A DNA stretch of 64,000 nucleotides from Candidatus Howiella intestinavium. GTDB taxonomy: Bacteria; Bacillota; Clostridia; Oscillospirales; Acutalibacteraceae. The DNA is taken from the NCBI GenBank assembly GCA_904420585.1, contig CAJFVX010000031.1:1-64000 (forward strand), in the 5' to 3' direction. The notes beneath the pieces are model-generated. The model searched no databases. It was not told the origin of the DNA and was given only the letters and a program-made list of their open reading frames with translations. The translations under genes were made by a program, and so were the position numbers. Positions 1 through 64,000 of the stretch are shown here, one piece after another. Every line of letters begins with the position of its first letter. Position 1 is the stretch's first letter.

Positions 1-1
1 A

Positions 2-457
2 TTGCTCCTGCTTGCAGCCCTGGCCAGCTTGTTTGTAGCCGGTACGGTGGTGGTCGGCTTTCCTTACTTGGTGCGGACTGTTCTTGGGCTCTCGGCAGAG
101 CATTACGGAACAGCAGAGAGCGTTATGGGTGTAGCTGCCGTGCTAGGCAGCCTCTTTGTGGGAATTACAGCGCAGAAATTCCGTTTGCGCTGGCTGGCCT
201 TCGTTTTTATTGGACTTGGCCTTAGCCTTATTCCAACAGGAATTGCTTTTCTCTTACCTGTAGGGCCTCTTGGTATTTACATCATACTCCTTGTCATGTT
301 TAGCCTTGGGCAATTTGGATGCAGTCTGTTTTCAACCTATGCAATCTCCGTCATTCAGGCTCGAACTCCCGAACATTTGATAGGAAAGGTCATGTCTTAT
401 ATATATAGAGAGAGAGTTCTTCCCTGTCTTGATGCTATTGTTGCTTTTCATTGCTAA
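2..457 (+). pseudogene. MFS transporter (macrolide-efflux-like), partial at the window edge and apparently truncated at its 3' end
   Basis: Hydrophobic MFS-like protein. The MFS-like sequence runs to '...IQARTPEHLIGKVMSY' and is followed by an unrelated 17-aa tail and a stop, at a TATATATAGAGAGAG tract (398-416). Confidence 0.6.
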
Positions 458-785
458 CTACCTTCTCCTTCTTTTCTTTAATTTGAATTAAAGTTTGTTA
501 CCTCCACCTTAGAATGATGAGAGAGAGTTTCATCGTTCTAATGGTTAATGTTAGTTTAGCATAATGGGAAAGAAATGTGCAAGTGAGAATTTGGGAGAAA
601 TTTACAATTATCTAGTTGTAGATTGTGGGGAATGGTTCTTTGCACCAACTTTTTAATAGAGCTAACGCTGAAGCCGTTCCAAAACCGGTGCAAAATAAAT
701 GAGCTTGTAAAAACAAGCTCGAAAATGCATCGAATTATGGCTGGAGAGTTGAAGTATGTGAATAAGAATTGGTGCAAGAAACGAA

Positions 786-813
786 GAAAACCCCCGAGGA
801 ATCGGAGGTTTTC
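786..813 (-). terminator. Rho-independent terminator downstream of tRNA-Leu
   Basis: Hairpin GAAAACC(c)CCGA-ggaa-TCGG(a)GGTTTTC, followed by a T-rich stretch on the minus strand. Confidence 0.7.
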
Positions 814-849
814 TTCACGCCATTTGGTCTCCAAATTGACGTCTTAAGG

Positions 850-937
850 TGGTGCCGGTGGTGGGACTCGAACCCACACGCCATCGCTGACAACGGATTT
901 TGAGTCCGTCTCGTCTGCCAATTCCAACACACCGGCA
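850..937 (-). tRNA. tRNA-Leu (anticodon CAA), CCA encoded
   Basis: Minus strand TGCCGGTGTGTTGGAATTGGCAGACGAGACGGACTCAAAATCCGT...GTTCGAGTCCCACCACCGGCACCA. Acceptor stem pairs, long variable arm, anticodon loop CTCAAAA. Confidence 0.95.
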
Positions 938-1078
938 TAGAATTTTGAACCGTGAACATTATATATCATCCACATCGAAAATACAAGGTTTTTTTTCGGC
1001 TTCCTTGTCACCTTGTATTAGGATTAACAGGAAAAATTTCTTGATCCTAGAGATCCCACATGCTATAATAAAATCAAA

Positions 1079-1097
1079 TGTGGATTTTTGTGGATTT
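1079..1097. promoter_or_regulatory. Putative DeoR-family operator upstream of the deoR-like gene
   Basis: Two TGTGGATTT units at 1079 and 1089, exactly 10-bp period. The same motif in inverse orientation lies at 1903-1931. Confidence 0.5.
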
Positions 1098-1124
1098 CCA
1101 CGCGATATACAAGGAGGTATTTCC

Positions 1125-1904
1125 ATGTTGACGGAAGAAAGGTACCGGGCGATTCTGGAACAGCTCGGCCGGCAGGAAGCCGTGCGGGTAAACGATCTTT
1201 CGGCGCGCTTCGGCGTGTCCATTGAGACCATCCGGCGGGATCTGAAATATCTGGAGGAGCAGAACCTGCTGCGGCGGATTCACGGCGGCGCCGTGCGCAC
1301 CGGCGCGCCGGCTGAGATGACCGGACGGGAGGAGCGGCGGGCCAGTCATTGGAAGGAAAAGCTGGAGTTGGGAGAAACGGCCTGTCAATTGGTCAAAGAG
1401 GGACAGGTGGTCGCCATGGACGCCAGCACCACCAATCTGGCGGCGGCCATAGCGCTGAAAAAGCAGTTTCGCAGCCTGACGGTCATCACCAACTGCCTCC
1501 CGGTCATCAACGAATTGGCCCAAACGCCCGGCTTTACCCTCCTGATACCCGGCGGCGTCCTCCGCCAGGCCGAGCAGTCCATCGTAGGCTCCCTCGCCGA
1601 AGAAAATATGGATGCCTTCCATGCGGACGTGGGATTTATCAGCATGACCGGCATCTCCCTTTCCGGCGGGCTCACCGACTTTGGCATGGAGGAAATATCC
1701 ATAAAGAAAAAGATTATGAAAAACACCAACCTCAATTACGTACTGGCCGACAGCAGCAAATTCGAACGGGTTTCCATGGTCCGGATCGGCTCCCTGCAGG
1801 ATGTGGACGGCATTGTCACCGACTCCCGGCTTCCCGCGCATATCGAGGAAGCATACCGCCAGAAGGGGGTTCCCATTTATCATCGGCAGCATACCCATAA
1901 ATAA
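1125..1904 (+). CDS. DeoR/GlpR-family transcriptional regulator
   Basis: N-terminal HTH 'RYRAILEQLGRQEAVRVNDLSARFGVSIETIRRDLKYLEEQNLLRRIHGGAV' and a DeoR C-terminal sensor domain. SD AAGGAGG before ATG 1125. Confidence 0.93.
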   Translation: MLTEERYRAILEQLGRQEAVRVNDLSARFGVSIETIRRDLKYLEEQNLLRRIHGGAVRTGAPAEMTGREERRASHWKEKLELGETACQLVKEGQVVAMDASTTNLAAAIALKKQFRSLTVITNCLPVINELAQTPGFTLLIPGGVLRQAEQSIVGSLAEENMDAFHADVGFISMTGISLSGGLTDFGMEEISIKKKIMKNTNLNYVLADSSKFERVSMVRIGSLQDVDGIVTDSRLPAHIEEAYRQKGVPIYHRQHTHK

Positions 1905-1931
1905 ATCCACAAAAATCAAAATAAATCAACA
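1903..1931. promoter_or_regulatory. Putative DeoR-type operator, three 10-bp-phased repeats
   Basis: AAATCCACA (1903), AAATCAAAA (1913), AAATCAACA (1923), just upstream of a -35 box. Confidence 0.5.
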
Positions 1932-1938
1932 AAACTAC

Positions 1939-1967
1939 TTGAATATCCAACCGAACTGTGTTACATT
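1939..1967 (+). promoter_or_regulatory. Sigma-A-type promoter for the phosphoesterase gene
   Basis: TTGAAT - 17 bp - TACATT. Confidence 0.55.
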
Positions 1968-2015
1968 GATAGCAGCAATTCATCCCGTGGAGATGAAACA
2001 CAAGGAGGAAGGATC

Positions 2016-4493
2016 ATGAAGAAAGTTTCTCACAGACTGTCCCGCTGGATTGCGGGGGCCTTGTCCCTGGGCCTTTTATGCGGCATGACGGTGCTTCCGT
2101 CGTCGGCCCAATCGCCTACCCTGACGCTGGACCGGCAGGAATACGTACAGGGGGATGAGATATTGGCTCATTACACGGGTGCCGGCGGCAAGGACTGGAT
2201 CGCCATTTATAAGGCCGGTGAGGAACCCGGCGGCCCTGCGGCTACGGTATACGAGTATACCTCCAAAACCGGCCAGCCGGACGGCACAATGGATTTTAAG
2301 GATCCCGACCGCGGGAATATAAAGGATTTGGTCCCTGGAGAGTATACGGTTTATTTGCTAAAAGACGACGGCTATGAAATCCTTGCCCAGGCATCCTTTA
2401 CCATGAAGGGCAGCGCAAGCCTGACCATCGATAAGAGCAGTTATCCTGTAGGAGAACGGCCGGTGTTCCAGTATACAGGCAGCACCCATGCGGACGGCTG
2501 GCTGGGCGTCTATGCCGCGGACAACAAAACACCCGGCACGGGCAATCCGGCTTTGGTGTGGCAGTATACCCGGTTTTCCGGGCAGCCGGACGGCTCCACC
2601 GAACTGGAGACGCGGGACAGTTCCTCCCCTACGACCATGGCCCAGCTGCCCCCGGGCGAATACTACGCCTATCTTTTTGCCGACGGGGGCTATACCATAA
2701 TGGCCGCCTGTACCTTTACTCTGGAGGCGCGGGACCCGGCATCCTGCTCTGCCCCTTCCGGCGTGCGCTATAACCGCACGGCCGGGCGCCGGGGCTATGC
2801 CGACGGCACGGTGACTATCAACCGGCCCAGAGGCAGCGCCGAAGGCCTGACCGGATACCGGCTGTATTGGGCGGATGAGGAGGGGGTTCTGCCGGATTAC
2901 ACCTATATTCCGGTAGAGGACAACGGAGAGCGCACAATTGTTCATAAGCTGAACGACAACACCATGATCCCCAGCGGTGCCACCCGGCTGTTTGCCTATG
3001 CGGTGTACGACGGGGATACCCAGTCGCCGGAGGCTTCCGTCTGCCGTCTGCCCGCCGGCAGCGCGGCGGAGGCGGAAGAGCCTTTGTACTCTTTCCAGGT
3101 CCTTTCGGATACCCATATCCAGTCCGACCCGAATCATCTGCACAACCGGCACCTGCGCATGGCCCTGACCGATATTCAGCAGACCGATCCGAACAGTATC
3201 GGCATATTCCATGCAGGCGATTTAACCGATAACGGCGAAACCGGACAGTTCCTGCAGTATACCGAGATTGTCAACAGTTTTGACGACCTGCCTTACATTT
3301 ACTGCACCCCCGGCAACCACGACCTGCGAAACGAAACCTACGATGCGGCCATCGACCGGTTCCTGGAGAATACCAACGCTCCCAACGGGTACTATTCCGA
3401 AAAAATCGGGGATGCCACCTTTATTATGCTGGGCTCTCAGGATCTGGACAACTGGGATTTGGATCGCTCGGCCGCCCATTTGAAGGACGACCAAATCCAA
3501 TTTCTGAAGGACGAACTGGCCAAGGCAGCCGACGGCATGCAGCCCATATTTGTTTTCCTGCACCAGCCGCTGTACAATACCGTATCCGGCAGCCTGCCCG
3601 GCCAGAACTGGCACGGGGTAGACCGGGATGCCGAGATACGGGAAATATTCAAGCAGTATCCCCAGGTCATTTTCTTCACCGGCCACACCCACTGGGAACT
3701 GGATGCCAAAAGCGCCATGTACACGGGCAACGGGACGGATGCCAACATGTTTAACGACGCGTCGGTAGGCTATCTCTGGACCGACGAGGACACCGGCAAG
3801 GAAGGCAGCCAGGGCTACTATGTGGAAGTTTACGCCCACAAGGTGCTGGTCAGGGGCCGGGATTTCGTAAACGGAAAGTGGATACCGGCCGCCCAGTTTA
3901 TTGTGGATATAACCCAGAATATCAAGGGGCTCGCCGCCCAGATTTCCCAAGAGGAAGAAGGTCTCATCGCCCGCATGGCGCAGATAGAACCTCTCCTGTC
4001 GGATATCCAATCCCTGCCGGCCGACCGCAGGGCGGAGTATAAAGCGGAAGAGCAGAAGCTGCAAAAGCTGCTGGAACAGGCGAGGGCGCTGGAGGAGCAG
4101 GCAACATCCCTGGCGGAAGATATAGAGGCCCTTCCCTCCCCGGACGCGGTCGGCCCGCAGGACAAAGCGGCTGTAGATGCCGCCTATACAGCCTATGAAG
4201 CCTTGAACAATGAGCAAAAGGCCCTTCTGGGCGCCGATGCCGTCCAAAAGCTTACCACACTGAAAGAGTTGACCGACGATATGGAAGAACCGGCAGTGCT
4301 TATGGGGGATTTGGATAAAGACGGCAGGGTGACCATAACCGATGTAATGGATGCCTGCAGGATTCTGGCCCGGAAATCCGCCGGTTCCCTCCCCCTTGCC
4401 GACGAGCTGGCCCGGGGTGACCTGGATGAAGATGGAGATATTACCATTAAGGATATAATGGGAATCTGCAGGATCCTGGCGCGCCAGTCATGA
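2016..4493 (+). CDS. Secreted calcineurin-like metallophosphoesterase with C-terminal type I dockerin-like domain
   Basis: Signal peptide; two N-terminal tandem Ig-like repeats; phosphoesterase motifs 'SDTHIQ...GDLTDNG...GNHD...GHTH'; C-terminal pair of EF-hand-like repeats 'GDLDKDGRVTITDVMDACRILAR' and 'GDLDEDGDITIKDIMGICRILAR'. Confidence 0.9.
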   Translation: MKKVSHRLSRWIAGALSLGLLCGMTVLPSSAQSPTLTLDRQEYVQGDEILAHYTGAGGKDWIAIYKAGEEPGGPAATVYEYTSKTGQPDGTMDFKDPDRGNIKDLVPGEYTVYLLKDDGYEILAQASFTMKGSASLTIDKSSYPVGERPVFQYTGSTHADGWLGVYAADNKTPGTGNPALVWQYTRFSGQPDGSTELETRDSSSPTTMAQLPPGEYYAYLFADGGYTIMAACTFTLEARDPASCSAPSGVRYNRTAGRRGYADGTVTINRPRGSAEGLTGYRLYWADEEGVLPDYTYIPVEDNGERTIVHKLNDNTMIPSGATRLFAYAVYDGDTQSPEASVCRLPAGSAAEAEEPLYSFQVLSDTHIQSDPNHLHNRHLRMALTDIQQTDPNSIGIFHAGDLTDNGETGQFLQYTEIVNSFDDLPYIYCTPGNHDLRNETYDAAIDRFLENTNAPNGYYSEKIGDATFIMLGSQDLDNWDLDRSAAHLKDDQIQFLKDELAKAADGMQPIFVFLHQPLYNTVSGSLPGQNWHGVDRDAEIREIFKQYPQVIFFTGHTHWELDAKSAMYTGNGTDANMFNDASVGYLWTDEDTGKEGSQGYYVEVYAHKVLVRGRDFVNGKWIPAAQFIVDITQNIKGLAAQISQEEEGLIARMAQIEPLLSDIQSLPADRRAEYKAEEQKLQKLLEQARALEEQATSLAEDIEALPSPDAVGPQDKAAVDAAYTAYEALNNEQKALLGADAVQKLTTLKELTDDMEEPAVLMGDLDKDGRVTITDVMDACRILARKSAGSLPLADELARGDLDEDGDITIKDIMGICRILARQS

Positions 4494-4499
4494 GGAAAA

Positions 4500-4527
4500 A
4501 AACAGCCCTCCGGTTGGAGGGCTGTTT
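4500..4527 (+). terminator. Rho-independent terminator
   Basis: AAACAGCCCTCC-ggtt-GGAGGGCTGTTT, 12-bp perfect stem. Confidence 0.75.
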
Positions 4528-4654
4528 CAGCTTGTCGACAGAGTCGCCAAGCTGTAGAAGTGGGGCAAGCCCCCTTCTAACATTTCCCCGACAAATCCCG
4601 CCGCCGCGGGATTTGTCGCATGCAGGAACCAACGCATACGCCGCCGGTTCCTGC
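4528..4654. repeat. Array of four further consecutive stem-loops
   Basis: CAGCTTG/CAAGCTG; AGAAGtGGG/CCCcTTCT; CGACAAATCCCGC-cgcc-GCGGGATTTGTCG (13 bp perfect); GCAGGAACC/GGTTCCTGC. Confidence 0.6.
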
Positions 4655-4845
4655 CATAAAAAGCTTTCATTGGTTTTTTCGGCAGTTTGGTGGGCTGTTT
4701 TTGCAGGAAGCAATGTTTCTCAATACTTTAAACCCGCCATGCCCCTCCATTTCATAAAACCGCGCAAAAAAATAGTATTCTTGGATGCCTTCTATCCCGG
4801 CCCGCCGGCGCCATATAGTAGAAAGTGGGAAGGGAGGCGGCCCAA

Positions 4846-5451
4846 ATGCCGGAAACCTATTTATCTGCGGAAGAACTGCGGCCCTTAACCGATGATGCGC
4901 GGCTGTGCTACGTCAGCGGCGCCATTATACAGGAGGGGAGGTTGTGCGGCTATATGCTCCGGGAGCCGCCTGCCTTTCCGGACGACAGCGGCTGGCGTTT
5001 CTTTGCCGGCGGGGAGGAAGCCGGAGCGTTACGGGGAAAAAGCAGCGGCTTTTATCCCCTCAATACCCTTTGCAATTACGACCCGGACGTCCTTTCCCTG
5101 CTGGACGCCCCTGTGGGCTCCGCCTATGTCCGCACGGAAAAGGGGATTCTGCCCCTTTCGGCCCTTTCGCGGGAAACCGGGCCGGCCAGCGCTCCTTTCC
5201 CCGGCGGCCAGACTCCTGCCCCGCCGCCCCGGTCTGCGGCATCCAAACATCCAGCCGGCAGCCGGCCTGCTTTCCTTTCCGTCCGGCCGGCGGGGAACAA
5301 AGCACGCCGGACGCGGCCCTCTCCTGCCCTTCAGGTCCGGCCGGCCTGTATCCACCCCCCTGCCCTTCGGGTCTGTTTTACAAAAAACACAATTTTCCGC
5401 CACAAATTTGTAAAAACTCACATGAAAGAAACGGGAGGAAAAAGAAGATAA
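4846..5451 (+). CDS. DUF2185 / Imm33-like domain protein with long Pro/Arg-rich C-terminal tail
   Basis: 'CYVSGAIIQEGRLCGYMLREPPAFPDDSGWRFFAGGEE...YPLNTLCNYDPDVLSLLDAPVGSAYVRTEKG' resembles DUF2185. The tail is low complexity. Confidence 0.65.
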   Translation: MPETYLSAEELRPLTDDARLCYVSGAIIQEGRLCGYMLREPPAFPDDSGWRFFAGGEEAGALRGKSSGFYPLNTLCNYDPDVLSLLDAPVGSAYVRTEKGILPLSALSRETGPASAPFPGGQTPAPPPRSAASKHPAGSRPAFLSVRPAGNKARRTRPSPALQVRPACIHPPALRVCFTKNTIFRHKFVKTHMKETGGKRR

Positions 5452-5525
5452 ACACAGAAAAAACGAGGGAAATAAAGTTTATGTAAAAACTTTGCCGGAT
5501 TTTTTGAGAAAATACAAAAAATCCC

Positions 5526-5554
5526 TTGACATATGCGGGTTTTGGCACTATAGT
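5526..5554 (+). promoter_or_regulatory. Sigma-A promoter of the pot operon
   Basis: TTGACA - 17 bp - TATAGT. Confidence 0.8.
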
Positions 5555-5560
5555 AGATGT

Positions 5561-5827
5561 TGCACGTTTTTGCATCTGTGCCGTTTCTCCCCACCGGGGA
5601 GGCAGCGGCCGAAAAAGCAACGTCCGCCCCGCCAAACCGGGACGGGCGCGCGCGGCTTTCACCGGCTGCGCTGTGGCGGTATCAAGTCTCGCGCCGTAGT
5701 TCCTGTCCCTTAGGGGCAAGAGAATTACGAAAAACCCTTTGCGGAGGGCGCCTGACAGAGATATCGCGGGTGTCGTACGGGGCGTCTGCCCCGGCGAAAC
5801 TTTGTGTCCGCAAAGGGGGATGCTAAA
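5561..5827 (+). ncRNA. Long structured 5' leader of potA; candidate translational cis-regulator
   Basis: About 265 nt between predicted TSS and ATG 5828. 11-nt perfect complement CCCTTTGCGGA (5735-5745) to TCCGCAAAGGG (5807-5817) overlapping the SD. Internal hairpins at 5587-5601 and 5779-5792. Confidence 0.5.
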
Positions 5828-6931
5828 ATGACACAAAAGCAGAATATTATCGACCTGAAAGACATCGTGGTAAAGTTTGACGACGAAACCGTCCTCAAGG
5901 GGATTAATCTCTCCATCAAGGACAAGGAATTCGTCACCCTGCTGGGCCCCTCGGGCTGCGGCAAGACTACCACCCTCCGCATCATCGGCGGCTTTGTGCT
6001 GCCCGACGAGGGGGAGATTTTCTTTGAGGGCAAAAAAATCAATGGTGTTCCGCCTTACAAGAGGCAGGTTAACACCATTTTTCAGCGTTATGCTCTTTTT
6101 CCGCATCTGAACGTATACGAGAACGTGGCCTTCGGCCTGCGGATTAAAAAGCGGCCGGAGAAGGAAATCCGCACAAGGGTGAAGGAGATGCTGGCCCTTG
6201 TGGGTCTGCAGGGCTACGAGCGCCGCAACATCGACGCCCTGTCGGGCGGCCAGCAGCAGCGGGTAGCCATCGCCCGGGCGGTCATCAACCAGCCCAAGGT
6301 CCTTTTGCTGGACGAGCCACTGGCCGCGCTGGATTTAAAGCTGCGCAAGGAGATGCAGGTGGAGCTGAAGAAAATCCAGCAGAGCCTGGGTATCACCTTC
6401 GTCTATGTCACCCATGACCAGGAAGAGGCCCTGACCATGTCGGATACGGTGGTGGTCATGAACCACGGCGTCATCCAGCAGATCGGCACGCCTCAGGATA
6501 TATACAACGAGCCCCAGAACGCCTTTGTGGCCGACTTTATCGGCGAGTCCAACATTGTGGACGGGGTTATGCCCGAAGATCTGCGGGTGCAGTTTTTGGG
6601 CCGGGATTTTGTCTGCGTGGACAAGGGCTTCGCCCCCGATGAGCCGGTAGACGTGGTCATCCGCCCCGAGGATATCAAGGTGGTCCCCCCCGCTGAGGGA
6701 CAGTTCACCGGACAGGTGGATACCGTCACCTTCAAGGGCGTACACTACGAAATGATCGTCAAGGTGGAGGGTAAGGACTGGATGATCCATTCCACCAAGT
6801 GCGAGGAGCCGGGGGCGGTTATCGGCATGCGGGTGGATCCCTTTGACATCCACATCATGCACAAGTCCGACGAGCCCATTTACCGGGACGACGACCCCTC
6901 CACCGTGATTGACGAGGAGGCCGTGCAGTGA
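5828..6931 (+). CDS. potA: Spermidine/putrescine ABC transporter ATP-binding protein
   Basis: Walker [10 protein letters not shown], signature [14 protein letters not shown], Walker [13 protein letters not shown]-terminal TOBE-like region. Confidence 0.95.
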
Positions 6932-7740
6932 AAAGCAAGTGGATTGCCGCGCCCTACCTTGTCTGGATGGGGATTTTCATTATCGTCCCCCTGCTCATTG
7001 TGGTGTACTTTGCTTTCACTACAGCCGATGGGGGCTTTACTTTCAACAATATCGCCCAGGTGGGGCAGTACAGCGAAGCCATCTTTAAGTCCATCCTGCT
7101 GGGAATTGTCGCCACCGCCGTCTGCCTGCTGCTGGGGTATCCTTTGGGCTATATCATCGCCCGCTCCACCGTACGCCGGCAGCGCACCATGGTGCTGCTG
7201 ACCATGCTGCCCATGTGGATGAATTTCCTGCTGCGGACCTATGCCTGGATGACCATACTGGAAAACAACGGGCTTATCAACCGGTTTTTAAACGCCATCG
7301 GCCTGGGGAGCCTGCCCCTTATCAACAATTCCGGCGCGGTGGTGCTGGGCATGGTGTACAACTTCCTGCCCTTTATGATCATGCCCATCTACTCGGTCAT
7401 GGCCAAAATCGACCGGCGGGTCATCGAGGCCGCCGAGGATTTGGGCGCCAACCGGCTGCAGGTCTTTAAGAAGGTGCTGCTGCCTTTAAGCTTTCCCGGC
7501 ATCGCCACCGGCATCACCATGGTGTTTGTGCCCGCCGTCAGCACCTTTGTCATCTCCCGTATGCTGGGGGGCGGCGATATGCTCATCGGCGACATCATTG
7601 AAATGCAGTTTGTGGGTTCCACCTATAACCCCTATGTGGGCTCGGCCCTGTCTTTGGTGCTCATGGTTCTGGTCTTTATCTGCATGGCCGTCATGCGCCA
7701 GTTCGGCAGCGATGAGGAAAGCGAGGCGATGATGCCGTGA
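6928..7740 (+). CDS. potB: Spermidine/putrescine ABC transporter permease (GTG start)
   Basis: Multi-TM permease with EAA-loop '[26 protein letters not shown]'. 4-bp overlap with potA. Confidence 0.92.
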
Positions 7741-8561
7741 AGGTGCTCTCCCGTATCTACACCGCCCTTATTTTTATCTTTCTGTACGCGCCCATCCTTA
7801 TCCTGATTGTCTTTTCCTTCAACGACACCAAGAGCCGCAATGTCTGGAGCGGCTTTACCCTGGAGTGGTATCAGAAGCTGTTTCAGGATTCCCAGATTAT
7901 GGACGCCCTGAAAAACACCCTGATTGTAGCCGTGGTTTCGGCCCTGGCGGCCACCCTTATCGGCACCATGGCCGCCGTGGGCATCCAGGCCTTGGGCAAG
8001 CGGGCCCGGGGAATCGTCATGACCTTTACCAATATCCCCATGGTCAACCCGGAAATCGTCACGGGCGTCTCCCTTATGCTCTTGTTTGTGCTGGGCTTTA
8101 CCCTTATCGGCAAAACCGGCGTACAGATGGGGCTGGGCCTGCCCACCCTTATCCTGGCCCATATCACCTTTAACATTCCCTATGTCATCCTGTCGGTGCT
8201 GCCCAAGCTGCGGCAGATGAACCAGCACACCTACGAGGCTGCCCTGGATTTGGGCTGCCATCCCCTGCCCGCCTTTTTCAAGGTGGTGCTGCCCGAAATC
8301 ATGCCGGGGGTCATGACCGGGCTGCTCATGGCCTTTACCCTCTCCATCGACGACTTTGTCATCAGCTATTTCTGCTCCGGCCCCACCTCCCAGACCCTGC
8401 CGGTGCTTATCTACTCCATGACCCGCAGACAGGTGAACCCCAAAATCAACGCCCTGTCGGCCCTGCTGTTCGTCACGGTGCTGGCCCTGCTGCTGATTGT
8501 AAACATCCGGCAGTTAAAGGATCAGGACAAGGCGGCCAAGCGGCAGAAAAAGCGGGCTTAA
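7737..8561 (+). CDS. potC: Spermidine/putrescine ABC transporter permease (GTG start)
   Basis: EAA-loop 'EAALDLGCHPLPAFFKVVLPEIMPGV'. 4-bp overlap with potB. Confidence 0.92.
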   Translation: MKVLSRIYTALIFIFLYAPILILIVFSFNDTKSRNVWSGFTLEWYQKLFQDSQIMDALKNTLIVAVVSALAATLIGTMAAVGIQALGKRARGIVMTFTNIPMVNPEIVTGVSLMLLFVLGFTLIGKTGVQMGLGLPTLILAHITFNIPYVILSVLPKLRQMNQHTYEAALDLGCHPLPAFFKVVLPEIMPGVMTGLLMAFTLSIDDFVISYFCSGPTSQTLPVLIYSMTRRQVNPKINALSALLFVTVLALLLIVNIRQLKDQDKAAKRQKKRA

Positions 8562-8627
8562 GGCCCCCCTACCCTTGTTTTATTGCAGCTTTGCGATAAA
8601 AAATCCAATAAAGAGAGAGGTTCAGAG

Positions 8628-9854
8628 ATGAAAAAATCCATCGCCGCGCTGGCCGCGGCCACCCTGCTCACCGGTATGCTTCTGCTGCCGGCCGGGGCTT
8701 CCGCCGAATCGGAGGCCGCCGAACCCCTGCTTGACGAAAACGGCAACCAGGTGGAAATCAACGTGTACAACTGGGGAGAGTATATCTCCACGGGCGAGGA
8801 CGGCTCCTTGGACGTCAACGCCGAATTTACCCGGCGGACGGGCATCAAGGTCAACTACACCACCTTTGAAACCAACGAGTCCCTCTATGCCAAGCTGAAA
8901 AGCAGCGGCGAATCCTACGACGTCATCATTCCCTCCGACTACATGATCGCCCGGATGATTGAGGAGGATATGCTGGCGCCCCTGGATTTTTCCAACATCC
9001 CCAATTTCGATAAAATCGCAGACCGCTTTAAAGAAGACTGCGAATACGACCCGGGCAACCAGTATTCCGTCCCCTATACCTACGGGCAGGTGGGCATCCT
9101 CTACAACGACGAGATGGTCACCGAAACGGTGGACAGCTGGGATATCCTCTGGGATGAAAAGTACGAGGGCCAGATCCTCATGTTCAGCAACTGGCGGGAC
9201 GCCTTCGGCATCGCCCAAAAGCGGCTGGGCTACTCCTTCAACTCCACCAACATGGACGAGTGGAACGCCGCGGCCGATTCCCTGCGGGAGCAGAAGCCTC
9301 TGGTGCAGGCCTACGTCATGGACCAGATTTTCGATAAGATGGGCGGCGGCGAGGCTGCGCTGGCTCCCTATTACGCCGGCGACGCCCTGACCATCCACAG
9401 CAACAACGAGCACATCCAGTTTGCCGTTCCCAAGGAGGGCACCAACCTGTTTGTGGACGCCATGTGCATCCCCAAGAACTGCAACAACAAGGAAGCGGCC
9501 GAGGCCTACATCAACTTTATGTGCGAAACCGATGTGGCCACCGATAACATCGAGTACATCTCCTATGCCTCCCCCCAGGAAGAAGCGGCGGCGGCCCATG
9601 CCGAGTACCTACGGGAGGAATACGGCGACTGGGCGGTGGATATCATCTATCCCAGTACCAGCGGGGAAAACGACGAGGTATTCCTGAACCTGCCCGAGGA
9701 TGTGAACACCCAGGTGGAAAACATCTGGATTGAAATCCAGGGCAGCGGCGGCGGCGTCATATACATCGTCCTGACGGTGGTCATCCTGGTGGTGCTGGCC
9801 GGCGGCATTGTCTTCTTCCGGGTGCGCAAGCATATGCGGGAAAAGGAACTGTAA
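8628..9854 (+). CDS. potD: Spermidine/putrescine-binding protein with C-terminal membrane anchor
   Basis: PotD-like 'LDENGNQVEINVYNWGEYIS...'. Signal peptide without lipobox Cys; C-terminal TM 'VIYIVLTVVILVVLAGGIVFF'. Confidence 0.92.
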   Translation: MKKSIAALAAATLLTGMLLLPAGASAESEAAEPLLDENGNQVEINVYNWGEYISTGEDGSLDVNAEFTRRTGIKVNYTTFETNESLYAKLKSSGESYDVIIPSDYMIARMIEEDMLAPLDFSNIPNFDKIADRFKEDCEYDPGNQYSVPYTYGQVGILYNDEMVTETVDSWDILWDEKYEGQILMFSNWRDAFGIAQKRLGYSFNSTNMDEWNAAADSLREQKPLVQAYVMDQIFDKMGGGEAALAPYYAGDALTIHSNNEHIQFAVPKEGTNLFVDAMCIPKNCNNKEAAEAYINFMCETDVATDNIEYISYASPQEEAAAAHAEYLREEYGDWAVDIIYPSTSGENDEVFLNLPEDVNTQVENIWIEIQGSGGGVIYIVLTVVILVVLAGGIVFFRVRKHMREKEL

Positions 9855-9885
9855 ACACGGCCTTACAGTTACATATGGCTATAAG

Positions 9886-9922
9886 AAATCCCGACGCGGT
9901 TGATAACCGCGTCGGGATTTTG
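9886..9922 (+). terminator. Rho-independent terminator of the pot operon
   Basis: AAATCCCGACGCGGTT-gat-AACCGCGTCGGGATTT followed by TGTT. Confidence 0.85.
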
Positions 9923-9940
9923 TTATCTATAGGCCCCGAT

Positions 9941-10471
9941 TTATCGCCCGATTACCGTAATCTGTAAGCCTTCCATCACGTCCAGGGCGGCCTTACCCAG
10001 TTTTTCGTCGTTGGAGGCGCAGCAGGAGGCATCCACCACAATCTCGCTGTCAGGCAGAGCGGTCCGGGCCAGCAGGGCGTTGGACAGCACGCATATGTTG
10101 GTCACAACCCCCACAAACTCCACCGTATTATACCCCTGCCCCCGCAGATACTCTACCAGCTCCATGGAGCCGAAATGGGGCTTTTCAAAGCCCATCCCCA
10201 GGGGCAGCAGGGCCGCCACCTTGCCGTACAGGCACCAGCCCTCCGTACCCCGCAGGCAGTGGGGCACCGGCAGATGCCGCCCCTCAAAGGTGGAGAGATA
10301 GTCCTCCTCGTGGGTGTCAAAGGTAAAAATACAGGCATACCCCTCCGCCGCCCGCGCCTCGATTTTGGCGCACAGGGCGTCCTCAATAGCCGCGGCGGCC
10401 GGGAATCCCAGGCTGCCGCAGACAAAATCATTCTGATAATCCACAATCACCAAGGCTTTTTTAGCACACAT
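9941..10471 (-). CDS. Isochorismatase-family cysteine hydrolase (nicotinamidase-like)
   Basis: 'ALVIVDYQNDFVCGSLGFP', 'TFDTHEEDYLSTFEGRHLPVPHCLRGTEGW', 'EFVGVVTNICVLSNALLAR' are nicotinamidase motifs. Confidence 0.85.
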   Translation of the reverse strand: MCAKKALVIVDYQNDFVCGSLGFPAAAAIEDALCAKIEARAAEGYACIFTFDTHEEDYLSTFEGRHLPVPHCLRGTEGWCLYGKVAALLPLGMGFEKPHFGSMELVEYLRGQGYNTVEFVGVVTNICVLSNALLARTALPDSEIVVDASCCASNDEKLGKAALDVMEGLQITVIGR

Positions 10472-10537
10472 ATTCCCGTTCCTCCTTCTGTCCGGTCCTA
10501 TGGATAGTATGATGCAAAATCCGCTAGTCCTATGCAG

Positions 10538-10573
10538 AAAGGGGCGCCCTGCTGCCGTAGGACGCCCCTTTTT
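10538..10573 (-). terminator. Probable terminator downstream of guaB
   Basis: AAAGGGGCG ... CGCCCCTTT inverted repeat with flanking T/A run. Confidence 0.55.
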
Positions 10574-10582
10574 TGTATCTTC

Positions 10583-12100
10583 TTATTTCACAATGGCGCT
10601 GCTGTTTTCCTTGAGAATGACGTCGTGGGCGCCGCCTTCGATGATGGAGGTGGAAGACACCAGGGTTAGCTTGGCGTTCTTCTGCAGCTCGGGGATGGTC
10701 AGAGCGCCGCAGTTGCACATGGTAGACTTGACCTTGTTGAGGGTCTGGGTCACATTGTCCTTTAAGCTGCCGGCGTAGGGCACATAGGAGTCCACGCCCT
10801 CCTCAAAGGACAGCTTCTGGGCGCCGCCCATGTCGTACCGCTGCCAGTTCCGGGCGCGGTTGGAGCCCTCGCCCCAGTACTCCTTGACGTAATTGCCGTT
10901 GATGGTCAGCTTATTGGTGGGGCTCTCGTCAAACCGGGCAAAGTAGCGGCCCAGCATGATAAAGTCGGCACCCATGGCCAGGGCCAGGGTCATGTGGTAG
11001 TCGTGGACGATGCCGCCGTCCGAACAGACCGGCACATAGACGCCGGTGCGCTCGAAATACTCGTCCCGGGCCTTGGCTACCTCAATCAGGGCCGTGGCCT
11101 GTCCCCGGCCGATGCCCATCTGCTCTCTCGTGATGCAGATGGAGCCGCCGCCGATGCCCACCTTTACAAAGTCGGCCCCGCACTCGGCCAGATACAAAAA
11201 GCCTTCCCGGTCCACTACGTTGCCGGCGCCCACCTTTACGGTGTCGCCGTACTTCTCCCGGATAAAGTCGATGGTCAGCTTCTGCCACTCGGTAAAGCCC
11301 TCGGAGGAGTCGATGCAGAGCACATCGGCCCCGGCTTCCACCAGGGCGGGAACCCGCTCGGCGTAGTCCCTGGTATTGATGCCGGCGCCCACCACATACC
11401 GCTTGGAGGCGTCCAGCAGCTCGCCGGGGTTCTCCTTATGGGAGTCGTAGTCCTTGCGGAAGACCATATAGCAGAGATGCTGCTGCTTGTCGATAATGGG
11501 CAGGGCGTTGAGCTTATTGTCCCAGATGATGTCGTTGGCGGTCTTTAAGGTCACGCCCTCCTCGGCGTAAATCAGCTTCTCAAAGGGGGTCATAAAGGAT
11601 TCCACCTTCACGTCGGTGGGCATGCGGCTGACCCGGTAGTCCCGGCTGGTGACAATGCCCAACAGCTTGCCGTTGGCCGTGCCGTCATCGGTGACCGCCA
11701 CGGTGGAGTGGCCGGTCTTGGCCTTTAAGGCCAGGATGTCCGCCAGGGTCTGGTCGGGCTTGATGTTGGAGTCGCTGGTGACAAAGCCGGCCTTGTAGTT
11801 CTTGGCACGGGCTACCATGGCGGCCTCGCTCTCGATGGACTGGGAACCGTAGATAAAGGAAATGCCGCCCTCCTTGGCCAGAGCCACGGCCATGGTGTCG
11901 TTGGACACCGACTGCATAATGGCCGACACCAAAGGGATATTCATGGAAAGGGCCGGCTCCTCCCCCTTCTTGAACTTGACCACCGGGGTGCGCAGGCTCA
12001 CATTGGACGGGATGCATTCCTTGGACGAATAGCCGGGCACCAAAAGGTACTCGTTAAAAGTATGGGAGGGCTCCTCAAAAAATCTTGCCATAGCTGTCAT
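10583..12100 (-). CDS. guaB: IMP dehydrogenase (divergent clade)
   Basis: TIM-barrel with CBS insert; catalytic loop '[25 protein letters not shown]'; '[10 protein letters not shown]', '[11 protein letters not shown]'. Confidence 0.88.
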
Positions 12101-12156
12101 CGACTCCTTCTTCTGTCTTTCCGCATTTTTACTGCCTTACATCTATATTTAGATTT

Positions 12157-12185
12157 ATTATATCGGTCTTCCGTGATTTCGTCAA
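12157..12185 (-). promoter_or_regulatory. Sigma-A promoter of guaB
   Basis: Minus strand TTGACG - 17 bp - TATAAT. Confidence 0.75.
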
Positions 12186-12301
12186 CCAGTATCCGGCCGG
12201 AATTCCCTCCGCAGGGGAAAATAAAATCAGCGGTTTTATACATTTTTCCCTGTATGCAAAGGAGCCGCCGGTGAAGCAACCCGCCGGCGGCCCTATTCCG
12301 T

Positions 12302-13423
12302 TTATCCGTTTTTCAGCTGGCCCAGGCTGGCGGCCTTCAAATAGGCGTTGATAAAGCCGTCCAAATCCCCGTCCATCACCGCGTTTATATTGCCCGACTC
12401 ATATCCAGTGCGGTGGTCCTTGACCAGGGTGTAGGGCATGAAGACATAAGAGCGAATCTGGGAACCCCAGGCGATTTCCTTTTGGACGCCCTTGATGTCC
12501 TCGATTTTATCCAGGTGCTCCCGCTCCTTGATTTCCACCAGCTTGGACTTGAGCATCCGCATGGCCACTTCCCGGTTCTGGTGCTGGCTGCGCTCGTTCT
12601 GGCAGGCCACCACAATGCCGGTGGGCAGGTGGGTGATGCGGATGGCCGACTCGGTCTTGTTGACGTGCTGGCCGCCGGCCCCGCTGGAGCGATAGGTGTC
12701 CACCTTGATGTCCTCATCCCGGATTTCCACCTGGATGCTGTCATCGATTTCCGGCATGACCTCTAAGGATGCAAAGGAGGTATGCCGCCGGCCGGAGGCG
12801 TCAAAGGGGGATACCCGCACCAGCCGGTGCACCCCGGCCTCCGACTTTAAATACCCATAGGCGTTGAGACCCTCCACCAGCAGGGTGGCGCTCTTCAGGC
12901 CGGCCTCTTCCCCGTCCAGATAGTCCAGGGTTTTGACCTGGAAGCCGTGCTGCTCCCCCCAGTGGTTGTACATGCGGAAAAGCATTTCGGCCCAGTCCTG
13001 GGCCTCGGTGCCCCCTGCGCCGGCATGGAAGGTCAATATGGCGTTTTTGGCGTCGTATTCCCCGTTAAGCAGGGTGCTCAGCCGCTGGGATTCCAGGCCG
13101 GATACCACCTTGTCGATATTCTCGGTGACCTCCGGCAGCATGGACAAATCCCCCTCTTCATCCGCCATTTCGCAGAGGGTTAAAGCGTCGTCGTACTCCT
13201 GCCGCAGGTTCTCGTAAGCCTCCACCTTGTTTTTCAGCTGCCGAATCCGCTGCAGCACCTTCTGGGAATTCTCCAAATCGTCCCAGAAGCCCGGGGCGGC
13301 CGACTGGGCCTCCAGCTCCCCGATTTCTTTTCGCGCCTCGGCAAGGCCCAGGGCCTCCCCCAAATCCTGCAATTCGTCCTTATATCCTTCCAGACGCTGT
13401 TTCTGTTCTTCAAATTCCAGCAT
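12302..13423 (-). CDS. prfB: Peptide chain release factor 2 (no frameshift site)
   Basis: RF2 with 'SSGAGGQHVNKTESAIRITHLPTGIVV' and 'HTSFASLEVMPEIDD'. Own ATG with SD AGGAGG; uninterrupted ORF. Confidence 0.95.
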   Translation of the reverse strand: MLEFEEQKQRLEGYKDELQDLGEALGLAEARKEIGELEAQSAAPGFWDDLENSQKVLQRIRQLKNKVEAYENLRQEYDDALTLCEMADEEGDLSMLPEVTENIDKVVSGLESQRLSTLLNGEYDAKNAILTFHAGAGGTEAQDWAEMLFRMYNHWGEQHGFQVKTLDYLDGEEAGLKSATLLVEGLNAYGYLKSEAGVHRLVRVSPFDASGRRHTSFASLEVMPEIDDSIQVEIRDEDIKVDTYRSSGAGGQHVNKTESAIRITHLPTGIVVACQNERSQHQNREVAMRMLKSKLVEIKEREHLDKIEDIKGVQKEIAWGSQIRSYVFMPYTLVKDHRTGYESGNINAVMDGDLDGFINAYLKAASLGQLKNG

Positions 13424-13459
13424 AGGTTTCCTCCTGTGGGGGCTTTCCCGCCCCGTATC

Positions 13460-14380
13460 TTAGGCCCGCTTTGCCGCGTAGGCCCGCCAGTTGTCCTGCT
13501 CCCGCATCTCGACAATGGAAAATCCCGCCGCTGCCAGGGCTTCCTCCACCTCGGCGGCCCGGATGTCGATGATGCCCGAACAGATAAAGACGCCGTCGGC
13601 CGTTAGATACTTTCCGGCGTCGGGAGCCAGCCGGATGATGACGTCGGCCACAATATTGGCGCAGAGGGTGTCATACTCCCCCTCCACCTTATCGGCCAAA
13701 TCCCCGCAGAGATAGGCCGTGCGGCCTTCCATATGATTCCGGGCGGCGTTTTCCTTTGCCACCTTTACGGCTAAGGGGTCGATGTCCACCCCCAAGGCTT
13801 CCTCACAGCCCAAAAGGGCGGCGGCGATGCTGAGAATACCGCTGCCGCAGCCGATGTCCAGCATCCGCCGGCCGGGGCCGGCATACTGCTCCAGCAGCTC
13901 TAAGCAGAGCCGGGTAGTGGCATGGGTGCCGGTGCCGAAGGCGGCGCCGGGGTCCAAGTCCAGCACCGTACGGCCGGGGCCGCCGGTGTAGGTTTCCCAG
14001 CTGGGGCGGATGACCAGCTTCTCTCCCACTTCAGTACATTTGAAAAACTGCTTCCAATTGTCCGCCCAGTCGCTTTCGGAAATCTGAGAGGAGGTGAGGG
14101 TGTGGGGGACGCCCACCGCGTCCAGCTGGGCCTCCAGATAGGCCAGGGCCTCCGCCGGGTTGTCCTCGGCGCTGATATAGATGTGGATGCGGGCATGGGT
14201 CCGGTCCTTTTGCAGCAGCTCCTCGTCGATTAAATCGATGTGGGCGATTTCCCGGGCCCCTTCCTCCAAATCCGAATAGTCCTCCACGTAAATCCCGTAG
14301 GGCACCGCCATGTTGGCGATGTCCGCCGCCGTGTCGGCCGCCTCTACGGGCACTTCAATGATGAGTTCGGTCCAATCCAT
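13460..14380 (-). CDS. prmA: Ribosomal protein L11 methyltransferase
   Basis: 'DPGAAFGTGTHATTRLCLELLE' and SAM motif 'MLDIGCGSGILSIAAALLG'. Confidence 0.92.
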   Translation of the reverse strand: MDWTELIIEVPVEAADTAADIANMAVPYGIYVEDYSDLEEGAREIAHIDLIDEELLQKDRTHARIHIYISAEDNPAEALAYLEAQLDAVGVPHTLTSSQISESDWADNWKQFFKCTEVGEKLVIRPSWETYTGGPGRTVLDLDPGAAFGTGTHATTRLCLELLEQYAGPGRRMLDIGCGSGILSIAAALLGCEEALGVDIDPLAVKVAKENAARNHMEGRTAYLCGDLADKVEGEYDTLCANIVADVIIRLAPDAGKYLTADGVFICSGIIDIRAAEVEEALAAAGFSIVEMREQDNWRAYAAKRA

Positions 14381-14496
14381 GGCTTTTTCCTTTCCCCGGC
14401 CCGGCCGGGCCGTTTGATTCTGCGGCCGCTCCCTGCAAAACGCCGGCAGCCCTATGCCGCCGGCGTCCCGCCGTGCCTGTCTCAACAGACAGCCGC

Positions 14497-16236
14497 CTAG
14501 TCCTCAATGGCGGCCTTTTTGGTGTTGACCGCACGGATTTTTTCATATATGGCCTCGGGGAATTTCTTTTTCCGGCTGTAGGTGTACATGCCGTTCTGCT
14601 CCTGCTCCACATCGTACAGCTGGGTGTAGCAGAAGGCGCAGATCTGCGGGTTGTCCAGCAGGGCGGAGGTGAGGCCTACATACCGTTGGGCCAGCTCCTC
14701 CACATCCTTGGGCTGGGTGCCGTATCCCCAGCCTTCCCGCCGTTCGTCCCCAATCCACCAGGTGCCGCCGTACTCGCTGACGAAGTAGGGCTGGCCCTCG
14801 TACTTCTGCCGGTCGGCAAAGGTCACATAGGCCTCGCCCCCCGCCTTCATGGCGGCGTAGTGCTCGGCAAACTTGGCGGTGTCCTGCTCGTAGTCGTGGA
14901 CGTCGAAAATGTCGGTAATCACATGGAAGTTGCCGCTGGTGTCGATAACCGGCCGGGTGTGGTCGATGGCCTTGGTGGCGTGGTAGACGGTGGACAGCAC
15001 CCCGTCGTCCTGCCGCTGCCGGCCGTCCCAGGTCTCGTTAAAGGGGCACCAGCCCACGATGGCGGGGTGGTTGAAGTCCCGTTCCAGGGCCTCCAGCCAC
15101 TCGGGCAGGAAGTTGCGCAGGCCTTCGCCGTTCCAGATTTCCAGGCCCCAGTTGGCATGCTCGCCCCACACCAGATACCCCAGCTTATCCGCCCAATAGA
15201 GGAAGCGGGGGTCAAATATCTTTTCGTGGAGCCGGGCGCCGTTAAAGCCCACCGCCAGGGACAGCTCAATGTCCTTCTTCAAATCCTCGTCGGTGGGGGC
15301 GGTGTACACCCCGTCGGGATAGAAGCCCTGATCCAGCACCAGGCGCTGGAAGACCTTTTTGCCGTTGAGGTACATGGCCTTATTGTCCCAGCTGACGCTG
15401 CGCAGGCCGAAGTAGCTTTCCACCCGGTCCTGGCAGGCCCCGTCGGCATAGGTCAGGGTCAAATCGTACAGACGGCCCTTCCCCGCCTCCCACAGCTGCC
15501 TTTCGGCCAGCTTGAGATAGACCATCAGGGTATGACCGGTCACCGGCAGGGTGACCGTACCCATCTCCCGTCCCTCATAGGCGGCCTTCACCGTCAGGGC
15601 GGCCGCGCCGGTGGGATAGGTCACATCCACTTCCAGGGTCACCGAGCAGTCGTCGGGATTGGGATAGACCTTGAAATTCTTGATATGGGACTCCGGCAGC
15701 CGCTCCAGCCAGACCGTCTGCCAGATGCCGGTGGTGCGGGTGTAGTCGCAGCCGCCCGAATAATAGTTGCCGCACTGCTTGCCCCGCGGCTGCCGGCCGG
15801 AACGGCCCTCGTCCTCGGCGTAGACGGCCAGGGTGTTCTCCCCTTCCGCCAGGTAATCGGTGATATCAAAGCAGAAGGAGGTATAGCCCCCCGCGTGGGA
15901 ACCCACCTTCTTTTCGTTTACATAAACTTCGCAGTAGTAATCCACCGCGCCGAAGTGGAGCACCGTGCGGGCGTCCTTCCATTCGGCCGGAACGGTAAAG
16001 CCCCGGCGGTACCAGACGGCGTTCATAAAATCCTTGTACTCGATGCCGGACAGCTTGCTCTCCGGGCAGAAGGGCACCAAAATTTTCTCCGGATAGGCCG
16101 CATCCTTCTCATACATCTTCCGCTCCCGGCCGCTCTTTCCAAAGTCAAAGGCGAAATCCCACTGTCCGTTCAAGTTCACATAACCTTCCCGCACCATCTG
16201 GGGGCGGGGGTATTCGGTTCTGGGCTGCTTGTCCAT
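14497..16236 (-). CDS. Glycoside hydrolase family 2 protein (beta-galactosidase/glucuronidase-type)
   Basis: GH2 sugar-binding and TIM-barrel domains: 'LNGQWDFAFD', 'VFQRLVLDQGFYPDG', 'HPAIVGWCPFNETWDGRQ', 'YFVSEYGG'. Confidence 0.9.
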   Translation of the reverse strand: MDKQPRTEYPRPQMVREGYVNLNGQWDFAFDFGKSGRERKMYEKDAAYPEKILVPFCPESKLSGIEYKDFMNAVWYRRGFTVPAEWKDARTVLHFGAVDYYCEVYVNEKKVGSHAGGYTSFCFDITDYLAEGENTLAVYAEDEGRSGRQPRGKQCGNYYSGGCDYTRTTGIWQTVWLERLPESHIKNFKVYPNPDDCSVTLEVDVTYPTGAAALTVKAAYEGREMGTVTLPVTGHTLMVYLKLAERQLWEAGKGRLYDLTLTYADGACQDRVESYFGLRSVSWDNKAMYLNGKKVFQRLVLDQGFYPDGVYTAPTDEDLKKDIELSLAVGFNGARLHEKIFDPRFLYWADKLGYLVWGEHANWGLEIWNGEGLRNFLPEWLEALERDFNHPAIVGWCPFNETWDGRQRQDDGVLSTVYHATKAIDHTRPVIDTSGNFHVITDIFDVHDYEQDTAKFAEHYAAMKAGGEAYVTFADRQKYEGQPYFVSEYGGTWWIGDERREGWGYGTQPKDVEELAQRYVGLTSALLDNPQICAFCYTQLYDVEQEQNGMYTYSRKKKFPEAIYEKIRAVNTKKAAIED

Positions 16237-16272
16237 ATCCCTCTCCTCCTGTTTTTCTGTTATAGCAGAAAA

Positions 16273-16323
16273 AAGGCCACAACAATACAAACTTGCTTAC
16301 AGCAATTTGATTCCTGTGGCCTT
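16273..16323 (-). terminator. Branched terminator after ftsZ
   Basis: Minus strand AAGGCCACA ... (TTGCT-gta-AGCAA) ... TGTGGCCTT followed by TTTT. Confidence 0.65.
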
Positions 16324-16336
16324 GTGCGTATCCAAT

Positions 16337-17425
16337 TTACCGACGGTTGATGATCTTCATCACGTCGTAGTAATCGTCCTCTTCCGAATCGTCGCTGCTG
16401 GAGGACAGGATGTTCTTCAGATCCTCCGAAGCGCCGCCGGCGGCCTCTTTCTTTTCGTTGGCACTGCCCGCGCCGGTGGCGATGACCGTCACGCGGATCT
16501 CGTCCTCCATGGTCTCATCAAGCTGGGCGCCCCAGATGATATTGGCATCCGGCGAAGCCGTCTTGGCGATGATGGAGGAGGCCAGTTCCACTTCCTCCAG
16601 CCCGATATCCACCGAACCGGTTATGTTGATGATAACGCCCTTGGCGTTCTCCATGGAAGTCTCAATTAAGGGGCTGGTGATGGCGGCCTGGGCGGCTACC
16701 TCGGCCTTGTCGCGACCCGACGCGCGGCCCACGCCCATGTGGGCATAACCCGCATCCTTCATGACGGCGGTGACGTCGGCAAAGTCCAGGTTGACCATGG
16801 CCGTGACATTGATGAGTTCGGAGATGCTCTGCACGCCCTGGCGCAGCACATCGTCGGCGCACTCAAAGGCGTTGGCCAGGGTGATCTTCTGCTCCGAAAC
16901 GAACTTTAAGCGCTCGTTGGGGATGACCACCAGGCTGTCCACATGCTCCCGCAGGGCGGCAATGCCCTTCTCGGCCTGATCCATCCGGCGCTTGCCCTCA
17001 AAGGCAAAGGGCTTGGTCACAATACCCACCGTCAGGATGCCGGCCTCCTTGGCGATCTGGGCCACCACCGGCGCCGCACCGGTGCCCGTGCCGCCGCCCA
17101 TGCCGGCGGTGATGAAGACCATATCGGTGCCCTTCAGAGCCGCGGCGATTTCGTCCCGGGACTCCTCGGCGGCCCGCTGGCCCTTATCGGGGCTGGCGCC
17201 CGCGCCCTGGCCGCGGGTCAGCTTTTCCCCGATCTGGATTTTATGGGTAGCCTTGGACAAATACAAGGCGGCCTTATCTGTATTGATAGCCACAAACTCG
17301 ACGCCCTTGACGCCGTCGGCCACCATGCGGTTGACGGCGTTGCCGCCGCCGCCGCCCACGCCAACGACCTTAATCTGTACAACGTCGGCCAGTTCGTTCG
17401 CAAGCTCAAATGCCATTTTCATCAT
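16337..17425 (-). CDS. ftsZ: Cell division protein FtsZ (start may be 17416)
   Basis: '[17 protein letters not shown]', '[13 protein letters not shown]'; tubulin-like GTPase. Confidence 0.97.
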
Positions 17426-17642
17426 TCCTCCTGGTTTCTATGCTAAAAAATCGCTTTTAGAAGGTTTTTACAGTAACACACATATGATATTACCATGATT
17501 TCGAAGGAAATTCAACAACCGAAATCACAAAAATCAAAAAATTTTTCGCGGAAATCCTTAATTTTTCCCGGTTTTTATCCGCTGGCGGGCAAGGCCGCCC
17601 TTCCTTCCCCCTTTTTCGCTTTCCCGGACTGGCGGAAACAGT

Positions 17643-19025
17643 TCATTCTCCCGATGAAACATCGCTCTCCCCGCTGTCCGAAGCGGCAGACGTCCCTTCT
17701 TCCGCAGCGGAAGATGCGTCAGAGGGAACCGCGCTGTCGGCCGGCTGGGAGGCTTGTCCATCCCCATCCGCTCCCTCCTCGGCCGGCAGGGGTTCGGTGG
17801 GAACCAGCCACTGCTCTTCCAGCGCGCCGTCCCGGAAATAGGCCTCTTTTTTGCTTTCGGTCCACCAGGACAAATCCAGGGTGCCGGTTTCCTCCGCTGC
17901 TATGTCGGCGTAGGTGGCCGACAGGTGGGCCAGCTTTTTATCCAGGTCGGCGGAGGAACCGAACTCCACCAGAATCCGGTTATCCAGCACAAACCGGAGG
18001 GACACCGTATCGCTCATGTCCACCAGGGTCACCGGCAGGGCCGCATTCTCCAGGCGGGTGAGCAAATCCGTCAGCAGGGAGGCCTGGGCGGCATCCTGAA
18101 AGGCGATGTCGGCCCCCGCCTCCCAGTTCCCTAAGCCCATTCCCCGGATGAGCAGGAGGCCGGGCTGCTTCTGGGTACTCGTGTCCACTACCTTGTTCTT
18201 TTCGTTCAAAAGCAGGTACTGCCCATCCGTTTCCAGGGCGTATACCGGGTCTGCCTCGGTCACCCGGACCACCAGCGTCCCCGGCAGCCGGCGGGAAATC
18301 TCCGCCTCGCCGATATAGGGCAGCTGTTTTAAAATGCGGGCGGCGGCCGTATCCGTATCCGTAAGCAGCAGGTTTTCCCCCGTCACAAGGGCCGAAACCT
18401 CTACGATTTCCTCGGGGGTATACCGGGTTTCCCCCTCCACTTCAATGGACTTTACCGGGAACAGAACCGTGAGGGACAGCACCACCAGCACCGCCACCAC
18501 CACCAGCACAAGGCCGATGAAGAAGCCCGGCCGCAGTCGACGTCCCGGCGGCCTTTTCGTCTTTCCGGACGCCTGCCGGCTATCAGCAGGGCGGGGCTGC
18601 CCTCTCCCGCGGCCGTCCTCTGTTGGGGGGCGGGAAGGCTTGTCCGCCGGCCCCCTGCCTGCAGCCGAGGCAGGGCGGCGGGCCGGCCGGCCGCCTATCT
18701 GGCCCGCCGGGCCGGATGGGGAGCGGGAACCCTTGCCCCCGGAAGGCTGCCCGGCCCGGTACGGGGCGCCGTCTCCCCCCAGGCCGGAGGCCTGCCGGGA
18801 AGCATCCCGGGGCACCTGCCCGGCCGGGGTGCGGGGCCGCTGCCCTCCGGCTGGCTGGCGGCGCGGCGGGCTGCTCTCGCCGGCATACCCGGCCGGCCGG
18901 GAAGTATTCCGGGAAGCCTGCCCCGGCCGGCCTTCCCGACGGGGCTCCGGCTGCTTTACCGGCGGCTTTTTCTTCTTTTTGCCGGGGATGCTCCCGGGGG
19001 ATTCCTTCCATTCCAAAAAAATCAT
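17643..19025 (-). CDS. ftsQ: FtsQ/DivIB-like division protein (POTRA) with very long basic disordered N-terminus
   Basis: About 170-aa R/P/G-rich cytosolic region, a single TM (FFIGLVLVVVAVLVVLSLTVLF), then POTRA 'VKSIEVEGETRYTPEEIVEVSALVTGENLLL'; position between murA and ftsZ. Confidence 0.85.
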   Translation of the reverse strand: MIFLEWKESPGSIPGKKKKKPPVKQPEPRREGRPGQASRNTSRPAGYAGESSPPRRQPAGGQRPRTPAGQVPRDASRQASGLGGDGAPYRAGQPSGGKGSRSPSGPAGQIGGRPARRPASAAGRGPADKPSRPPTEDGRGRGQPRPADSRQASGKTKRPPGRRLRPGFFIGLVLVVVAVLVVLSLTVLFPVKSIEVEGETRYTPEEIVEVSALVTGENLLLTDTDTAAARILKQLPYIGEAEISRRLPGTLVVRVTEADPVYALETDGQYLLLNEKNKVVDTSTQKQPGLLLIRGMGLGNWEAGADIAFQDAAQASLLTDLLTRLENAALPVTLVDMSDTVSLRFVLDNRILVEFGSSADLDKKLAHLSATYADIAAEETGTLDLSWWTESKKEAYFRDGALEEQWLVPTEPLPAEEGADGDGQASQPADSAVPSDASSAAEEGTSAASDSGESDVSSGE

Positions 19026-20275
19026 TCCCTTTTTATATTCGCCCCCACCTGCCGGAGGCTCTCTTCCAAATCCGCGTAGCCCCGGTCGATATGCCGAAGC
19101 TCGTCGATTTCGGTGACGCCGGAAGCGGCCAGGCCGGCTACCACCAGGGCGGCGCCGCCCCGCAGGTCGGTGGCCGACACGGTGGCCCCCGACAGGGCGG
19201 GAACCCCTTCTACCACGGCCACCCGTCCCTCTACCTTCACCCGGGCCCCCATCCGGGCCAGTTCGTCCACATACTTAAACCGGTTTTCAAATATATTCTC
19301 CACAAAGACCGACGGCCCGTCGGCCAGGGTGCTCATGGCCAGCATAGGGGGCTGGGCGTCGGTGGGAAAGCCGGGATAGGCCATGGTGCGCACCGTCCCC
19401 ACCGAATGGGGGCGGCGGGGGGCTGTGATGCGCAGGGTATGCAGGCCGGGCTCTATGCGGCAGCCGGCCGTCCGGAAACTGTCCAGCACGGCGGTCAGGT
19501 GGGAGACCTCCACATCCCGCAGAAGCAGGTCCCCGCCGGTTGCGGCGGCGGCTGCCATGTAGGTGGCGGCGATGATCCGGTCGGGTATGACCGTATGCTC
19601 CGCCCCGTGCAGGTCGTAGACCCCGTCGATTTCGATGACGTCGGATCCCGCCCCCCGGATACAGGCCCCCGCCCGGTTGAGGAAGTCGGCCAGGTCGGAG
19701 ATTTCCGGCTCTCTTGCAGCGTTGTGGATAACCGTCCGCCCCCTGGCTGTGGAGGCGGCCAGCAGGATGTTTTCGGTGGCCCCTACGCTGGGGATGGACA
19801 GATGGATGGATGTCCCTCTCAGCCGTCCTTCCACCCGGCAATCCAGCAGGCCGTGGTCCTCTTCGATGGTCAGCCCCAGCTGCCGCAGGGCCGCCAGATG
19901 CAGGTCGATGGGCCGGGGGCCCAGCTCACAGCCCCCGGGAAAACTCAGCCGGGCCTGGCCGCACCGGGCGGCGATGGCCCCCAGGAACACGATGGAGGAA
20001 CGCATTTCCCGCATGAGGGTGTCGGGGATGTCCATGCCGGTGAGGGCGGTGGAATCCACGATGACGGTGGAGCCCTCCCGCTGGCAGATGCAGCCCAGGT
20101 GCTCCAAAATGCGGATAGACGCCCCTACGTCCAGCAGCGGCGGGCAGTTATGTATGACGCTGACCCCCCGGCACAGGAGGGTGGCGGCCAGAACCGGAAG
20201 GGCGCTGTTTTTTGCGCCGTGGACCCGGATTTCCCCCTCCAGCCGCCTGCCGCCTTCGATATAAATTTTTGCCAT
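19022..20275 (-). CDS. murA: UDP-N-acetylglucosamine 1-carboxyvinyltransferase
   Basis: 'GAKNSALPVLAATLL', 'PGGCELGPRPIDLHL' (catalytic Cys present), 'GYPGFPTDAQPPM'-type motif. Confidence 0.95.
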   Translation of the reverse strand: MAKIYIEGGRRLEGEIRVHGAKNSALPVLAATLLCRGVSVIHNCPPLLDVGASIRILEHLGCICQREGSTVIVDSTALTGMDIPDTLMREMRSSIVFLGAIAARCGQARLSFPGGCELGPRPIDLHLAALRQLGLTIEEDHGLLDCRVEGRLRGTSIHLSIPSVGATENILLAASTARGRTVIHNAAREPEISDLADFLNRAGACIRGAGSDVIEIDGVYDLHGAEHTVIPDRIIAATYMAAAAATGGDLLLRDVEVSHLTAVLDSFRTAGCRIEPGLHTLRITAPRRPHSVGTVRTMAYPGFPTDAQPPMLAMSTLADGPSVFVENIFENRFKYVDELARMGARVKVEGRVAVVEGVPALSGATVSATDLRGGAALVVAGLAASGVTEIDELRHIDRGYADLEESLRQVGANIKRE

Positions 20276-20371
20276 ATCACCCATCCTTTCGCAGCATGCA
20301 AAGGGACGGGAAGGCACTATTTTTGCCGCCCCCAGCAGTCCATAGTATGCGAAAAGGGGCGGGTGTGTGTG

Positions 20372-21496
20372 TCAGCGTTTGCTATAAAGTTCCATAATCA
20401 CCGAATAGATGCGGGCGTTGCCGTCCAAAACCGCATTTTTTTTGGCATTGTCCCCCATTGCGGACAGGGCGGCCGGATCCGCCAGCAGCCGGGCGACCTC
20501 GCCCACCAGCTTTTCGCCGGTCAGATCCTTTTCCTCGATGACCTCGGCCGCACCCCGGTTCTTCAGGGTCATGGCGTTGTGGAACTGGTGGTTTTCGGCC
20601 ACATAAGGGGAGGGAATCAGGATGGAGGCCTTGCCCTGCACCTGCAATTCGCTTAAGGTGATGGCCCCGGCCCGGCAGATAACCAGGTCGGCCGCCGCCA
20701 TGCACAAGTCCATGTCGTTGATGTATTCGGTCATGCGGATGGCCGGCGCGTCGGACAGGCGGACACCCTTCTTTTCCAGCAGTTCCTGCATATAGGCGTA
20801 GCCCGCCCGGCCGGCGGCGTGGTAGTGGTAATACTTTCCCTCTTTCCAGTGCCAGGCCATCAGGTCGGCGGCGGCCTCGTTGATGGCCCTGGCCCCCAGG
20901 CTGCCGCCGAAGGAGAGGATAAAGGGCCGGTCGTCCAGCCCCAGGGCCTTCCGGGCGGCCTGCCGATCGGCGTGGGTCACCGCCTCCCTGACCGGGTTGC
21001 CGGTGATGATGGGTTCGCTCTGGAGTTTCAGATACTTTTTCGCCTCGGGCATGGCCAGCATGATCTTATCCACCTTGGGCGCCAGCATTTTGGTGGTGAC
21101 CCCGGGGAAAGCGTTCTGCTCATGGATGGCCGTCTTAAAGCCCATCCTGGCCGCCTCCCGCAGGACGGGGCCGCTGACATAGCCGCCGGTGCCCATGACC
21201 ACATCCGGCTGCAGCTGCCGCAGCAGCTTCTTGGCCTGCGAGGACGAGACAAAGACCTTGCGCAGGGCCGACAGGTTGCGTTTGAGGTTTTCAAAACTCG
21301 GCTTGCGCTGGAAGCCGGCCACGTCGATGGTGTAAAAATCATAGCCCGCCTCGGGCACCAGCCGGGCCTCCAGCTTTTCGGCCGTGCCGATAAAACTGAT
21401 GGCCGCGTCGGGATGGCGTTCCCGTATGTAGCCGGCCACGGCCAGGGCCGGATTGATATGGCCGGCAGTGCCGCCGCCCGCAAAAAGTATATGCAT
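20372..21496 (-). CDS. murG: UDP-N-acetylglucosamine-LPS N-acetylglucosamine transferase
   Basis: 'ILFAGGGTAGHINPALAVA', 'HEQNAFPGVTTKML', '[11 protein letters not shown]'. Confidence 0.96.
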   Translation of the reverse strand: MHILFAGGGTAGHINPALAVAGYIRERHPDAAISFIGTAEKLEARLVPEAGYDFYTIDVAGFQRKPSFENLKRNLSALRKVFVSSSQAKKLLRQLQPDVVMGTGGYVSGPVLREAARMGFKTAIHEQNAFPGVTTKMLAPKVDKIMLAMPEAKKYLKLQSEPIITGNPVREAVTHADRQAARKALGLDDRPFILSFGGSLGARAINEAAADLMAWHWKEGKYYHYHAAGRAGYAYMQELLEKKGVRLSDAPAIRMTEYINDMDLCMAAADLVICRAGAITLSELQVQGKASILIPSPYVAENHQFHNAMTLKNRGAAEVIEEKDLTGEKLVGEVARLLADPAALSAMGDNAKKNAVLDGNARIYSVIMELYSKR

Positions 21497-21559
21497 AATT
21501 TTCCTCCTATTCGTCATGCAGGTGCGGCCGGCCCTCCCTTACGGGAAAGCCGGCCCCAT

Positions 21560-22726
21560 TCAGGTCTTTTTCAAATTACAGCTTCGTGATACCGACAGGA
21601 CAACCCCCATCTCGGCCATGAGCATGAGCAGGGCGGTGCCGCCGTAGCTGAAAAAGGGCAGGCTGATACCGGTGTTGGGGATGGTGTTGGTTACAACCAT
21701 AATATTTAAGGCGGTCTGGACACCCACCTGGAAGGTGAGGCCCACGGCCATCAGGGAGCCGAACTTATCCGGCGCCCGCATGGCCACCACAAAGCCCCGC
21801 CAGACCAGCATACAGAAGAGCAGGACGATGATGAGGGCCCCCACATATCCCAGCTCCTCGCAGACGATGGCAAAAATAAAGTCGTTGTGAGGCTCGGGCA
21901 CCCACAGGTATTTCTGCCGGGACTGACCCAGGCCCCGTCCCAAAAAGCCCCCTGACCCGATGGAGAGCAGGGACTGGATGGTCTGGTAGCCCTCCTTGGT
22001 AGGAGCCGCCCAGGGGTTCAGCCAATATTGGATACGGCTGGAGCCGTAGTCCACCACCCCCGAGATAATGGCGATGGCTCCCAGCCCCACGCCGGCCGCC
22101 AGACCGAAGCCCACATACCGCAGCTTGATGCCCCCCACAATCATCAGGCAGATGCCGATGGAGAAGATAAGCAGGGTGGCCGACAGGTGGGTTTCCACCA
22201 CCACCAGGGCGCAGACCACGGCCAGCAGGATGCCGAAAAACAGGACGCCGAAGGTGAATTTTTCCATCTGCTTGTAGTTGGCCGAAATCAGATGGGCAAA
22301 CAGCAGCACAATGGCGAATTTGGCGATTTCCGACGGCTGGAAGTTGATGGGGCCGATGACGATCCAGCGCTTATAGTCAAAGCCTTCCCGCAGGGGCGGC
22401 AGCAGCAATACCACAATCAGCAGCACCACGGCCAGAGCGTACAGGGGCCAGGCAAATTTCCGGTAGACATGGTAATCGATTTTGGAGACCACCAGCATGA
22501 TGATCACGCCGGCCACGGCAAACATGGCCTGCCGGGAGATAAACATGTAGCTGTTCCCGTATACGGTATAGGCGTAGGCGTAGCTGGCCGAGAAGAGCAT
22601 GACCAGCCCGATTGTCAGCAGGATGAGAACCAGGGACAGGAAGGTCAAATCCATCTTGCCCGCCTGCAGCAGGTTAAACCGGCTTTTCTTTTTCGGGCGC
22701 CTGGCCGCGGGCCGGACATTTTCCAT
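21560..22726 (-). CDS. ftsW: FtsW/SpoVE-family SEDS protein
   Basis: 'FQPSEIAKFAIVL', 'GLGQSRQKYLWVPEPHNDFIFAIVCEELGYVGA', 'NTIPNTGISLPFFSYGGTALL'. Confidence 0.95.
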   Translation of the reverse strand: MENVRPAARRPKKKSRFNLLQAGKMDLTFLSLVLILLTIGLVMLFSASYAYAYTVYGNSYMFISRQAMFAVAGVIIMLVVSKIDYHVYRKFAWPLYALAVVLLIVVLLLPPLREGFDYKRWIVIGPINFQPSEIAKFAIVLLFAHLISANYKQMEKFTFGVLFFGILLAVVCALVVVETHLSATLLIFSIGICLMIVGGIKLRYVGFGLAAGVGLGAIAIISGVVDYGSSRIQYWLNPWAAPTKEGYQTIQSLLSIGSGGFLGRGLGQSRQKYLWVPEPHNDFIFAIVCEELGYVGALIIVLLFCMLVWRGFVVAMRAPDKFGSLMAVGLTFQVGVQTALNIMVVTNTIPNTGISLPFFSYGGTALLMLMAEMGVVLSVSRSCNLKKT

Positions 22727-22809
22727 ACCGTTCCCTCCCTTGAATTGGAATGGCCGCCGGGTTGGCGGGACGTATCTCTAGCATGGGCTTTTTCGACGTC
22801 CGGTATTCC

Positions 22810-23838
22810 TCACCAGCGGAAAAGGATGGGCAGGGCGGCTACCAGGCACCCTATGAGGGTGACCAGGGAAAAAATCAGGACGATTTTCTCCTCGCTCCAG
22901 CCGCTCATCTCAAAATGATGGTGCAGGGGCGCCATTTTGAACAGCCGCTTCTTGGTCTTCTTATAATAGGCCACCTGGAGCATGACCGACAGGGCCTCTA
23001 TCAAATAGACGATGCCGGCGAAAAGCAGCAGCACCGGCCGGCCGATGCCGAAGGCCAGGGAAACCACCATGCCCCCTAAGAACAGGGAGCCCGTATCCCC
23101 CATAAAGACCTTGGCGGGGTGGGCGTTCCAGACTAAGAAGCCGATGCAGGCCCCGGCCAGGCAGGCGGCCAGAAGGTTGGTGCAGTAATAGTTGCAGATG
23201 CCGGCGGCCAGCATAAAGAAGGCAGACACCACCAGCGTAACGCTGGAGGCCAGCCCGTCGATGCCGTCGGTCAGGTTGACGGCGTTGACAAAACCGTAGA
23301 TAAACAGAAGGGCGATGGGCCAGAAAAGCAGGCCCGCGCCGTGCATGATATCTATATCCCCGATAAAAGGCAGCCAGGTGGTATCCATGCCCCCCAGATT
23401 CATGCTCAGCAGGTAAGCGGCCGAAATCAGCAGCTGCAAAAAGGTCTTCTGCTTGGCGGTCAGTCCCAGGTTCCGCTTTTTAACCACCTTGATGTAGTCG
23501 TCGATAAAGCCGATGAGGCCCATGCCCAGGGCCAGGCCGATGCCGGCGGCAAAGGTGGTCACCTTGGTGGCGTCGTGGAGCTCATCCGCCACGGCCGAGC
23601 CGGACACCACGGCTGCGATGAAGGCCAGCAGCGTGGCTGCAAAGCAGCCCATGATAATCAGGATGCCCCCCATGGTGGGAGTGCCCTCCTTGGACTTGTG
23701 CCAGGCGGGGCCTATATCCAAAATGGTCTGTCCGAAGTGCAGGCGGCGGAGAAAGGGCACGCCCCAGAAGCCCAAAAGCATGGTGATGGCAAACCCGGCC
23801 ACCGCGCCGAAAGCAGGCAGCAATCCATTCATTTTCAT
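22810..23838 (-). CDS. mraY: Phospho-N-acetylmuramoyl-pentapeptide-transferase
   Basis: 'HKSKEGTPTMGGILI', 'LIGFIDDYIKV', 'NAVNLTDGIDGLA', 'APLHHHFE'. Confidence 0.96.
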   Translation of the reverse strand: MKMNGLLPAFGAVAGFAITMLLGFWGVPFLRRLHFGQTILDIGPAWHKSKEGTPTMGGILIIMGCFAATLLAFIAAVVSGSAVADELHDATKVTTFAAGIGLALGMGLIGFIDDYIKVVKKRNLGLTAKQKTFLQLLISAAYLLSMNLGGMDTTWLPFIGDIDIMHGAGLLFWPIALLFIYGFVNAVNLTDGIDGLASSVTLVVSAFFMLAAGICNYYCTNLLAACLAGACIGFLVWNAHPAKVFMGDTGSLFLGGMVVSLAFGIGRPVLLLFAGIVYLIEALSVMLQVAYYKKTKKRLFKMAPLHHHFEMSGWSEEKIVLIFSLVTLIGCLVAALPILFRW

Positions 23839-23981
23839 ACATCCAATCCGCCGCCGCGGTCCGGCTGCGTGATTTTGTCTCCCCTGCCCGCCGTCCGCGG
23901 TATCGCGGCGGGCGGCCATCCGGCCGGGAACAGGCGCCTTGCTCAGATGCACCCCTTATACGGTTTTCCGGGCTGCAGATT

Positions 23982-25436
23982 TTACTGCTGCAGGGCCTTT
24001 TCCTTCTCGGCCCGCTCCCGCAGAGCGGCGGCCACCACTTCCCGTTCATCCAGATGGATGGTGCCGGTGCCCAGAATTTGATAGGTCTCGTGGCCCTTGC
24101 CAGCCAAAACTATTATATCACCCGTCCGGGCGTTTGCAACGGCGTATTTTATCGCTTCCACCCGATTTTCCACGACGGTATAGGGCGTTTTTTCATCCTC
24201 CATGCCGGCCAGAATGTCCTGGATGATGAGGGAGGGGTTCTCCGACCGGGGATTGTCGCTGGTCACAATACAGTAGTCGGCCAGCTGGGCGGCGATTTTG
24301 CCCATCTTGGGCCGCTTGGTCCGGTCCCGGTCTCCCCCGCAGCCAAACAGAGCGATGAGACGGTTTTTGGGCACATCCTTAAAGGTCTTGAGGATGTTTT
24401 CCAACCCGTCGGGGGTGTGGGCGTAGTCGATGATAACGGTGAAATCCCGGCCGGTGGGAACCACCTCCGCCCGGCCCTTGACCCCGCTGACTTCTGAAAG
24501 GGCTTCGGTCACCGTGTGGATGGGGATGCCTAAGCTGACGGCGCAGGCCCCGGCGCACAGGGCGTTGTACACCGAAAACCGGCCGGCGGTCTTCAGCCGT
24601 ACCCGGCTGATAACGTCGAAGCCCACAAACTGGAAGTCCACCCCGTCCGGCCGGTAGGTGATGCCCTTGGCCGTATAGGTCGCCTCGTCCGACTGGGCCG
24701 AATAGGTGATGACCTTACAGGGCAGCTCGGCCACCATATCGGCACCATGGGGATCGTCGTAGTTGATAACGGCGGTGTCGCACATTTCAAAAAGCTTCCG
24801 CTTGGCGCTCTTGTAGTTGTCCATGGTGATATGGTAGTCCAGATGGTCCTGGGTCAGATTGGTAAAGAGGGCGGTTTCAAAATGCAGTCCCCCTACCCGC
24901 TGCTGGTCCAGGGCGTGGGAGGATACCTCCATGACCACAAACTGGCAGCCGGCCGACTTCATTAGGGAAAAGAGGGAATGGAGCTCGTAGGCGCTGGGAG
25001 TGGTGTTTTTGGCCGGCAGGGTCTCGTCGCCAATCATGTTCTGGATGGTGCCGATGAGCCCCACCTTATAGCCGCTGCGCTCCAGAATGGCCTTGCACAA
25101 ATAGGAAACGGTGGTCTTGCCGTTGGTGCCGGTAACCCCGATGAGCCGCAGGCTGTCGGCCGGCCGGCCGAACCAGGCGGCACACATTTCGGCGTAGGCC
25201 TTATGGGTATCGGATACCACAATCTGTTCCGCAAGGCCCAAATCCCGCTCGGCCACGATGACCGCCGCGCCGTTATCCAGGGCCGCCCGGGCGAAGGCGT
25301 GGCCGTCGGCCGCCGCCCCTTTGATGCAGACAAAGGCAAAGCCCTTCCCCACCTTGCGGGAATCGCAGGTGATACCGGAAATGTCCGTCTGCCCCACCGT
25401 TTCGGGCAGGCCGGGCAACAAATCTTTCAGCTTCAA
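23982..25436 (-). CDS. murE: UDP-N-acetylmuramoyl-tripeptide synthetase (meso-DAP type)
   Basis: 'VTGTNGKTTVSYL', 'TNLTQDHLDYH', specificity motif 'TSDNPRSENP' (DNPR). Confidence 0.95.
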   Translation of the reverse strand: MKLKDLLPGLPETVGQTDISGITCDSRKVGKGFAFVCIKGAAADGHAFARAALDNGAAVIVAERDLGLAEQIVVSDTHKAYAEMCAAWFGRPADSLRLIGVTGTNGKTTVSYLCKAILERSGYKVGLIGTIQNMIGDETLPAKNTTPSAYELHSLFSLMKSAGCQFVVMEVSSHALDQQRVGGLHFETALFTNLTQDHLDYHITMDNYKSAKRKLFEMCDTAVINYDDPHGADMVAELPCKVITYSAQSDEATYTAKGITYRPDGVDFQFVGFDVISRVRLKTAGRFSVYNALCAGACAVSLGIPIHTVTEALSEVSGVKGRAEVVPTGRDFTVIIDYAHTPDGLENILKTFKDVPKNRLIALFGCGGDRDRTKRPKMGKIAAQLADYCIVTSDNPRSENPSLIIQDILAGMEDEKTPYTVVENRVEAIKYAVANARTGDIIVLAGKGHETYQILGTGTIHLDEREVVAAALRERAEKEKALQQ

Positions 25437-25487
25437 GGATAAACGCCCCCATTCCCATTCTGTTCCGGAGTTTCTCTCCCTCTTGTC

Positions 25488-27716
25488 TTATTCCACATTG
25501 TCCTCCGTGCGGAAGTAGACGGTTATGGTACTGCCGGCCTCCACCTGTTCGCCCGCCGCCACGCTCTGCTGGTAGGATACCGCGCCGCCGCTGGTCAGGG
25601 AGGCGCCGGCAAATTCTACATTCAGATTGGCGTCGGCCGCCGTGACATTCACACCGGCCACGGCCATGCCCGTCAAATCCGGGACGGTGACCATGGTGCT
25701 CTCCCCTGCGCCCTCGGTATACAGTACGACAATACCGTTTTCGGCGATGGACTGATTGCTGGTGGGGACCTGCCGCTCAATGGTCTCGCCCTCTCCCACA
25801 ACCTTGACACGCAAATTGGCGCTCTGGATCTCGGCCTTGGCCTGGGATACGCTCTTGCCCACCACGTCGGGGGGATTGATGGCCATGGTCTCCAGCTCTT
25901 CCTCGGTATACTGGGGCTCCACGCCCATATAGGGCAGGATATCCGCCAGGACCCGGCCGCCTACCGGGGCGGCGATGGTGCCGCCGTATACATTGTCGGC
26001 GTGGGGCTCATCCAGCACCACCAGCACGGCCACCTGCGGGTCGTCCATGGGGGCGATGCCGCAGAAGGAGGAAATGCGCAGCCGCTCGCCGGTGGTATTC
26101 TGCAGCTCCTCGGATACCTTCTGGGAGGTACCCGTCTTGCCGCCTACCCGGTAGCCGGGCACATAGGCGTTGCCGCCGCCCCCCTCGCTGACCACGCTCT
26201 CCAGCAGCTGGCAGAGCAGTTCGGAGGTCTCTTTGGATATGACCTGCCGCTTGCGGACGGTCTCCACCGTCTCCACCACATTGCCGTCCCCGTCCAGAAC
26301 CTGGCTGACCACATGGGGCTGTACCAGATAGCCCCCGTTGACAGCGGCGGCCACCGCTGTGATCAGCTGGATGGGGGTGATGGTAAAGGTCTGGCCGAAG
26401 GAGGTGGAGGCCAGTTCCACCGGACCCATGTTTTCTTCCGAATGGTACATGGAGGTGGCCTCACCCGGCAGGTCGATGCCGGTCTTCTGGGTCAGGCCGA
26501 AGGCGTCGAAATACCGGGAAAAGGTGGATACGCCCAGCAGCTGGCCAAAGGTGATAAAGACCGGATTACAGGAATTCTGGAAGGCCTGGGCCAAGTTTTC
26601 CCCGCCGTGGCCGCTGGTCTTATGGCAGTTGTACCGCTGGCCGGCCACCACGATATAGCCGGGGCAGTTGTAGTGCTGGCTCATGTCGGTGACATGCTCC
26701 TCAATGGCTGCGGCGCCCGTGACCACCTTGAAGACCGAGCCGGGTTCATAGGGGTCGGAGACGGCCTTGTTCCGCCACTGCTTGTTGCGCAGCTCGTTGA
26801 GCTTGGCCGTCCGCTCCTCCCCTTCCAGACCCTCCAGCTTCTGCTGGTCGGCCTCGCTGAGGGTGAAGGGGTCGTTGGGGTTGAAGTCTTCCTTCACGGC
26901 CATGGCCAGAACCTCACCCGTGTTGACGTCCATGACAATGCAGGTGCCCCGGTTGGTTACGTTGTTGTCGATAAGGGCCTGCTCCAGGTACTTCTCGGCC
27001 ACGTGCTGGATATAGGAATCGATGGTCAGCACCAGGGAGTTGCCGGGGGTGGCCTCCACCATCTTTTCGTAGCTGAAGGGCATGTTGGCCCCCCGGGCGT
27101 TCTTGGCTGCCACCATGCGGCCGGGCACGCCCTTGAGTTCGCTCTCATAGTAGGATTCTATGCCGGACAGGCCCTGATTATCGTCCCCCACAAAGCCCAG
27201 GACCACCGAGGCCAGGGAATCGTTGGGATAATACCGCTTGCTGCTTTCGTCCAGCCCGGCCATGGAGCCCAGGCTGTTGTCGGATATGTACGCCCGGATT
27301 TTATCGGCCTCGGGCTTTTCCACCTTCCGTTTGACAATGACATAGCCGTTGGACTTTTCGGTCATGGCGTAGACATCCTCCCGGTCCAGGGAGAGGATTT
27401 CCGAGAAGCCGTCGGCTATGAGATTCTTCTGCTCTTCCGTCTTGATGTTGGTGGGGGTGATGTAAACCGTCCAGACCGTGGCGCTGGTGGCCAGCACATT
27501 CATGTTGCAGTCGTAGATATCCCCTCTGGTGGGGCTCAGTTCGGTATCGTACAGCTGCTGCTCCGCCGCCATGGTCTGATAGTCTTCCGCATCCACAATC
27601 ATCAGCTTGCCCAGCCGGATGGCCGAAACCCCAAAGGTCCCCACCACCAGCGCCAGCATGACAATCAGCATGCGCATCCACATGGATTTCGTCGGCCCCT
27701 TCGCCATGTACAACAT
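25488..27716 (-). CDS. spoVD: Class B penicillin-binding protein / SpoVD-like with C-terminal PASTA domains
   Basis: 'RGDIYDCNMNVLA', 'YEPGSVFKVVTGAAA', 'VGGKTGTSQKV', two PASTA-like repeats. Confidence 0.92.
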   Translation of the reverse strand: MLYMAKGPTKSMWMRMLIVMLALVVGTFGVSAIRLGKLMIVDAEDYQTMAAEQQLYDTELSPTRGDIYDCNMNVLATSATVWTVYITPTNIKTEEQKNLIADGFSEILSLDREDVYAMTEKSNGYVIVKRKVEKPEADKIRAYISDNSLGSMAGLDESSKRYYPNDSLASVVLGFVGDDNQGLSGIESYYESELKGVPGRMVAAKNARGANMPFSYEKMVEATPGNSLVLTIDSYIQHVAEKYLEQALIDNNVTNRGTCIVMDVNTGEVLAMAVKEDFNPNDPFTLSEADQQKLEGLEGEERTAKLNELRNKQWRNKAVSDPYEPGSVFKVVTGAAAIEEHVTDMSQHYNCPGYIVVAGQRYNCHKTSGHGGENLAQAFQNSCNPVFITFGQLLGVSTFSRYFDAFGLTQKTGIDLPGEATSMYHSEENMGPVELASTSFGQTFTITPIQLITAVAAAVNGGYLVQPHVVSQVLDGDGNVVETVETVRKRQVISKETSELLCQLLESVVSEGGGGNAYVPGYRVGGKTGTSQKVSEELQNTTGERLRISSFCGIAPMDDPQVAVLVVLDEPHADNVYGGTIAAPVGGRVLADILPYMGVEPQYTEEELETMAINPPDVVGKSVSQAKAEIQSANLRVKVVGEGETIERQVPTSNQSIAENGIVVLYTEGAGESTMVTVPDLTGMAVAGVNVTAADANLNVEFAGASLTSGGAVSYQQSVAAGEQVEAGSTITVYFRTEDNVE

Positions 27717-27836
27717 CCTTTCCGCCCCGTATGGCCCGGGGACATAATGCTGGAAACGAGAGCCATGACGAAACCGCCCTGGCTCTCGTATCATTCCCTA
27801 CAAAGTATATTGGGAAATCGGCCGGTCTATGCGCCT

Positions 27837-28313
27837 TTAGTTTTCGGCCGACAAACTTCCCCCGTTTTCTACCACTTCACCCCTGCTGTCCGGGTTGGTG
27901 GTGATGTAATCCACCTGGCCCCGCTCCTTCTTCTGCATGCCCAGCTCCTCGGCGGCCTCCTCGATATTCTTATAGGATACCTTCCGCTCAATTTCCATAA
28001 GCAGCCGGGTTTCCTCGCTCTTCTGCTCATCCAGGGCGGACTGGGCCTTGCCTATTTGGTTGGTGACCTCGTTGACCTCCACCCGCAGATAGATGGAGCC
28101 GCAGAGCATGGCCAGCACCAGCCCCGCCATTAGGAAGCTGGAAATCTTTCCGGCCAGCTGCCTTGCCTCCGCCTTCTTGGCGGCCTGCTTACGGACAGGC
28201 ATTTTCACGATATTGGGCTTCCGGCGGGGCGCTTCCGCCGGCTCCTGCTCCTTGGGCAGGAACATGGAAAAATCGTGGGCTAAGCTATCGTGGGTATATT
28301 CCAGATTGTTCAA
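27837..28313 (-). CDS. ftsL: FtsL-like septum formation initiator protein
   Basis: Small single-TM protein followed by a coiled-coil, located between rsmH and the class B PBP. Confidence 0.75.
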   Translation of the reverse strand: MNNLEYTHDSLAHDFSMFLPKEQEPAEAPRRKPNIVKMPVRKQAAKKAEARQLAGKISSFLMAGLVLAMLCGSIYLRVEVNEVTNQIGKAQSALDEQKSEETRLLMEIERKVSYKNIEEAAEELGMQKKERGQVDYITTNPDSRGEVVENGGSLSAEN

Positions 28314-28343
28314 TGCCGTCCGTCCTTTCTTATCTCTGTACCC

Positions 28344-29309
28344 TTAGGTATCGTCTTCCTTAATTTTGCGCACCGCCCGCAGCTTGGCACTGCGGCTGCG
28401 CAGGTTTTCCGCCAGTTCCTCGGGCGATGGGGCCGCCGGTTTGCGCAGTACCAGTTCCCCGCGGGGGGTCTTTCCGCAGACGCAGACCGGGAAATCCGGC
28501 GGACATTCGCAGCCCTTGCAGAAGGCGGCGAACCGCTGTTTCACCATCCTGTCCTCCAAAGAATGGAAGGTGATGACGGCCAGCACGCCGCCTACCTTCA
28601 GCCGGCCGAAGGCTGTGTCCAAGCCATCAGACAGGCTGTCCAGTTCCCGGTTGACGGCGATGCGCAGGGCCTGGAAGCACCTGCGGGCGGGATGCCCGTC
28701 CCGCCGGGCCGCTGCCGGAACCGCTTCCCTGATAATCTCGGCCAGCCGGCCGGTGGTGGTCACCGGCTCCTTTTCCCGCTCCCGCAGGATGGCCACGGCA
28801 ATGCGGCCGGCGAATTTCTCTTCCCCGTATTCCCTGAATATGCGGGTCAGTTCTTCGGCCGTCAGGGTATTCACCAAATCGGCTGCAGTGGTCCCCGTTT
28901 TGCTCATGCGCATGTCCAGGGGCGCGTCCCCGTGATAGGAAAAGCCCCGTTCCTTATTGTCCAGCTGAAAGGAGGATACCCCCAAATCCAGCAGCACGCC
29001 GTCCACCTGTCCGACGCCTAGCTCATCCAGCGCCCGGTCCATGTCCCGGAAGTTGCACTGCACCACCTGTGCACAGGGGTAGGCCGCCAGGCGTTGGGCA
29101 GCCGTGCGCACCGCGTCCGGGTCCTGGTCCAGGGCGATGAGCCGGCCCCCGTCCAGGCGGGCGGCTATCCGGGACGCGTGCCCCGCGCCGCCGGCCGTGC
29201 CGTCTACATATATGCCCTCCGGCTTTATGCCCAGGGCCTCCAGGGTTTCATTTAAAAGCACCGGCTTATGGGAAAACGCCAGCGGGGCGTCCGCGGCCTT
29301 GTCCGCCAT
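28344..29309 (-). CDS. rsmH: 16S rRNA (cytosine1402-N4)-methyltransferase
   Basis: 'HKPVLLNETLEAL', 'YVDGTAGGAGHASRIAARL', 'DGVLLDLGVSSFQLD', 'AVITFHSLEDRMVKQ'. Confidence 0.96.
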   Translation of the reverse strand: MADKAADAPLAFSHKPVLLNETLEALGIKPEGIYVDGTAGGAGHASRIAARLDGGRLIALDQDPDAVRTAAQRLAAYPCAQVVQCNFRDMDRALDELGVGQVDGVLLDLGVSSFQLDNKERGFSYHGDAPLDMRMSKTGTTAADLVNTLTAEELTRIFREYGEEKFAGRIAVAILREREKEPVTTTGRLAEIIREAVPAAARRDGHPARRCFQALRIAVNRELDSLSDGLDTAFGRLKVGGVLAVITFHSLEDRMVKQRFAAFCKGCECPPDFPVCVCGKTPRGELVLRKPAAPSPEELAENLRSRSAKLRAVRKIKEDDT

Positions 29310-29324
29310 AGGGAACGCCTCCTT

Positions 29325-29780
29325 TTAAAAATCCAGCTCTTCCATGAGGGCGGCGATGTTTTCGGGCGTATTCTCCGCATTCTCCTCTTCCCACTGGTCC
29401 TTGCTCCAGATTTCCACGTGGTTGGAAACGCCTACAATGGCGGCCGCGCCCTCCAGTTCCGCATACTCCCGCAGCTTTTGGGGAATCAGCACGCGGCCCT
29501 GGGCGTCGCATTCCAGCTCCACGGCGCTGGAATAGATAAACCGGCGGATTTTCCGGGATTTCATGGTGGGCATGGCCTGGATTTTTTCATCCAGCTTCTG
29601 CCACTCCTCAGCCGAATAGACGAAAAGGCAATGGTTGCCGTCAAAGCCCATGCAGACCACAAACCGGTCCCCCAGGCCCTCCCGCAGCTTGGCGGGGATG
29701 AATATCCGGCCCTTTTTATCGATATTATGCCGGAACTCACCGAACAGCATTGCCTTTCCCTCCCTTCTGTACTGACGCAT
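29325..29780 (-). CDS. mraZ: Transcriptional regulator MraZ
   Basis: 'MLFGEFRHNIDKKGRIFIPAKLRE', 'DAQGRVLIPQKLREYA'. Start may be internal at MLFGEF. Confidence 0.95.
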   Translation of the reverse strand: MRQYRREGKAMLFGEFRHNIDKKGRIFIPAKLREGLGDRFVVCMGFDGNHCLFVYSAEEWQKLDEKIQAMPTMKSRKIRRFIYSSAVELECDAQGRVLIPQKLREYAELEGAAAIVGVSNHVEIWSKDQWEEENAENTPENIAALMEELDF

Positions 29781-29783
29781 CCC

Positions 29784-29818
29784 CCACTTACATGGGATAT
29801 TGCTCCACCCTGCGCCAC
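29784..29818 (-). promoter_or_regulatory. Putative MraZ box repeats
   Basis: Minus-strand GTGG at 29815-29818, 29805-29808 and 29784-29787 (spacings 10 and 21), between TSS and mraZ. Confidence 0.45.
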
Positions 29819-29828
29819 TTATAGGAAC

Positions 29829-29857
29829 ATTATAGGGGATTTTCCCGGCAATTGCAA
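29829..29857 (-). promoter_or_regulatory. Sigma-A promoter of the dcw cluster
   Basis: Minus strand TTGCAA - 17 bp - TATAAT. Confidence 0.75.
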
Positions 29858-29989
29858 GGGCAGACTAGGACATGACTCCAAGAAAATTTTTCCGGTTTGT
29901 GCCAAAGACTACACATGGCACAAGATGTTGTGGGAAGAGAATAAACGTTCGGATTTTATGGGATAAAAGGCCGGTTATCCGGTGCGCTG

Positions 29990-30055
29990 CAAGGCGGTGG
30001 TGCAAATTCCCACGATTTTCCCTTCCGTGGGGCGCAGTCCCACAGAAGGGGCGGC
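29990..30055 (+). ncRNA. Structured leader with two mutually exclusive hairpins, upstream of a lipoprotein gene
   Basis: CCCACG (30009-30014) can pair with CGTGGG (30026-30031), or CCCTTCCGTGGG (30020-30031) with CCCACAGAAGGG (30039-30050, one C-A mismatch). Confidence 0.35.
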
Positions 30056-30151
30056 CGGCTGTGCAAAGACGATGAAAAAGATTGTACAGGGCAGAGAAAC
30101 AAAAGGCGAGGCAAATGACACTTTATTTACAGAGAGAGGAGATGAACGGTC

Positions 30152-30790
30152 ATGCGCAAATTCCTTACTTTATTTCTCATCCTGTGCACCGGCCTGCTTT
30201 CGGCCTGCCAGGCGGCAGGTTCGCCTTCTGCCTCATCGCCTGCTTCAAAAGGACAAGGAGCGGACCAAGGTGGTATTTCTGCTGCATCCACAGCCAGCAC
30301 CGCTTCCCACCCTTTTGCTGCATCCGCCGCATCACATACCGCCGAGGCAGCGGAAGCACAGCAGGAACCCCCGGAATCTTATGAGATGGTCGTATATACA
30401 AACGGCCTGCCCACCGCCGTGGAACCCGGCAGCCGGCAGGCTGAGGAAATTATGCAGGCGGTAACCGCCCTCTGCGAAGGGACAGGGCAAATCGTCCCCC
30501 TGGCGATGCCGGAAGCGCCCGCCGGGCAGGAGGCTGCCGGCCCCATTGAGGAGGCGAAAAATGCTTCCGCCCTGGAAATCTCCTATGGGCAGGACATCAC
30601 CCTTTCTTTTCATCTGGAGCAAACAGAGGGAAATATACAGGCTGAAACCCTGACCTTTGACAGGATGCTTATCGCCCCTGAGCAGCGGCTGGTTTTCCTG
30701 TACGCCGACGGCAGCTACCGAGACGGCCCCATCCGGTTTTATGAGGAAGAGGACTTTGCCGCTGTCCGGGAGCTTTTAGAGAACCCCTGA
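30152..30790 (+). CDS. Hypothetical lipoprotein
   Basis: Lipobox 'LLSACQAAG', Ala/Ser-rich linker, C-terminal globular domain. No family recognised. Confidence 0.75.
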   Translation: MRKFLTLFLILCTGLLSACQAAGSPSASSPASKGQGADQGGISAASTASTASHPFAASAASHTAEAAEAQQEPPESYEMVVYTNGLPTAVEPGSRQAEEIMQAVTALCEGTGQIVPLAMPEAPAGQEAAGPIEEAKNASALEISYGQDITLSFHLEQTEGNIQAETLTFDRMLIAPEQRLVFLYADGSYRDGPIRFYEEEDFAAVRELLENP

Positions 30791-30815
30791 TTGAAGCAGC
30801 ACACAAAACGCAAAA

Positions 30816-30838
30816 GGGCCGCCCACACCGGGCGGCCC
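30816..30838. terminator. Probable bidirectional terminator
   Basis: GGGCCGCCC-acacc-GGGCGGCCC between the convergent lipoprotein gene and lysA. Confidence 0.65.
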
Positions 30839-30858
30839 CTCATCATTTGCACACTATT

Positions 30859-32151
30859 TTACATATCATTCCGGCAGAGGTCTTCATAGGTCTCGCCCTT
30901 GACGATAACCCGGGCCTCCCCGTCCTTTACCATGACCACCGGCGGCCGGCAAATCCGGTTGTAGTTGCTGGACATGGTGTAGTTATACGCGCCGGTGGCC
31001 AGCACCGCCAGGATGTCCCCCGGCTCGCAGTACTGGATTTTGGTATTCTCCTGAATCAGGTCGCCGCTCTCGCAGCACTTGCCGGCTACCGTCACCGTAA
31101 AGTTCCGGGGCTTGCCGGCCTTGTTGGCCGTGATGACCTCATACCCCGCCTGGTAAAGGGCGTAGCGGGGATTGTCAGTCATGCCGCCGTCGATGGACAC
31201 ATAAGTCCGCACCCCCGGGATATCCTTGACCGCGCCTACGGTATAGAGGGTGATGCCGGCGGGGCCCACGATGGAACGGCCGGGTTCGATATAGATATAG
31301 GGCGTCTCCAGCTTTTCGGCCGCGCAGGTGGCGGCTACCGTACCGGCCACCTTTTCCATAAAGGCATGGTAGGGCTGGGGATGCTCCTCCTCTTTATACC
31401 GGATGCCGAATCCGCCGCCCAGGTTCAGTTCCTTTATCTGGATGCCCTCCTTTTGCAGGCGGGCCATAAAGCGCAGCATGACCTCGGCCGCCAGGCAGAA
31501 GGGGTCCAGCTCAAAAATTTGGGAGCCGATGTGGCAGTGCAGCCCCACAAGCTCCAGGCCGGACAGGGAATGGGCCAGCCGGGCCGCCTCTTCGGCCTCC
31601 CCCGTCTCCAGGGCAAAGCCGAATTTGGAATCGATTTGGCCGGTGCGGATGAAATTGTGGGTGTGGGCGTCGATGCCCGGCTTGATGCGCAGGAACACCC
31701 GCACCCTCCTGCCCATTTCCGCCGCCAGACGGCTGAGGGTATGCAGCTCGGTCATATTGTCGGCCACGATGGTGCCCACGTTCTTCTCCAGAGCCAGCTT
31801 AAGTTCGGCTTCGGTTTTATTGTTGCCGTGGAAAAAGATTTTGTCCGCGGGGAAACCGGCCGCCAGGGCCGTATACAGCTCGCCTCCCGACACCACATCC
31901 GCCCCCATGCCCTCTTCGGCCATGATGCGGTAGATTTCCTTGCAGCAGAAGGCCTTGCTGGCGTATAAGGGCAAACCCTTGCCGCCGTAAAATTCGTCGA
32001 TGGAGGCCTTGTAGCTGCGGCAGGCCTCCCGGATGGCGGTCTCGTCCATAACGTATAGAGGCGTGCCGTAGGCGGCGGCCAAATCCACCGTATCGGCCCC
32101 GCCGATGGTCAGGTGTCCCTTTTCGTTCACGTCCAGGCATGTGCTGATCAT
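30859..32151 (-). CDS. lysA: Diaminopimelate decarboxylase
   Basis: 'PLYASKAFCCKEIYRI', 'FFHGNNKTEAEL', 'LNLGGGFGIRY', 'GRSIVGPAGITLYTVG'. Confidence 0.95.
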   Translation of the reverse strand: MISTCLDVNEKGHLTIGGADTVDLAAAYGTPLYVMDETAIREACRSYKASIDEFYGGKGLPLYASKAFCCKEIYRIMAEEGMGADVVSGGELYTALAAGFPADKIFFHGNNKTEAELKLALEKNVGTIVADNMTELHTLSRLAAEMGRRVRVFLRIKPGIDAHTHNFIRTGQIDSKFGFALETGEAEEAARLAHSLSGLELVGLHCHIGSQIFELDPFCLAAEVMLRFMARLQKEGIQIKELNLGGGFGIRYKEEEHPQPYHAFMEKVAGTVAATCAAEKLETPYIYIEPGRSIVGPAGITLYTVGAVKDIPGVRTYVSIDGGMTDNPRYALYQAGYEVITANKAGKPRNFTVTVAGKCCESGDLIQENTKIQYCEPGDILAVLATGAYNYTMSSNYNRICRPPVVMVKDGEARVIVKGETYEDLCRNDM

Positions 32152-32768
32152 GTGTTTTCCCCCGTTTCCTTCCCATTTTCCTGCCCTCCCGCCGCGGCCT
32201 CCACGGCCGCCCGCAGGGCTTCTACCCCTTCCCCATTGACGGCGGAAAAGGGAATAACCGGCACCGTCGCCGGCAAAAAGGCCAGTTCTTCTTTCAAGGC
32301 CGCCTCTCGGGCCGCCCGCTGGCCTTTATTCAGCTTGTCGCTCTTGGTCAGGGCCACGCATACGGGAAAGCCGCTTTCCAAAAGGAAATGCAGCATGGAC
32401 AGGTCGTCCTCCGTAGGCGGGTGGCGCATATCGACAAGCTGCACCACCAGCCGGATATCCCGGCCGGACTGGAAGTAGTGCTCCATCAGCCCCGCCCAGC
32501 GCAGCTTTTCCGCCCGGGCCACCTTGGCGTAGCCGTACCCCGGCAGGTCGCAGAGCCGGATATGCTCCAGGCGGAAGAAATTGATGGTCACCGTCTTTCC
32601 CGGCTTGGCGCTGACCCGGGCCAGGGCCTTCCGACCCAGCAGTTTATTTAAAAGGGACGATTTGCCCACGTTGGACCGGCCCGAAAAACAGATTTCCGGC
32701 CGGTCGGCGGGGGGCAGCTGCTCGGGCGTCCCATAGGAGGCCTCAAAGGCCACGGTATGGTAATTCAT
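32148..32768 (-). CDS. engB: Ribosome biogenesis GTP-binding protein YsxC/EngB
   Basis: 'EICFSGRSNVGKSSLLNKLLGRK', 'LCDLPGYGYAKV', 'LTKSDKLNK'. Confidence 0.95.
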   Translation of the reverse strand: MNYHTVAFEASYGTPEQLPPADRPEICFSGRSNVGKSSLLNKLLGRKALARVSAKPGKTVTINFFRLEHIRLCDLPGYGYAKVARAEKLRWAGLMEHYFQSGRDIRLVVQLVDMRHPPTEDDLSMLHFLLESGFPVCVALTKSDKLNKGQRAAREAALKEELAFLPATVPVIPFSAVNGEGVEALRAAVEAAAGGQENGKETGENT

Positions 32769-32803
32769 GCGTCATCCTCCCTTCCGTCTTGCCTGTGCCC
32801 GCC

Positions 32804-35215
32804 CTACTGGCTGATGCCCTTGGCAGCCGGCTCGGCCGGCTTATCCAGAGGCGGCGTGGGCGTACAGCCCGCCGGCGGCAGGGGCTTGGGCGGGGTCACC
32901 AGGGCCTTGCGGATAACCGTGCCCACGTCCTCCACCGGCACAAAGCAGATATGTTCCTTTACCTTCTGATCCAGTTCGGCCAAATCCGGCTCGTTTTCGG
33001 CCGGGATGAAGACCGTCTTAACCCCCGCCCGGTAGGCGGCCATGCTCTTTTCCTTCAGGCCCCCGATGGCCAGCACCCGGCCCCGGAGGGTTACCTCCCC
33101 CGTCATGGCCACGTCCCGCCGCACCGGGATGCCGGTCAGGGCCGATACCAGGGCGGTGGTGATGGTCACGCCGGCCGAGGGGCCGTCCTTGGGCACCGCC
33201 GCCTCGGTGGCGTGGACATGGATGTCCTTATTCTTATAGAAATCCGCCGGGATGCCCAGGGAGGAAGCCTTGCTGCGGACATAACTCACCGCCGTCTGGG
33301 CCGACTCCTTCATCACATCCCCCAGGGAACCGGTGAGGGATACCTTTCCGGTGCCCTCCAGCGCGGCCACCTCCAGCTGCATGAGCTCGCCGCCCACCGA
33401 CGTCCAGGCCAGGCCATTGATGACCCCCACCTGGTCCTCCCGGAGAATCTGCTCCGGCCGGTACTTGGCCGGCCCCAGCAGCTCCTTCAAATCCGACGCC
33501 TTGATGGACACCTTCTTCTCCCCCGAGGCCAGCCGCTTGGCCGCCTTCCGGCAGAGGGAGGCGATGGCCCGCTCCAGCTTGCGCACGCCGGCCTCCCTAG
33601 TATAATTGTCTATGAGGCTGTACAACGTGCTGTCGGCAATCCGGCAGGTTGCCGCCGTCAGCCCGTGCTTCTCCAGCTGCTTTTTCACCAGGTGCCGCCG
33701 GGCTATCTGGAACTTGTCCTCCCGGGTATAGCTGGGCAGCTCGATGACCTCCATGCGGTCCAGCAGAGGCCCCGGGATGGTGTCCAGGGTGTTGGCGGTG
33801 GTTAAGAAGAGCACCCGGCTCAAGTCAAAGGGCAGTTCGATGTAGTGATCCCGGAAGGCGTAGTTCTGTTCGGCGTCCAGGGCCTCCAGCAGGGCCGCCG
33901 AGGGGTCGCCCCGGTAGTCCCGGCCCAGCTTGTCCACCTCGTCCAGCAGCAGCAGGGGATTGCTGCTGCCCGCCTGCCGGATGGCGTTGATAATCCGGCC
34001 GGGCATGGCCCCGATATAGGTCTTCCGATGTCCCCGGATTTCGGCCTCGTCCGACACACCTCCTAAGGACAGCCGGGCGTACTTCCGCCCCATGCAGGCG
34101 GCTATGGATTTGGCGATGGAGGTCTTGCCCACGCCGGGCGGCCCCACCAGGCAGATGATCTGGCCGGTGATGTCCGGCTTTAGGGCGAAGACCGAAAGCT
34201 GCTCGAGAATCCGCTCCTTGACCTTTTCCAGGCCGTAATGGTCCTTATCCAGCTGCTTACGGGCCTTTTCGATGTCGATTTTATCCTTGGTATAGACGCC
34301 CCAGGGCAGTTCCAAACAGGTGTCCAGATACCCCCGCACCACCGTAGCCTCGTGGGAGCCCATGGGCATCCTGGCCAGCTTGTCGGCCTCCTTGCAGAGC
34401 TTTTCCTTGATTTCGTCCGGCGCCTTCAGGGCGTTTATCTTTTCCTTGTAAACCTCGGCCTCTTCGGCGGGATTGTCCCCGTCGTTCAGCTCCTCGCTGA
34501 CCGCTTTCAGCTGCTCCCGCAGATAGTAGTCCCGCTGGTTGTCCTCCATCTGGCCCTTGACCTTTTCGGCGATTTCCATATCCAGGGCCAGGACCTCGCA
34601 CTCCTTGGTGAGCACCTGCACCAGCTTCTCCAGCCGCCGCACCGGATGCAGTTCCTCCAGAACGGCCTGCTTGTCCTCCATGGGAATGGCCAGATTGGCG
34701 GCCAGGTAATCGGCCAGCTGGCCGGGGTCCTCCGCGCTGAGCACCGCCACCGACACGTCGGGGGGCAGCTTGGGAGCCAGGGCGGCGTACTGCTCAAACA
34801 GGGAACGGGCATGCCGCAGCAGGGCCTCCTGGTAAGAGGCCGACGTGCGCACGGGCATCTGCTTGCAGGGGGCTATCTGCCCCAGCATCCCCGGCTCGGT
34901 GCGCAGCATCTCCAGGCAGACGGCCCGCTGCAGGCCCTCCACCAGCACTCGGAGGGTCTCCCCCGGCAGCTTAAGCACCTGCCGTACCCGAGCCAGGCAG
35001 CCGATTTGATAGAGCCCCTGGGGTGCCGGGTCATCCTCCCGGATGTCCTGCTGGGCCGTCAGGAATATGGTCTGGTCGGCGGCCACAGCTTGGTTCAGCG
35101 CCGCCACCGATTTGGGGCGGCCCACGTCAAAGTGCAGCATCATACCCGGGAAAAGCACCAGGCCCCGCAGGGCCAGCACCGGCAGCACCCGGATTTCTTT
35201 TGTGTCATTCGGCAT
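32804..35215 (-). CDS. lon: ATP-dependent protease Lon
   Basis: '[19 protein letters not shown]', catalytic '[18 protein letters not shown]', N-terminal LAN domain. Confidence 0.96.
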
Positions 35216-35286
35216 GTGTATATATCCCTCCGTTACGGAGCCGCTATTAGACGGCTATGTCGGTTCATTTTGTCCTTATTTGGGTC

Positions 35287-35315
35287 ATTATACAATAAAA
35301 TGCTGCTTTATGCAA
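35287..35315 (-). promoter_or_regulatory. Sigma-A promoter of lon
   Basis: Minus strand TTGCAT - 17 bp - TATAAT. Confidence 0.65.
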
Positions 35316-35393
35316 CCAAAAGCCGCAGGGGGAAATGTCGGAAAATCTCCCTTCTTCTCCGTTTTTTCACACGCGATAATCCGTCCGGGCGTA

Positions 35394-35422
35394 TTGCCAG
35401 GGCTTTGGGGCTTTGGTATAAT
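35394..35422 (+). promoter_or_regulatory. Sigma-A promoter of the GH127-like gene
   Basis: TTGCCA - 17 bp - TATAAT. Confidence 0.65.
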
Positions 35423-35481
35423 AAGGCTCGTGAAAAAATCCGGCTTTTTCGCCGGCAGATGAACGGAGGAGGAAGCATACC

Positions 35482-37314
35482 ATGCCGACAAAAACCCCCT
35501 ATTCCTTTTTTGAAACCACCGCCATCCGCCCCACAGGGTGGCTGCGCCGCCAGCTGGAAATCCAGGCTGCGGGCCTGACCAGCCGGCTGGCCGAATTCTG
35601 GCCCGATATACGGGACAGCGCCTGGATCGGCGGCAAGGCCGACGGCTGGGAGCGTGTGCCCTACTGGCTGGACGGCCTCATCCCCTTAGCCTGGCTGCTG
35701 GATGACGAGAAGCTGCAGGCCACCGCCAAGCGGTACATCGACGGCATCCTGGCCGCCCAGGAGGAGGACGGCTGGATCTGCCCCTGCGAGGACCGGGGAC
35801 GGTACGACGTATGGGCCTACCTGCTGATTCTAAAGGTGCTGGTGGTCTACCACCGGGCCACCGGCGACGACCGGATTGAGGAAGCCGTCCGCCGGGCCCT
35901 GAAGTGCCTGGACTGGCATGTGGACGGCAACACCCTTTTCGGCTGGGCCCAGACCCGCTGGTATGAGGGGCTGGTGGCCATCCTCTGGCTTTACGAACGC
36001 ACGGGGGAGGACTGGCTGCTGCAGCTGGCCGCCAAACTCCGCTGCTCCGGCTTTGACTGGAAGGAGTTCTTCGGCAAAAACTGGCCTTATGAAACCGTCA
36101 CCGCCAAGACCCACTGGGGGCAGTTCAATCACGTGGTCAACAACGCCATGATGCTCAAGGGTCAGGCCCTCTACGGCCGCATCAGCGGCGACCCCTCCGA
36201 CGCTGCCTTCGGGGAACATGCCTACAACACCCTCATGCGCTACCACGGCATGGTCACCGGCGTCTTCTCGGGCGACGAGTGCCTGGACGGGGACAGCCCC
36301 TTCCAGGGCACCGAGCTCTGCGCCGTGGCCGAGCTGATGTACTCCTTTGAGCACCTCTTTGCCGCTTCCGGCGACGCCAAGTGGGGCGACCGGCTGGAAT
36401 CGGTGGCCTTCAACGCCTTCCCCGCCACCTTCACCCCCGATATGAACGCCCATCAGTACGATCAGCAGGTCAACCAGCCCTGGTGCCGCTTTAACCCAAA
36501 GCCCAACTTCGGCACCAACGGTCCCGAGGCCAACCTCTTCGGGGTGGAGCCTAATTACGGCTGCTGCACCTCCAACATGCATCAGGGGTGGCCCAAGTTC
36601 GCCGAATCCCTGTTTATGCGCGGGGAGGACGGCATCGCCGTTCTGGCCTACGCTCCGGCCACGCTGGAAACGGAGGTGGAGGGCGTTCCGGTACAGGTGG
36701 CTTTGGATACGGCCTACCCCTTCCGGGACAGCATCCGTGTCACGGTGTCCTGTCCCCGGCCTGTACGGCTGCGGCTGCGGCTGCGCATCCCCGGCTGGTG
36801 CGCCGCCCCCGACTTCGGCATGGAGGGACAGGCGGAGGATGGATTCTTCTGCATCGACCGCACCTTCACCGGCGAGACGGCCTGGACGGTCACCTTTCCC
36901 ATGGAGGCAAAGCTGGCCGACCGGCCCCGGCAGGCCAAAGCCCTCACCCGGGGACCGCTGGTCTACTCCTTATACATAAAGGAACGCATGGAGAAGCAGC
37001 ACAAGGAGGGCGAGCCCTGGTGGATGGAAAACTGCGAGCTGCACAACGACAGCGAATGGCGGTACGCCTTTGACCTGGCCGATCCCGCATCCCTCCGGTT
37101 TGAAGAGCATGAAATCGGGCAGCAGCCCTTCTCGGCCGAGGGGGCCGGGGTTTCGGTGGAAGTGCCCTGCCGGCCGGTGGCCTGGGAGACCGACGGCCTG
37201 GTACCCGCCGACCTGCCCGGCGCGCCCACCGGCGAACAGGTAATACTGCGGTTTATCCCCTACGGCTGCACCCTGCTGCGCATGACCGAAATGCTCAATC
37301 TGGCTGAAAAGTAA
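35482..37314 (+). CDS. Beta-L-arabinofuranosidase-like protein (DUF1680 / GH127-related)
   Basis: 'YWLDGLIPLAWLLDDEKL', 'ELCAVAELMYSFEHLFAASGDAKWGDRLESVAFNAFPATFTPDM', 'NYGCCTSNMHQGWPKFAESLFMR' (paired Cys). Confidence 0.85.
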   Translation: MPTKTPYSFFETTAIRPTGWLRRQLEIQAAGLTSRLAEFWPDIRDSAWIGGKADGWERVPYWLDGLIPLAWLLDDEKLQATAKRYIDGILAAQEEDGWICPCEDRGRYDVWAYLLILKVLVVYHRATGDDRIEEAVRRALKCLDWHVDGNTLFGWAQTRWYEGLVAILWLYERTGEDWLLQLAAKLRCSGFDWKEFFGKNWPYETVTAKTHWGQFNHVVNNAMMLKGQALYGRISGDPSDAAFGEHAYNTLMRYHGMVTGVFSGDECLDGDSPFQGTELCAVAELMYSFEHLFAASGDAKWGDRLESVAFNAFPATFTPDMNAHQYDQQVNQPWCRFNPKPNFGTNGPEANLFGVEPNYGCCTSNMHQGWPKFAESLFMRGEDGIAVLAYAPATLETEVEGVPVQVALDTAYPFRDSIRVTVSCPRPVRLRLRLRIPGWCAAPDFGMEGQAEDGFFCIDRTFTGETAWTVTFPMEAKLADRPRQAKALTRGPLVYSLYIKERMEKQHKEGEPWWMENCELHNDSEWRYAFDLADPASLRFEEHEIGQQPFSAEGAGVSVEVPCRPVAWETDGLVPADLPGAPTGEQVILRFIPYGCTLLRMTEMLNLAEK

Positions 37315-37360
37315 ACAGAGAGCCGCCCAGCTGCCGCTTATCACGCGGCTCGGGCACGAT

Positions 37361-37397
37361 AAAATTCCCGTCCTGTTCGCACAGGACGGGAATTTTT
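37361..37397 (+). terminator. Rho-independent terminator
   Basis: AAAATTCCCGTCCTGT-tcgc-ACAGGACGGGAATTTTT. Confidence 0.85.
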
Positions 37398-37747
37398 ATC
37401 CGCCGGGCCCGGTTTATGCATACTGCCGATTTATCTTGTATCAGATGTTTCCGTCAAAGTCATTGCAACCGATGTACAGGCCCTCCCCTGTTCGGCAGAC
37501 AGTCCCTCGCCTCCTCAAGAGAGATGTAACCGCCTCACAGCTGAAAGGGTGGGATTGTTGGCCTGCGGCAAACGGAAAGCAAAATCGCCATCATCAGAAA
37601 AAACAAAGCTACTATCTCGCCCTCCCTTTGGACTGAAAACCGCCTCTTTCCCTTCTTCGATTCCGCCGTGGCCACATCCTGCACGGCACAACCGGTCGCG
37701 CCGGCAAGACAGAAACTGAGGATTCCCATCTCAACCCGCATACGAAA

Positions 37748-37778
37748 AAGTCCACCCTGTTTTCACAGGGTGGACTTT
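37748..37778 (-). terminator. Rho-independent terminator after ispH::rpsA
   Basis: AAGTCCACCCTG-ttttca-CAGGGTGGACTT, with T-run on the minus strand. Confidence 0.8.
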
Positions 37779-37793
37779 ATCCCATACTTATAC

Positions 37794-39986
37794 TTATTCG
37801 GCGGGAGTCTCCTCGGCAGGAGCAGCTTCCTTGGCCGGCGCTTCTTCAGCGACCGGTTCCGCGGCGGGAACTTCCTCAGCCACGGGGGCCTCGGCGACTT
37901 CCTCGGCCGGGCTCTCCTCCAGCAGGGCCCGGATGGACAGGCTGACACGCTTGCGCTCAAAATCGATGGCGATGATCTTCACATCGACCTCCTGGCCGAT
38001 GGACAACTCGTCCTGGGGCTTGTCGATGCGCCGGTCGGCGATCTGGGAGATGTGGATCAGGCCGTCGATGCCGGGGATAACCCGGGCAAAGGCGCCGTAG
38101 GGGGTCATGCTGACCACGGTGGCCTTGACAACCGAGCCCACGGGGTAATCCCGCTTGAGGATCTCCCAGGGGTTGTCCTCGGCCTTCTTGAAGCCCAGGG
38201 AAATCTTCTTCTTCTCGTTGTCGATATCCTTGATATAGACCTCAACCGTATCGCCTACGTTCACAATCTCGGAAGGATGCTTGATGCGGGTCCAGGACAG
38301 CTCGGAAATGTGGATCATACCGTCCACGCCGCCCAGGTCCACAAAGGCGCCGTAGCTGGTCAGGGACTTGACCACGCCGGTATAGTGCTGGCCGACTTCC
38401 ACCTGCTGCCAGAACTTCTCCTCCAGGGCCTTGCGCTCCTCCCGGAGCACCGAGCGGATGGAACCGATGGCCCGGCGGCCCCGGCCGATTTCAATGATGC
38501 GGAAGCGGACCTTCTGGCCCTTCAGCTCATCCAGGGGCTCGCCCCGGGACAGGGTGGCCTGGGAGGCGGGGATGAAGACCCGCACATTCTCGGTGACGGC
38601 GATGAGGCCGCCCTTGATGATCTCGGTGACCGTGCCTTCCAGAATCTCCTCGCTGTCCTTGGCAGCTACGACCTTGTCCCAGCCGGCGATGGCGTCGAAA
38701 CGCTTCTTGGACAGCATCACGGTGCCCTCCTGGTCATTGGTGCGCATGACGATGAGGTTGAGCACATCGCCCACCTTTACCTCGTCCTGCAGCTTGACGG
38801 AGGGGTCGGAAGAATACTCGTTCTGGGAAACGTACCCAGTCTGCTTGCGGCCGATGTCCACCTGAATCTCCGTGGGGCTGACAGACAGCACGACGCCGCG
38901 AACCTTCTGGTCTGTATTTAAACTGTTCAGGGACGCCTCCAGGGCCTCCTCAAAAGTCATCTCCTCAAAAGACTTCTCGGTTACGGGTTCGGCCGGCGCA
39001 GCAGCCTGCTCGCCGGTGGTCTCGGCCGGCGCGGCGGCCTCGGTTACGGATTCGGCCGGCGTGGCAGCCGGTTCGCTGGTGGTCTCGGCCGGTGTGACGG
39101 CCGCGTCGCTGCCCTCGACAGTGTTCAAAATCTCGGACATAGTTTTTAGTACCTCCTTTATTATACCCGCGGGCGTCGATGCGCCCGCCGCAACGCCGAT
39201 GGAGACGGCCCGCCGAATCTCCTCTTCCGGAATCTCGGCGGCGGTTTCGATCAGGAAGGTACGCGGACACAGGGCAGCGCACACGTCCCGGAGCTTGGCC
39301 GTATTCGAACTGTGCCGTCCCCCGATGACGAGCATCAGGTCGGAGGAACGGGCCAGCTGAGCAGCCTCTTCTTGCCTCGCAGCAGTTGCATTACATATTG
39401 TATCAAAAATGATCGCGTTTGTATACACTTTTTTCAAAGTTTTTTGGCACGCATTCCAGATTTCGGCGTGAAAAGTGGTCTGGGCCACCGCCGTAACCGG
39501 CGCATGGGCCAGTTCTGGCCGCTCTGCCGCCAGTTTTTCCAGCTCTTCCGGGGTCTGAAAGACGTAGGACGGCCCCTGGCAGTGCCCCCGGATGCCCAGC
39601 ACCTCCTGATGGGATGCGTCCCCGGCGATGAGCACCGTCCGGCCGGCCGCCGACGCCTCCCGGACAATCCGGTGGATTTTCGCCACATAGGGACAGGTGG
39701 CGTCGGCCACCGCCAATCCCATGGCCGCCGCCTGGGCGTAGACCGCCTGTTCCACCCCGTGGGAGCGGATGACCACGGTTTCGTCCCCTGCGGCCTCCTC
39801 CGGCCGCTCCACGATGCGGACGCCCCGGCCGGCCAGTTCCTCCACCAATTGGGGATTGTGGATGATGGGCCCTAAGGTGCAGACCTTTTTTCCCTCATCC
39901 AGCAGATGATAAACCATCTCCACTGCCCGGTTGACCCCAAAGCAGAAGCCGGCGGTCTTGGCCAGGGTGATTTTCGTCCGGCTCAT
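37794..39986 (-). CDS. ispH-rpsA: Bifunctional 4-hydroxy-3-methylbut-2-enyl diphosphate reductase / ribosomal protein S1 fusion
   Basis: IspH motifs '[13 protein letters not shown]', 'VIRSHGV', 'DATCPYV', 'DTICNAT' fused in frame to S1 repeats such as '[29 protein letters not shown]'. Confidence 0.93.
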
Positions 39987-40633
39987 GCCTTGTCCTCCCC
40001 GGCCTTGCCGCCCTTGCCCGGGCCGCCCATCTCCTCCCACAGCGCAGTGATGCGGGACATGATTTCGCCGGTGACCCGCTTGAGATCCTGCCGGGAGGTG
40101 GGATCCACCTGCAGGGCCGCGTTGGGAATTTTCTCCCCGTAGGTGATGTCGATGCGCTTAAAAGGGCCTACCTTGCCGTGGTAGTTGACGGCTGCCGGCA
40201 CCACATCGGCCCCGGTGGCCGCCGCGATGACCGCCACCCCCGACTTGGCCCGCATGGGCCGTCCGTCCGGCTCCTTGGTGCGGGTGCCCTCGGGGAAAAT
40301 GCCCAGGATGTCCCCCCGGCGGACGATTTCCTCGGCCTTTTCCATGGCGGCTGTATCCCCGGCCCCCCGCTTGATGGGGAAGCCCCCCATGTTCCGGTAG
40401 AACCAGCCCATAATGGGATTGTGGAACAGCTCCTCCTTGGCCATGAAAAAGATGGGCCGCTTGCAGGTCAGCACCAAAAAGGCGATATCCAGATAGGAGG
40501 TGTGGTTGCAGCAGAGGATAAGCCCTCCCTCCTCGGGGACATTCTCCCGCCGGTGGCCCTTGTACCAGAATATCATGCGGGCCAGGGGCCGGCCTAGGGC
40601 CCGCACAATGCGATAATATGCCGACATGGACAA
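39983..40633 (-). CDS. plsC: 1-acyl-sn-glycerol-3-phosphate acyltransferase
   Basis: 'CCNHTSYLDIAF' and 'LGIFPEGTRTKEPDGR'. Confidence 0.93.
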   Translation of the reverse strand: MSMSAYYRIVRALGRPLARMIFWYKGHRRENVPEEGGLILCCNHTSYLDIAFLVLTCKRPIFFMAKEELFHNPIMGWFYRNMGGFPIKRGAGDTAAMEKAEEIVRRGDILGIFPEGTRTKEPDGRPMRAKSGVAVIAAATGADVVPAAVNYHGKVGPFKRIDITYGEKIPNAALQVDPTSRQDLKRVTGEIMSRITALWEEMGGPGKGGKAGEDKA

Positions 40634-40683
40634 AACGCTCCTTTTCTTCCCCGCTGAGATGCGGGGGTATATACCGGACGGCC

Positions 40684-41349
40684 TTACGCCAGCCGCTGCC
40701 GGATGATGCCGGTCATACGGGCCACCGACTGCTCCAGGGTATCCCCGGTGGTGTCCACCCGTATGGCGTCTTCCGCCGGCTTTAAGGGGGCCACCGCCCG
40801 GCTTTCGTCCTGGGCGTCCCGCTGCTTCATATCCCGCAGCACGTCCTGGAAGGTCACTTCCTGACCCTTTTCCATCAGTTCTTCGTACCGCCGCCGGGCC
40901 CGCTCCTCCGCCGAGGCGGTGAGGAAAATCTTCACATTGGCCTGGGGCAGCACCACCGTACCGATGTCCCGGCCGTCCATGACCACGTCGTGGGTGCGGG
41001 CCAGTTCCCGCTGCTGCTCCAGCAGGAAGCGGCGCACGGCCGGCAGGGCTGAGGACGCCGAGGCCATCATGGAGACCTCCGGCGTGCGGATTTGGCCGCT
41101 CACATTCTCCCCGTTTAAATAGACCTGCTGCAGACCCTCCTCAAACCGGATGTCCACCCGGATACCCGGCAGGGCCGCCTCCACCTTGTCGGTGTCGGCC
41201 GCGTCGATATGCTGCCGCAGCAGGTAGAGGGCCACCGTCCGATACAAAGCGCCGGTGTCCACATAGATATACCCCAACTCCCCGGCGATTCTGCGGGCCA
41301 GGGTACTTTTCCCCGCGCCGGCGGGGCCGTCTATAGCGATGGATTTCAT
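40684..41349 (-). CDS. cmk: Cytidylate kinase
   Basis: 'IAIDGPAGAGKSTLARRIAGELGYIYVDTGALYR', 'VMDGRDIGTVVLPQA'. Confidence 0.95.
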   Translation of the reverse strand: MKSIAIDGPAGAGKSTLARRIAGELGYIYVDTGALYRTVALYLLRQHIDAADTDKVEAALPGIRVDIRFEEGLQQVYLNGENVSGQIRTPEVSMMASASSALPAVRRFLLEQQRELARTHDVVMDGRDIGTVVLPQANVKIFLTASAEERARRRYEELMEKGQEVTFQDVLRDMKQRDAQDESRAVAPLKPAEDAIRVDTTGDTLEQSVARMTGIIRQRLA

Positions 41350-41351
41350 CC

Positions 41352-42647
41352 TTACTCCTCCTTTGATTGGGACGCCGCCATGGACCGGCCGGCAAGATAC
41401 CCGGTTGACCAGGCGATTTGCAGGTTGAAGCCGCCGGTGTAGGCGTCCAGGTCCAGCACCTCTCCGGCAAAGTACAGCCCCTCGCACCGTTTGGATGCCA
41501 TGGTGTGGGGGTCTACCTCCTTCACCGGTACGCCGCCCCTGGTGACAATGGCCTCCTCCACCGGCCGGAAGCCGGTGATGGAAAGGGGCAGGGCCTTGCA
41601 GAGGGCGCAGAGCCTTCCCCGCATCTCCCGGGTGACCTGGTGGGTCTTCACATGGCCGGGAATCCCTGTCAGCCGCACCATGACCGGGATGAGCTTGCGG
41701 GGCAGCAGTTCCTCCAGGCTGTTGGAAAAATCCCGGTTGGCGTATTTGGAAAAATCCCGCTGGACTCTGGCATCCAGCTGTTCGGGGGTCAGAGCCGGCT
41801 TCAAATCGATGACGGCCTTATAGACCTGCCGCTCGGGGTGGCGCAGGTGGGCGCTGGCGCTGAGAACCATGGGGCCGGACAGGCCGAAGTGGGTGAAGAG
41901 CATTTCGCCGAAGTCGGTATACACCGGTTTCTTTTTCCCCTCTTCCAGGATTTTCAGCCCCACGTTCCGCAGGCTCAGCCCCTGCAAATCGGTGCACCAG
42001 CCCTCGTGGACGGTGAGGGGTACAAGGGAGGGGCCCGTCTCGGTCAGGCTGTGGCCGGCCTCCTCCGCCAGCCGGTAGCCGTCGCCGGTGGAGCCGGTGG
42101 CCGGGTAGGAAAGGCCGCCGGTGGCGATAAGCACCCGGTCTGCCTGCAGCTGCCGCCCGTCCTCCAGCCGGACGCCCGTCACCCGGTTTGCAGGCGGCGG
42201 GTTTTTACAAGGCGCATCCGGCAGGGACAGAGGCTCCAGCACAAGGCCGGTGACCCGGCCCTGCAATATTCTGACGCCCGCCTCTCCCACGGCGGCGGTC
42301 AGGGCGTCCACAATGTCCACCGCCCGGTCAGACTGGGGGAAAACCCGGTTCCCCCGCTCCACCTTCAGAGGCACTCCGGCCTTTTCAAAGAATTCCATGA
42401 CGGCGGCGGGAGGAAAGGCAGAAAAGGCGGTGTAGAGAAAGCGGCCATTTCGGGGGACGGCGGCGATGAGGGCGTCCCTATCGGCGGCGTTGGTCAGGTT
42501 GCATCGCCCCTTGCCGGTTATCAGCAGCTTGCGGGCGGGCCGCTCCCGGCGCTCCACCAGGGTGACCCGGCATCCGGCCCGGGCGGCTTCATAAGCGGCC
42601 AGCATCCCTGCCGGCCCTCCGCCTGCGACGAGGACGGCTGCTCCCAT
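41352..42647 (-). CDS. HI0933/BaiN-family NAD(P)/FAD-dependent oxidoreductase
   Basis: 'VLVAGGGPAGMLAAYEAARAG', 'LLITGKGRCNLTNAADRDA', 'LATGGLSYPATGSTGDGY'. Confidence 0.92.
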   Translation of the reverse strand: MGAAVLVAGGGPAGMLAAYEAARAGCRVTLVERRERPARKLLITGKGRCNLTNAADRDALIAAVPRNGRFLYTAFSAFPPAAVMEFFEKAGVPLKVERGNRVFPQSDRAVDIVDALTAAVGEAGVRILQGRVTGLVLEPLSLPDAPCKNPPPANRVTGVRLEDGRQLQADRVLIATGGLSYPATGSTGDGYRLAEEAGHSLTETGPSLVPLTVHEGWCTDLQGLSLRNVGLKILEEGKKKPVYTDFGEMLFTHFGLSGPMVLSASAHLRHPERQVYKAVIDLKPALTPEQLDARVQRDFSKYANRDFSNSLEELLPRKLIPVMVRLTGIPGHVKTHQVTREMRGRLCALCKALPLSITGFRPVEEAIVTRGGVPVKEVDPHTMASKRCEGLYFAGEVLDLDAYTGGFNLQIAWSTGYLAGRSMAASQSKEE

Positions 42648-42822
42648 TCCTTTCCCTCCTTTTACATCTTCATCCGTATAAAAGTTATTATAACACGAAA
42701 TCCGGGGCCGGCACAACCGGCCCCGGAAAATTTATCCCTTTTATACACTGCCGGCAGGGCGTCCATGCCTATGGAATACCTCCAATGGGTTAAGACGTTT
42801 GCTTTTGCTGCCTGCCGTGCGC

Positions 42823-43518
42823 CTATTCTCCGACGGCCAGCACATCCAGCAGCCGTCGGACAAAATCCGCCGCTATAACGGAGGCCCTTTCGCAGTTCTT
42901 TTCAAAAGCATCCGGGCCATCGGCTTCGGCCGTATCGGTGATGGTACGCACGGCGAGAAAGGGTATTTTATGCACATAACAGACCTGTGCCGCGGCCGCC
43001 GTCTCCATATCCACCGACAAGGGGGCAAAGCGCCGCCGGATTTCCGCCCGCCTCTTTCCTTCCACAAAGGTGTCCCCCGTGACGCTGTCGCCGAACCGGA
43101 TGGGATGCGCCGCCCCCGCCGCGGCCATACGGGCGGCGGCCAGGAGCCTCGGATCCGATGGGAAAAAGGGTGTTTCCATCCAGGGGTGGAAGTCGGTGAG
43201 AATGTCCTCGTCCATGTCGTGATAAGCGGCCCGCTGGGTCACCACCGTGTCAAACAGCCCGACCTTTTCATCCAGCCCCCCGGCCGTCCCGGCGTTGATG
43301 ACGGCCGTCGCCCCAAAGGCGTCGATGAGAAGCTGTGCGGCCACAGCGGCGTTTACCTTGCCTACGCCGCTGTATACGGCCGTGGCCTCCCACGCCCCCA
43401 GCCGGCCCGTATGGAAGGTCAGCATGGCCTTGCGGTCCGTCCGGACACCCTGAATATGGGGTAAAAAGGGGGCCAATTCGGTATCCGAAGCACATAGGAT
43501 TCCTATTTTTTGCAGCAT
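42823..43518 (-). CDS. mtnN: 5'-methylthioadenosine/S-adenosylhomocysteine nucleosidase
   Basis: 'KIGILCASDTELAPF', 'VINAGTAGGLDEKVGLFDTVV', 'SVDMETAAAAQVCYVHKIPFLAVRTITD'. Confidence 0.9.
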   Translation of the reverse strand: MLQKIGILCASDTELAPFLPHIQGVRTDRKAMLTFHTGRLGAWEATAVYSGVGKVNAAVAAQLLIDAFGATAVINAGTAGGLDEKVGLFDTVVTQRAAYHDMDEDILTDFHPWMETPFFPSDPRLLAAARMAAAGAAHPIRFGDSVTGDTFVEGKRRAEIRRRFAPLSVDMETAAAAQVCYVHKIPFLAVRTITDTAEADGPDAFEKNCERASVIAADFVRRLLDVLAVGE

Positions 43519-43549
43519 TTCTATCCCTCCCGGACCTTGTTCCGTCCGC

Positions 43550-44965
43550 CTACTTCTCTGCAAGCCGTTCCGCATTTTTCCGCCGCACCAGGGCGGGGTC
43601 AGCCGCCTTTCCCAGCCGCCCCATGGCCTGGCCCACAAAGAAGCCCAACACCTTTTCCTCCCCCGACAGGTACTGCGCCACTGCGGCCGGATGAGCTGCC
43701 AGCACCTCTTCAATGACCCCATCGACCGCATTTTCGTCACAGGTAAGATACAGCCCTTCCCGGCGGGCGATGTCTTCCGGCTCCTCCCCCGTCCGGTACA
43801 TCTGCCCCAAAATCTGCCGGGCGCTTCCCTTGCTGATGCGGCCGGTTTCCTGCATCTCCGTCAGCCGGGCCAGGGCTTCGGGTTTGGGGAGTCGGGACAT
43901 GCCCCGCCCTTCTTCTTTTATACATCGCAGCAGTTCCACCCGGATGAGGGAGGCCGCCGCCTTATAGGCCGGATAGCAGGCTGTAACCTGGTCGTAAAAG
44001 TCGGACAGGGCCCGGTCGTCGGTCAGCAGGGCGGCGTCCTCGTCCGGCAGCCCCAGGGCGAGATACCGCTTCTGCCGGGATTCCGGCATTTCGGGCAGGG
44101 TGCGCGCCAAGGCCTCCACCTCTTCTCTGGTAAGGCGCAGAGGCGGCAGGTCGGGCTCGGGGAAATAGCGGTAGTCGGCCGCCTCGGCCTTATCCCGCAG
44201 GCTGTGGGTCAGGCCGGTCTTTTCGTCAAACCGGCGGGTTTCCTGCACCACCTGCCCCCCGGCGGCCAGCAGCTCCACCTGCCGCCGGTACTCGGCTTCC
44301 ACCGCCCGGCGCACCGTCCGCAGGGAGCTGAGATTCTTCATCTCGGTGCGCACGCCAAGAGGCTCGCCCGGCCGGCAGACCGACAGATTCACGTCACAGC
44401 GCAGGGAGCCCTCCTCCATCCGGCCGTCGCAGACCCCGGCGTACCGTAGCCGACGGGCCACGGCCGCCACAAAGTCCCGGGCCTCCTCGGGGGTATGAAT
44501 TTCCGGCCGGGTGACGATTTCCACTAAGGGCACCCCGCACCGGTTATAGTCCGCCCGGGAGACGCCGGCTTCCGGGTCGTGGGTCAGTTTGCCTGCATCC
44601 TCTTCTATATGGATCCGCTGGATGCCGATGCGCCGGCCGGCTGCCTCCACATACCCGCCTTTGCAGATGGGATGGTAAAACTGGGTGATTTGGTAGGCTT
44701 TGGGCAGGTCGGGATAAAAGTAGTTCTTCCGGTCAAAGGCGCTGTACAGCTGGATTTCTCCGTGCAGGCAGAGCCCCGCCTTCACCGCCAGCTCCACCGC
44801 CTTCCGGTTTAGCACCGGCAGCGTCCCCGGGAATCCCATGCACACCGGGCAGGTCCGGGTGTTCTCCTCTCCCCCGAACCGGTTGGCGCAGGCGCAGAAC
44901 AGCTTGGTTTCGGTGGACAGCTCGGCGTGGATTTCCAGGCCCACCGTCAGCTGGTAGTCCATCAT
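43550..44965 (-). CDS. gatB: Asp-tRNA(Asn)/Glu-tRNA(Gln) amidotransferase subunit B
   Basis: 'VGLEIHAELSTETKLFCAC', 'CPVCMGFPGTLPVLN', 'RIHIEEDAGKLTHD'. Confidence 0.96.
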   Translation of the reverse strand: MMDYQLTVGLEIHAELSTETKLFCACANRFGGEENTRTCPVCMGFPGTLPVLNRKAVELAVKAGLCLHGEIQLYSAFDRKNYFYPDLPKAYQITQFYHPICKGGYVEAAGRRIGIQRIHIEEDAGKLTHDPEAGVSRADYNRCGVPLVEIVTRPEIHTPEEARDFVAAVARRLRYAGVCDGRMEEGSLRCDVNLSVCRPGEPLGVRTEMKNLSSLRTVRRAVEAEYRRQVELLAAGGQVVQETRRFDEKTGLTHSLRDKAEAADYRYFPEPDLPPLRLTREEVEALARTLPEMPESRQKRYLALGLPDEDAALLTDDRALSDFYDQVTACYPAYKAAASLIRVELLRCIKEEGRGMSRLPKPEALARLTEMQETGRISKGSARQILGQMYRTGEEPEDIARREGLYLTCDENAVDGVIEEVLAAHPAAVAQYLSGEEKVLGFFVGQAMGRLGKAADPALVRRKNAERLAEK

Positions 44966-46380
44966 ACCCCTCCCCCTTCCAGAAAGGCTTCCGCCGCATC
45001 CAGCAGGGCCTCCTCATCAAAGGCCCGGCCCATGAGGCTCATGCCCACCGGCAGGCCCGCCGCCGTGCGGCCGGCCGGGAAGGTCAGGGCCGGCAGGCCG
45101 GCCAGGCTGGCCGGGACGGTGCAGGCGTCGGCCGCATACTGCTCGGCCGGCTGACTATCCTTCTGCCCAACCGGCCAGGCCGGTTCGGGAGCGGTGGGAA
45201 CCAAAAGCAGGCGGCATGCGGAAAAGAGGGCGTCAAATTCCGCCCGCAGGCTTTCCCGGACGGCGGCCGCCCGCTGGTAGTACTGCTGATAATACCCCCT
45301 GGAAAGGGCGTAGTTTCCCAGCAGAATCCGGCGCTCCACCTCCCGGCCAAAGCCCCGGTTCCGGCTGTCGGTTACCCGTTCGGCGTAGGTATTTCCCCGG
45401 CCGGACAGGCCGTACCGCACCCCGTCGTAGCGGCTTAGGTTGCTGGCCGCCTCGGCCGAGGACAGCAGATAGTAGGCCGCCACCCCATAGCGGTAGCTGG
45501 GCAGGGACACCTCCCGCACCCGCCAGCCTAAGTTTTCAAAAGCCGCCGCCGTCCGGGCGGCCAGGGCGGCCGTTTCAGGCGAAAGGTCTTTATAAAACTC
45601 CACCGGCAGACCGATGGTTTTGATATAGGCATCGCCGCCCGCCGCAGGGGGCGTCCCCTTCCGGCTGGTGGCATCCCGGGGATCCTGCCCCGCCATGGCC
45701 CGAAAAAGCAGCCGGCAGTCGGCCGGGGTGCGGGCTATGGGGCCGATTTGATCCATAGAGGAGGCAAAGGCGATAAGGCCGTACCGGGATACGGCCCCGT
45801 AGGTGGGGCGCAGGCCGGTGAGGCCGCAGAAGGCGGCGGGCTGCTGCACCGAACCGCCCGTATCCGTCCCCAGGGCGGCGGGGGCCAGCCCGGCGGCCAC
45901 GGCCGCCGCCGAGCCGCCGGAGGAGCCTCCCGGCACCCGGCCGGGGGCGGCGGGGTTTTCCGGCCCGCCGAAGCAGGACGTTTGGGAGGTGCTGCCCATG
46001 GCAAATTCGTCCATATTGGTCTTGCCCAGCACCACCATACCGGCTCCCTCCAGCCGCTCCACCGCCGTGGCCGTATAGGGCGGCACAAAGTCGGCCAGCA
46101 TACGGGAGGCGCAGGTGGTGCGTATCCCGTGGATACAGATGTTATCCTTTACGGCCAGGGGCAGGCCGGTCAGAGGCCCGGCCGTCCCCCCATCCAGCGC
46201 CCGCTGGGCCGCTTTCGCCCGGGTCATGGCCCGCTCCTCACAGAGGGTCAGATAGCTGTGCCAGCGGCTGTCCTCCAGCCGGATTCTATCCAAAAAAGCC
46301 CGGGCTATCTCGGGCGCCGACAGCTGCCGGCCTGCCAGCAGCTGTCCCAGTTCTGTCAGCCCCATGGCGGTTATATCCAT
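44962..46380 (-). CDS. gatA: Asp-tRNA(Asn)/Glu-tRNA(Gln) amidotransferase subunit A
   Basis: Amidase signature 'GGSSGGSAAAVAAGLAPAALGTDTGGSV...GLRPTYGAVSRYGL'. Confidence 0.96.
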   Translation of the reverse strand: MDITAMGLTELGQLLAGRQLSAPEIARAFLDRIRLEDSRWHSYLTLCEERAMTRAKAAQRALDGGTAGPLTGLPLAVKDNICIHGIRTTCASRMLADFVPPYTATAVERLEGAGMVVLGKTNMDEFAMGSTSQTSCFGGPENPAAPGRVPGGSSGGSAAAVAAGLAPAALGTDTGGSVQQPAAFCGLTGLRPTYGAVSRYGLIAFASSMDQIGPIARTPADCRLLFRAMAGQDPRDATSRKGTPPAAGGDAYIKTIGLPVEFYKDLSPETAALAARTAAAFENLGWRVREVSLPSYRYGVAAYYLLSSAEAASNLSRYDGVRYGLSGRGNTYAERVTDSRNRGFGREVERRILLGNYALSRGYYQQYYQRAAAVRESLRAEFDALFSACRLLLVPTAPEPAWPVGQKDSQPAEQYAADACTVPASLAGLPALTFPAGRTAAGLPVGMSLMGRAFDEEALLDAAEAFLEGGGV

Positions 46381-46480
46381 ATGTATCCCCCTTCGGCTTT
46401 CCGCCGCCTGTCTTCCGGCTTTCACATTTCCTCCGCTGGGGCCGGCGACACTCCTCCGGCACAGCCTGGCAAGGCGGCCC

Positions 46481-46741
46481 TTATACCATCTGCGGCACAA
46501 GACAAGCCGTCCCGTCCGCGTCTTTTGCGTTCTCCAGCATCCGTTCCCGGGGGAAAGAAGGTGCGGCCGTATCCGGCCGCAGGCTGTCCAGCCTGGCGGC
46601 CTCTCCCTTTTCCGGGGGCCGGATAGGAAAATCCTGCACAGCGTCCATGAGACGGATGATTGCCTCCATCTCCCCGGCGGATATATCTCCATCCGACAGG
46701 TACCCCAGGGCGGCCAGATGTTCTACTTCTTTTGCGTCCAT
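46481..46741 (-). CDS. gatC: Asp-tRNA(Asn)/Glu-tRNA(Gln) amidotransferase subunit C
   Basis: Short ORF 'MDAKEVEHLAALGYLSD...LRPDTAAPSFPRERMLENA', upstream of gatA. Confidence 0.85.
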   Translation of the reverse strand: MDAKEVEHLAALGYLSDGDISAGEMEAIIRLMDAVQDFPIRPPEKGEAARLDSLRPDTAAPSFPRERMLENAKDADGTACLVPQMV

Positions 46742-47058
46742 GCCTTTCCCTCCTCTTCCGGCCGCCAGCGGCAGCGTTCCATATCCACCCGGCCGTCGGG
46801 CAGGAACCGGACGCCCTCGGCCTCCAGCATGGGCCGCTGCAAGCCGGAAAAGACGTGCGCCGGCGCCAGGGTGCCGTCCTTTTTCACCACCCGGTGGCAG
46901 GGGATGCCCGCCGGCGGCCGGCTTAAAGCCTGTCCCACCCGGCGGGACAGCCGGGGATTCCCCGCCAGGGCGGCTATCTGCCCGTAGCTTGCCACCCGTC
47001 CCGGCGGTATGGCCGCCGCGATGGCAAAAATACGGCCGAATGCACCTGTATTATTCAT
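46723..47058 (-). CDS. MGMT-like DNA methyltransferase (short, active-site Cys retained)
   Basis: 'IPPGRVASYGQIAALAG', 'GIPCHRVVKKDGTL' (PCHRV). Confidence 0.88.
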   Translation of the reverse strand: MNNTGAFGRIFAIAAAIPPGRVASYGQIAALAGNPRLSRRVGQALSRPPAGIPCHRVVKKDGTLAPAHVFSGLQRPMLEAEGVRFLPDGRVDMERCRWRPEEEGKAWTQKK

Positions 47059-47153
47059 ACAAATCCCCTTTCACCGGCGTCTTGCGGCGCATATGCATAT
47101 TCTTTCCGATGCAGTACTTGTAATCCCTATCATATGGCCGGCCATACGAAAAA

Positions 47154-47177
47154 CGCCCGCCTTGCTGCAGGCGGGCG
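47154..47177 (-). terminator. Terminator hairpin
   Basis: CGCCCGCC-ttgctgca-GGCGGGCG followed by TTTT on the minus strand. Confidence 0.7.
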
Positions 47178-47183
47178 CGCACC

Positions 47184-47741
47184 CTATTTTGCGGTTTCGA
47201 ATTTTCTCGAGCCGATGACGGCGAAAAAAACGCCGCCCACCAGCAGGGCCACAATGGCGATGGCCACCCCCAGGTTGCCATTGGGCTGCACCGGCACCGC
47301 CACCCGCACATCTTCCTCAAATACGGTTTCGCCCTCCCGCACAAAGGAAAATTTCCCGCCGGCCGTCTCATAGGATGCGCCCAGGGCGGCGGCTATGCTC
47401 TGCAGCTCCTGCCGCAGGGCCTCCCGGCTGTCTGCGGGGATTTCATCATAGCTTGCGTAGTCCAGAGGGCGCAGAATCTCCCGTATATTTTCGAGGGCCT
47501 GTATCACAGCCGTGCAGGCCGTCTCGCTCACTTCGTATTTCTGGAAAAACTGTGTTGCCTGGGCGATATCCCGGTCGGGCAGGACTACCCGTCCGTTGAC
47601 CGTCTCCATTTCGGTCTCCAGCTGCAGGACGACCTCCTGTTCACAGGCGGAGAGCCCCTCCTCCGCCTCCGCCGCTGACACCGGAAGCAGGGCCAGGCAG
47701 GCCATAATACAGATAAGCAGAACCGTACAGAATCTTTTCAT
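47184..47741 (-). CDS. Hypothetical secreted protein with C-terminal TM anchor
   Basis: Signal peptide 'MKRFCTVLLICIMACLALLPVSAAEA', C-terminal TM 'LGVAIAIVALLVGGVFFAVIG'. Confidence 0.7.
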   Translation of the reverse strand: MKRFCTVLLICIMACLALLPVSAAEAEEGLSACEQEVVLQLETEMETVNGRVVLPDRDIAQATQFFQKYEVSETACTAVIQALENIREILRPLDYASYDEIPADSREALRQELQSIAAALGASYETAGGKFSFVREGETVFEEDVRVAVPVQPNGNLGVAIAIVALLVGGVFFAVIGSRKFETAK

Positions 47742-47778
47742 TTCCATTCTCCTACAAACGATATTGCCCCCGGGCGGG

Positions 47779-48735
47779 TCAATCCACCCGGTTGCGCCGG
47801 CAGCCTTGCCGGAAAGCACGGATATTGGCTGCCACCTCGTTTACCAGACGGGTGCGGGCCTCCACCGACGCCCAGGCGATATGGGGCGTAATCAGCAGCC
47901 GGCCCGGTTCTTTTACGGACAGCAGAGGATTGTCCGCTTCCACAGGCTCCCGCTCCAGCACGTCCAGCCCCGCACCGGCCAGCCGGCCGGCAGTAAGGGC
48001 CGCCGCCAGAGCCTTCTCATCCACAATGCCGCCCCGGCCTAAGTTCAGCAGATAGGCCGAGGACTGCATCCAGGAGAGTTCCCGCTCCCCGATAAGCCCT
48101 TTTGTGGCCGGGGTCAGGGCTGTGTGAATGGATACCATATCGGAGGTGCGCAGCAGGGTTTCCAAATCCGTCCGGGGATACCCCCCGTCCCGGTCTTTCC
48201 CCGACGCCGAAAAATAGGATACCCTGGCTCCAAAGGCGGAGGCGATATCCGCCACGGCCCGGCCGATAGCCCCCAAACCGATAATGCCCCACCGCTTGCC
48301 GTCCAGCTCATAGATGCGCGGGCCGAAGTGGGTAAAAACCGGGCTGTCGGCGTAGGCGCCGGATTTTACATATCCGTCATAATAAACCAGCTGCTCCATC
48401 AGGCAGAAAAGCAGGGCAAAGGTGTGCTGGGCCACCATGCGGGTGGAATATCCCGCCACATTGGCCACCCCAATTCCCTTTTTGCGGCAATAGTCCAAAT
48501 CCACCACATTGACGCCGGTGGAACAAAGGGCTACCAGCTGCAGCCCCGGCGCGGCGGCCATATCCTCGGCCGTCAGCACCACCTTGTTGACAATGGCAAC
48601 CTGGACGTCCCGCAGCCGTTCCCTCACTTCTTCGGGCCGGGTTTGCCCGTATACCGCCAACTCTCCCAAGGCCTCCAGAGGCGCAATGCCCATGTCGGGC
48701 CCCAGGGTGTCGGCATCCAGAATACAAAGCTTCAA
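47779..48735 (-). CDS. D-2-hydroxyacid dehydrogenase
   Basis: 'KRWGIIGLGAIGRAVADIASAFGARV', 'LLNLGRGGIVDEKALAAAL', 'LLITPHIAWAS'. Confidence 0.9.
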   Translation of the reverse strand: MKLCILDADTLGPDMGIAPLEALGELAVYGQTRPEEVRERLRDVQVAIVNKVVLTAEDMAAAPGLQLVALCSTGVNVVDLDYCRKKGIGVANVAGYSTRMVAQHTFALLFCLMEQLVYYDGYVKSGAYADSPVFTHFGPRIYELDGKRWGIIGLGAIGRAVADIASAFGARVSYFSASGKDRDGGYPRTDLETLLRTSDMVSIHTALTPATKGLIGERELSWMQSSAYLLNLGRGGIVDEKALAAALTAGRLAGAGLDVLEREPVEADNPLLSVKEPGRLLITPHIAWASVEARTRLVNEVAANIRAFRQGCRRNRVD

Positions 48736-48943
48736 AGATATGCCCCTCCATTTCCTGCCGGCCGCACTTGTCCGCGCCAGGCGGAAAACTGTATTCAGTA
48801 TACCTTATTTTGCCCTAAAATGCAATTCTTTCCACGGGGCTGGCCTTTTCTTTTCTTTGGGCATATAAAATGCGGGAAGAACGCACCCGTCGGGGACGTC
48901 CTTCCCGCCTTTCCTGTTTTGTTTTCCCGGAATCCGAGCGCCC

Positions 48944-50326
48944 TTATACCTCCTGGCCGGGAACCTGAGGCAGGGAGGCAAAGCCCCGTTCCAAATCCTC
49001 GTCGGTGGGGATATAGTCGGTCATGGTGCCGTCATGGTAGGAGGCATAGGCGGTCATATCGAAATAGCCGGTGCCGGTCAGGCCAAAGAGGATGGTTTTG
49101 GCCTCCCCCGCCTCCCGGCAGCGGATGGCCTCGTCGATGGCCACCCGGATGGCGTGGGAGGACTCGGGGGCGGGCAGGATGGATTCCTGCCGGGCGAAGA
49201 GGGTAGCCGCCTCAAACACCTTGGTCTGCTCCACCGCCCGGGCCTCGTCCAGGTACCCGTCGTGGTAGAGTTTGCTGAGGGTGGGGGACATGCCGTGGTA
49301 CCGCAGGCCGCCGGCATGGTTGGGCGAGGGCAGGAATTCGCACCCTAAGGTGTACATCTTGGCCAGGGGGGTGATGCGGCCGGTGTCGCAGAAGTCGTAG
49401 GCGTACCTGCCCCGGGTCAGGGAGGGGCAGGAGGCCGGCTCCACGGCGATGAAATGGGGGTTCCGCTTACCCTGGAGCTTATCCTGCATAAAGGCGCCCA
49501 TGAGACCGCCCAGGTTGGAGCCGCCGCCGGCGCAGCCGATGATGATGTCAGGGTACTCGTCCACCATCTCCATGGCCGCCTTGGCCTCCAGGCCGATGAC
49601 CGACTGATGCAGCAGCACCTGGTCCAGCACCGAGCCCAGCACATACCGGCAGCCCTCGGTTTTCACGGCCGTTTCCACAGCCTCGGAAATGGCGCAGCCC
49701 AGGCTCCCCCCCGTCTCGGGGTACTTGGCCAGGATGGCCCGGCCGGCCTCGGTGGTATCGCTGGGGCTGGGGATGATATTGGCCCCGAAGGTCTGCATGA
49801 CCGATTTGCGGTAGGGCTTCTGGTTGTAGCTGGTCTTGACCATATAGACGGTCAAATCCAGCCCGAAGTAGGCGCAGGCCATGGCCAAGGCGGTGCCCCA
49901 CTGGCCGGCGCCGGTCTCGGTGGTGAGGGAGGTCAGTCCCTGCTCCTTGGCGTAGTAGGCCTGGGCCGCCGCCGAATTCAGCTTGTGGCTGCCCGAGGTG
50001 TTGTTGCCCTCGAACTTATAATAGATGCGGGCCGGGGTGTCCAGCGCTTTCTCCAGATTGTAGGCCCGGATTAAGGGGGAGGGACGGTAGACCTTGTAAT
50101 ATTCCTGGATTTCCTCCGGGATGTCGATATACCGGTCGGTGGCGTTCAACTCCTGGGCCGCCAGCTTTTCGCAGAAGATGGGATACAAATCCTTTTCCTC
50201 CAGGGGCTGGCCGTTGGCCGGATTCAGCAAAGGCTCGTGCTGGGCCTTCATATCCGCCTTGACATTGTACCACTGCTTCGGGATCTGATCCTCGGGCAAA
50301 TAGATTCGATAGGGGATTTTCGGCAT
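48944..50326 (-). CDS. trpB2: TrpB-like (TrpB2-type) tryptophan synthase beta subunit
   Basis: PLP-Lys region 'EGNNTSGSHKLNSA', 'ETGAGQWGTALAMACA', 'IIGCAGGGSNLGGLMGAF', extended N-terminus typical of TrpB2. Confidence 0.9.
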   Translation of the reverse strand: MPKIPYRIYLPEDQIPKQWYNVKADMKAQHEPLLNPANGQPLEEKDLYPIFCEKLAAQELNATDRYIDIPEEIQEYYKVYRPSPLIRAYNLEKALDTPARIYYKFEGNNTSGSHKLNSAAAQAYYAKEQGLTSLTTETGAGQWGTALAMACAYFGLDLTVYMVKTSYNQKPYRKSVMQTFGANIIPSPSDTTEAGRAILAKYPETGGSLGCAISEAVETAVKTEGCRYVLGSVLDQVLLHQSVIGLEAKAAMEMVDEYPDIIIGCAGGGSNLGGLMGAFMQDKLQGKRNPHFIAVEPASCPSLTRGRYAYDFCDTGRITPLAKMYTLGCEFLPSPNHAGGLRYHGMSPTLSKLYHDGYLDEARAVEQTKVFEAATLFARQESILPAPESSHAIRVAIDEAIRCREAGEAKTILFGLTGTGYFDMTAYASYHDGTMTDYIPTDEDLERGFASLPQVPGQEV

Positions 50327-50370
50327 GGTTTTTCTCTCCTTTCGGCAATTGGCCAGGCTTTTACACAGCA

Positions 50371-50648
50371 AAAAACGCTCCTGTCCCCTCTAACAGGGAC
50401 AGGAGCGTAAAATTCCTGCGGTGCCACCCATATTGACACATAATGTGCCCACTCATCTGCATACCAACATATGCGTCCGGCGGTAACGTGCCGGCCATCC
50501 GTCGGCGCCTACTCCGCTGACGCGTTTGGGGCCGCCCTCCCCGGGCCATTCCATCCGCCGGCACGATACCGCGCTCCCAGCAAATGCGCGGCTCTCTTGC
50601 ATCGGTCCAAACGGTGTACTTCTCCGGGTCACAGGTTTCCTTTGGTTT
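50371..50648 (-). ncRNA. T-box leader, predicted specifier UGG (Trp)
   Basis: Minus strand 'GGAGAAGTACACC', 'AGAGAGCCGCG', T-box 'GGGTGGCACCGCAGG', then terminator ACGCTCCTGTCCC...GGGACAGGAGCGT + TTTTT. UGG at 50546-50548; UGGC bulge fits discriminator G73 of tRNA-Trp. Confidence 0.92.
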
Positions 50649-50653
50649 ACTGC

Positions 50654-50682
50654 ATTATATGCCAGGGCCTTAGCTTTGTCAA
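50654..50682 (-). promoter_or_regulatory. Perfect consensus promoter of T-box/trpB2
   Basis: Minus strand TTGACA - 17 bp - TATAAT. Confidence 0.9.
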
Positions 50683-50766
50683 GCGGGGCGGCCGGATTTT
50701 TCCCTATCCGACAAACCCACTGCGAAAACTTTGCGGCTTTTTCACAAATTTCCCTGCCATTACAGC

Positions 50767-51417
50767 CTATACCTTGGCCTCCACCGTCACCATCACAAGC
50801 AGGGTGCCCTTCCGCACGAAGATACGGGCTTTATCCGCCAGCTGCTCGTTGCTCACGCCGATGGGGACGCCCGTCCGCATATGATAATCATTCAGCGGGT
50901 AGGCAAAGCCCTCCAGGGTGACCCCCTCTGCATCGCCGCCGAAGGGGAACAGGGAGACATAAGCCCCCTCCACCTTATCCAGGGTCAGGACGCCGTCGGT
51001 AAGGATGGTAATATAGCCGCCGTCGGTGAGGATTTTGCCCTGCGCCCCAGCCTCGTCCACCGCCTTCAGGGTGCAGAGGTTGGCAAAGCTGTGGTCGGGC
51101 CGCCCGCCCATAGCCCCGCAAAAAAGGAAGGAACGATAGCCCCGGCGCAGTCCCTCCCGAAAGGCGAAATGGGTGTCGGTATCGTCCTTATGAGCCGGCA
51201 GGCGCAGGCACTCTGCATCCGCCGGCGGCTGTCCTGCGTAGGAATCGAAATCCCCCAGCACCAAATGGGGACGAATCCCCATAGCTTCGGCATGCCAAAG
51301 CCCTGCGTCGGCGCATACGATGGTATCCTCCCCCCCCAGCTGGGCGCGGATGTCTGCATACCGCTTGATGGGGCCGCCGGACAGTATCACCCAGCGGCCG
51401 GCTTTTTTCTGCTCCAT
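50767..51417 (-). CDS. thiN: Thiamine diphosphokinase
   Basis: 'IVCADAGLWHAEAMGIRPHLVLGDFDS', 'KDDTDTHFAFREGL', 'GGRPDHSFANL'. Confidence 0.92.
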   Translation of the reverse strand: MEQKKAGRWVILSGGPIKRYADIRAQLGGEDTIVCADAGLWHAEAMGIRPHLVLGDFDSYAGQPPADAECLRLPAHKDDTDTHFAFREGLRRGYRSFLFCGAMGGRPDHSFANLCTLKAVDEAGAQGKILTDGGYITILTDGVLTLDKVEGAYVSLFPFGGDAEGVTLEGFAYPLNDYHMRTGVPIGVSNEQLADKARIFVRKGTLLVMVTVEAKV

Positions 51418-51443
51418 ATCCGGCTCCTTCCGGCGGCCGGCCT

Positions 51444-52448
51444 TTATTTGCGCAGCTGCCAATCCTTAATGTCCTTAACCTCGTTATACAGGGCCTTATA
51501 GCTTTCGTACCGGGATGCGGCTATCTCCCCCGCCGCCACGGCTTCGGCTACCGCACATCCCTTCTCCCCCGTGTGGGAACAGGAGGTAAAGCGGCAGGCA
51601 TCCAAATAGGGGGCAAACTCGGGGAAAGCGTCCGGCAAATCGTCCTTTAGCACCCGCTCGGCCTTCTCCAAATCCAGGGAGGAAAAGCCGGGGGTGTCGG
51701 CCACATATCCGCCGCCGGGCAGGGGGAAAAGCTCCACATGCCGGGTGGTGTGCCGGCCCCGGCCCAGCTTGGCGCTGACGGCCCCGGTAGCCAGCCCCAG
51801 TTCGGGAAACAGGCGGTTGAGCAGGCTGGACTTGCCCACGCCGGTGTTGCCGGTGAAGACCTGCACCCCCTGGGTAAGGCCGGCGGCTAAAGCCTCCAGC
51901 CCTTCTCCGGTGGCCGCCGACACCACATAGGTGCGGAAGCCCGCCTTCTCGTAGATTTCCCGCCAGGCCGAAAAATCCCCCTGGTCGCATTTGTTGAAAA
52001 CCAGCACCGGCTCTACCCCCTTGTGGACGGCGATGGCCGTCAGCTGGTCCATGACCAGGGCATTGGGGGCGGGAGAGGCGTAACCCGAGACGATATACAA
52101 AGCGTCCAGATTGGCAAGGGGCGGCCGGATAAAGCTGTTCTTCCGGGGCAGCAGCTCATCCACCGTACCCGTATCCAGCTCATCGTCGGATACCGGGCAG
52201 CGTGGACCTTCTCCCACCAAGGGACCGGTGGGCGGCGGCGTGAAGCGCACCATATCCCCGGCCAGGGGGGTCTGCCCCCGCTTGCGGAAAACGCCCCGGG
52301 CCTTACAGGGATACACCTCCCGGCGCAGGCCGCCGGGCGCAGAAAAGCCGCTGCCGGCTTCCACAAAGTAGAAGCCGGCAATGGCCTTGACTATCCGTCC
52401 GGTCTGCTGGGAGAGCAGGCCGCCGGTTTTGTTTGTATTTTCCATCAT
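51444..52448 (-). CDS. rsgA: Ribosome small-subunit-dependent GTPase A
   Basis: 'VFTGNTGVGKSSLLNRL', 'VADTPGFSSLDL', Cys/His zinc motif 'CRFTSCSHTGEKGC'. Confidence 0.95.
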   Translation of the reverse strand: MMENTNKTGGLLSQQTGRIVKAIAGFYFVEAGSGFSAPGGLRREVYPCKARGVFRKRGQTPLAGDMVRFTPPPTGPLVGEGPRCPVSDDELDTGTVDELLPRKNSFIRPPLANLDALYIVSGYASPAPNALVMDQLTAIAVHKGVEPVLVFNKCDQGDFSAWREIYEKAGFRTYVVSAATGEGLEALAAGLTQGVQVFTGNTGVGKSSLLNRLFPELGLATGAVSAKLGRGRHTTRHVELFPLPGGGYVADTPGFSSLDLEKAERVLKDDLPDAFPEFAPYLDACRFTSCSHTGEKGCAVAEAVAAGEIAASRYESYKALYNEVKDIKDWQLRK

Positions 52449-54439
52449 TCGTCCTCGTCCCCGCTGGCCGTACCCGGGGTGGAAACCGCCGGGGTATAGG
52501 TATAGGTTTTATCCAGCCGGGCGGTTGCCTCTTTAAAGTTGACCGTATAATCCAGATAGGGCTCGTTTTCAATTTTTATCTGGACGCTGGCCGTCTCGTT
52601 GGTGGAAGTCAGGGTAAAGGTATAGCTGTGCCGCTGGGAAGAATCTACCCGCACGTTCCGAATTTCCTCCCCGTCCAGCCAGGCCGAAACGGTGTACACG
52701 CTGGTCACGTAATCATTGGGCAGCCTGACCTCCAAATCCACCGAATATTCGGCGGGCTCCGAATTGGGCGATCGGCCCGTGCTCACCTGCAGGTTCACGG
52801 CGCTGCCTTCAGCCACCTGCTTTTTATCGCTGGTATCCGGATCCTGGGCAACCACAATGTTTGCCGGGGAATCGCTGTCCACCGATGTGGTACTGCCGAT
52901 GGTCAGCCCCCGCTGCAAAAGCAGCTGCTTGGCGGCTTCCACATCCATACCCACCACACCGGGCAGATCCACATAGGTAACCGGCGGGCCGGTGCTGATA
53001 TAGATGGTAACCTCGCCGCCCTCTTCGATACTTTCCCCTCTGGCGGGCACCGTCCGAACCACACGATCCTCGGCCGTGTCCTCATCCTCCACTTCCACCT
53101 GGCTGACGATAAGGCCGTGGTTGCGCAGGTTGGAGATGGCCGTGGCGCTGTCCAGTCCATAGACATCGGGCACGGTCATGCTCTTTTTGCCCGTGCTCAC
53201 CCAAACCTTGATGGTGCTGCGGGTCTTGATGGAGCGGCCGGGGTCAGGCTCCTGCTTGTAAACCACGCCGGCGGCGTATTCGTTGTTGTAATCATAGGAC
53301 ACCGGATTGATATTCAGCTCGGCATATTCCGGATTGGCCGCAATTTCTTCAAAGCTCTGTCCCACGAAATTGGGACACTCCAACTCGGTACCGGTGGAAC
53401 CGAAGAGTTTCGGCACCACAAAAATGCCCAGTACCACCACCATGAGTACAAAGGCCACCGCGATGCCGGCTAAAGCAGGGATCAGGGGGGAGCGGCGGGT
53501 TTCCTCCTCCGCCTCCTCTTCCTCCTCGGCCACCTGATCAGGGGGCAGCTGGCCGCCCACATACCGGGTGGGGGAATCGTCCACAAAGTAGGAATAGTTG
53601 AAAGTGATGGAGGGATCCCGCTTAAAGGCCTCCAAATCCTGCAGCATTTCGGTGGCCGACTGGTACCGCTTCTCCTTCTCCTTCTGCATGGCGTGCATGG
53701 TGATCTGCTCCAGCCCGAGGGGGATGGAGCCGTTGATCTCCCGGGGGAGCTGGGGCTCGGTCTGCAGCTGCATAATGGCCACCGAAACCGCGCTTTCGGC
53801 CTGGAAGGGCAGGCGGCCGGTCAGCATCTCATAGAGCATGACGCCCACCGAGTAAATATCCGCCTTTTCGTCGGTAGTCTCTCCCCTGGCCTGCTCGGGG
53901 CTGATGTAGTGCACCGAGCCGATGGCCTTGTCGGTCATGGTCTTGTGCTCGCTGCGGGCGAACCGGGCGATGCCGAAATCGGTGACCTTGATGGTGCCGT
54001 CGGCCAGCACCATGATGTTCTGGGGCTTCACATCCCGGTGGACGATCCCCTTTTCATGGGCGTGCTGCAGCGCCCGCAGGATCTGCAGGGTGAAATGCAC
54101 TGCATCCTTCCAGCGCAAGCTGCCCTGCTGCTCGATATACTCCTTTAAGGTGATGCCGTCGATGTACTCCATGACGATATACTGGATTAAGTCCCCGAAG
54201 CTGACGTCGTACACCTTGACGATGTTGGGGTGGGAGAGCACGGCGATGGCCTTGGACTCGTTCTTAAACCGGCGCAGGAATTCCTCGTTGGCCACAAACT
54301 CCTCCTTGAGGATTTTGACCGCCACCGTCCGATCCTCGATGTTGTCATAGGCCTTGTACACCACGGCCATACCGCCAACGCCGATGATCTCCTGGATTTC
54401 ATACCGGCCGTCCAGCCGTTTGCCTACAAATCTGTCCAT
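52445..54439 (-). CDS. prkC: PASTA-domain Ser/Thr kinase
   Basis: Kinase 'YEIQEIIGVGGMAVVYKAYD', 'HRDVKPQNIMV'; TM helix; PASTA repeats. Confidence 0.96.
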   Translation of the reverse strand: MDRFVGKRLDGRYEIQEIIGVGGMAVVYKAYDNIEDRTVAVKILKEEFVANEEFLRRFKNESKAIAVLSHPNIVKVYDVSFGDLIQYIVMEYIDGITLKEYIEQQGSLRWKDAVHFTLQILRALQHAHEKGIVHRDVKPQNIMVLADGTIKVTDFGIARFARSEHKTMTDKAIGSVHYISPEQARGETTDEKADIYSVGVMLYEMLTGRLPFQAESAVSVAIMQLQTEPQLPREINGSIPLGLEQITMHAMQKEKEKRYQSATEMLQDLEAFKRDPSITFNYSYFVDDSPTRYVGGQLPPDQVAEEEEEAEEETRRSPLIPALAGIAVAFVLMVVVLGIFVVPKLFGSTGTELECPNFVGQSFEEIAANPEYAELNINPVSYDYNNEYAAGVVYKQEPDPGRSIKTRSTIKVWVSTGKKSMTVPDVYGLDSATAISNLRNHGLIVSQVEVEDEDTAEDRVVRTVPARGESIEEGGEVTIYISTGPPVTYVDLPGVVGMDVEAAKQLLLQRGLTIGSTTSVDSDSPANIVVAQDPDTSDKKQVAEGSAVNLQVSTGRSPNSEPAEYSVDLEVRLPNDYVTSVYTVSAWLDGEEIRNVRVDSSQRHSYTFTLTSTNETASVQIKIENEPYLDYTVNFKEATARLDKTYTYTPAVSTPGTASGDEDE

Positions 54440-54561
54440 ATGCATCATCCTATCCGCCGCCTATAGCGCGGCTGCCAGAATTCCGGCGGCCCTGCGGCCG
54501 CCTCTATGTGAATCGTTTGTTTCCTTTTTCTCCAAACTCCAAATCTATATAAAAGCCCCGG

Positions 54562-55290
54562 CTACTGGGTGATCACCACTACGGTGATATTATCCCCGCC
54601 GCCGTTGCTGTTGGCTTCGGCTATCATGCATTCGGGATAGTCGTAAAAGCTGTGTTCCCTTATAATCTGTAAAATATCCTCGGTATCCAGATAATTGGTC
54701 AGCCCGTCGGTGCAGATGAGCAACACATCCTCGCCGTCCAGTTCTATCTCGTTATACTCCACTTCCAGGGTTTCCTCCACACCCAGCGCCCGGGTGATGA
54801 CGTTTTTCCGGGGATGGTAGCGGGCTTCGTCGGCCGTCAGCTGGCCGTTCTCCACCATGTTCTGCACAATGGAGTGGTCCTTGGTAATCTGGGTGATTTC
54901 CTCCCCGCGGATGCGGTAGGCCCGGCTGTCCCCCGCGTGGACAATGTGGGCGTAGCCGTCGGACAGGACGGCCGCCACCACCGTGGTGCCCATGCCCGAA
55001 AGGGAGTCCACCGACTTGGCCATATCGAATATGGAGACGTTGGCGGCATATACCGCCGACTGGAGCATGGTGCGGATGGAGTTGGCCCCCATCCCTTCCC
55101 GGTAGGAGGAGGATATGGTTTCGGATATCATCTTGACCGCCGTGGCGCTGGCGATATTGCCGCCGTTGGCCCCGCCCATGCCGTCGCAGACCACCGCCCA
55201 GCCCACGCCCCCCGGCAGCTCGCCGGCCGCGTAGGAATCCTGGTTGGAACGGCGCACCCGCCCCACGTCGGACTTGCTGACTATCTTCAC
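54562..55290 (-). CDS. prpC: PP2C-family protein phosphatase
   Basis: 'SDVGRVRRSNQDSY', 'VCDGMGGANGGNIAS', 'HAGDSRAYRI', 'LICTDGLTNYL'. Confidence 0.96.
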   Translation of the reverse strand: MKIVSKSDVGRVRRSNQDSYAAGELPGGVGWAVVCDGMGGANGGNIASATAVKMISETISSSYREGMGANSIRTMLQSAVYAANVSIFDMAKSVDSLSGMGTTVVAAVLSDGYAHIVHAGDSRAYRIRGEEITQITKDHSIVQNMVENGQLTADEARYHPRKNVITRALGVEETLEVEYNEIELDGEDVLLICTDGLTNYLDTEDILQIIREHSFYDYPECMIAEANSNGGGDNITVVVITQ

Positions 55291-55316
55291 ACGAATCCCT
55301 CCTTCGGGTTCCCGCC

Positions 55317-56363
55317 CTACGCCTTTTCGGCCTTTCCGCCGGTATGCTGCCGGCGGAGCTGGCCGCAGGAGGCGTTGATGTCGGCCCCCAGGGTGCGGCG
55401 GACGGTGGTATTGATGCCCTTTTGGTTCAGTATCTCGGCGAACCGGGCCACCCGGGCGGCGTTTGGCCGCTTGTAACCGTTTTCGGCCACCGGGTTGGCC
55501 GGTATCAGATTGACGTGGCAGAGCATGCCCTTCAGCCGGCCGGCCAGCTCCAGGGCGCAGGCGTCCGAATCATTGACCCCCTCCACCACGGCGTACTCAA
55601 AGGAAATCCGCCGCCCGTCGGCCGCGATATAGTCCCGGCAGGCCTTCAGCAGGGTGTCGATATTCCACTTGCGGTTGACCCGCATCATGCGGCTGCGAAT
55701 TTGGTCGTTAGGCGCGTGGAGGGACACCGACAGGGTGATGGGCTTTTTCAGCTCCATCAGCTTGTAAATTCCCGGCACCACCCCCGATGTGGAAAGGGAG
55801 ATGTGCCGCAGGCCGATGTTCATGCCGTCGGGGTGGGAAACCAGTTCCAAAAAGCGGACGGTGTTGTCGAAATTGTCCAGGGGTTCCCCCATGCCCATAA
55901 GCACCACGTTGGATACCCGGATCTGCCGGTCCCTCTGGGCAGCCATAACCTGGCTCAAAATCTCCGACGCAGTCAGGTTCCGGGCCAGGCCATCCAGCCC
56001 CGAGGCGCAGAAGCTGCACCCCATGCGGCAGCCCACCTGGGTGGATACGCAGACGGTATACCCGTGCCGGTACTTCATGAGCACCGATTCGATATATTCC
56101 CCGTCTGCAAGCATATATAGATATTTTACTGTATCATCCAGGGTAGATTCAAGCCTTTTTTTCAGAATAACGTCGGCTATGTAGAAATTTTTATCCAAAT
56201 TTTCCCGCAAATCTTTTGGCAGATTGCTCATTTTTGCAAAATCCGTCACCCCGGAATGGAGCCATTTGAAGATTTGCCCGGCCCGGAACCGGGGCTGCCC
56301 CAGTTCCTGCATAACCGTCTCCAGTTCGGCGGGCAGCATGGATTTAATATCGCGTTTTTCCAT
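55317..56363 (-). CDS. rlmN: 23S rRNA (adenine2503-C2)-methyltransferase
   Basis: Radical-SAM 'STQVGCRMGCSFCASG', 'NVVLMGMGEPLDNFD'. Confidence 0.96.
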   Translation of the reverse strand: MEKRDIKSMLPAELETVMQELGQPRFRAGQIFKWLHSGVTDFAKMSNLPKDLRENLDKNFYIADVILKKRLESTLDDTVKYLYMLADGEYIESVLMKYRHGYTVCVSTQVGCRMGCSFCASGLDGLARNLTASEILSQVMAAQRDRQIRVSNVVLMGMGEPLDNFDNTVRFLELVSHPDGMNIGLRHISLSTSGVVPGIYKLMELKKPITLSVSLHAPNDQIRSRMMRVNRKWNIDTLLKACRDYIAADGRRISFEYAVVEGVNDSDACALELAGRLKGMLCHVNLIPANPVAENGYKRPNAARVARFAEILNQKGINTTVRRTLGADINASCGQLRRQHTGGKAEKA

Positions 56364-56392
56364 ATTCCTCCCCTTTCGGGATGTTCCGGCGC

Positions 56393-57757
56393 TTAAGCCT
56401 TCCGGCGGAAGACGGCGGCGAAAAAGCCGTCCGAGCCGTGGGTATGGGGCATAAAGGTGTAAAACCCCGGCGGGTCGTCGGCGCAGGCCGACGCCATACC
56501 CGGAACGGCCTCGGCGGCAAATTCGGGATGGGCCTTCAGGAACCGGCCGCAGACCTTCTGGTTCTCGGCCCGGCGGAGGGTGCAGGTGGAGTAGACCAGC
56601 CTGCCTCCCGGCTTTACATACCGGCTTCCGTTTTCGAGAATGGTTAGCTGCAGGGCGGGCAGGCCCTTGAGGCTGTCCGGCTCCTTATATTTTACGTCGG
56701 GCTTGCGCCGGATTATGCCAAACCCGGAGCAGGGCACGTCGCAGAGCACCCGGTCAAAGGGCGCCGGAACCGCCGCACCCGCTTCCAGCAGGGCGGGATT
56801 CCAAATGCCCGCATCGTTCTGACAGGCTGTAAGGCAGGTAATCCCCAGCCGTTCGGCCCCCTGCCGGATAAGGCCCACCCGCTTTGGGTGGATGTCGCAG
56901 GATATAAGCACCCCGGCGTCCCCCATCCGCTGGGCTAGGGTGAAGCTCTTGCCCCCCGGGGCGGCGCACAAATCCAGCACCCGCTCCCCCGGACGGGGAT
57001 CCACCAGGGCGGCGCAGTACTGGGAGGCCAGGTCCTGCACATGGAAGAGGCCCTGTTTATACAGCGGGTTGCCCTCCAGGCTCCCCGGCTCCCGCAGCCG
57101 GATGCTGCCCGGCAGAGAGCCGGCTTCCGCCTCTATACCCTGCTGCACCAGGGTATTCAGCAGGGCATCGGCCGTGGTGCGCAGGGTGTTGGCCCGTATG
57201 TAGACTGGCGGGGGATTTAAGGCATCGGCCAGGAAGGCCTCGGCGGCCGGCAGGCCATAGTCCCCTATGAGGTTCTGCGCAAGCCAGGTCGGGCAGGCGT
57301 ACCGGACGCCCACCGCCGCCGGGGTATCCCCTTCGGGAGGGAGCAGCGTCGCCTTCCGGCGGATAGCCTGACGCAGCACCGCGTTGCACAGCCCCGCCGC
57401 CCGGCTCTCCTTAGAGGCTTTCACCAGCTCCACCGTCTCGTGTACGGCGGCCGCGTCGGGCACCTTGTCCATATAGAGGATTTGGTACAGCCCCAGCCGC
57501 AGGCAGTCCCGCAGATAGGGGGAGGCCTTGCCCTTGATAAGGCCCTGCAAATAGGAATCCAGGGTGATGCGCCGCTCCAGGACGCCATAGAACAGGGCCG
57601 ACGCCAAAGCGCCGTCGGCCGGGGACAGTCCGGCCCGCTTCAGGGCGGCGTCCAGCACCAGATTAGAGTAGCCGTCGCCGTATTCCACCCGGCGCAGAGC
57701 CTCCAGCGCCGTCCGCCGGGCAGAAGCCGGCCGGTTTTCCCGCTGTGCTGTCTTCAT
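56393..57757 (-). CDS. rsmB: 16S rRNA (cytosine967-C5)-methyltransferase
   Basis: NusB-like N-terminus; 'VLDLCAAPGGKSFTLAQRM', 'VLCDVPCSGFGIIRRKPDVKY'. Confidence 0.95.
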   Translation of the reverse strand: MKTAQRENRPASARRTALEALRRVEYGDGYSNLVLDAALKRAGLSPADGALASALFYGVLERRITLDSYLQGLIKGKASPYLRDCLRLGLYQILYMDKVPDAAAVHETVELVKASKESRAAGLCNAVLRQAIRRKATLLPPEGDTPAAVGVRYACPTWLAQNLIGDYGLPAAEAFLADALNPPPVYIRANTLRTTADALLNTLVQQGIEAEAGSLPGSIRLREPGSLEGNPLYKQGLFHVQDLASQYCAALVDPRPGERVLDLCAAPGGKSFTLAQRMGDAGVLISCDIHPKRVGLIRQGAERLGITCLTACQNDAGIWNPALLEAGAAVPAPFDRVLCDVPCSGFGIIRRKPDVKYKEPDSLKGLPALQLTILENGSRYVKPGGRLVYSTCTLRRAENQKVCGRFLKAHPEFAAEAVPGMASACADDPPGFYTFMPHTHGSDGFFAAVFRRKA

Positions 57758-57758
57758 A

Positions 57759-58460
57759 TCATTCCCTCCGGCTGCCGCCGGTGAACCGGACGATATAGTA
57801 AAGCAGGGTCATTAAGGTCTGGAGCATGGCCGCCACATAGGTCATGGCCGCGGCGGTCAGCACCTTGCGGGCCCCCGCCCGCTCCTCCTCGGTCAAAAGG
57901 CCGGTTTCCTTAATGGCGGCCAGGGCCCGGCGGCTGGCGTTGAACTCCACCGGCAGGGTCACCAGCTGGAAGAGAAAGGCAAAGGAAAACAGGGCGATGC
58001 CGAAGTATATCAGCACCGGGAAATTGAAAACGGCGCCTATAAGCAGCATAAAAATTCCCAGCATGGGGCCGTGGCTGGAGATGGGAAGGATGGCGTTGCG
58101 CACCTTAATGCCGGCGTAGCCGGTGGCGTGCTGCACCGCGTGGCCGGCCTCGTGGGCGGCGATGCCCACCGCCGCGATGGAGGGGGTATTGTACACCTCC
58201 GGCGACAGGCGGATAACCTGGGTCCTGGGGTCGTAGTGGTCGGTAAGTTTGCCGGCCACCCGCTCTATGCGGATATGGTGAAGGCCGGCCCTGTCTAGCA
58301 CCGCCTGGGCGGCTTCCCGGCCGGTAAGGCCTCGGCGGCTGTACACCTTGGCGTATTTGTTATAGCTGGATTTGACCCACACCTGGGCGATGATGACCAA
58401 GGCCAGGGCGGGCAGGAGAAAAAGAAAGTATAAAGGATCAAAATAGTAAAACATGGGCAT
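57759..58460 (-). CDS. yugP: YugP-family membrane zinc metallopeptidase
   Basis: 'VGIAAHEAGHAVQHATGY' HExxH-type motif, multi-TM. Confidence 0.93.
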   Translation of the reverse strand: MPMFYYFDPLYFLFLLPALALVIIAQVWVKSSYNKYAKVYSRRGLTGREAAQAVLDRAGLHHIRIERVAGKLTDHYDPRTQVIRLSPEVYNTPSIAAVGIAAHEAGHAVQHATGYAGIKVRNAILPISSHGPMLGIFMLLIGAVFNFPVLIYFGIALFSFAFLFQLVTLPVEFNASRRALAAIKETGLLTEEERAGARKVLTAAAMTYVAAMLQTLMTLLYYIVRFTGGSRRE

Positions 58461-58647
58461 AAGGCTTACAAACCTCCCTTTCCGGATCCGCCCTCCCGCC
58501 GGCGGCCCGGCAGGGGCTGCGCCCCGGTTCGCATTTAGGTTTTCCCAAATATGCCGCAGATAACCGTCCGGCATGCCGGATGCGGGCCAGGGCGGCCGAA
58601 AAGGGCCAAGACGAAAGCCCCATCCATCCCCCTGTATAACGCCGGTT

Positions 58648-59574
58648 TTACTCTCCCAGCCGCGTGCCGGCGGGGATGGGATGCCCCCGCAGCAAATCGG
58701 CGGCGGTCATGGGCTTTTTGCCCTCCAGCTGCACCCGCACAAGCTCCAGGGCCGTATGCTCTCCGCAGGCCACCGTCAGTCTTCCTTCGGCGCAGAGGAC
58801 TTCCCCCGGGGCGCCGTCGCCTGCCGCCAGGCGGGTTTCCAGCACCTTCAGCCGCTTGCCTCCAAGGGTGGTATAGGCCCCCGGCCAGGGATAGAATCCC
58901 CGGGCCAGGTTGTGAAGCTCGGCGGCGGTTTTGGCAAAATTCATCTGCCCCATCTCCTTGCGGATAAGGGGGGCCTTGGTGGCCAGGGCCTCCTCCTGCT
59001 TTTCGGGGACAACCGTCCCCGCCTCCAAATCCTGCAAGGTCTGCACCAGCAGCTTTGCCCCCATATGGGACAACCGGTCGTGGAGGCTTTCGGCCGTCTC
59101 GTCCGGGTCGATGGGGGTTTCGGCCTGCTCCAGGATGTCGCCGGTGTCCATGCCCTCGGCCATCTGCATGGTGGTCACGCCGGTTTTTTCATCTCCGCAG
59201 ACAATGGCCCACTGGATGGGGGACGCCCCCCGGTGCCGGGGCAGTAAAGAGGCGTGGACGTTGATGCAGCCGTACCGGGGGATTTCCAGCAGGGCCGGGG
59301 GCAGGATTTTCCCGTAGGCCACCACCGCCACGGCGTCCGGCCCGATTTCCCGCAGCAGCGCCTCGGCCTCCCCGTCCCTGACGGTGGCCGGCTGGCAGAC
59401 CGGCAGGCCGTAGGACAACGCCATCTCCTTCACCGGCGGCGGGGTCAGGGCGTAGCCCCTTCCCTTGGGCTTATCCGGCTGGGTGAAGACAGCGGCGATT
59501 TCATGGCCGGCCTCTTGTAAGGCCGTAAGGCAGGGCACGGCGAAATCCGGCGTACCCATGAACACGAGTTTCAT
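58648..59574 (-). CDS. fmt: Methionyl-tRNA formyltransferase
   Basis: 'VFMGTPDFAVPCL', 'NVHASLLPRHRGASPIQWAI'. Confidence 0.96.
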   Translation of the reverse strand: MKLVFMGTPDFAVPCLTALQEAGHEIAAVFTQPDKPKGRGYALTPPPVKEMALSYGLPVCQPATVRDGEAEALLREIGPDAVAVVAYGKILPPALLEIPRYGCINVHASLLPRHRGASPIQWAIVCGDEKTGVTTMQMAEGMDTGDILEQAETPIDPDETAESLHDRLSHMGAKLLVQTLQDLEAGTVVPEKQEEALATKAPLIRKEMGQMNFAKTAAELHNLARGFYPWPGAYTTLGGKRLKVLETRLAAGDGAPGEVLCAEGRLTVACGEHTALELVRVQLEGKKPMTAADLLRGHPIPAGTRLGE

Positions 59575-59592
59575 ATTCCTTCCTCCCGCCGG

Positions 59593-60051
59593 CTATTCCA
59601 CGTCCCTTACGTACTGGATGACATGGGCCCGGAAGAGGATGCCGTCCAGATGGTCAATTTCATGGCACAAAGCCCGGGCCAGCAAGTCCTCTCCCCGGAT
59701 GGTAAATTCCTTGCCGTTCCGGTCCTGGGCCGTTACCTTGACCTTTTTGGGCCGGCGGGTGATGCCCCAGTCCCCGGGACAGGACAGGCAGCCTTCCATC
59801 CCCTCCTGTACCCCCGACTGCCCGACAATCTGGGGGTTGATGAGTTCGATGACTCCCTCCCCCACATCCACGATGCAGACCCGGCGCAGCACCCCTACCT
59901 GGGGAGCGGCCAGGCCGCAGCCGTCGGCCTTTTTGAGGGTTTCGGCCATGTCGTCCAGCAGGACGGCCAGTTTCTCATCGAATTTTTCCACCGGGCGGCA
60001 GACCTTGGAAAGGATTTCGTCGCCCTCCCTGACGATATTGCGGATTGCCAT
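59593..60051 (-). CDS. def: Peptide deformylase
   Basis: 'GCGLAAPQVG', 'EGCLSCPG', 'HEIDHLDGILF'. Confidence 0.96.
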   Translation of the reverse strand: MAIRNIVREGDEILSKVCRPVEKFDEKLAVLLDDMAETLKKADGCGLAAPQVGVLRRVCIVDVGEGVIELINPQIVGQSGVQEGMEGCLSCPGDWGITRRPKKVKVTAQDRNGKEFTIRGEDLLARALCHEIDHLDGILFRAHVIQYVRDVE

Positions 60052-60102
60052 ATGCGTTACCTCCTGCGGGAAGCCTTTTCGGCCGGCTTCCCCTTTTCTA
60101 TT

Positions 60103-62628
60103 TTATACAATCCCTTCGGGATTCATGTCCAGATAAGCCGTCACCTGCTTGCCGGAAAAGCGCCGGCCGAACTGCGTAAGGCAGTCCTGCAGCAGCTGCC
60201 GGAACCGGGCGTTGCTGCGGCATTTGATAATCATCCGATACCGGTATTTGTTGTTTACCTTGGGCACGGCGGCGGGGGAAGGGCCTAAGATAACCACCCG
60301 CACGTCGGCGTAGTCCCCGCCTGTCAGGGTCTTCAGCCGCTCCAGCATCCAGTCGGCCCCCTCCTTCGCCGCCTCCCGCTTCTCCGAGACAAAGACCAGC
60401 AGCCCCAGGTCGCAGTAGGGCGGGTAGACCATGAGCTTGCGGGTCATGATTTCCTGCTGATAAAAGGCATCGTAGTCCTGGGCTTCGGCCAGGCGGATAA
60501 TGGAGCTTTCCGGGTTTAAGGTCTGCACCACCGCAAGGCCGGGGCTGTCCCCCCGGCCCGAGCGGCCCACCACCTGGGTCAGAAGGGAAAAGGCCCGCTC
60601 GAAAGCCCGGTAATCTTCGGTATACATGGCCTGGTCGGCGCTCAAAACCCCCACCAGGGTCACCTTGGGAAAATCCAGGCCCTTGGCCACCATCTGGGTG
60701 CCCAGCATGATGTCGTATTCCCCGGCGGCAAAGGCTGTCAGATGCTTTTCATAAGCCCCCCTAGTCATGGTGGAATCGGCGTCCATGCGCAGGATGCGGG
60801 CCGCCGGGAACAGGGCCGAAAGCTCCCCCTCCACCCGCTGGGTGCCCAGTCCCGCATACCGCACATGCTCGCTGCCGCAGACCGGGCAGACGCTGGTATA
60901 CGCCTGGGAATACCCGCAGTAATGGCACATGAGCCGGCCGTTGGCCGCGTGGTAGGTCATGGAGATGGAACAGTGGGGACAGGTCAGCACATGGCCGCAG
61001 GACCGGCAGGATACAAAGGTATTATACCCCCTGCGGTTTAAAAGCAAAATAGCCTGCTGCTTTTTTTCTATCGTCTCGCCCAGCCGCTCCAGCAGGTATT
61101 TGCTCACGGCGGTGGTGTTGCCCGCCGCCATCTCCTCCCGCATATCCACCGTCACCACCTCCGGCAGGACGGCGGCACCGTACCGCCGGGGCAGGCGGAA
61201 GAGGGCGTACCGGCCGGTTTTGGCCGCCGTAAAGCTCTCCAGGCTGGGGGTGGCCGAGGCCAGCACCAGCAGGCCGCCGTGGTAGGCGCAGCGGAACCGG
61301 GCTACATCCCGGGCGTGGAACCGGGGGCTGGATTCGGATTTGTAGGTGTGCTCCTGCTCCTCGTCCATAATCACAAGCCCCAAATCGGCAAAGGGGGCGA
61401 AGACGGCCGAACGGGTGCCCACGGCGATTTTCGCCTCTCCCCGCTTGACCCGCTTCCATTCGTCCATCCGCTGGCCTAGGGACATGGCCGAGTGGAAGAC
61501 GGCCACCTTGTCCCCGTACCGCCGGCGGAAGATGGACAGGGTCTGGGGGGTCAGGGCGATTTCGGGCACCATGACAATGACCCCCCGGCCGGCGGCCGCC
61601 ACTTCATCCACCAGCTTTAAGAAGACCTGGGTCTTGCCCGAGCCGGTGACGCCGTAGAGCAGCGCCGCGCCTCCCGGCCCCTTCTGCCCCGGGGCGGGGG
61701 CCAGGGAATCCGCCGGGGCCCCTGCCGCCTGGCGGTACTTTTGCAGCAGGCCGGTGAAGGCCTCCTGCTGGGCGTCGGTGAGGGTGATGGCCTTGGGGTC
61801 GGCCTCCGCCTCCCCCGCCGCCGGCGGGCGCAGAACCTCCTGGTCATAAAGCTCCAGCACGCCCTTTTTCGCAAGAGCCTTGACCACCGCTTCGGTCACG
61901 CCGGCGAAATAGCAGATTTCCTTTACACTGGCCGTCCCGGCCTGCTCCAGAAAGTCGGCCACCGCCTGCTGCTTGGCCGTCAGCTTGGCCGGCTCCTCCA
62001 GGGGCAGCAGGCGGGCCATGCGGACGGTGGCGTCCCCCATCCGCCGCACGGCGTCGTCCGTCCGGCGGATAAGGCCCTTTTTGGCCAGTTCCTCCGGCAG
62101 GCTGCTGTCGGGGGCAAGGCCCAGAATCTCCAGCAGCCGCTCCCGCTCCACCGCCGCGTGACTATTGTACAGCGTCTCGGCCATGCGGCGGGCCTCCGGC
62201 TCCAGTTCTTCCAAATCCGACGGAGTGACCGACGGGGCGATTTGGTAGGAGGTCACCATCCGCATGCTCACCCCCGCCGGCAGCAGCACCCGCAGGGCGT
62301 CAAAGTAGGTGCAGAAGGTGTGTTCCTTCAGCCAACCTGCCAGCCGGAGCATCTCCTCGTTCAGCAGGGGCTCCCGGTCCAGCGCCGCCGCCACCGGCTT
62401 GCATTTGCCCGGCGGCGGGGCGCCGCTTTCCTCCATTTCGGCCTGGGAAAGGGACTCCACCGCCGTCAGGATGCCCTGCCGCTTGCGGTTGCCCCGGCCG
62501 AAGGGCACCAGCACCCGGCAGCCCGGCTCCACGGTCATATCGGAGGGAATCAGGTAATCGTACAGCTTATCGAAATGGTAGACGGCCCCTTCCACGGCCA
62601 CCTTGCCCATCCGAAACCGCTCGGCCAT
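60103..62628 (-). CDS. priA: Primosomal protein N' (PriA helicase)
   Basis: 'LLYGVTGSGKTQVF', Cys-rich zinc region 'CRSCGHVLTCPHCSISMTYH...CHYCG...CPVCGS'. Confidence 0.96.
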   Translation of the reverse strand: MAERFRMGKVAVEGAVYHFDKLYDYLIPSDMTVEPGCRVLVPFGRGNRKRQGILTAVESLSQAEMEESGAPPPGKCKPVAAALDREPLLNEEMLRLAGWLKEHTFCTYFDALRVLLPAGVSMRMVTSYQIAPSVTPSDLEELEPEARRMAETLYNSHAAVERERLLEILGLAPDSSLPEELAKKGLIRRTDDAVRRMGDATVRMARLLPLEEPAKLTAKQQAVADFLEQAGTASVKEICYFAGVTEAVVKALAKKGVLELYDQEVLRPPAAGEAEADPKAITLTDAQQEAFTGLLQKYRQAAGAPADSLAPAPGQKGPGGAALLYGVTGSGKTQVFLKLVDEVAAAGRGVIVMVPEIALTPQTLSIFRRRYGDKVAVFHSAMSLGQRMDEWKRVKRGEAKIAVGTRSAVFAPFADLGLVIMDEEQEHTYKSESSPRFHARDVARFRCAYHGGLLVLASATPSLESFTAAKTGRYALFRLPRRYGAAVLPEVVTVDMREEMAAGNTTAVSKYLLERLGETIEKKQQAILLLNRRGYNTFVSCRSCGHVLTCPHCSISMTYHAANGRLMCHYCGYSQAYTSVCPVCGSEHVRYAGLGTQRVEGELSALFPAARILRMDADSTMTRGAYEKHLTAFAAGEYDIMLGTQMVAKGLDFPKVTLVGVLSADQAMYTEDYRAFERAFSLLTQVVGRSGRGDSPGLAVVQTLNPESSIIRLAEAQDYDAFYQQEIMTRKLMVYPPYCDLGLLVFVSEKREAAKEGADWMLERLKTLTGGDYADVRVVILGPSPAAVPKVNNKYRYRMIIKCRSNARFRQLLQDCLTQFGRRFSGKQVTAYLDMNPEGIV

Positions 62629-62744
62629 ACTGCTCCCTCCTTCCAGCCTGTTTTCTTACAACGAAGAGGAACGGCCAAAAGGCAGACAGCATCCTTCCGC
62701 CCCTTGGCCGCTCCTCTTCCCCCATCCGGCCCGGCCGAGGCGGT

Positions 62745-62942
62745 TTACGCCTCGTGCTCCGCCTCTTCCCGTTTGGCTTCGGCTATCTGGTCGATGGCCA
62801 GGCTCACCGGCTTTTCGGTGATAATCTGGTGCTCGGCCTCGGCCTCCTCGGAAATGTGCCGGGCGCGCTTGGCCACGTCCAGCACCAGCTGGTACCGGCT
62901 TTCATACTCCTTAATCAGTTCACCAATTGCGGGATTTAACAT
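62745..62942 (-). CDS. rpoZ: DNA-directed RNA polymerase omega subunit
   Basis: '[30 protein letters not shown]', adjacent to gmk. Confidence 0.88.
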   Translation of the reverse strand: MLNPAIGELIKEYESRYQLVLDVAKRARHISEEAEAEHQIITEKPVSLAIDQIAEAKREEAEHEA

Positions 62943-63543
62943 CTTGCAGCACCTCGTCAATTAAATATTTCTGCCGGGCAATCTTCGCCCGCTGGCCCAC
63001 GATGACGGCCGTAAGGGACTCCACCGCCTCATCCAAATCGTCGTTTACCACAATGTAATCATAATCCGCCGCCCGGGCGATTTCGCCCACGGCTTCCTTT
63101 AAGCGGCCCCGCACCGTCTCGGCGTCCTCGGTGCCCCGTCCGGACAGCCGCTGCTCCAGTACCTCCAGGGAGGGGGGCATGATGAAGATGCTCACCGCCT
63201 CGGGCATCTGTGCCCGCACCTTGGCCGCGCCGTTTACGTCGATTTCCAGAATCATATCCCGGCCGGCGGCGATGGCCGCCTCCACCGGTGCCCGGGGGGT
63301 ACCGTAATAATTCCCCAGGTAGACGTTGGATTCCAGCAGGGCGTTTTCCCGCAGCATCTGCTCGAAGGCCTCCCGGGTGATGAAGTGGTACTTCTCCCCT
63401 TCCACCTCTCCCTGCCGCATAGGCCGGGTGATGGAGGAAATGGACAGCTGGATTTCGGGATGGGCGGCCAGCAGCCGGCCCAACACCGTATCCTTGCCCG
63501 AACCGGAGGGGCCGGATACAATAAACAGGGTTCCCTTAGGCAT
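62920..63543 (-). CDS. gmk: Guanylate kinase
   Basis: '[19 protein letters not shown]', '[23 protein letters not shown]'. Confidence 0.95.
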
Positions 63544-63814
63544 CGTCATCCTCATCCTCCTCGTCCAGCTCGTCCCCGTCGTCCTCGGTCAGGCGGTTGG
63601 CCACCGTCTCGGACTGCAGATAGGTCAGGATGATATGATCGCTGTCGGTGACAATCACCGCCCGGGTCCTGCGGCCGTGGGTGGCGTCGATGAGCATCCC
63701 CCGCTCCTTGGCGTCCTGGATAATCCGCTTGATGGGCGCCGATTCGGGGCTGACAATGGCCACCAGCCGGCTGGCCGAAACCATGTTGCCGAATCCTATG
63801 TTGATGAGTTTCAT
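63536..63814 (-). CDS. remA: RemA (DUF370) family regulator
   Basis: '[55 protein letters not shown]'. Confidence 0.95.
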
Positions 63815-63846
63815 GTGACTACCTCCGCCCCGCCGAGGGGCCAATG

Positions 63847-64000
63847 TTATTCGATATTCTGAATCTGCTCCCGGATTTTTTCAATCTCCGACTTGATTTC
63901 CACCACCGCCCGGGTGACCTCCATATCCTGGGCCTTGGAACCGATGGTGTTGGCCTCCCGGTTCATCTCCTGAACGATGAAATCCAGCTTGCGGCCCACC
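63847..64000 (-). CDS. YicC/YloC-family endoribonuclease, C-terminal end (truncated by window edge)
   Basis: Manual translation '...[50 protein letters not shown]', a YicC C-terminal signature. Not in the ORF track. Confidence 0.88.

Follow-up and report, generated by a model that had tools for sequence, protein, structure and literature searches.

What is the function of the 267-nt leader (5561-5827) that precedes the start codon of potA (ATG 5828) in Candidatus Howiella intestinavium, and in which the Shine-Dalgarno sequence lies within the complement of an upstream segment? The window, i.e. the whole stretch of DNA analysed here, comprises 64,000 nucleotides of contig CAJFVX010000031.1, and all positions refer to it. 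The genes following the leader are:

5828-6931, plus strand: potA, the regulated gene, encoding the ATPase of a polyamine ABC transporter (TIGR01187 and NF043075 above cut-off)
6928-9854, plus strand: the rest of the operon, with potB at 6928-7740, potC at 7737-8561 and potD from about 8628 to 9854

PotA scores 365 bits against TIGR01187 (cut-off 355.6) and 570 against NF043075 (cut-off 550), PotB, PotC and PotD fall short of the strict cut-offs in their matches to the respective families of permeases and binding proteins, and the best solved relatives of PotD are spermidine/putrescine-binding proteins; the operon was thereby confirmed as the polyamine importer potABCD. The genome of the window, which is 83% complete, contains one Orn/Lys/Arg decarboxylase-type protein. 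Polyamine import matters to this organism, since the spermidine synthase (PF01564) and SAM decarboxylase (PF02675) families were not found in that genome.

An earlier note on this stretch had proposed that a near-consensus promoter gives rise to a long potA leader, in which CCCTTTGCGGA (5735-5745) is fully complementary to TCCGCAAAGGG (5807-5817) and the latter runs into the Shine-Dalgarno sequence AAAGGGGG; promoter, leader and complementarity are all present in the sequence. The elements at the two ends of the leader and around the complementary arms are:

5526-5554, plus strand: promoter predicted from sequence, with TTGACA at 5526-5531, a 17-nt spacer and TATAGT at 5549-5554
5572-5576, plus strand: P0a, 5'-end GCAUC of the RNA, proposed to pair with GAUGC at 5819-5823
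5587-5601, plus strand: local hairpin CTCCCC/GGGGAG outside the conserved core, absent from the nearest relative (L002) and from other homologues
5730-5734, plus strand: A-rich joining strand just 5' of P1a, conserved in the alignments
5735-5745, plus strand: P1a, CCCUUUGCGGA, 5' arm of the masking helix
5807-5817, plus strand: P1b, UCCGCAAAGGG, 3' arm of the masking helix, assigned by pairing and duplex energy and holding most of the Shine-Dalgarno sequence AAAGGGGG
5819-5823, plus strand: P0b, GAUGC between the Shine-Dalgarno sequence and the start codon (GATG invariant in A3)

Transcription would start at about 5561, and a similar promoter with conserved -35 and -10 boxes is located ahead of most homologous leaders. 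The Shine-Dalgarno sequence occupies 5812-5819, eight nt ahead of ATG 5828, and overlaps the 3' arm of P1. A PotA start at GTG 5804 was ruled out, as the conserved Shine-Dalgarno sequence and its spacing favour ATG 5828.

That the complementarity arose by chance in a G+C-rich leader and has no function is the simplest explanation, and it can point to the fact that a perfect long-range inverted repeat of at least 11 bp occurred in 1.55% of 2000 dinucleotide-preserving shuffles of the 267-nt leader (the earlier note had guessed about 0.01, which is about right) and that long G+C-rich leaders fold well anyway. The predicted folding energy of the leader is -135.8 kcal/mol (z -4.98 against shuffles, i.e. 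far better than shuffled) in a plain nested prediction, which conceals the pseudoknot described below, and an exact upstream complement of the Shine-Dalgarno arm was found in none of the 2000 shuffled leaders. Chance is nevertheless left with practically no probability, being already refuted by the conservation of the element in about 84 leaders and by the compensatory changes in its helices.

This conservation was followed through increasingly wide sets of genomes. When 60 relatives were searched at the nucleotide level, the leader was detected ahead of potA in several genera belonging to the same family. A covariance model of the 3' core (R1), run over 394 genomes of the order, many of the genomes searched being MAGs and the E-values of the models being rough, gave matches in 31 genomes, 26 of which were genuine by inspection, and all 26 are located directly before a PotA reading frame. 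When the exact pattern of both P1 arms was searched in 84,980 genomes, one for each named species, at least 80 loci were obtained, at least about 57 of them genuine; these belong to Caproiciproducens faecalis, C. galactitolivorans, Gemmiger, Faecalibacterium, many Oscillospiraceae/Ruminococcaceae and MAGs of Clostridia. The remaining loci are chance matches, many of them in other phyla, without GATGC and without potA. An improved model (R2) was applied to 391 genomes from the class and 349 from the phylum. It yielded credible copies in class members of other families, every one before potA, and found none elsewhere in the phylum (349 genomes). Altogether at least 87 elements from Clostridia were collected, about 84 of them distinct, and potA follows directly in all but one (L141, the only element without a PotA frame behind it). 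In the genome of the window the motif is present in a single copy. The view of the leader as a long, structured and conserved RNA that masks the Shine-Dalgarno sequence of a polyamine-importer operon is thus supported across genera and families.

Of the 394 order genomes, 290 encode a PotB relative and only about a tenth of these contain the motif, which therefore controls a minority of the pot operons. The other pot leaders of the order lack the motif, which argues against its being a by-product of potA coding. Divergent copies before potA that the model had missed were recognised by eye in four leaders (L208, L219, L225 and L232), so that the counts given understate the true range. In three potA leaders of another genus (g79; L216, L220 and L222) the motif is absent; they share a different long conserved sequence before potA, GCAGTAAGCGGCGAAAGTCACGCTCTGAAACGGAACGCC...TTCGAGGAATATTCCTC, possibly a different pot leader element. 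Weak model matches (L067-L070, L197-L202 and L233 of the window's own genome) were discarded as coding sequence or simple hairpins without potA, and a search with a 14-nt pattern allowing one mismatch was set aside because the pattern was too short and returned mostly chance sites.

The masking helix P1 itself is strongly conserved. When its arms were examined for conservation and covariation, 99.1% of the cells were found to pair over 47 diverse leaders; four pairs are invariant, three vary by G-U only and three show compensatory, two-sided change. The compensatory changes (GCGG/CCGC to GUCA/UGAC) occur only in two related leaders, L046 and L051, and probably represent one event. Both arms are unusually fixed in sequence, even at positions that ribosome binding does not need, and at the sequence level the Shine-Dalgarno sequence lies inside P1b in every element. 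The duplex of P1a and P1b has a calculated energy of -19.5 kcal/mol, which is long for a reversible switch. A very stable helix covering the Shine-Dalgarno sequence is what would be expected of a ligand-independent attenuator or a thermosensor, in which the knot would set a low or temperature-dependent level of potA translation without specific sensing, and general effects of polyamines or Mg2+ on RNA folding could modulate such a knot without a binding pocket. We consider this unlikely, as attenuation needs P1 alone and leaves unexplained the P4/P5 pseudoknot, the joining nucleotides and the 5'-end element, which are kept in many genera. The helices of this core in the window are:

5676-5683, plus strand: P5a, GCGGUAUC, pairing with 5760-5767
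5686-5695, plus strand: P4a, GUC-UC-GCGCC, pairing with 5747-5756 around a 2x2 internal loop, a helix that is predicted to fold when P1 is masked
5696-5728, plus strand: P2, hairpin GUAGUUC/GAAUUAC (5696-5702 with 5722-5728), at the same place in homologues
5747-5756, plus strand: P4b, GGCGC-CU-GAC, pairing with 5686-5695
5760-5767, plus strand: P5b, GAUAUCGC, pairing with 5676-5683
5778-5793, plus strand: P3, hairpin of GGGGC (5779-5783) and GCCCC (5788-5792) inside the P1 interval, a hairpin being present here in all types

In group alignments, the strand that directly follows P1a on its 3' side was seen to pair with a segment upstream of the P2 hairpin, and equivalents of the resulting P4/P5 helices are found in L003 (GUCCUGCACC/GGUGCGGGAC), L102 (GCAUAAUC/GAUUAUGC), L002 (GCGGCGUC/GAUGCCGC) and L048 (CACAAAAUGC/GCGUUUUGUG). 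P1a is located in the loop of the P4/P5 hairpin and pairs outside it, so that P1 and P4/P5 cross and form a pseudoknot; no nucleotide is common to both, and the two can coexist. The earlier note was therefore right about a structured leader that masks the Shine-Dalgarno sequence and incomplete as to its architecture, since it described a nested helix with separate hairpins and the covarying core is a pseudoknot of P1 and P4/P5. Among the three hairpins it had named, those at 5694-5730 (P2) and 5779-5792 (P3) are at positions conserved in homologues, whereas the one at 5587-5601 is present and not conserved.

The evidence for the core comes from covariation, counted on structure-blind alignments for helices that were first called by eye and then tested. 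In the group of the window (nine leaders), 94.4% of the P5 cells are paired and five of eight pairs have changed on both sides; P4 reaches 68.6% there, because the alignment places four leaders one base out of register. In group C (13 leaders), the paired fraction is 98.9% for P4 (two-sided change in three of seven pairs), 88.3% for P5 (five of nine) and 89.7% for P2 (three of six), and P4 covaries in groups A, B and C. The covariation score of P4/P5 was reached by none of 500 shuffles, and slid registers drop to 38-54% paired. In a model-free ranking of all variable column pairs (thousands), pairs of P5, P4 and P3 are at or near the top, the inner pair of P3 being the top covarying pair of group A, and so are the extra hairpins of the type B leaders. 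With P1a masked, the crossing helix next to it folds in 95% of 79 leaders against 49% with dinucleotide-shuffled upstream sequence (Wilcoxon p 6e-12); this null is raised by the high G+C content of many leaders, and covariation is therefore the stronger argument. The helices P1, P2, P3, P4 and P5, their conservation and their tie to potA are established at the level of sequence comparison.

A further pairing may link the two ends of the leader. The sequence GC[AG]TC[TG] follows the start site in most of the 87 leaders, typically 13-50 nt past the -10 box, and GCAUC at this place could pair with GAUGC next to the Shine-Dalgarno sequence. This helix (P0) hardly varies, i.e. it is conserved rather than covarying; L059 has GCGUC and keeps pairing via G-U, and in a G-U-tolerant control random 5-mers pair in 40% of cases. 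P0 is a plausible candidate helix for which conservation provides the argument.

In type B leaders (e.g. L048, L054, L057 and L122), a conserved extra junction is inserted between P5 and P4; it consists of CAGUUCC-GAACA-GGAACCGU, a variable hairpin and UGAGAAACCGU, is absent in the type of the window and may be part of a sensing domain. As the types differ in their joining regions (J4/5, P3 and the extra hairpins of type B), it is not obvious that they share one conserved ligand pocket. The variation of the joining regions between types, together with P1 arms fixed beyond the needs of ribosome binding, as a sequence-reading protein would impose, would suit a pseudoknot that serves as the site for a regulatory protein, perhaps one reporting polyamine status, which locks or opens the knot while no small molecule contacts the RNA. 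For such a site, however, the pseudoknot is large and elaborate, with conserved junctions, and it has a single target gene per genome; to our knowledge, moreover, these bacteria have no known RNA-binding regulator of this kind. We attach a low probability to control by a protein.

Control by a leader peptide, in which polyamine-dependent stalling in a small frame would alter the fold of the leader, is used by polyamine genes elsewhere, e.g. in the uORF-based odc1 element (PMC8632094), yet it appears very improbable here and a conserved leader peptide was rejected: an ORF of at least eight codons preceded by a Shine-Dalgarno sequence exists in just 20 of 87 leaders, the spacing of the core is not kept modulo 3, and the alignments show no conserved start codon. 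Transcription termination was likewise rejected as the output, no terminator being seen in the leaders inspected by eye and the Shine-Dalgarno sequence being masked in every element.

The leader probably functions as a switch that reduces polyamine uptake. In the mechanism that we propose, P5 and P4 form a long interrupted hairpin whose loop presents P1a for pairing with 5807-5817, and the Shine-Dalgarno sequence is buried because P1b, which holds it, is part of the pseudoknot; the GAUGC spacer beside it is probably paired with the 5'-end GCAUC, which would help to bury the ribosome-binding site. As long as the knot is stable, ribosomes would be unable to start on potA (OFF); when it is unstable, P1a could fold on itself (CCCUU-UGCG-GAGGG) and free the Shine-Dalgarno sequence (ON). 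This local hairpin, CCCUU(UGCG)GAGGG at 5735-5748, has a predicted energy of -5.7 kcal/mol in the window and of -2 kcal/mol or lower in 71 of 87 leaders, and in L004 a G-to-A change breaks one P1 pair and makes the local hairpin fully Watson-Crick, which together suggest two alternative states, the knot (OFF) and the local hairpin (ON). A ligand binding to the pseudoknot core could tip the balance between them. Most likely the trigger would be a polyamine (spermidine or putrescine) that binds the RNA directly, so that uptake would be lowered when polyamines are plentiful. We infer ligand binding, the polyamine as ligand and the direction of the switch, the polyamine idea coming from gene association: it is the natural candidate because the element precedes a polyamine importer and because the families for spermidine synthesis named above were not found in the genome.

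Rfam 15 contains no family that matches the leader (cmscan, E up to 10, nothing relevant), just as the earlier note had been unable to place it in a riboswitch class. A SAM family, as a SAM-I fold would give, was detected neither in the leader (E up to 10) nor in 16 homologous loci, nor at E up to 5 in L057 and L044, and the covariance models of preQ1 and other pseudoknot riboswitches in Rfam 15 gave no match. Two properties by which riboswitches are recognised are present, namely a conserved structured RNA in 5' leaders of one pathway (about 84 leaders, covarying helices) and an expression platform tied to the conserved structure. The leader works like a pseudoknot riboswitch that masks the Shine-Dalgarno sequence and belongs to none of the families tested; it represents a previously uncatalogued RNA class, absent from Rfam and possibly described elsewhere. 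That this new class of translation-controlling pseudoknot leaders of potABCD is most likely an OFF riboswitch for a polyamine is the reading which we favour, with confidence somewhat above even; the more specific proposal of a new polyamine riboswitch class, i.e. a large pseudoknotted aptamer that shuts import at the level of translation in Clostridia including Faecalibacterium and Gemmiger, is held more tentatively, at slightly less than even confidence.

Nearly every RNA is bound by polyamines, and proposals of polyamine riboswitches have met with lasting doubt. Only one class has been accepted, a rare variant of the SAM-I riboswitch with a four-stem fold; it is known from 13 examples in Bacillus-like genera, where it precedes genes for polyamine synthesis and controls transcription termination (Salvail et al. 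2023, PMC10853860). Like the potA leader, this spermidine riboswitch is a bacterial leader RNA linked to polyamine genes with an expected OFF function; unlike it, the potA leader is an unrelated pseudoknot that masks the Shine-Dalgarno sequence, is associated with potA only and has no SAM-I match in Rfam. Several of the preQ1 riboswitches (classes I-III) bury the Shine-Dalgarno sequence in a pseudoknot and thereby stop translation (review PMC11625349), which they share with the potA leader, but they are much smaller, have another consensus and precede queuosine genes. Candidate cis-acting RNAs before polyamine genes have also come from comparative genomics in the form of the potE motif, found in Veillonella about 200 nt from an antiporter gene with weak covariation and no clear expression platform, and of the uORF-based odc1 motif of ornithine decarboxylase (Brewer et al. 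2021, PMC8632094). The potA leader differs from both by its gene, the adjacent masking of the Shine-Dalgarno sequence, strong covariation and another lineage, the potE motif being set apart by its description (gene, lineage and distance to the gene). In Borrelia burgdorferi, excess spermidine lowers potABCD mRNA after transcription initiation; this control acts inside the potB reading frame via internal 3' ends, and no leader pseudoknot is described (PMC10319736). In the polyamine modulon of E. coli (e.g. PMC7177335), polyamines act on translation via mRNA structure near the Shine-Dalgarno sequence, in short individual structures which are not known to form a conserved family, whereas the potA leader is a conserved pseudoknot class.

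An unrelated, well-covarying RNA class at the polyamine importer of common gut bacteria provides a defined object for tests of polyamine sensing, comprising a consensus structure, about 84 sequences and compact members. If the proposed function holds, it would show how these bacteria adjust polyamine uptake; should the ligand not be a polyamine, the leader would still represent a structured RNA family that is uncatalogued and has a clear output at the level of translation.

Two further observations concern other parts of the window. The protein encoded at 2016-4493 (plus strand) is metallophosphoesterase-like and secreted, with a weak dockerin-like match at its C-terminus, and an ordinary-looking T-box leader (RF00230, 94.4 bits) is located at 50392-50641 (minus strand), upstream of a tryptophan synthase beta-like gene (48944-50371, minus strand).
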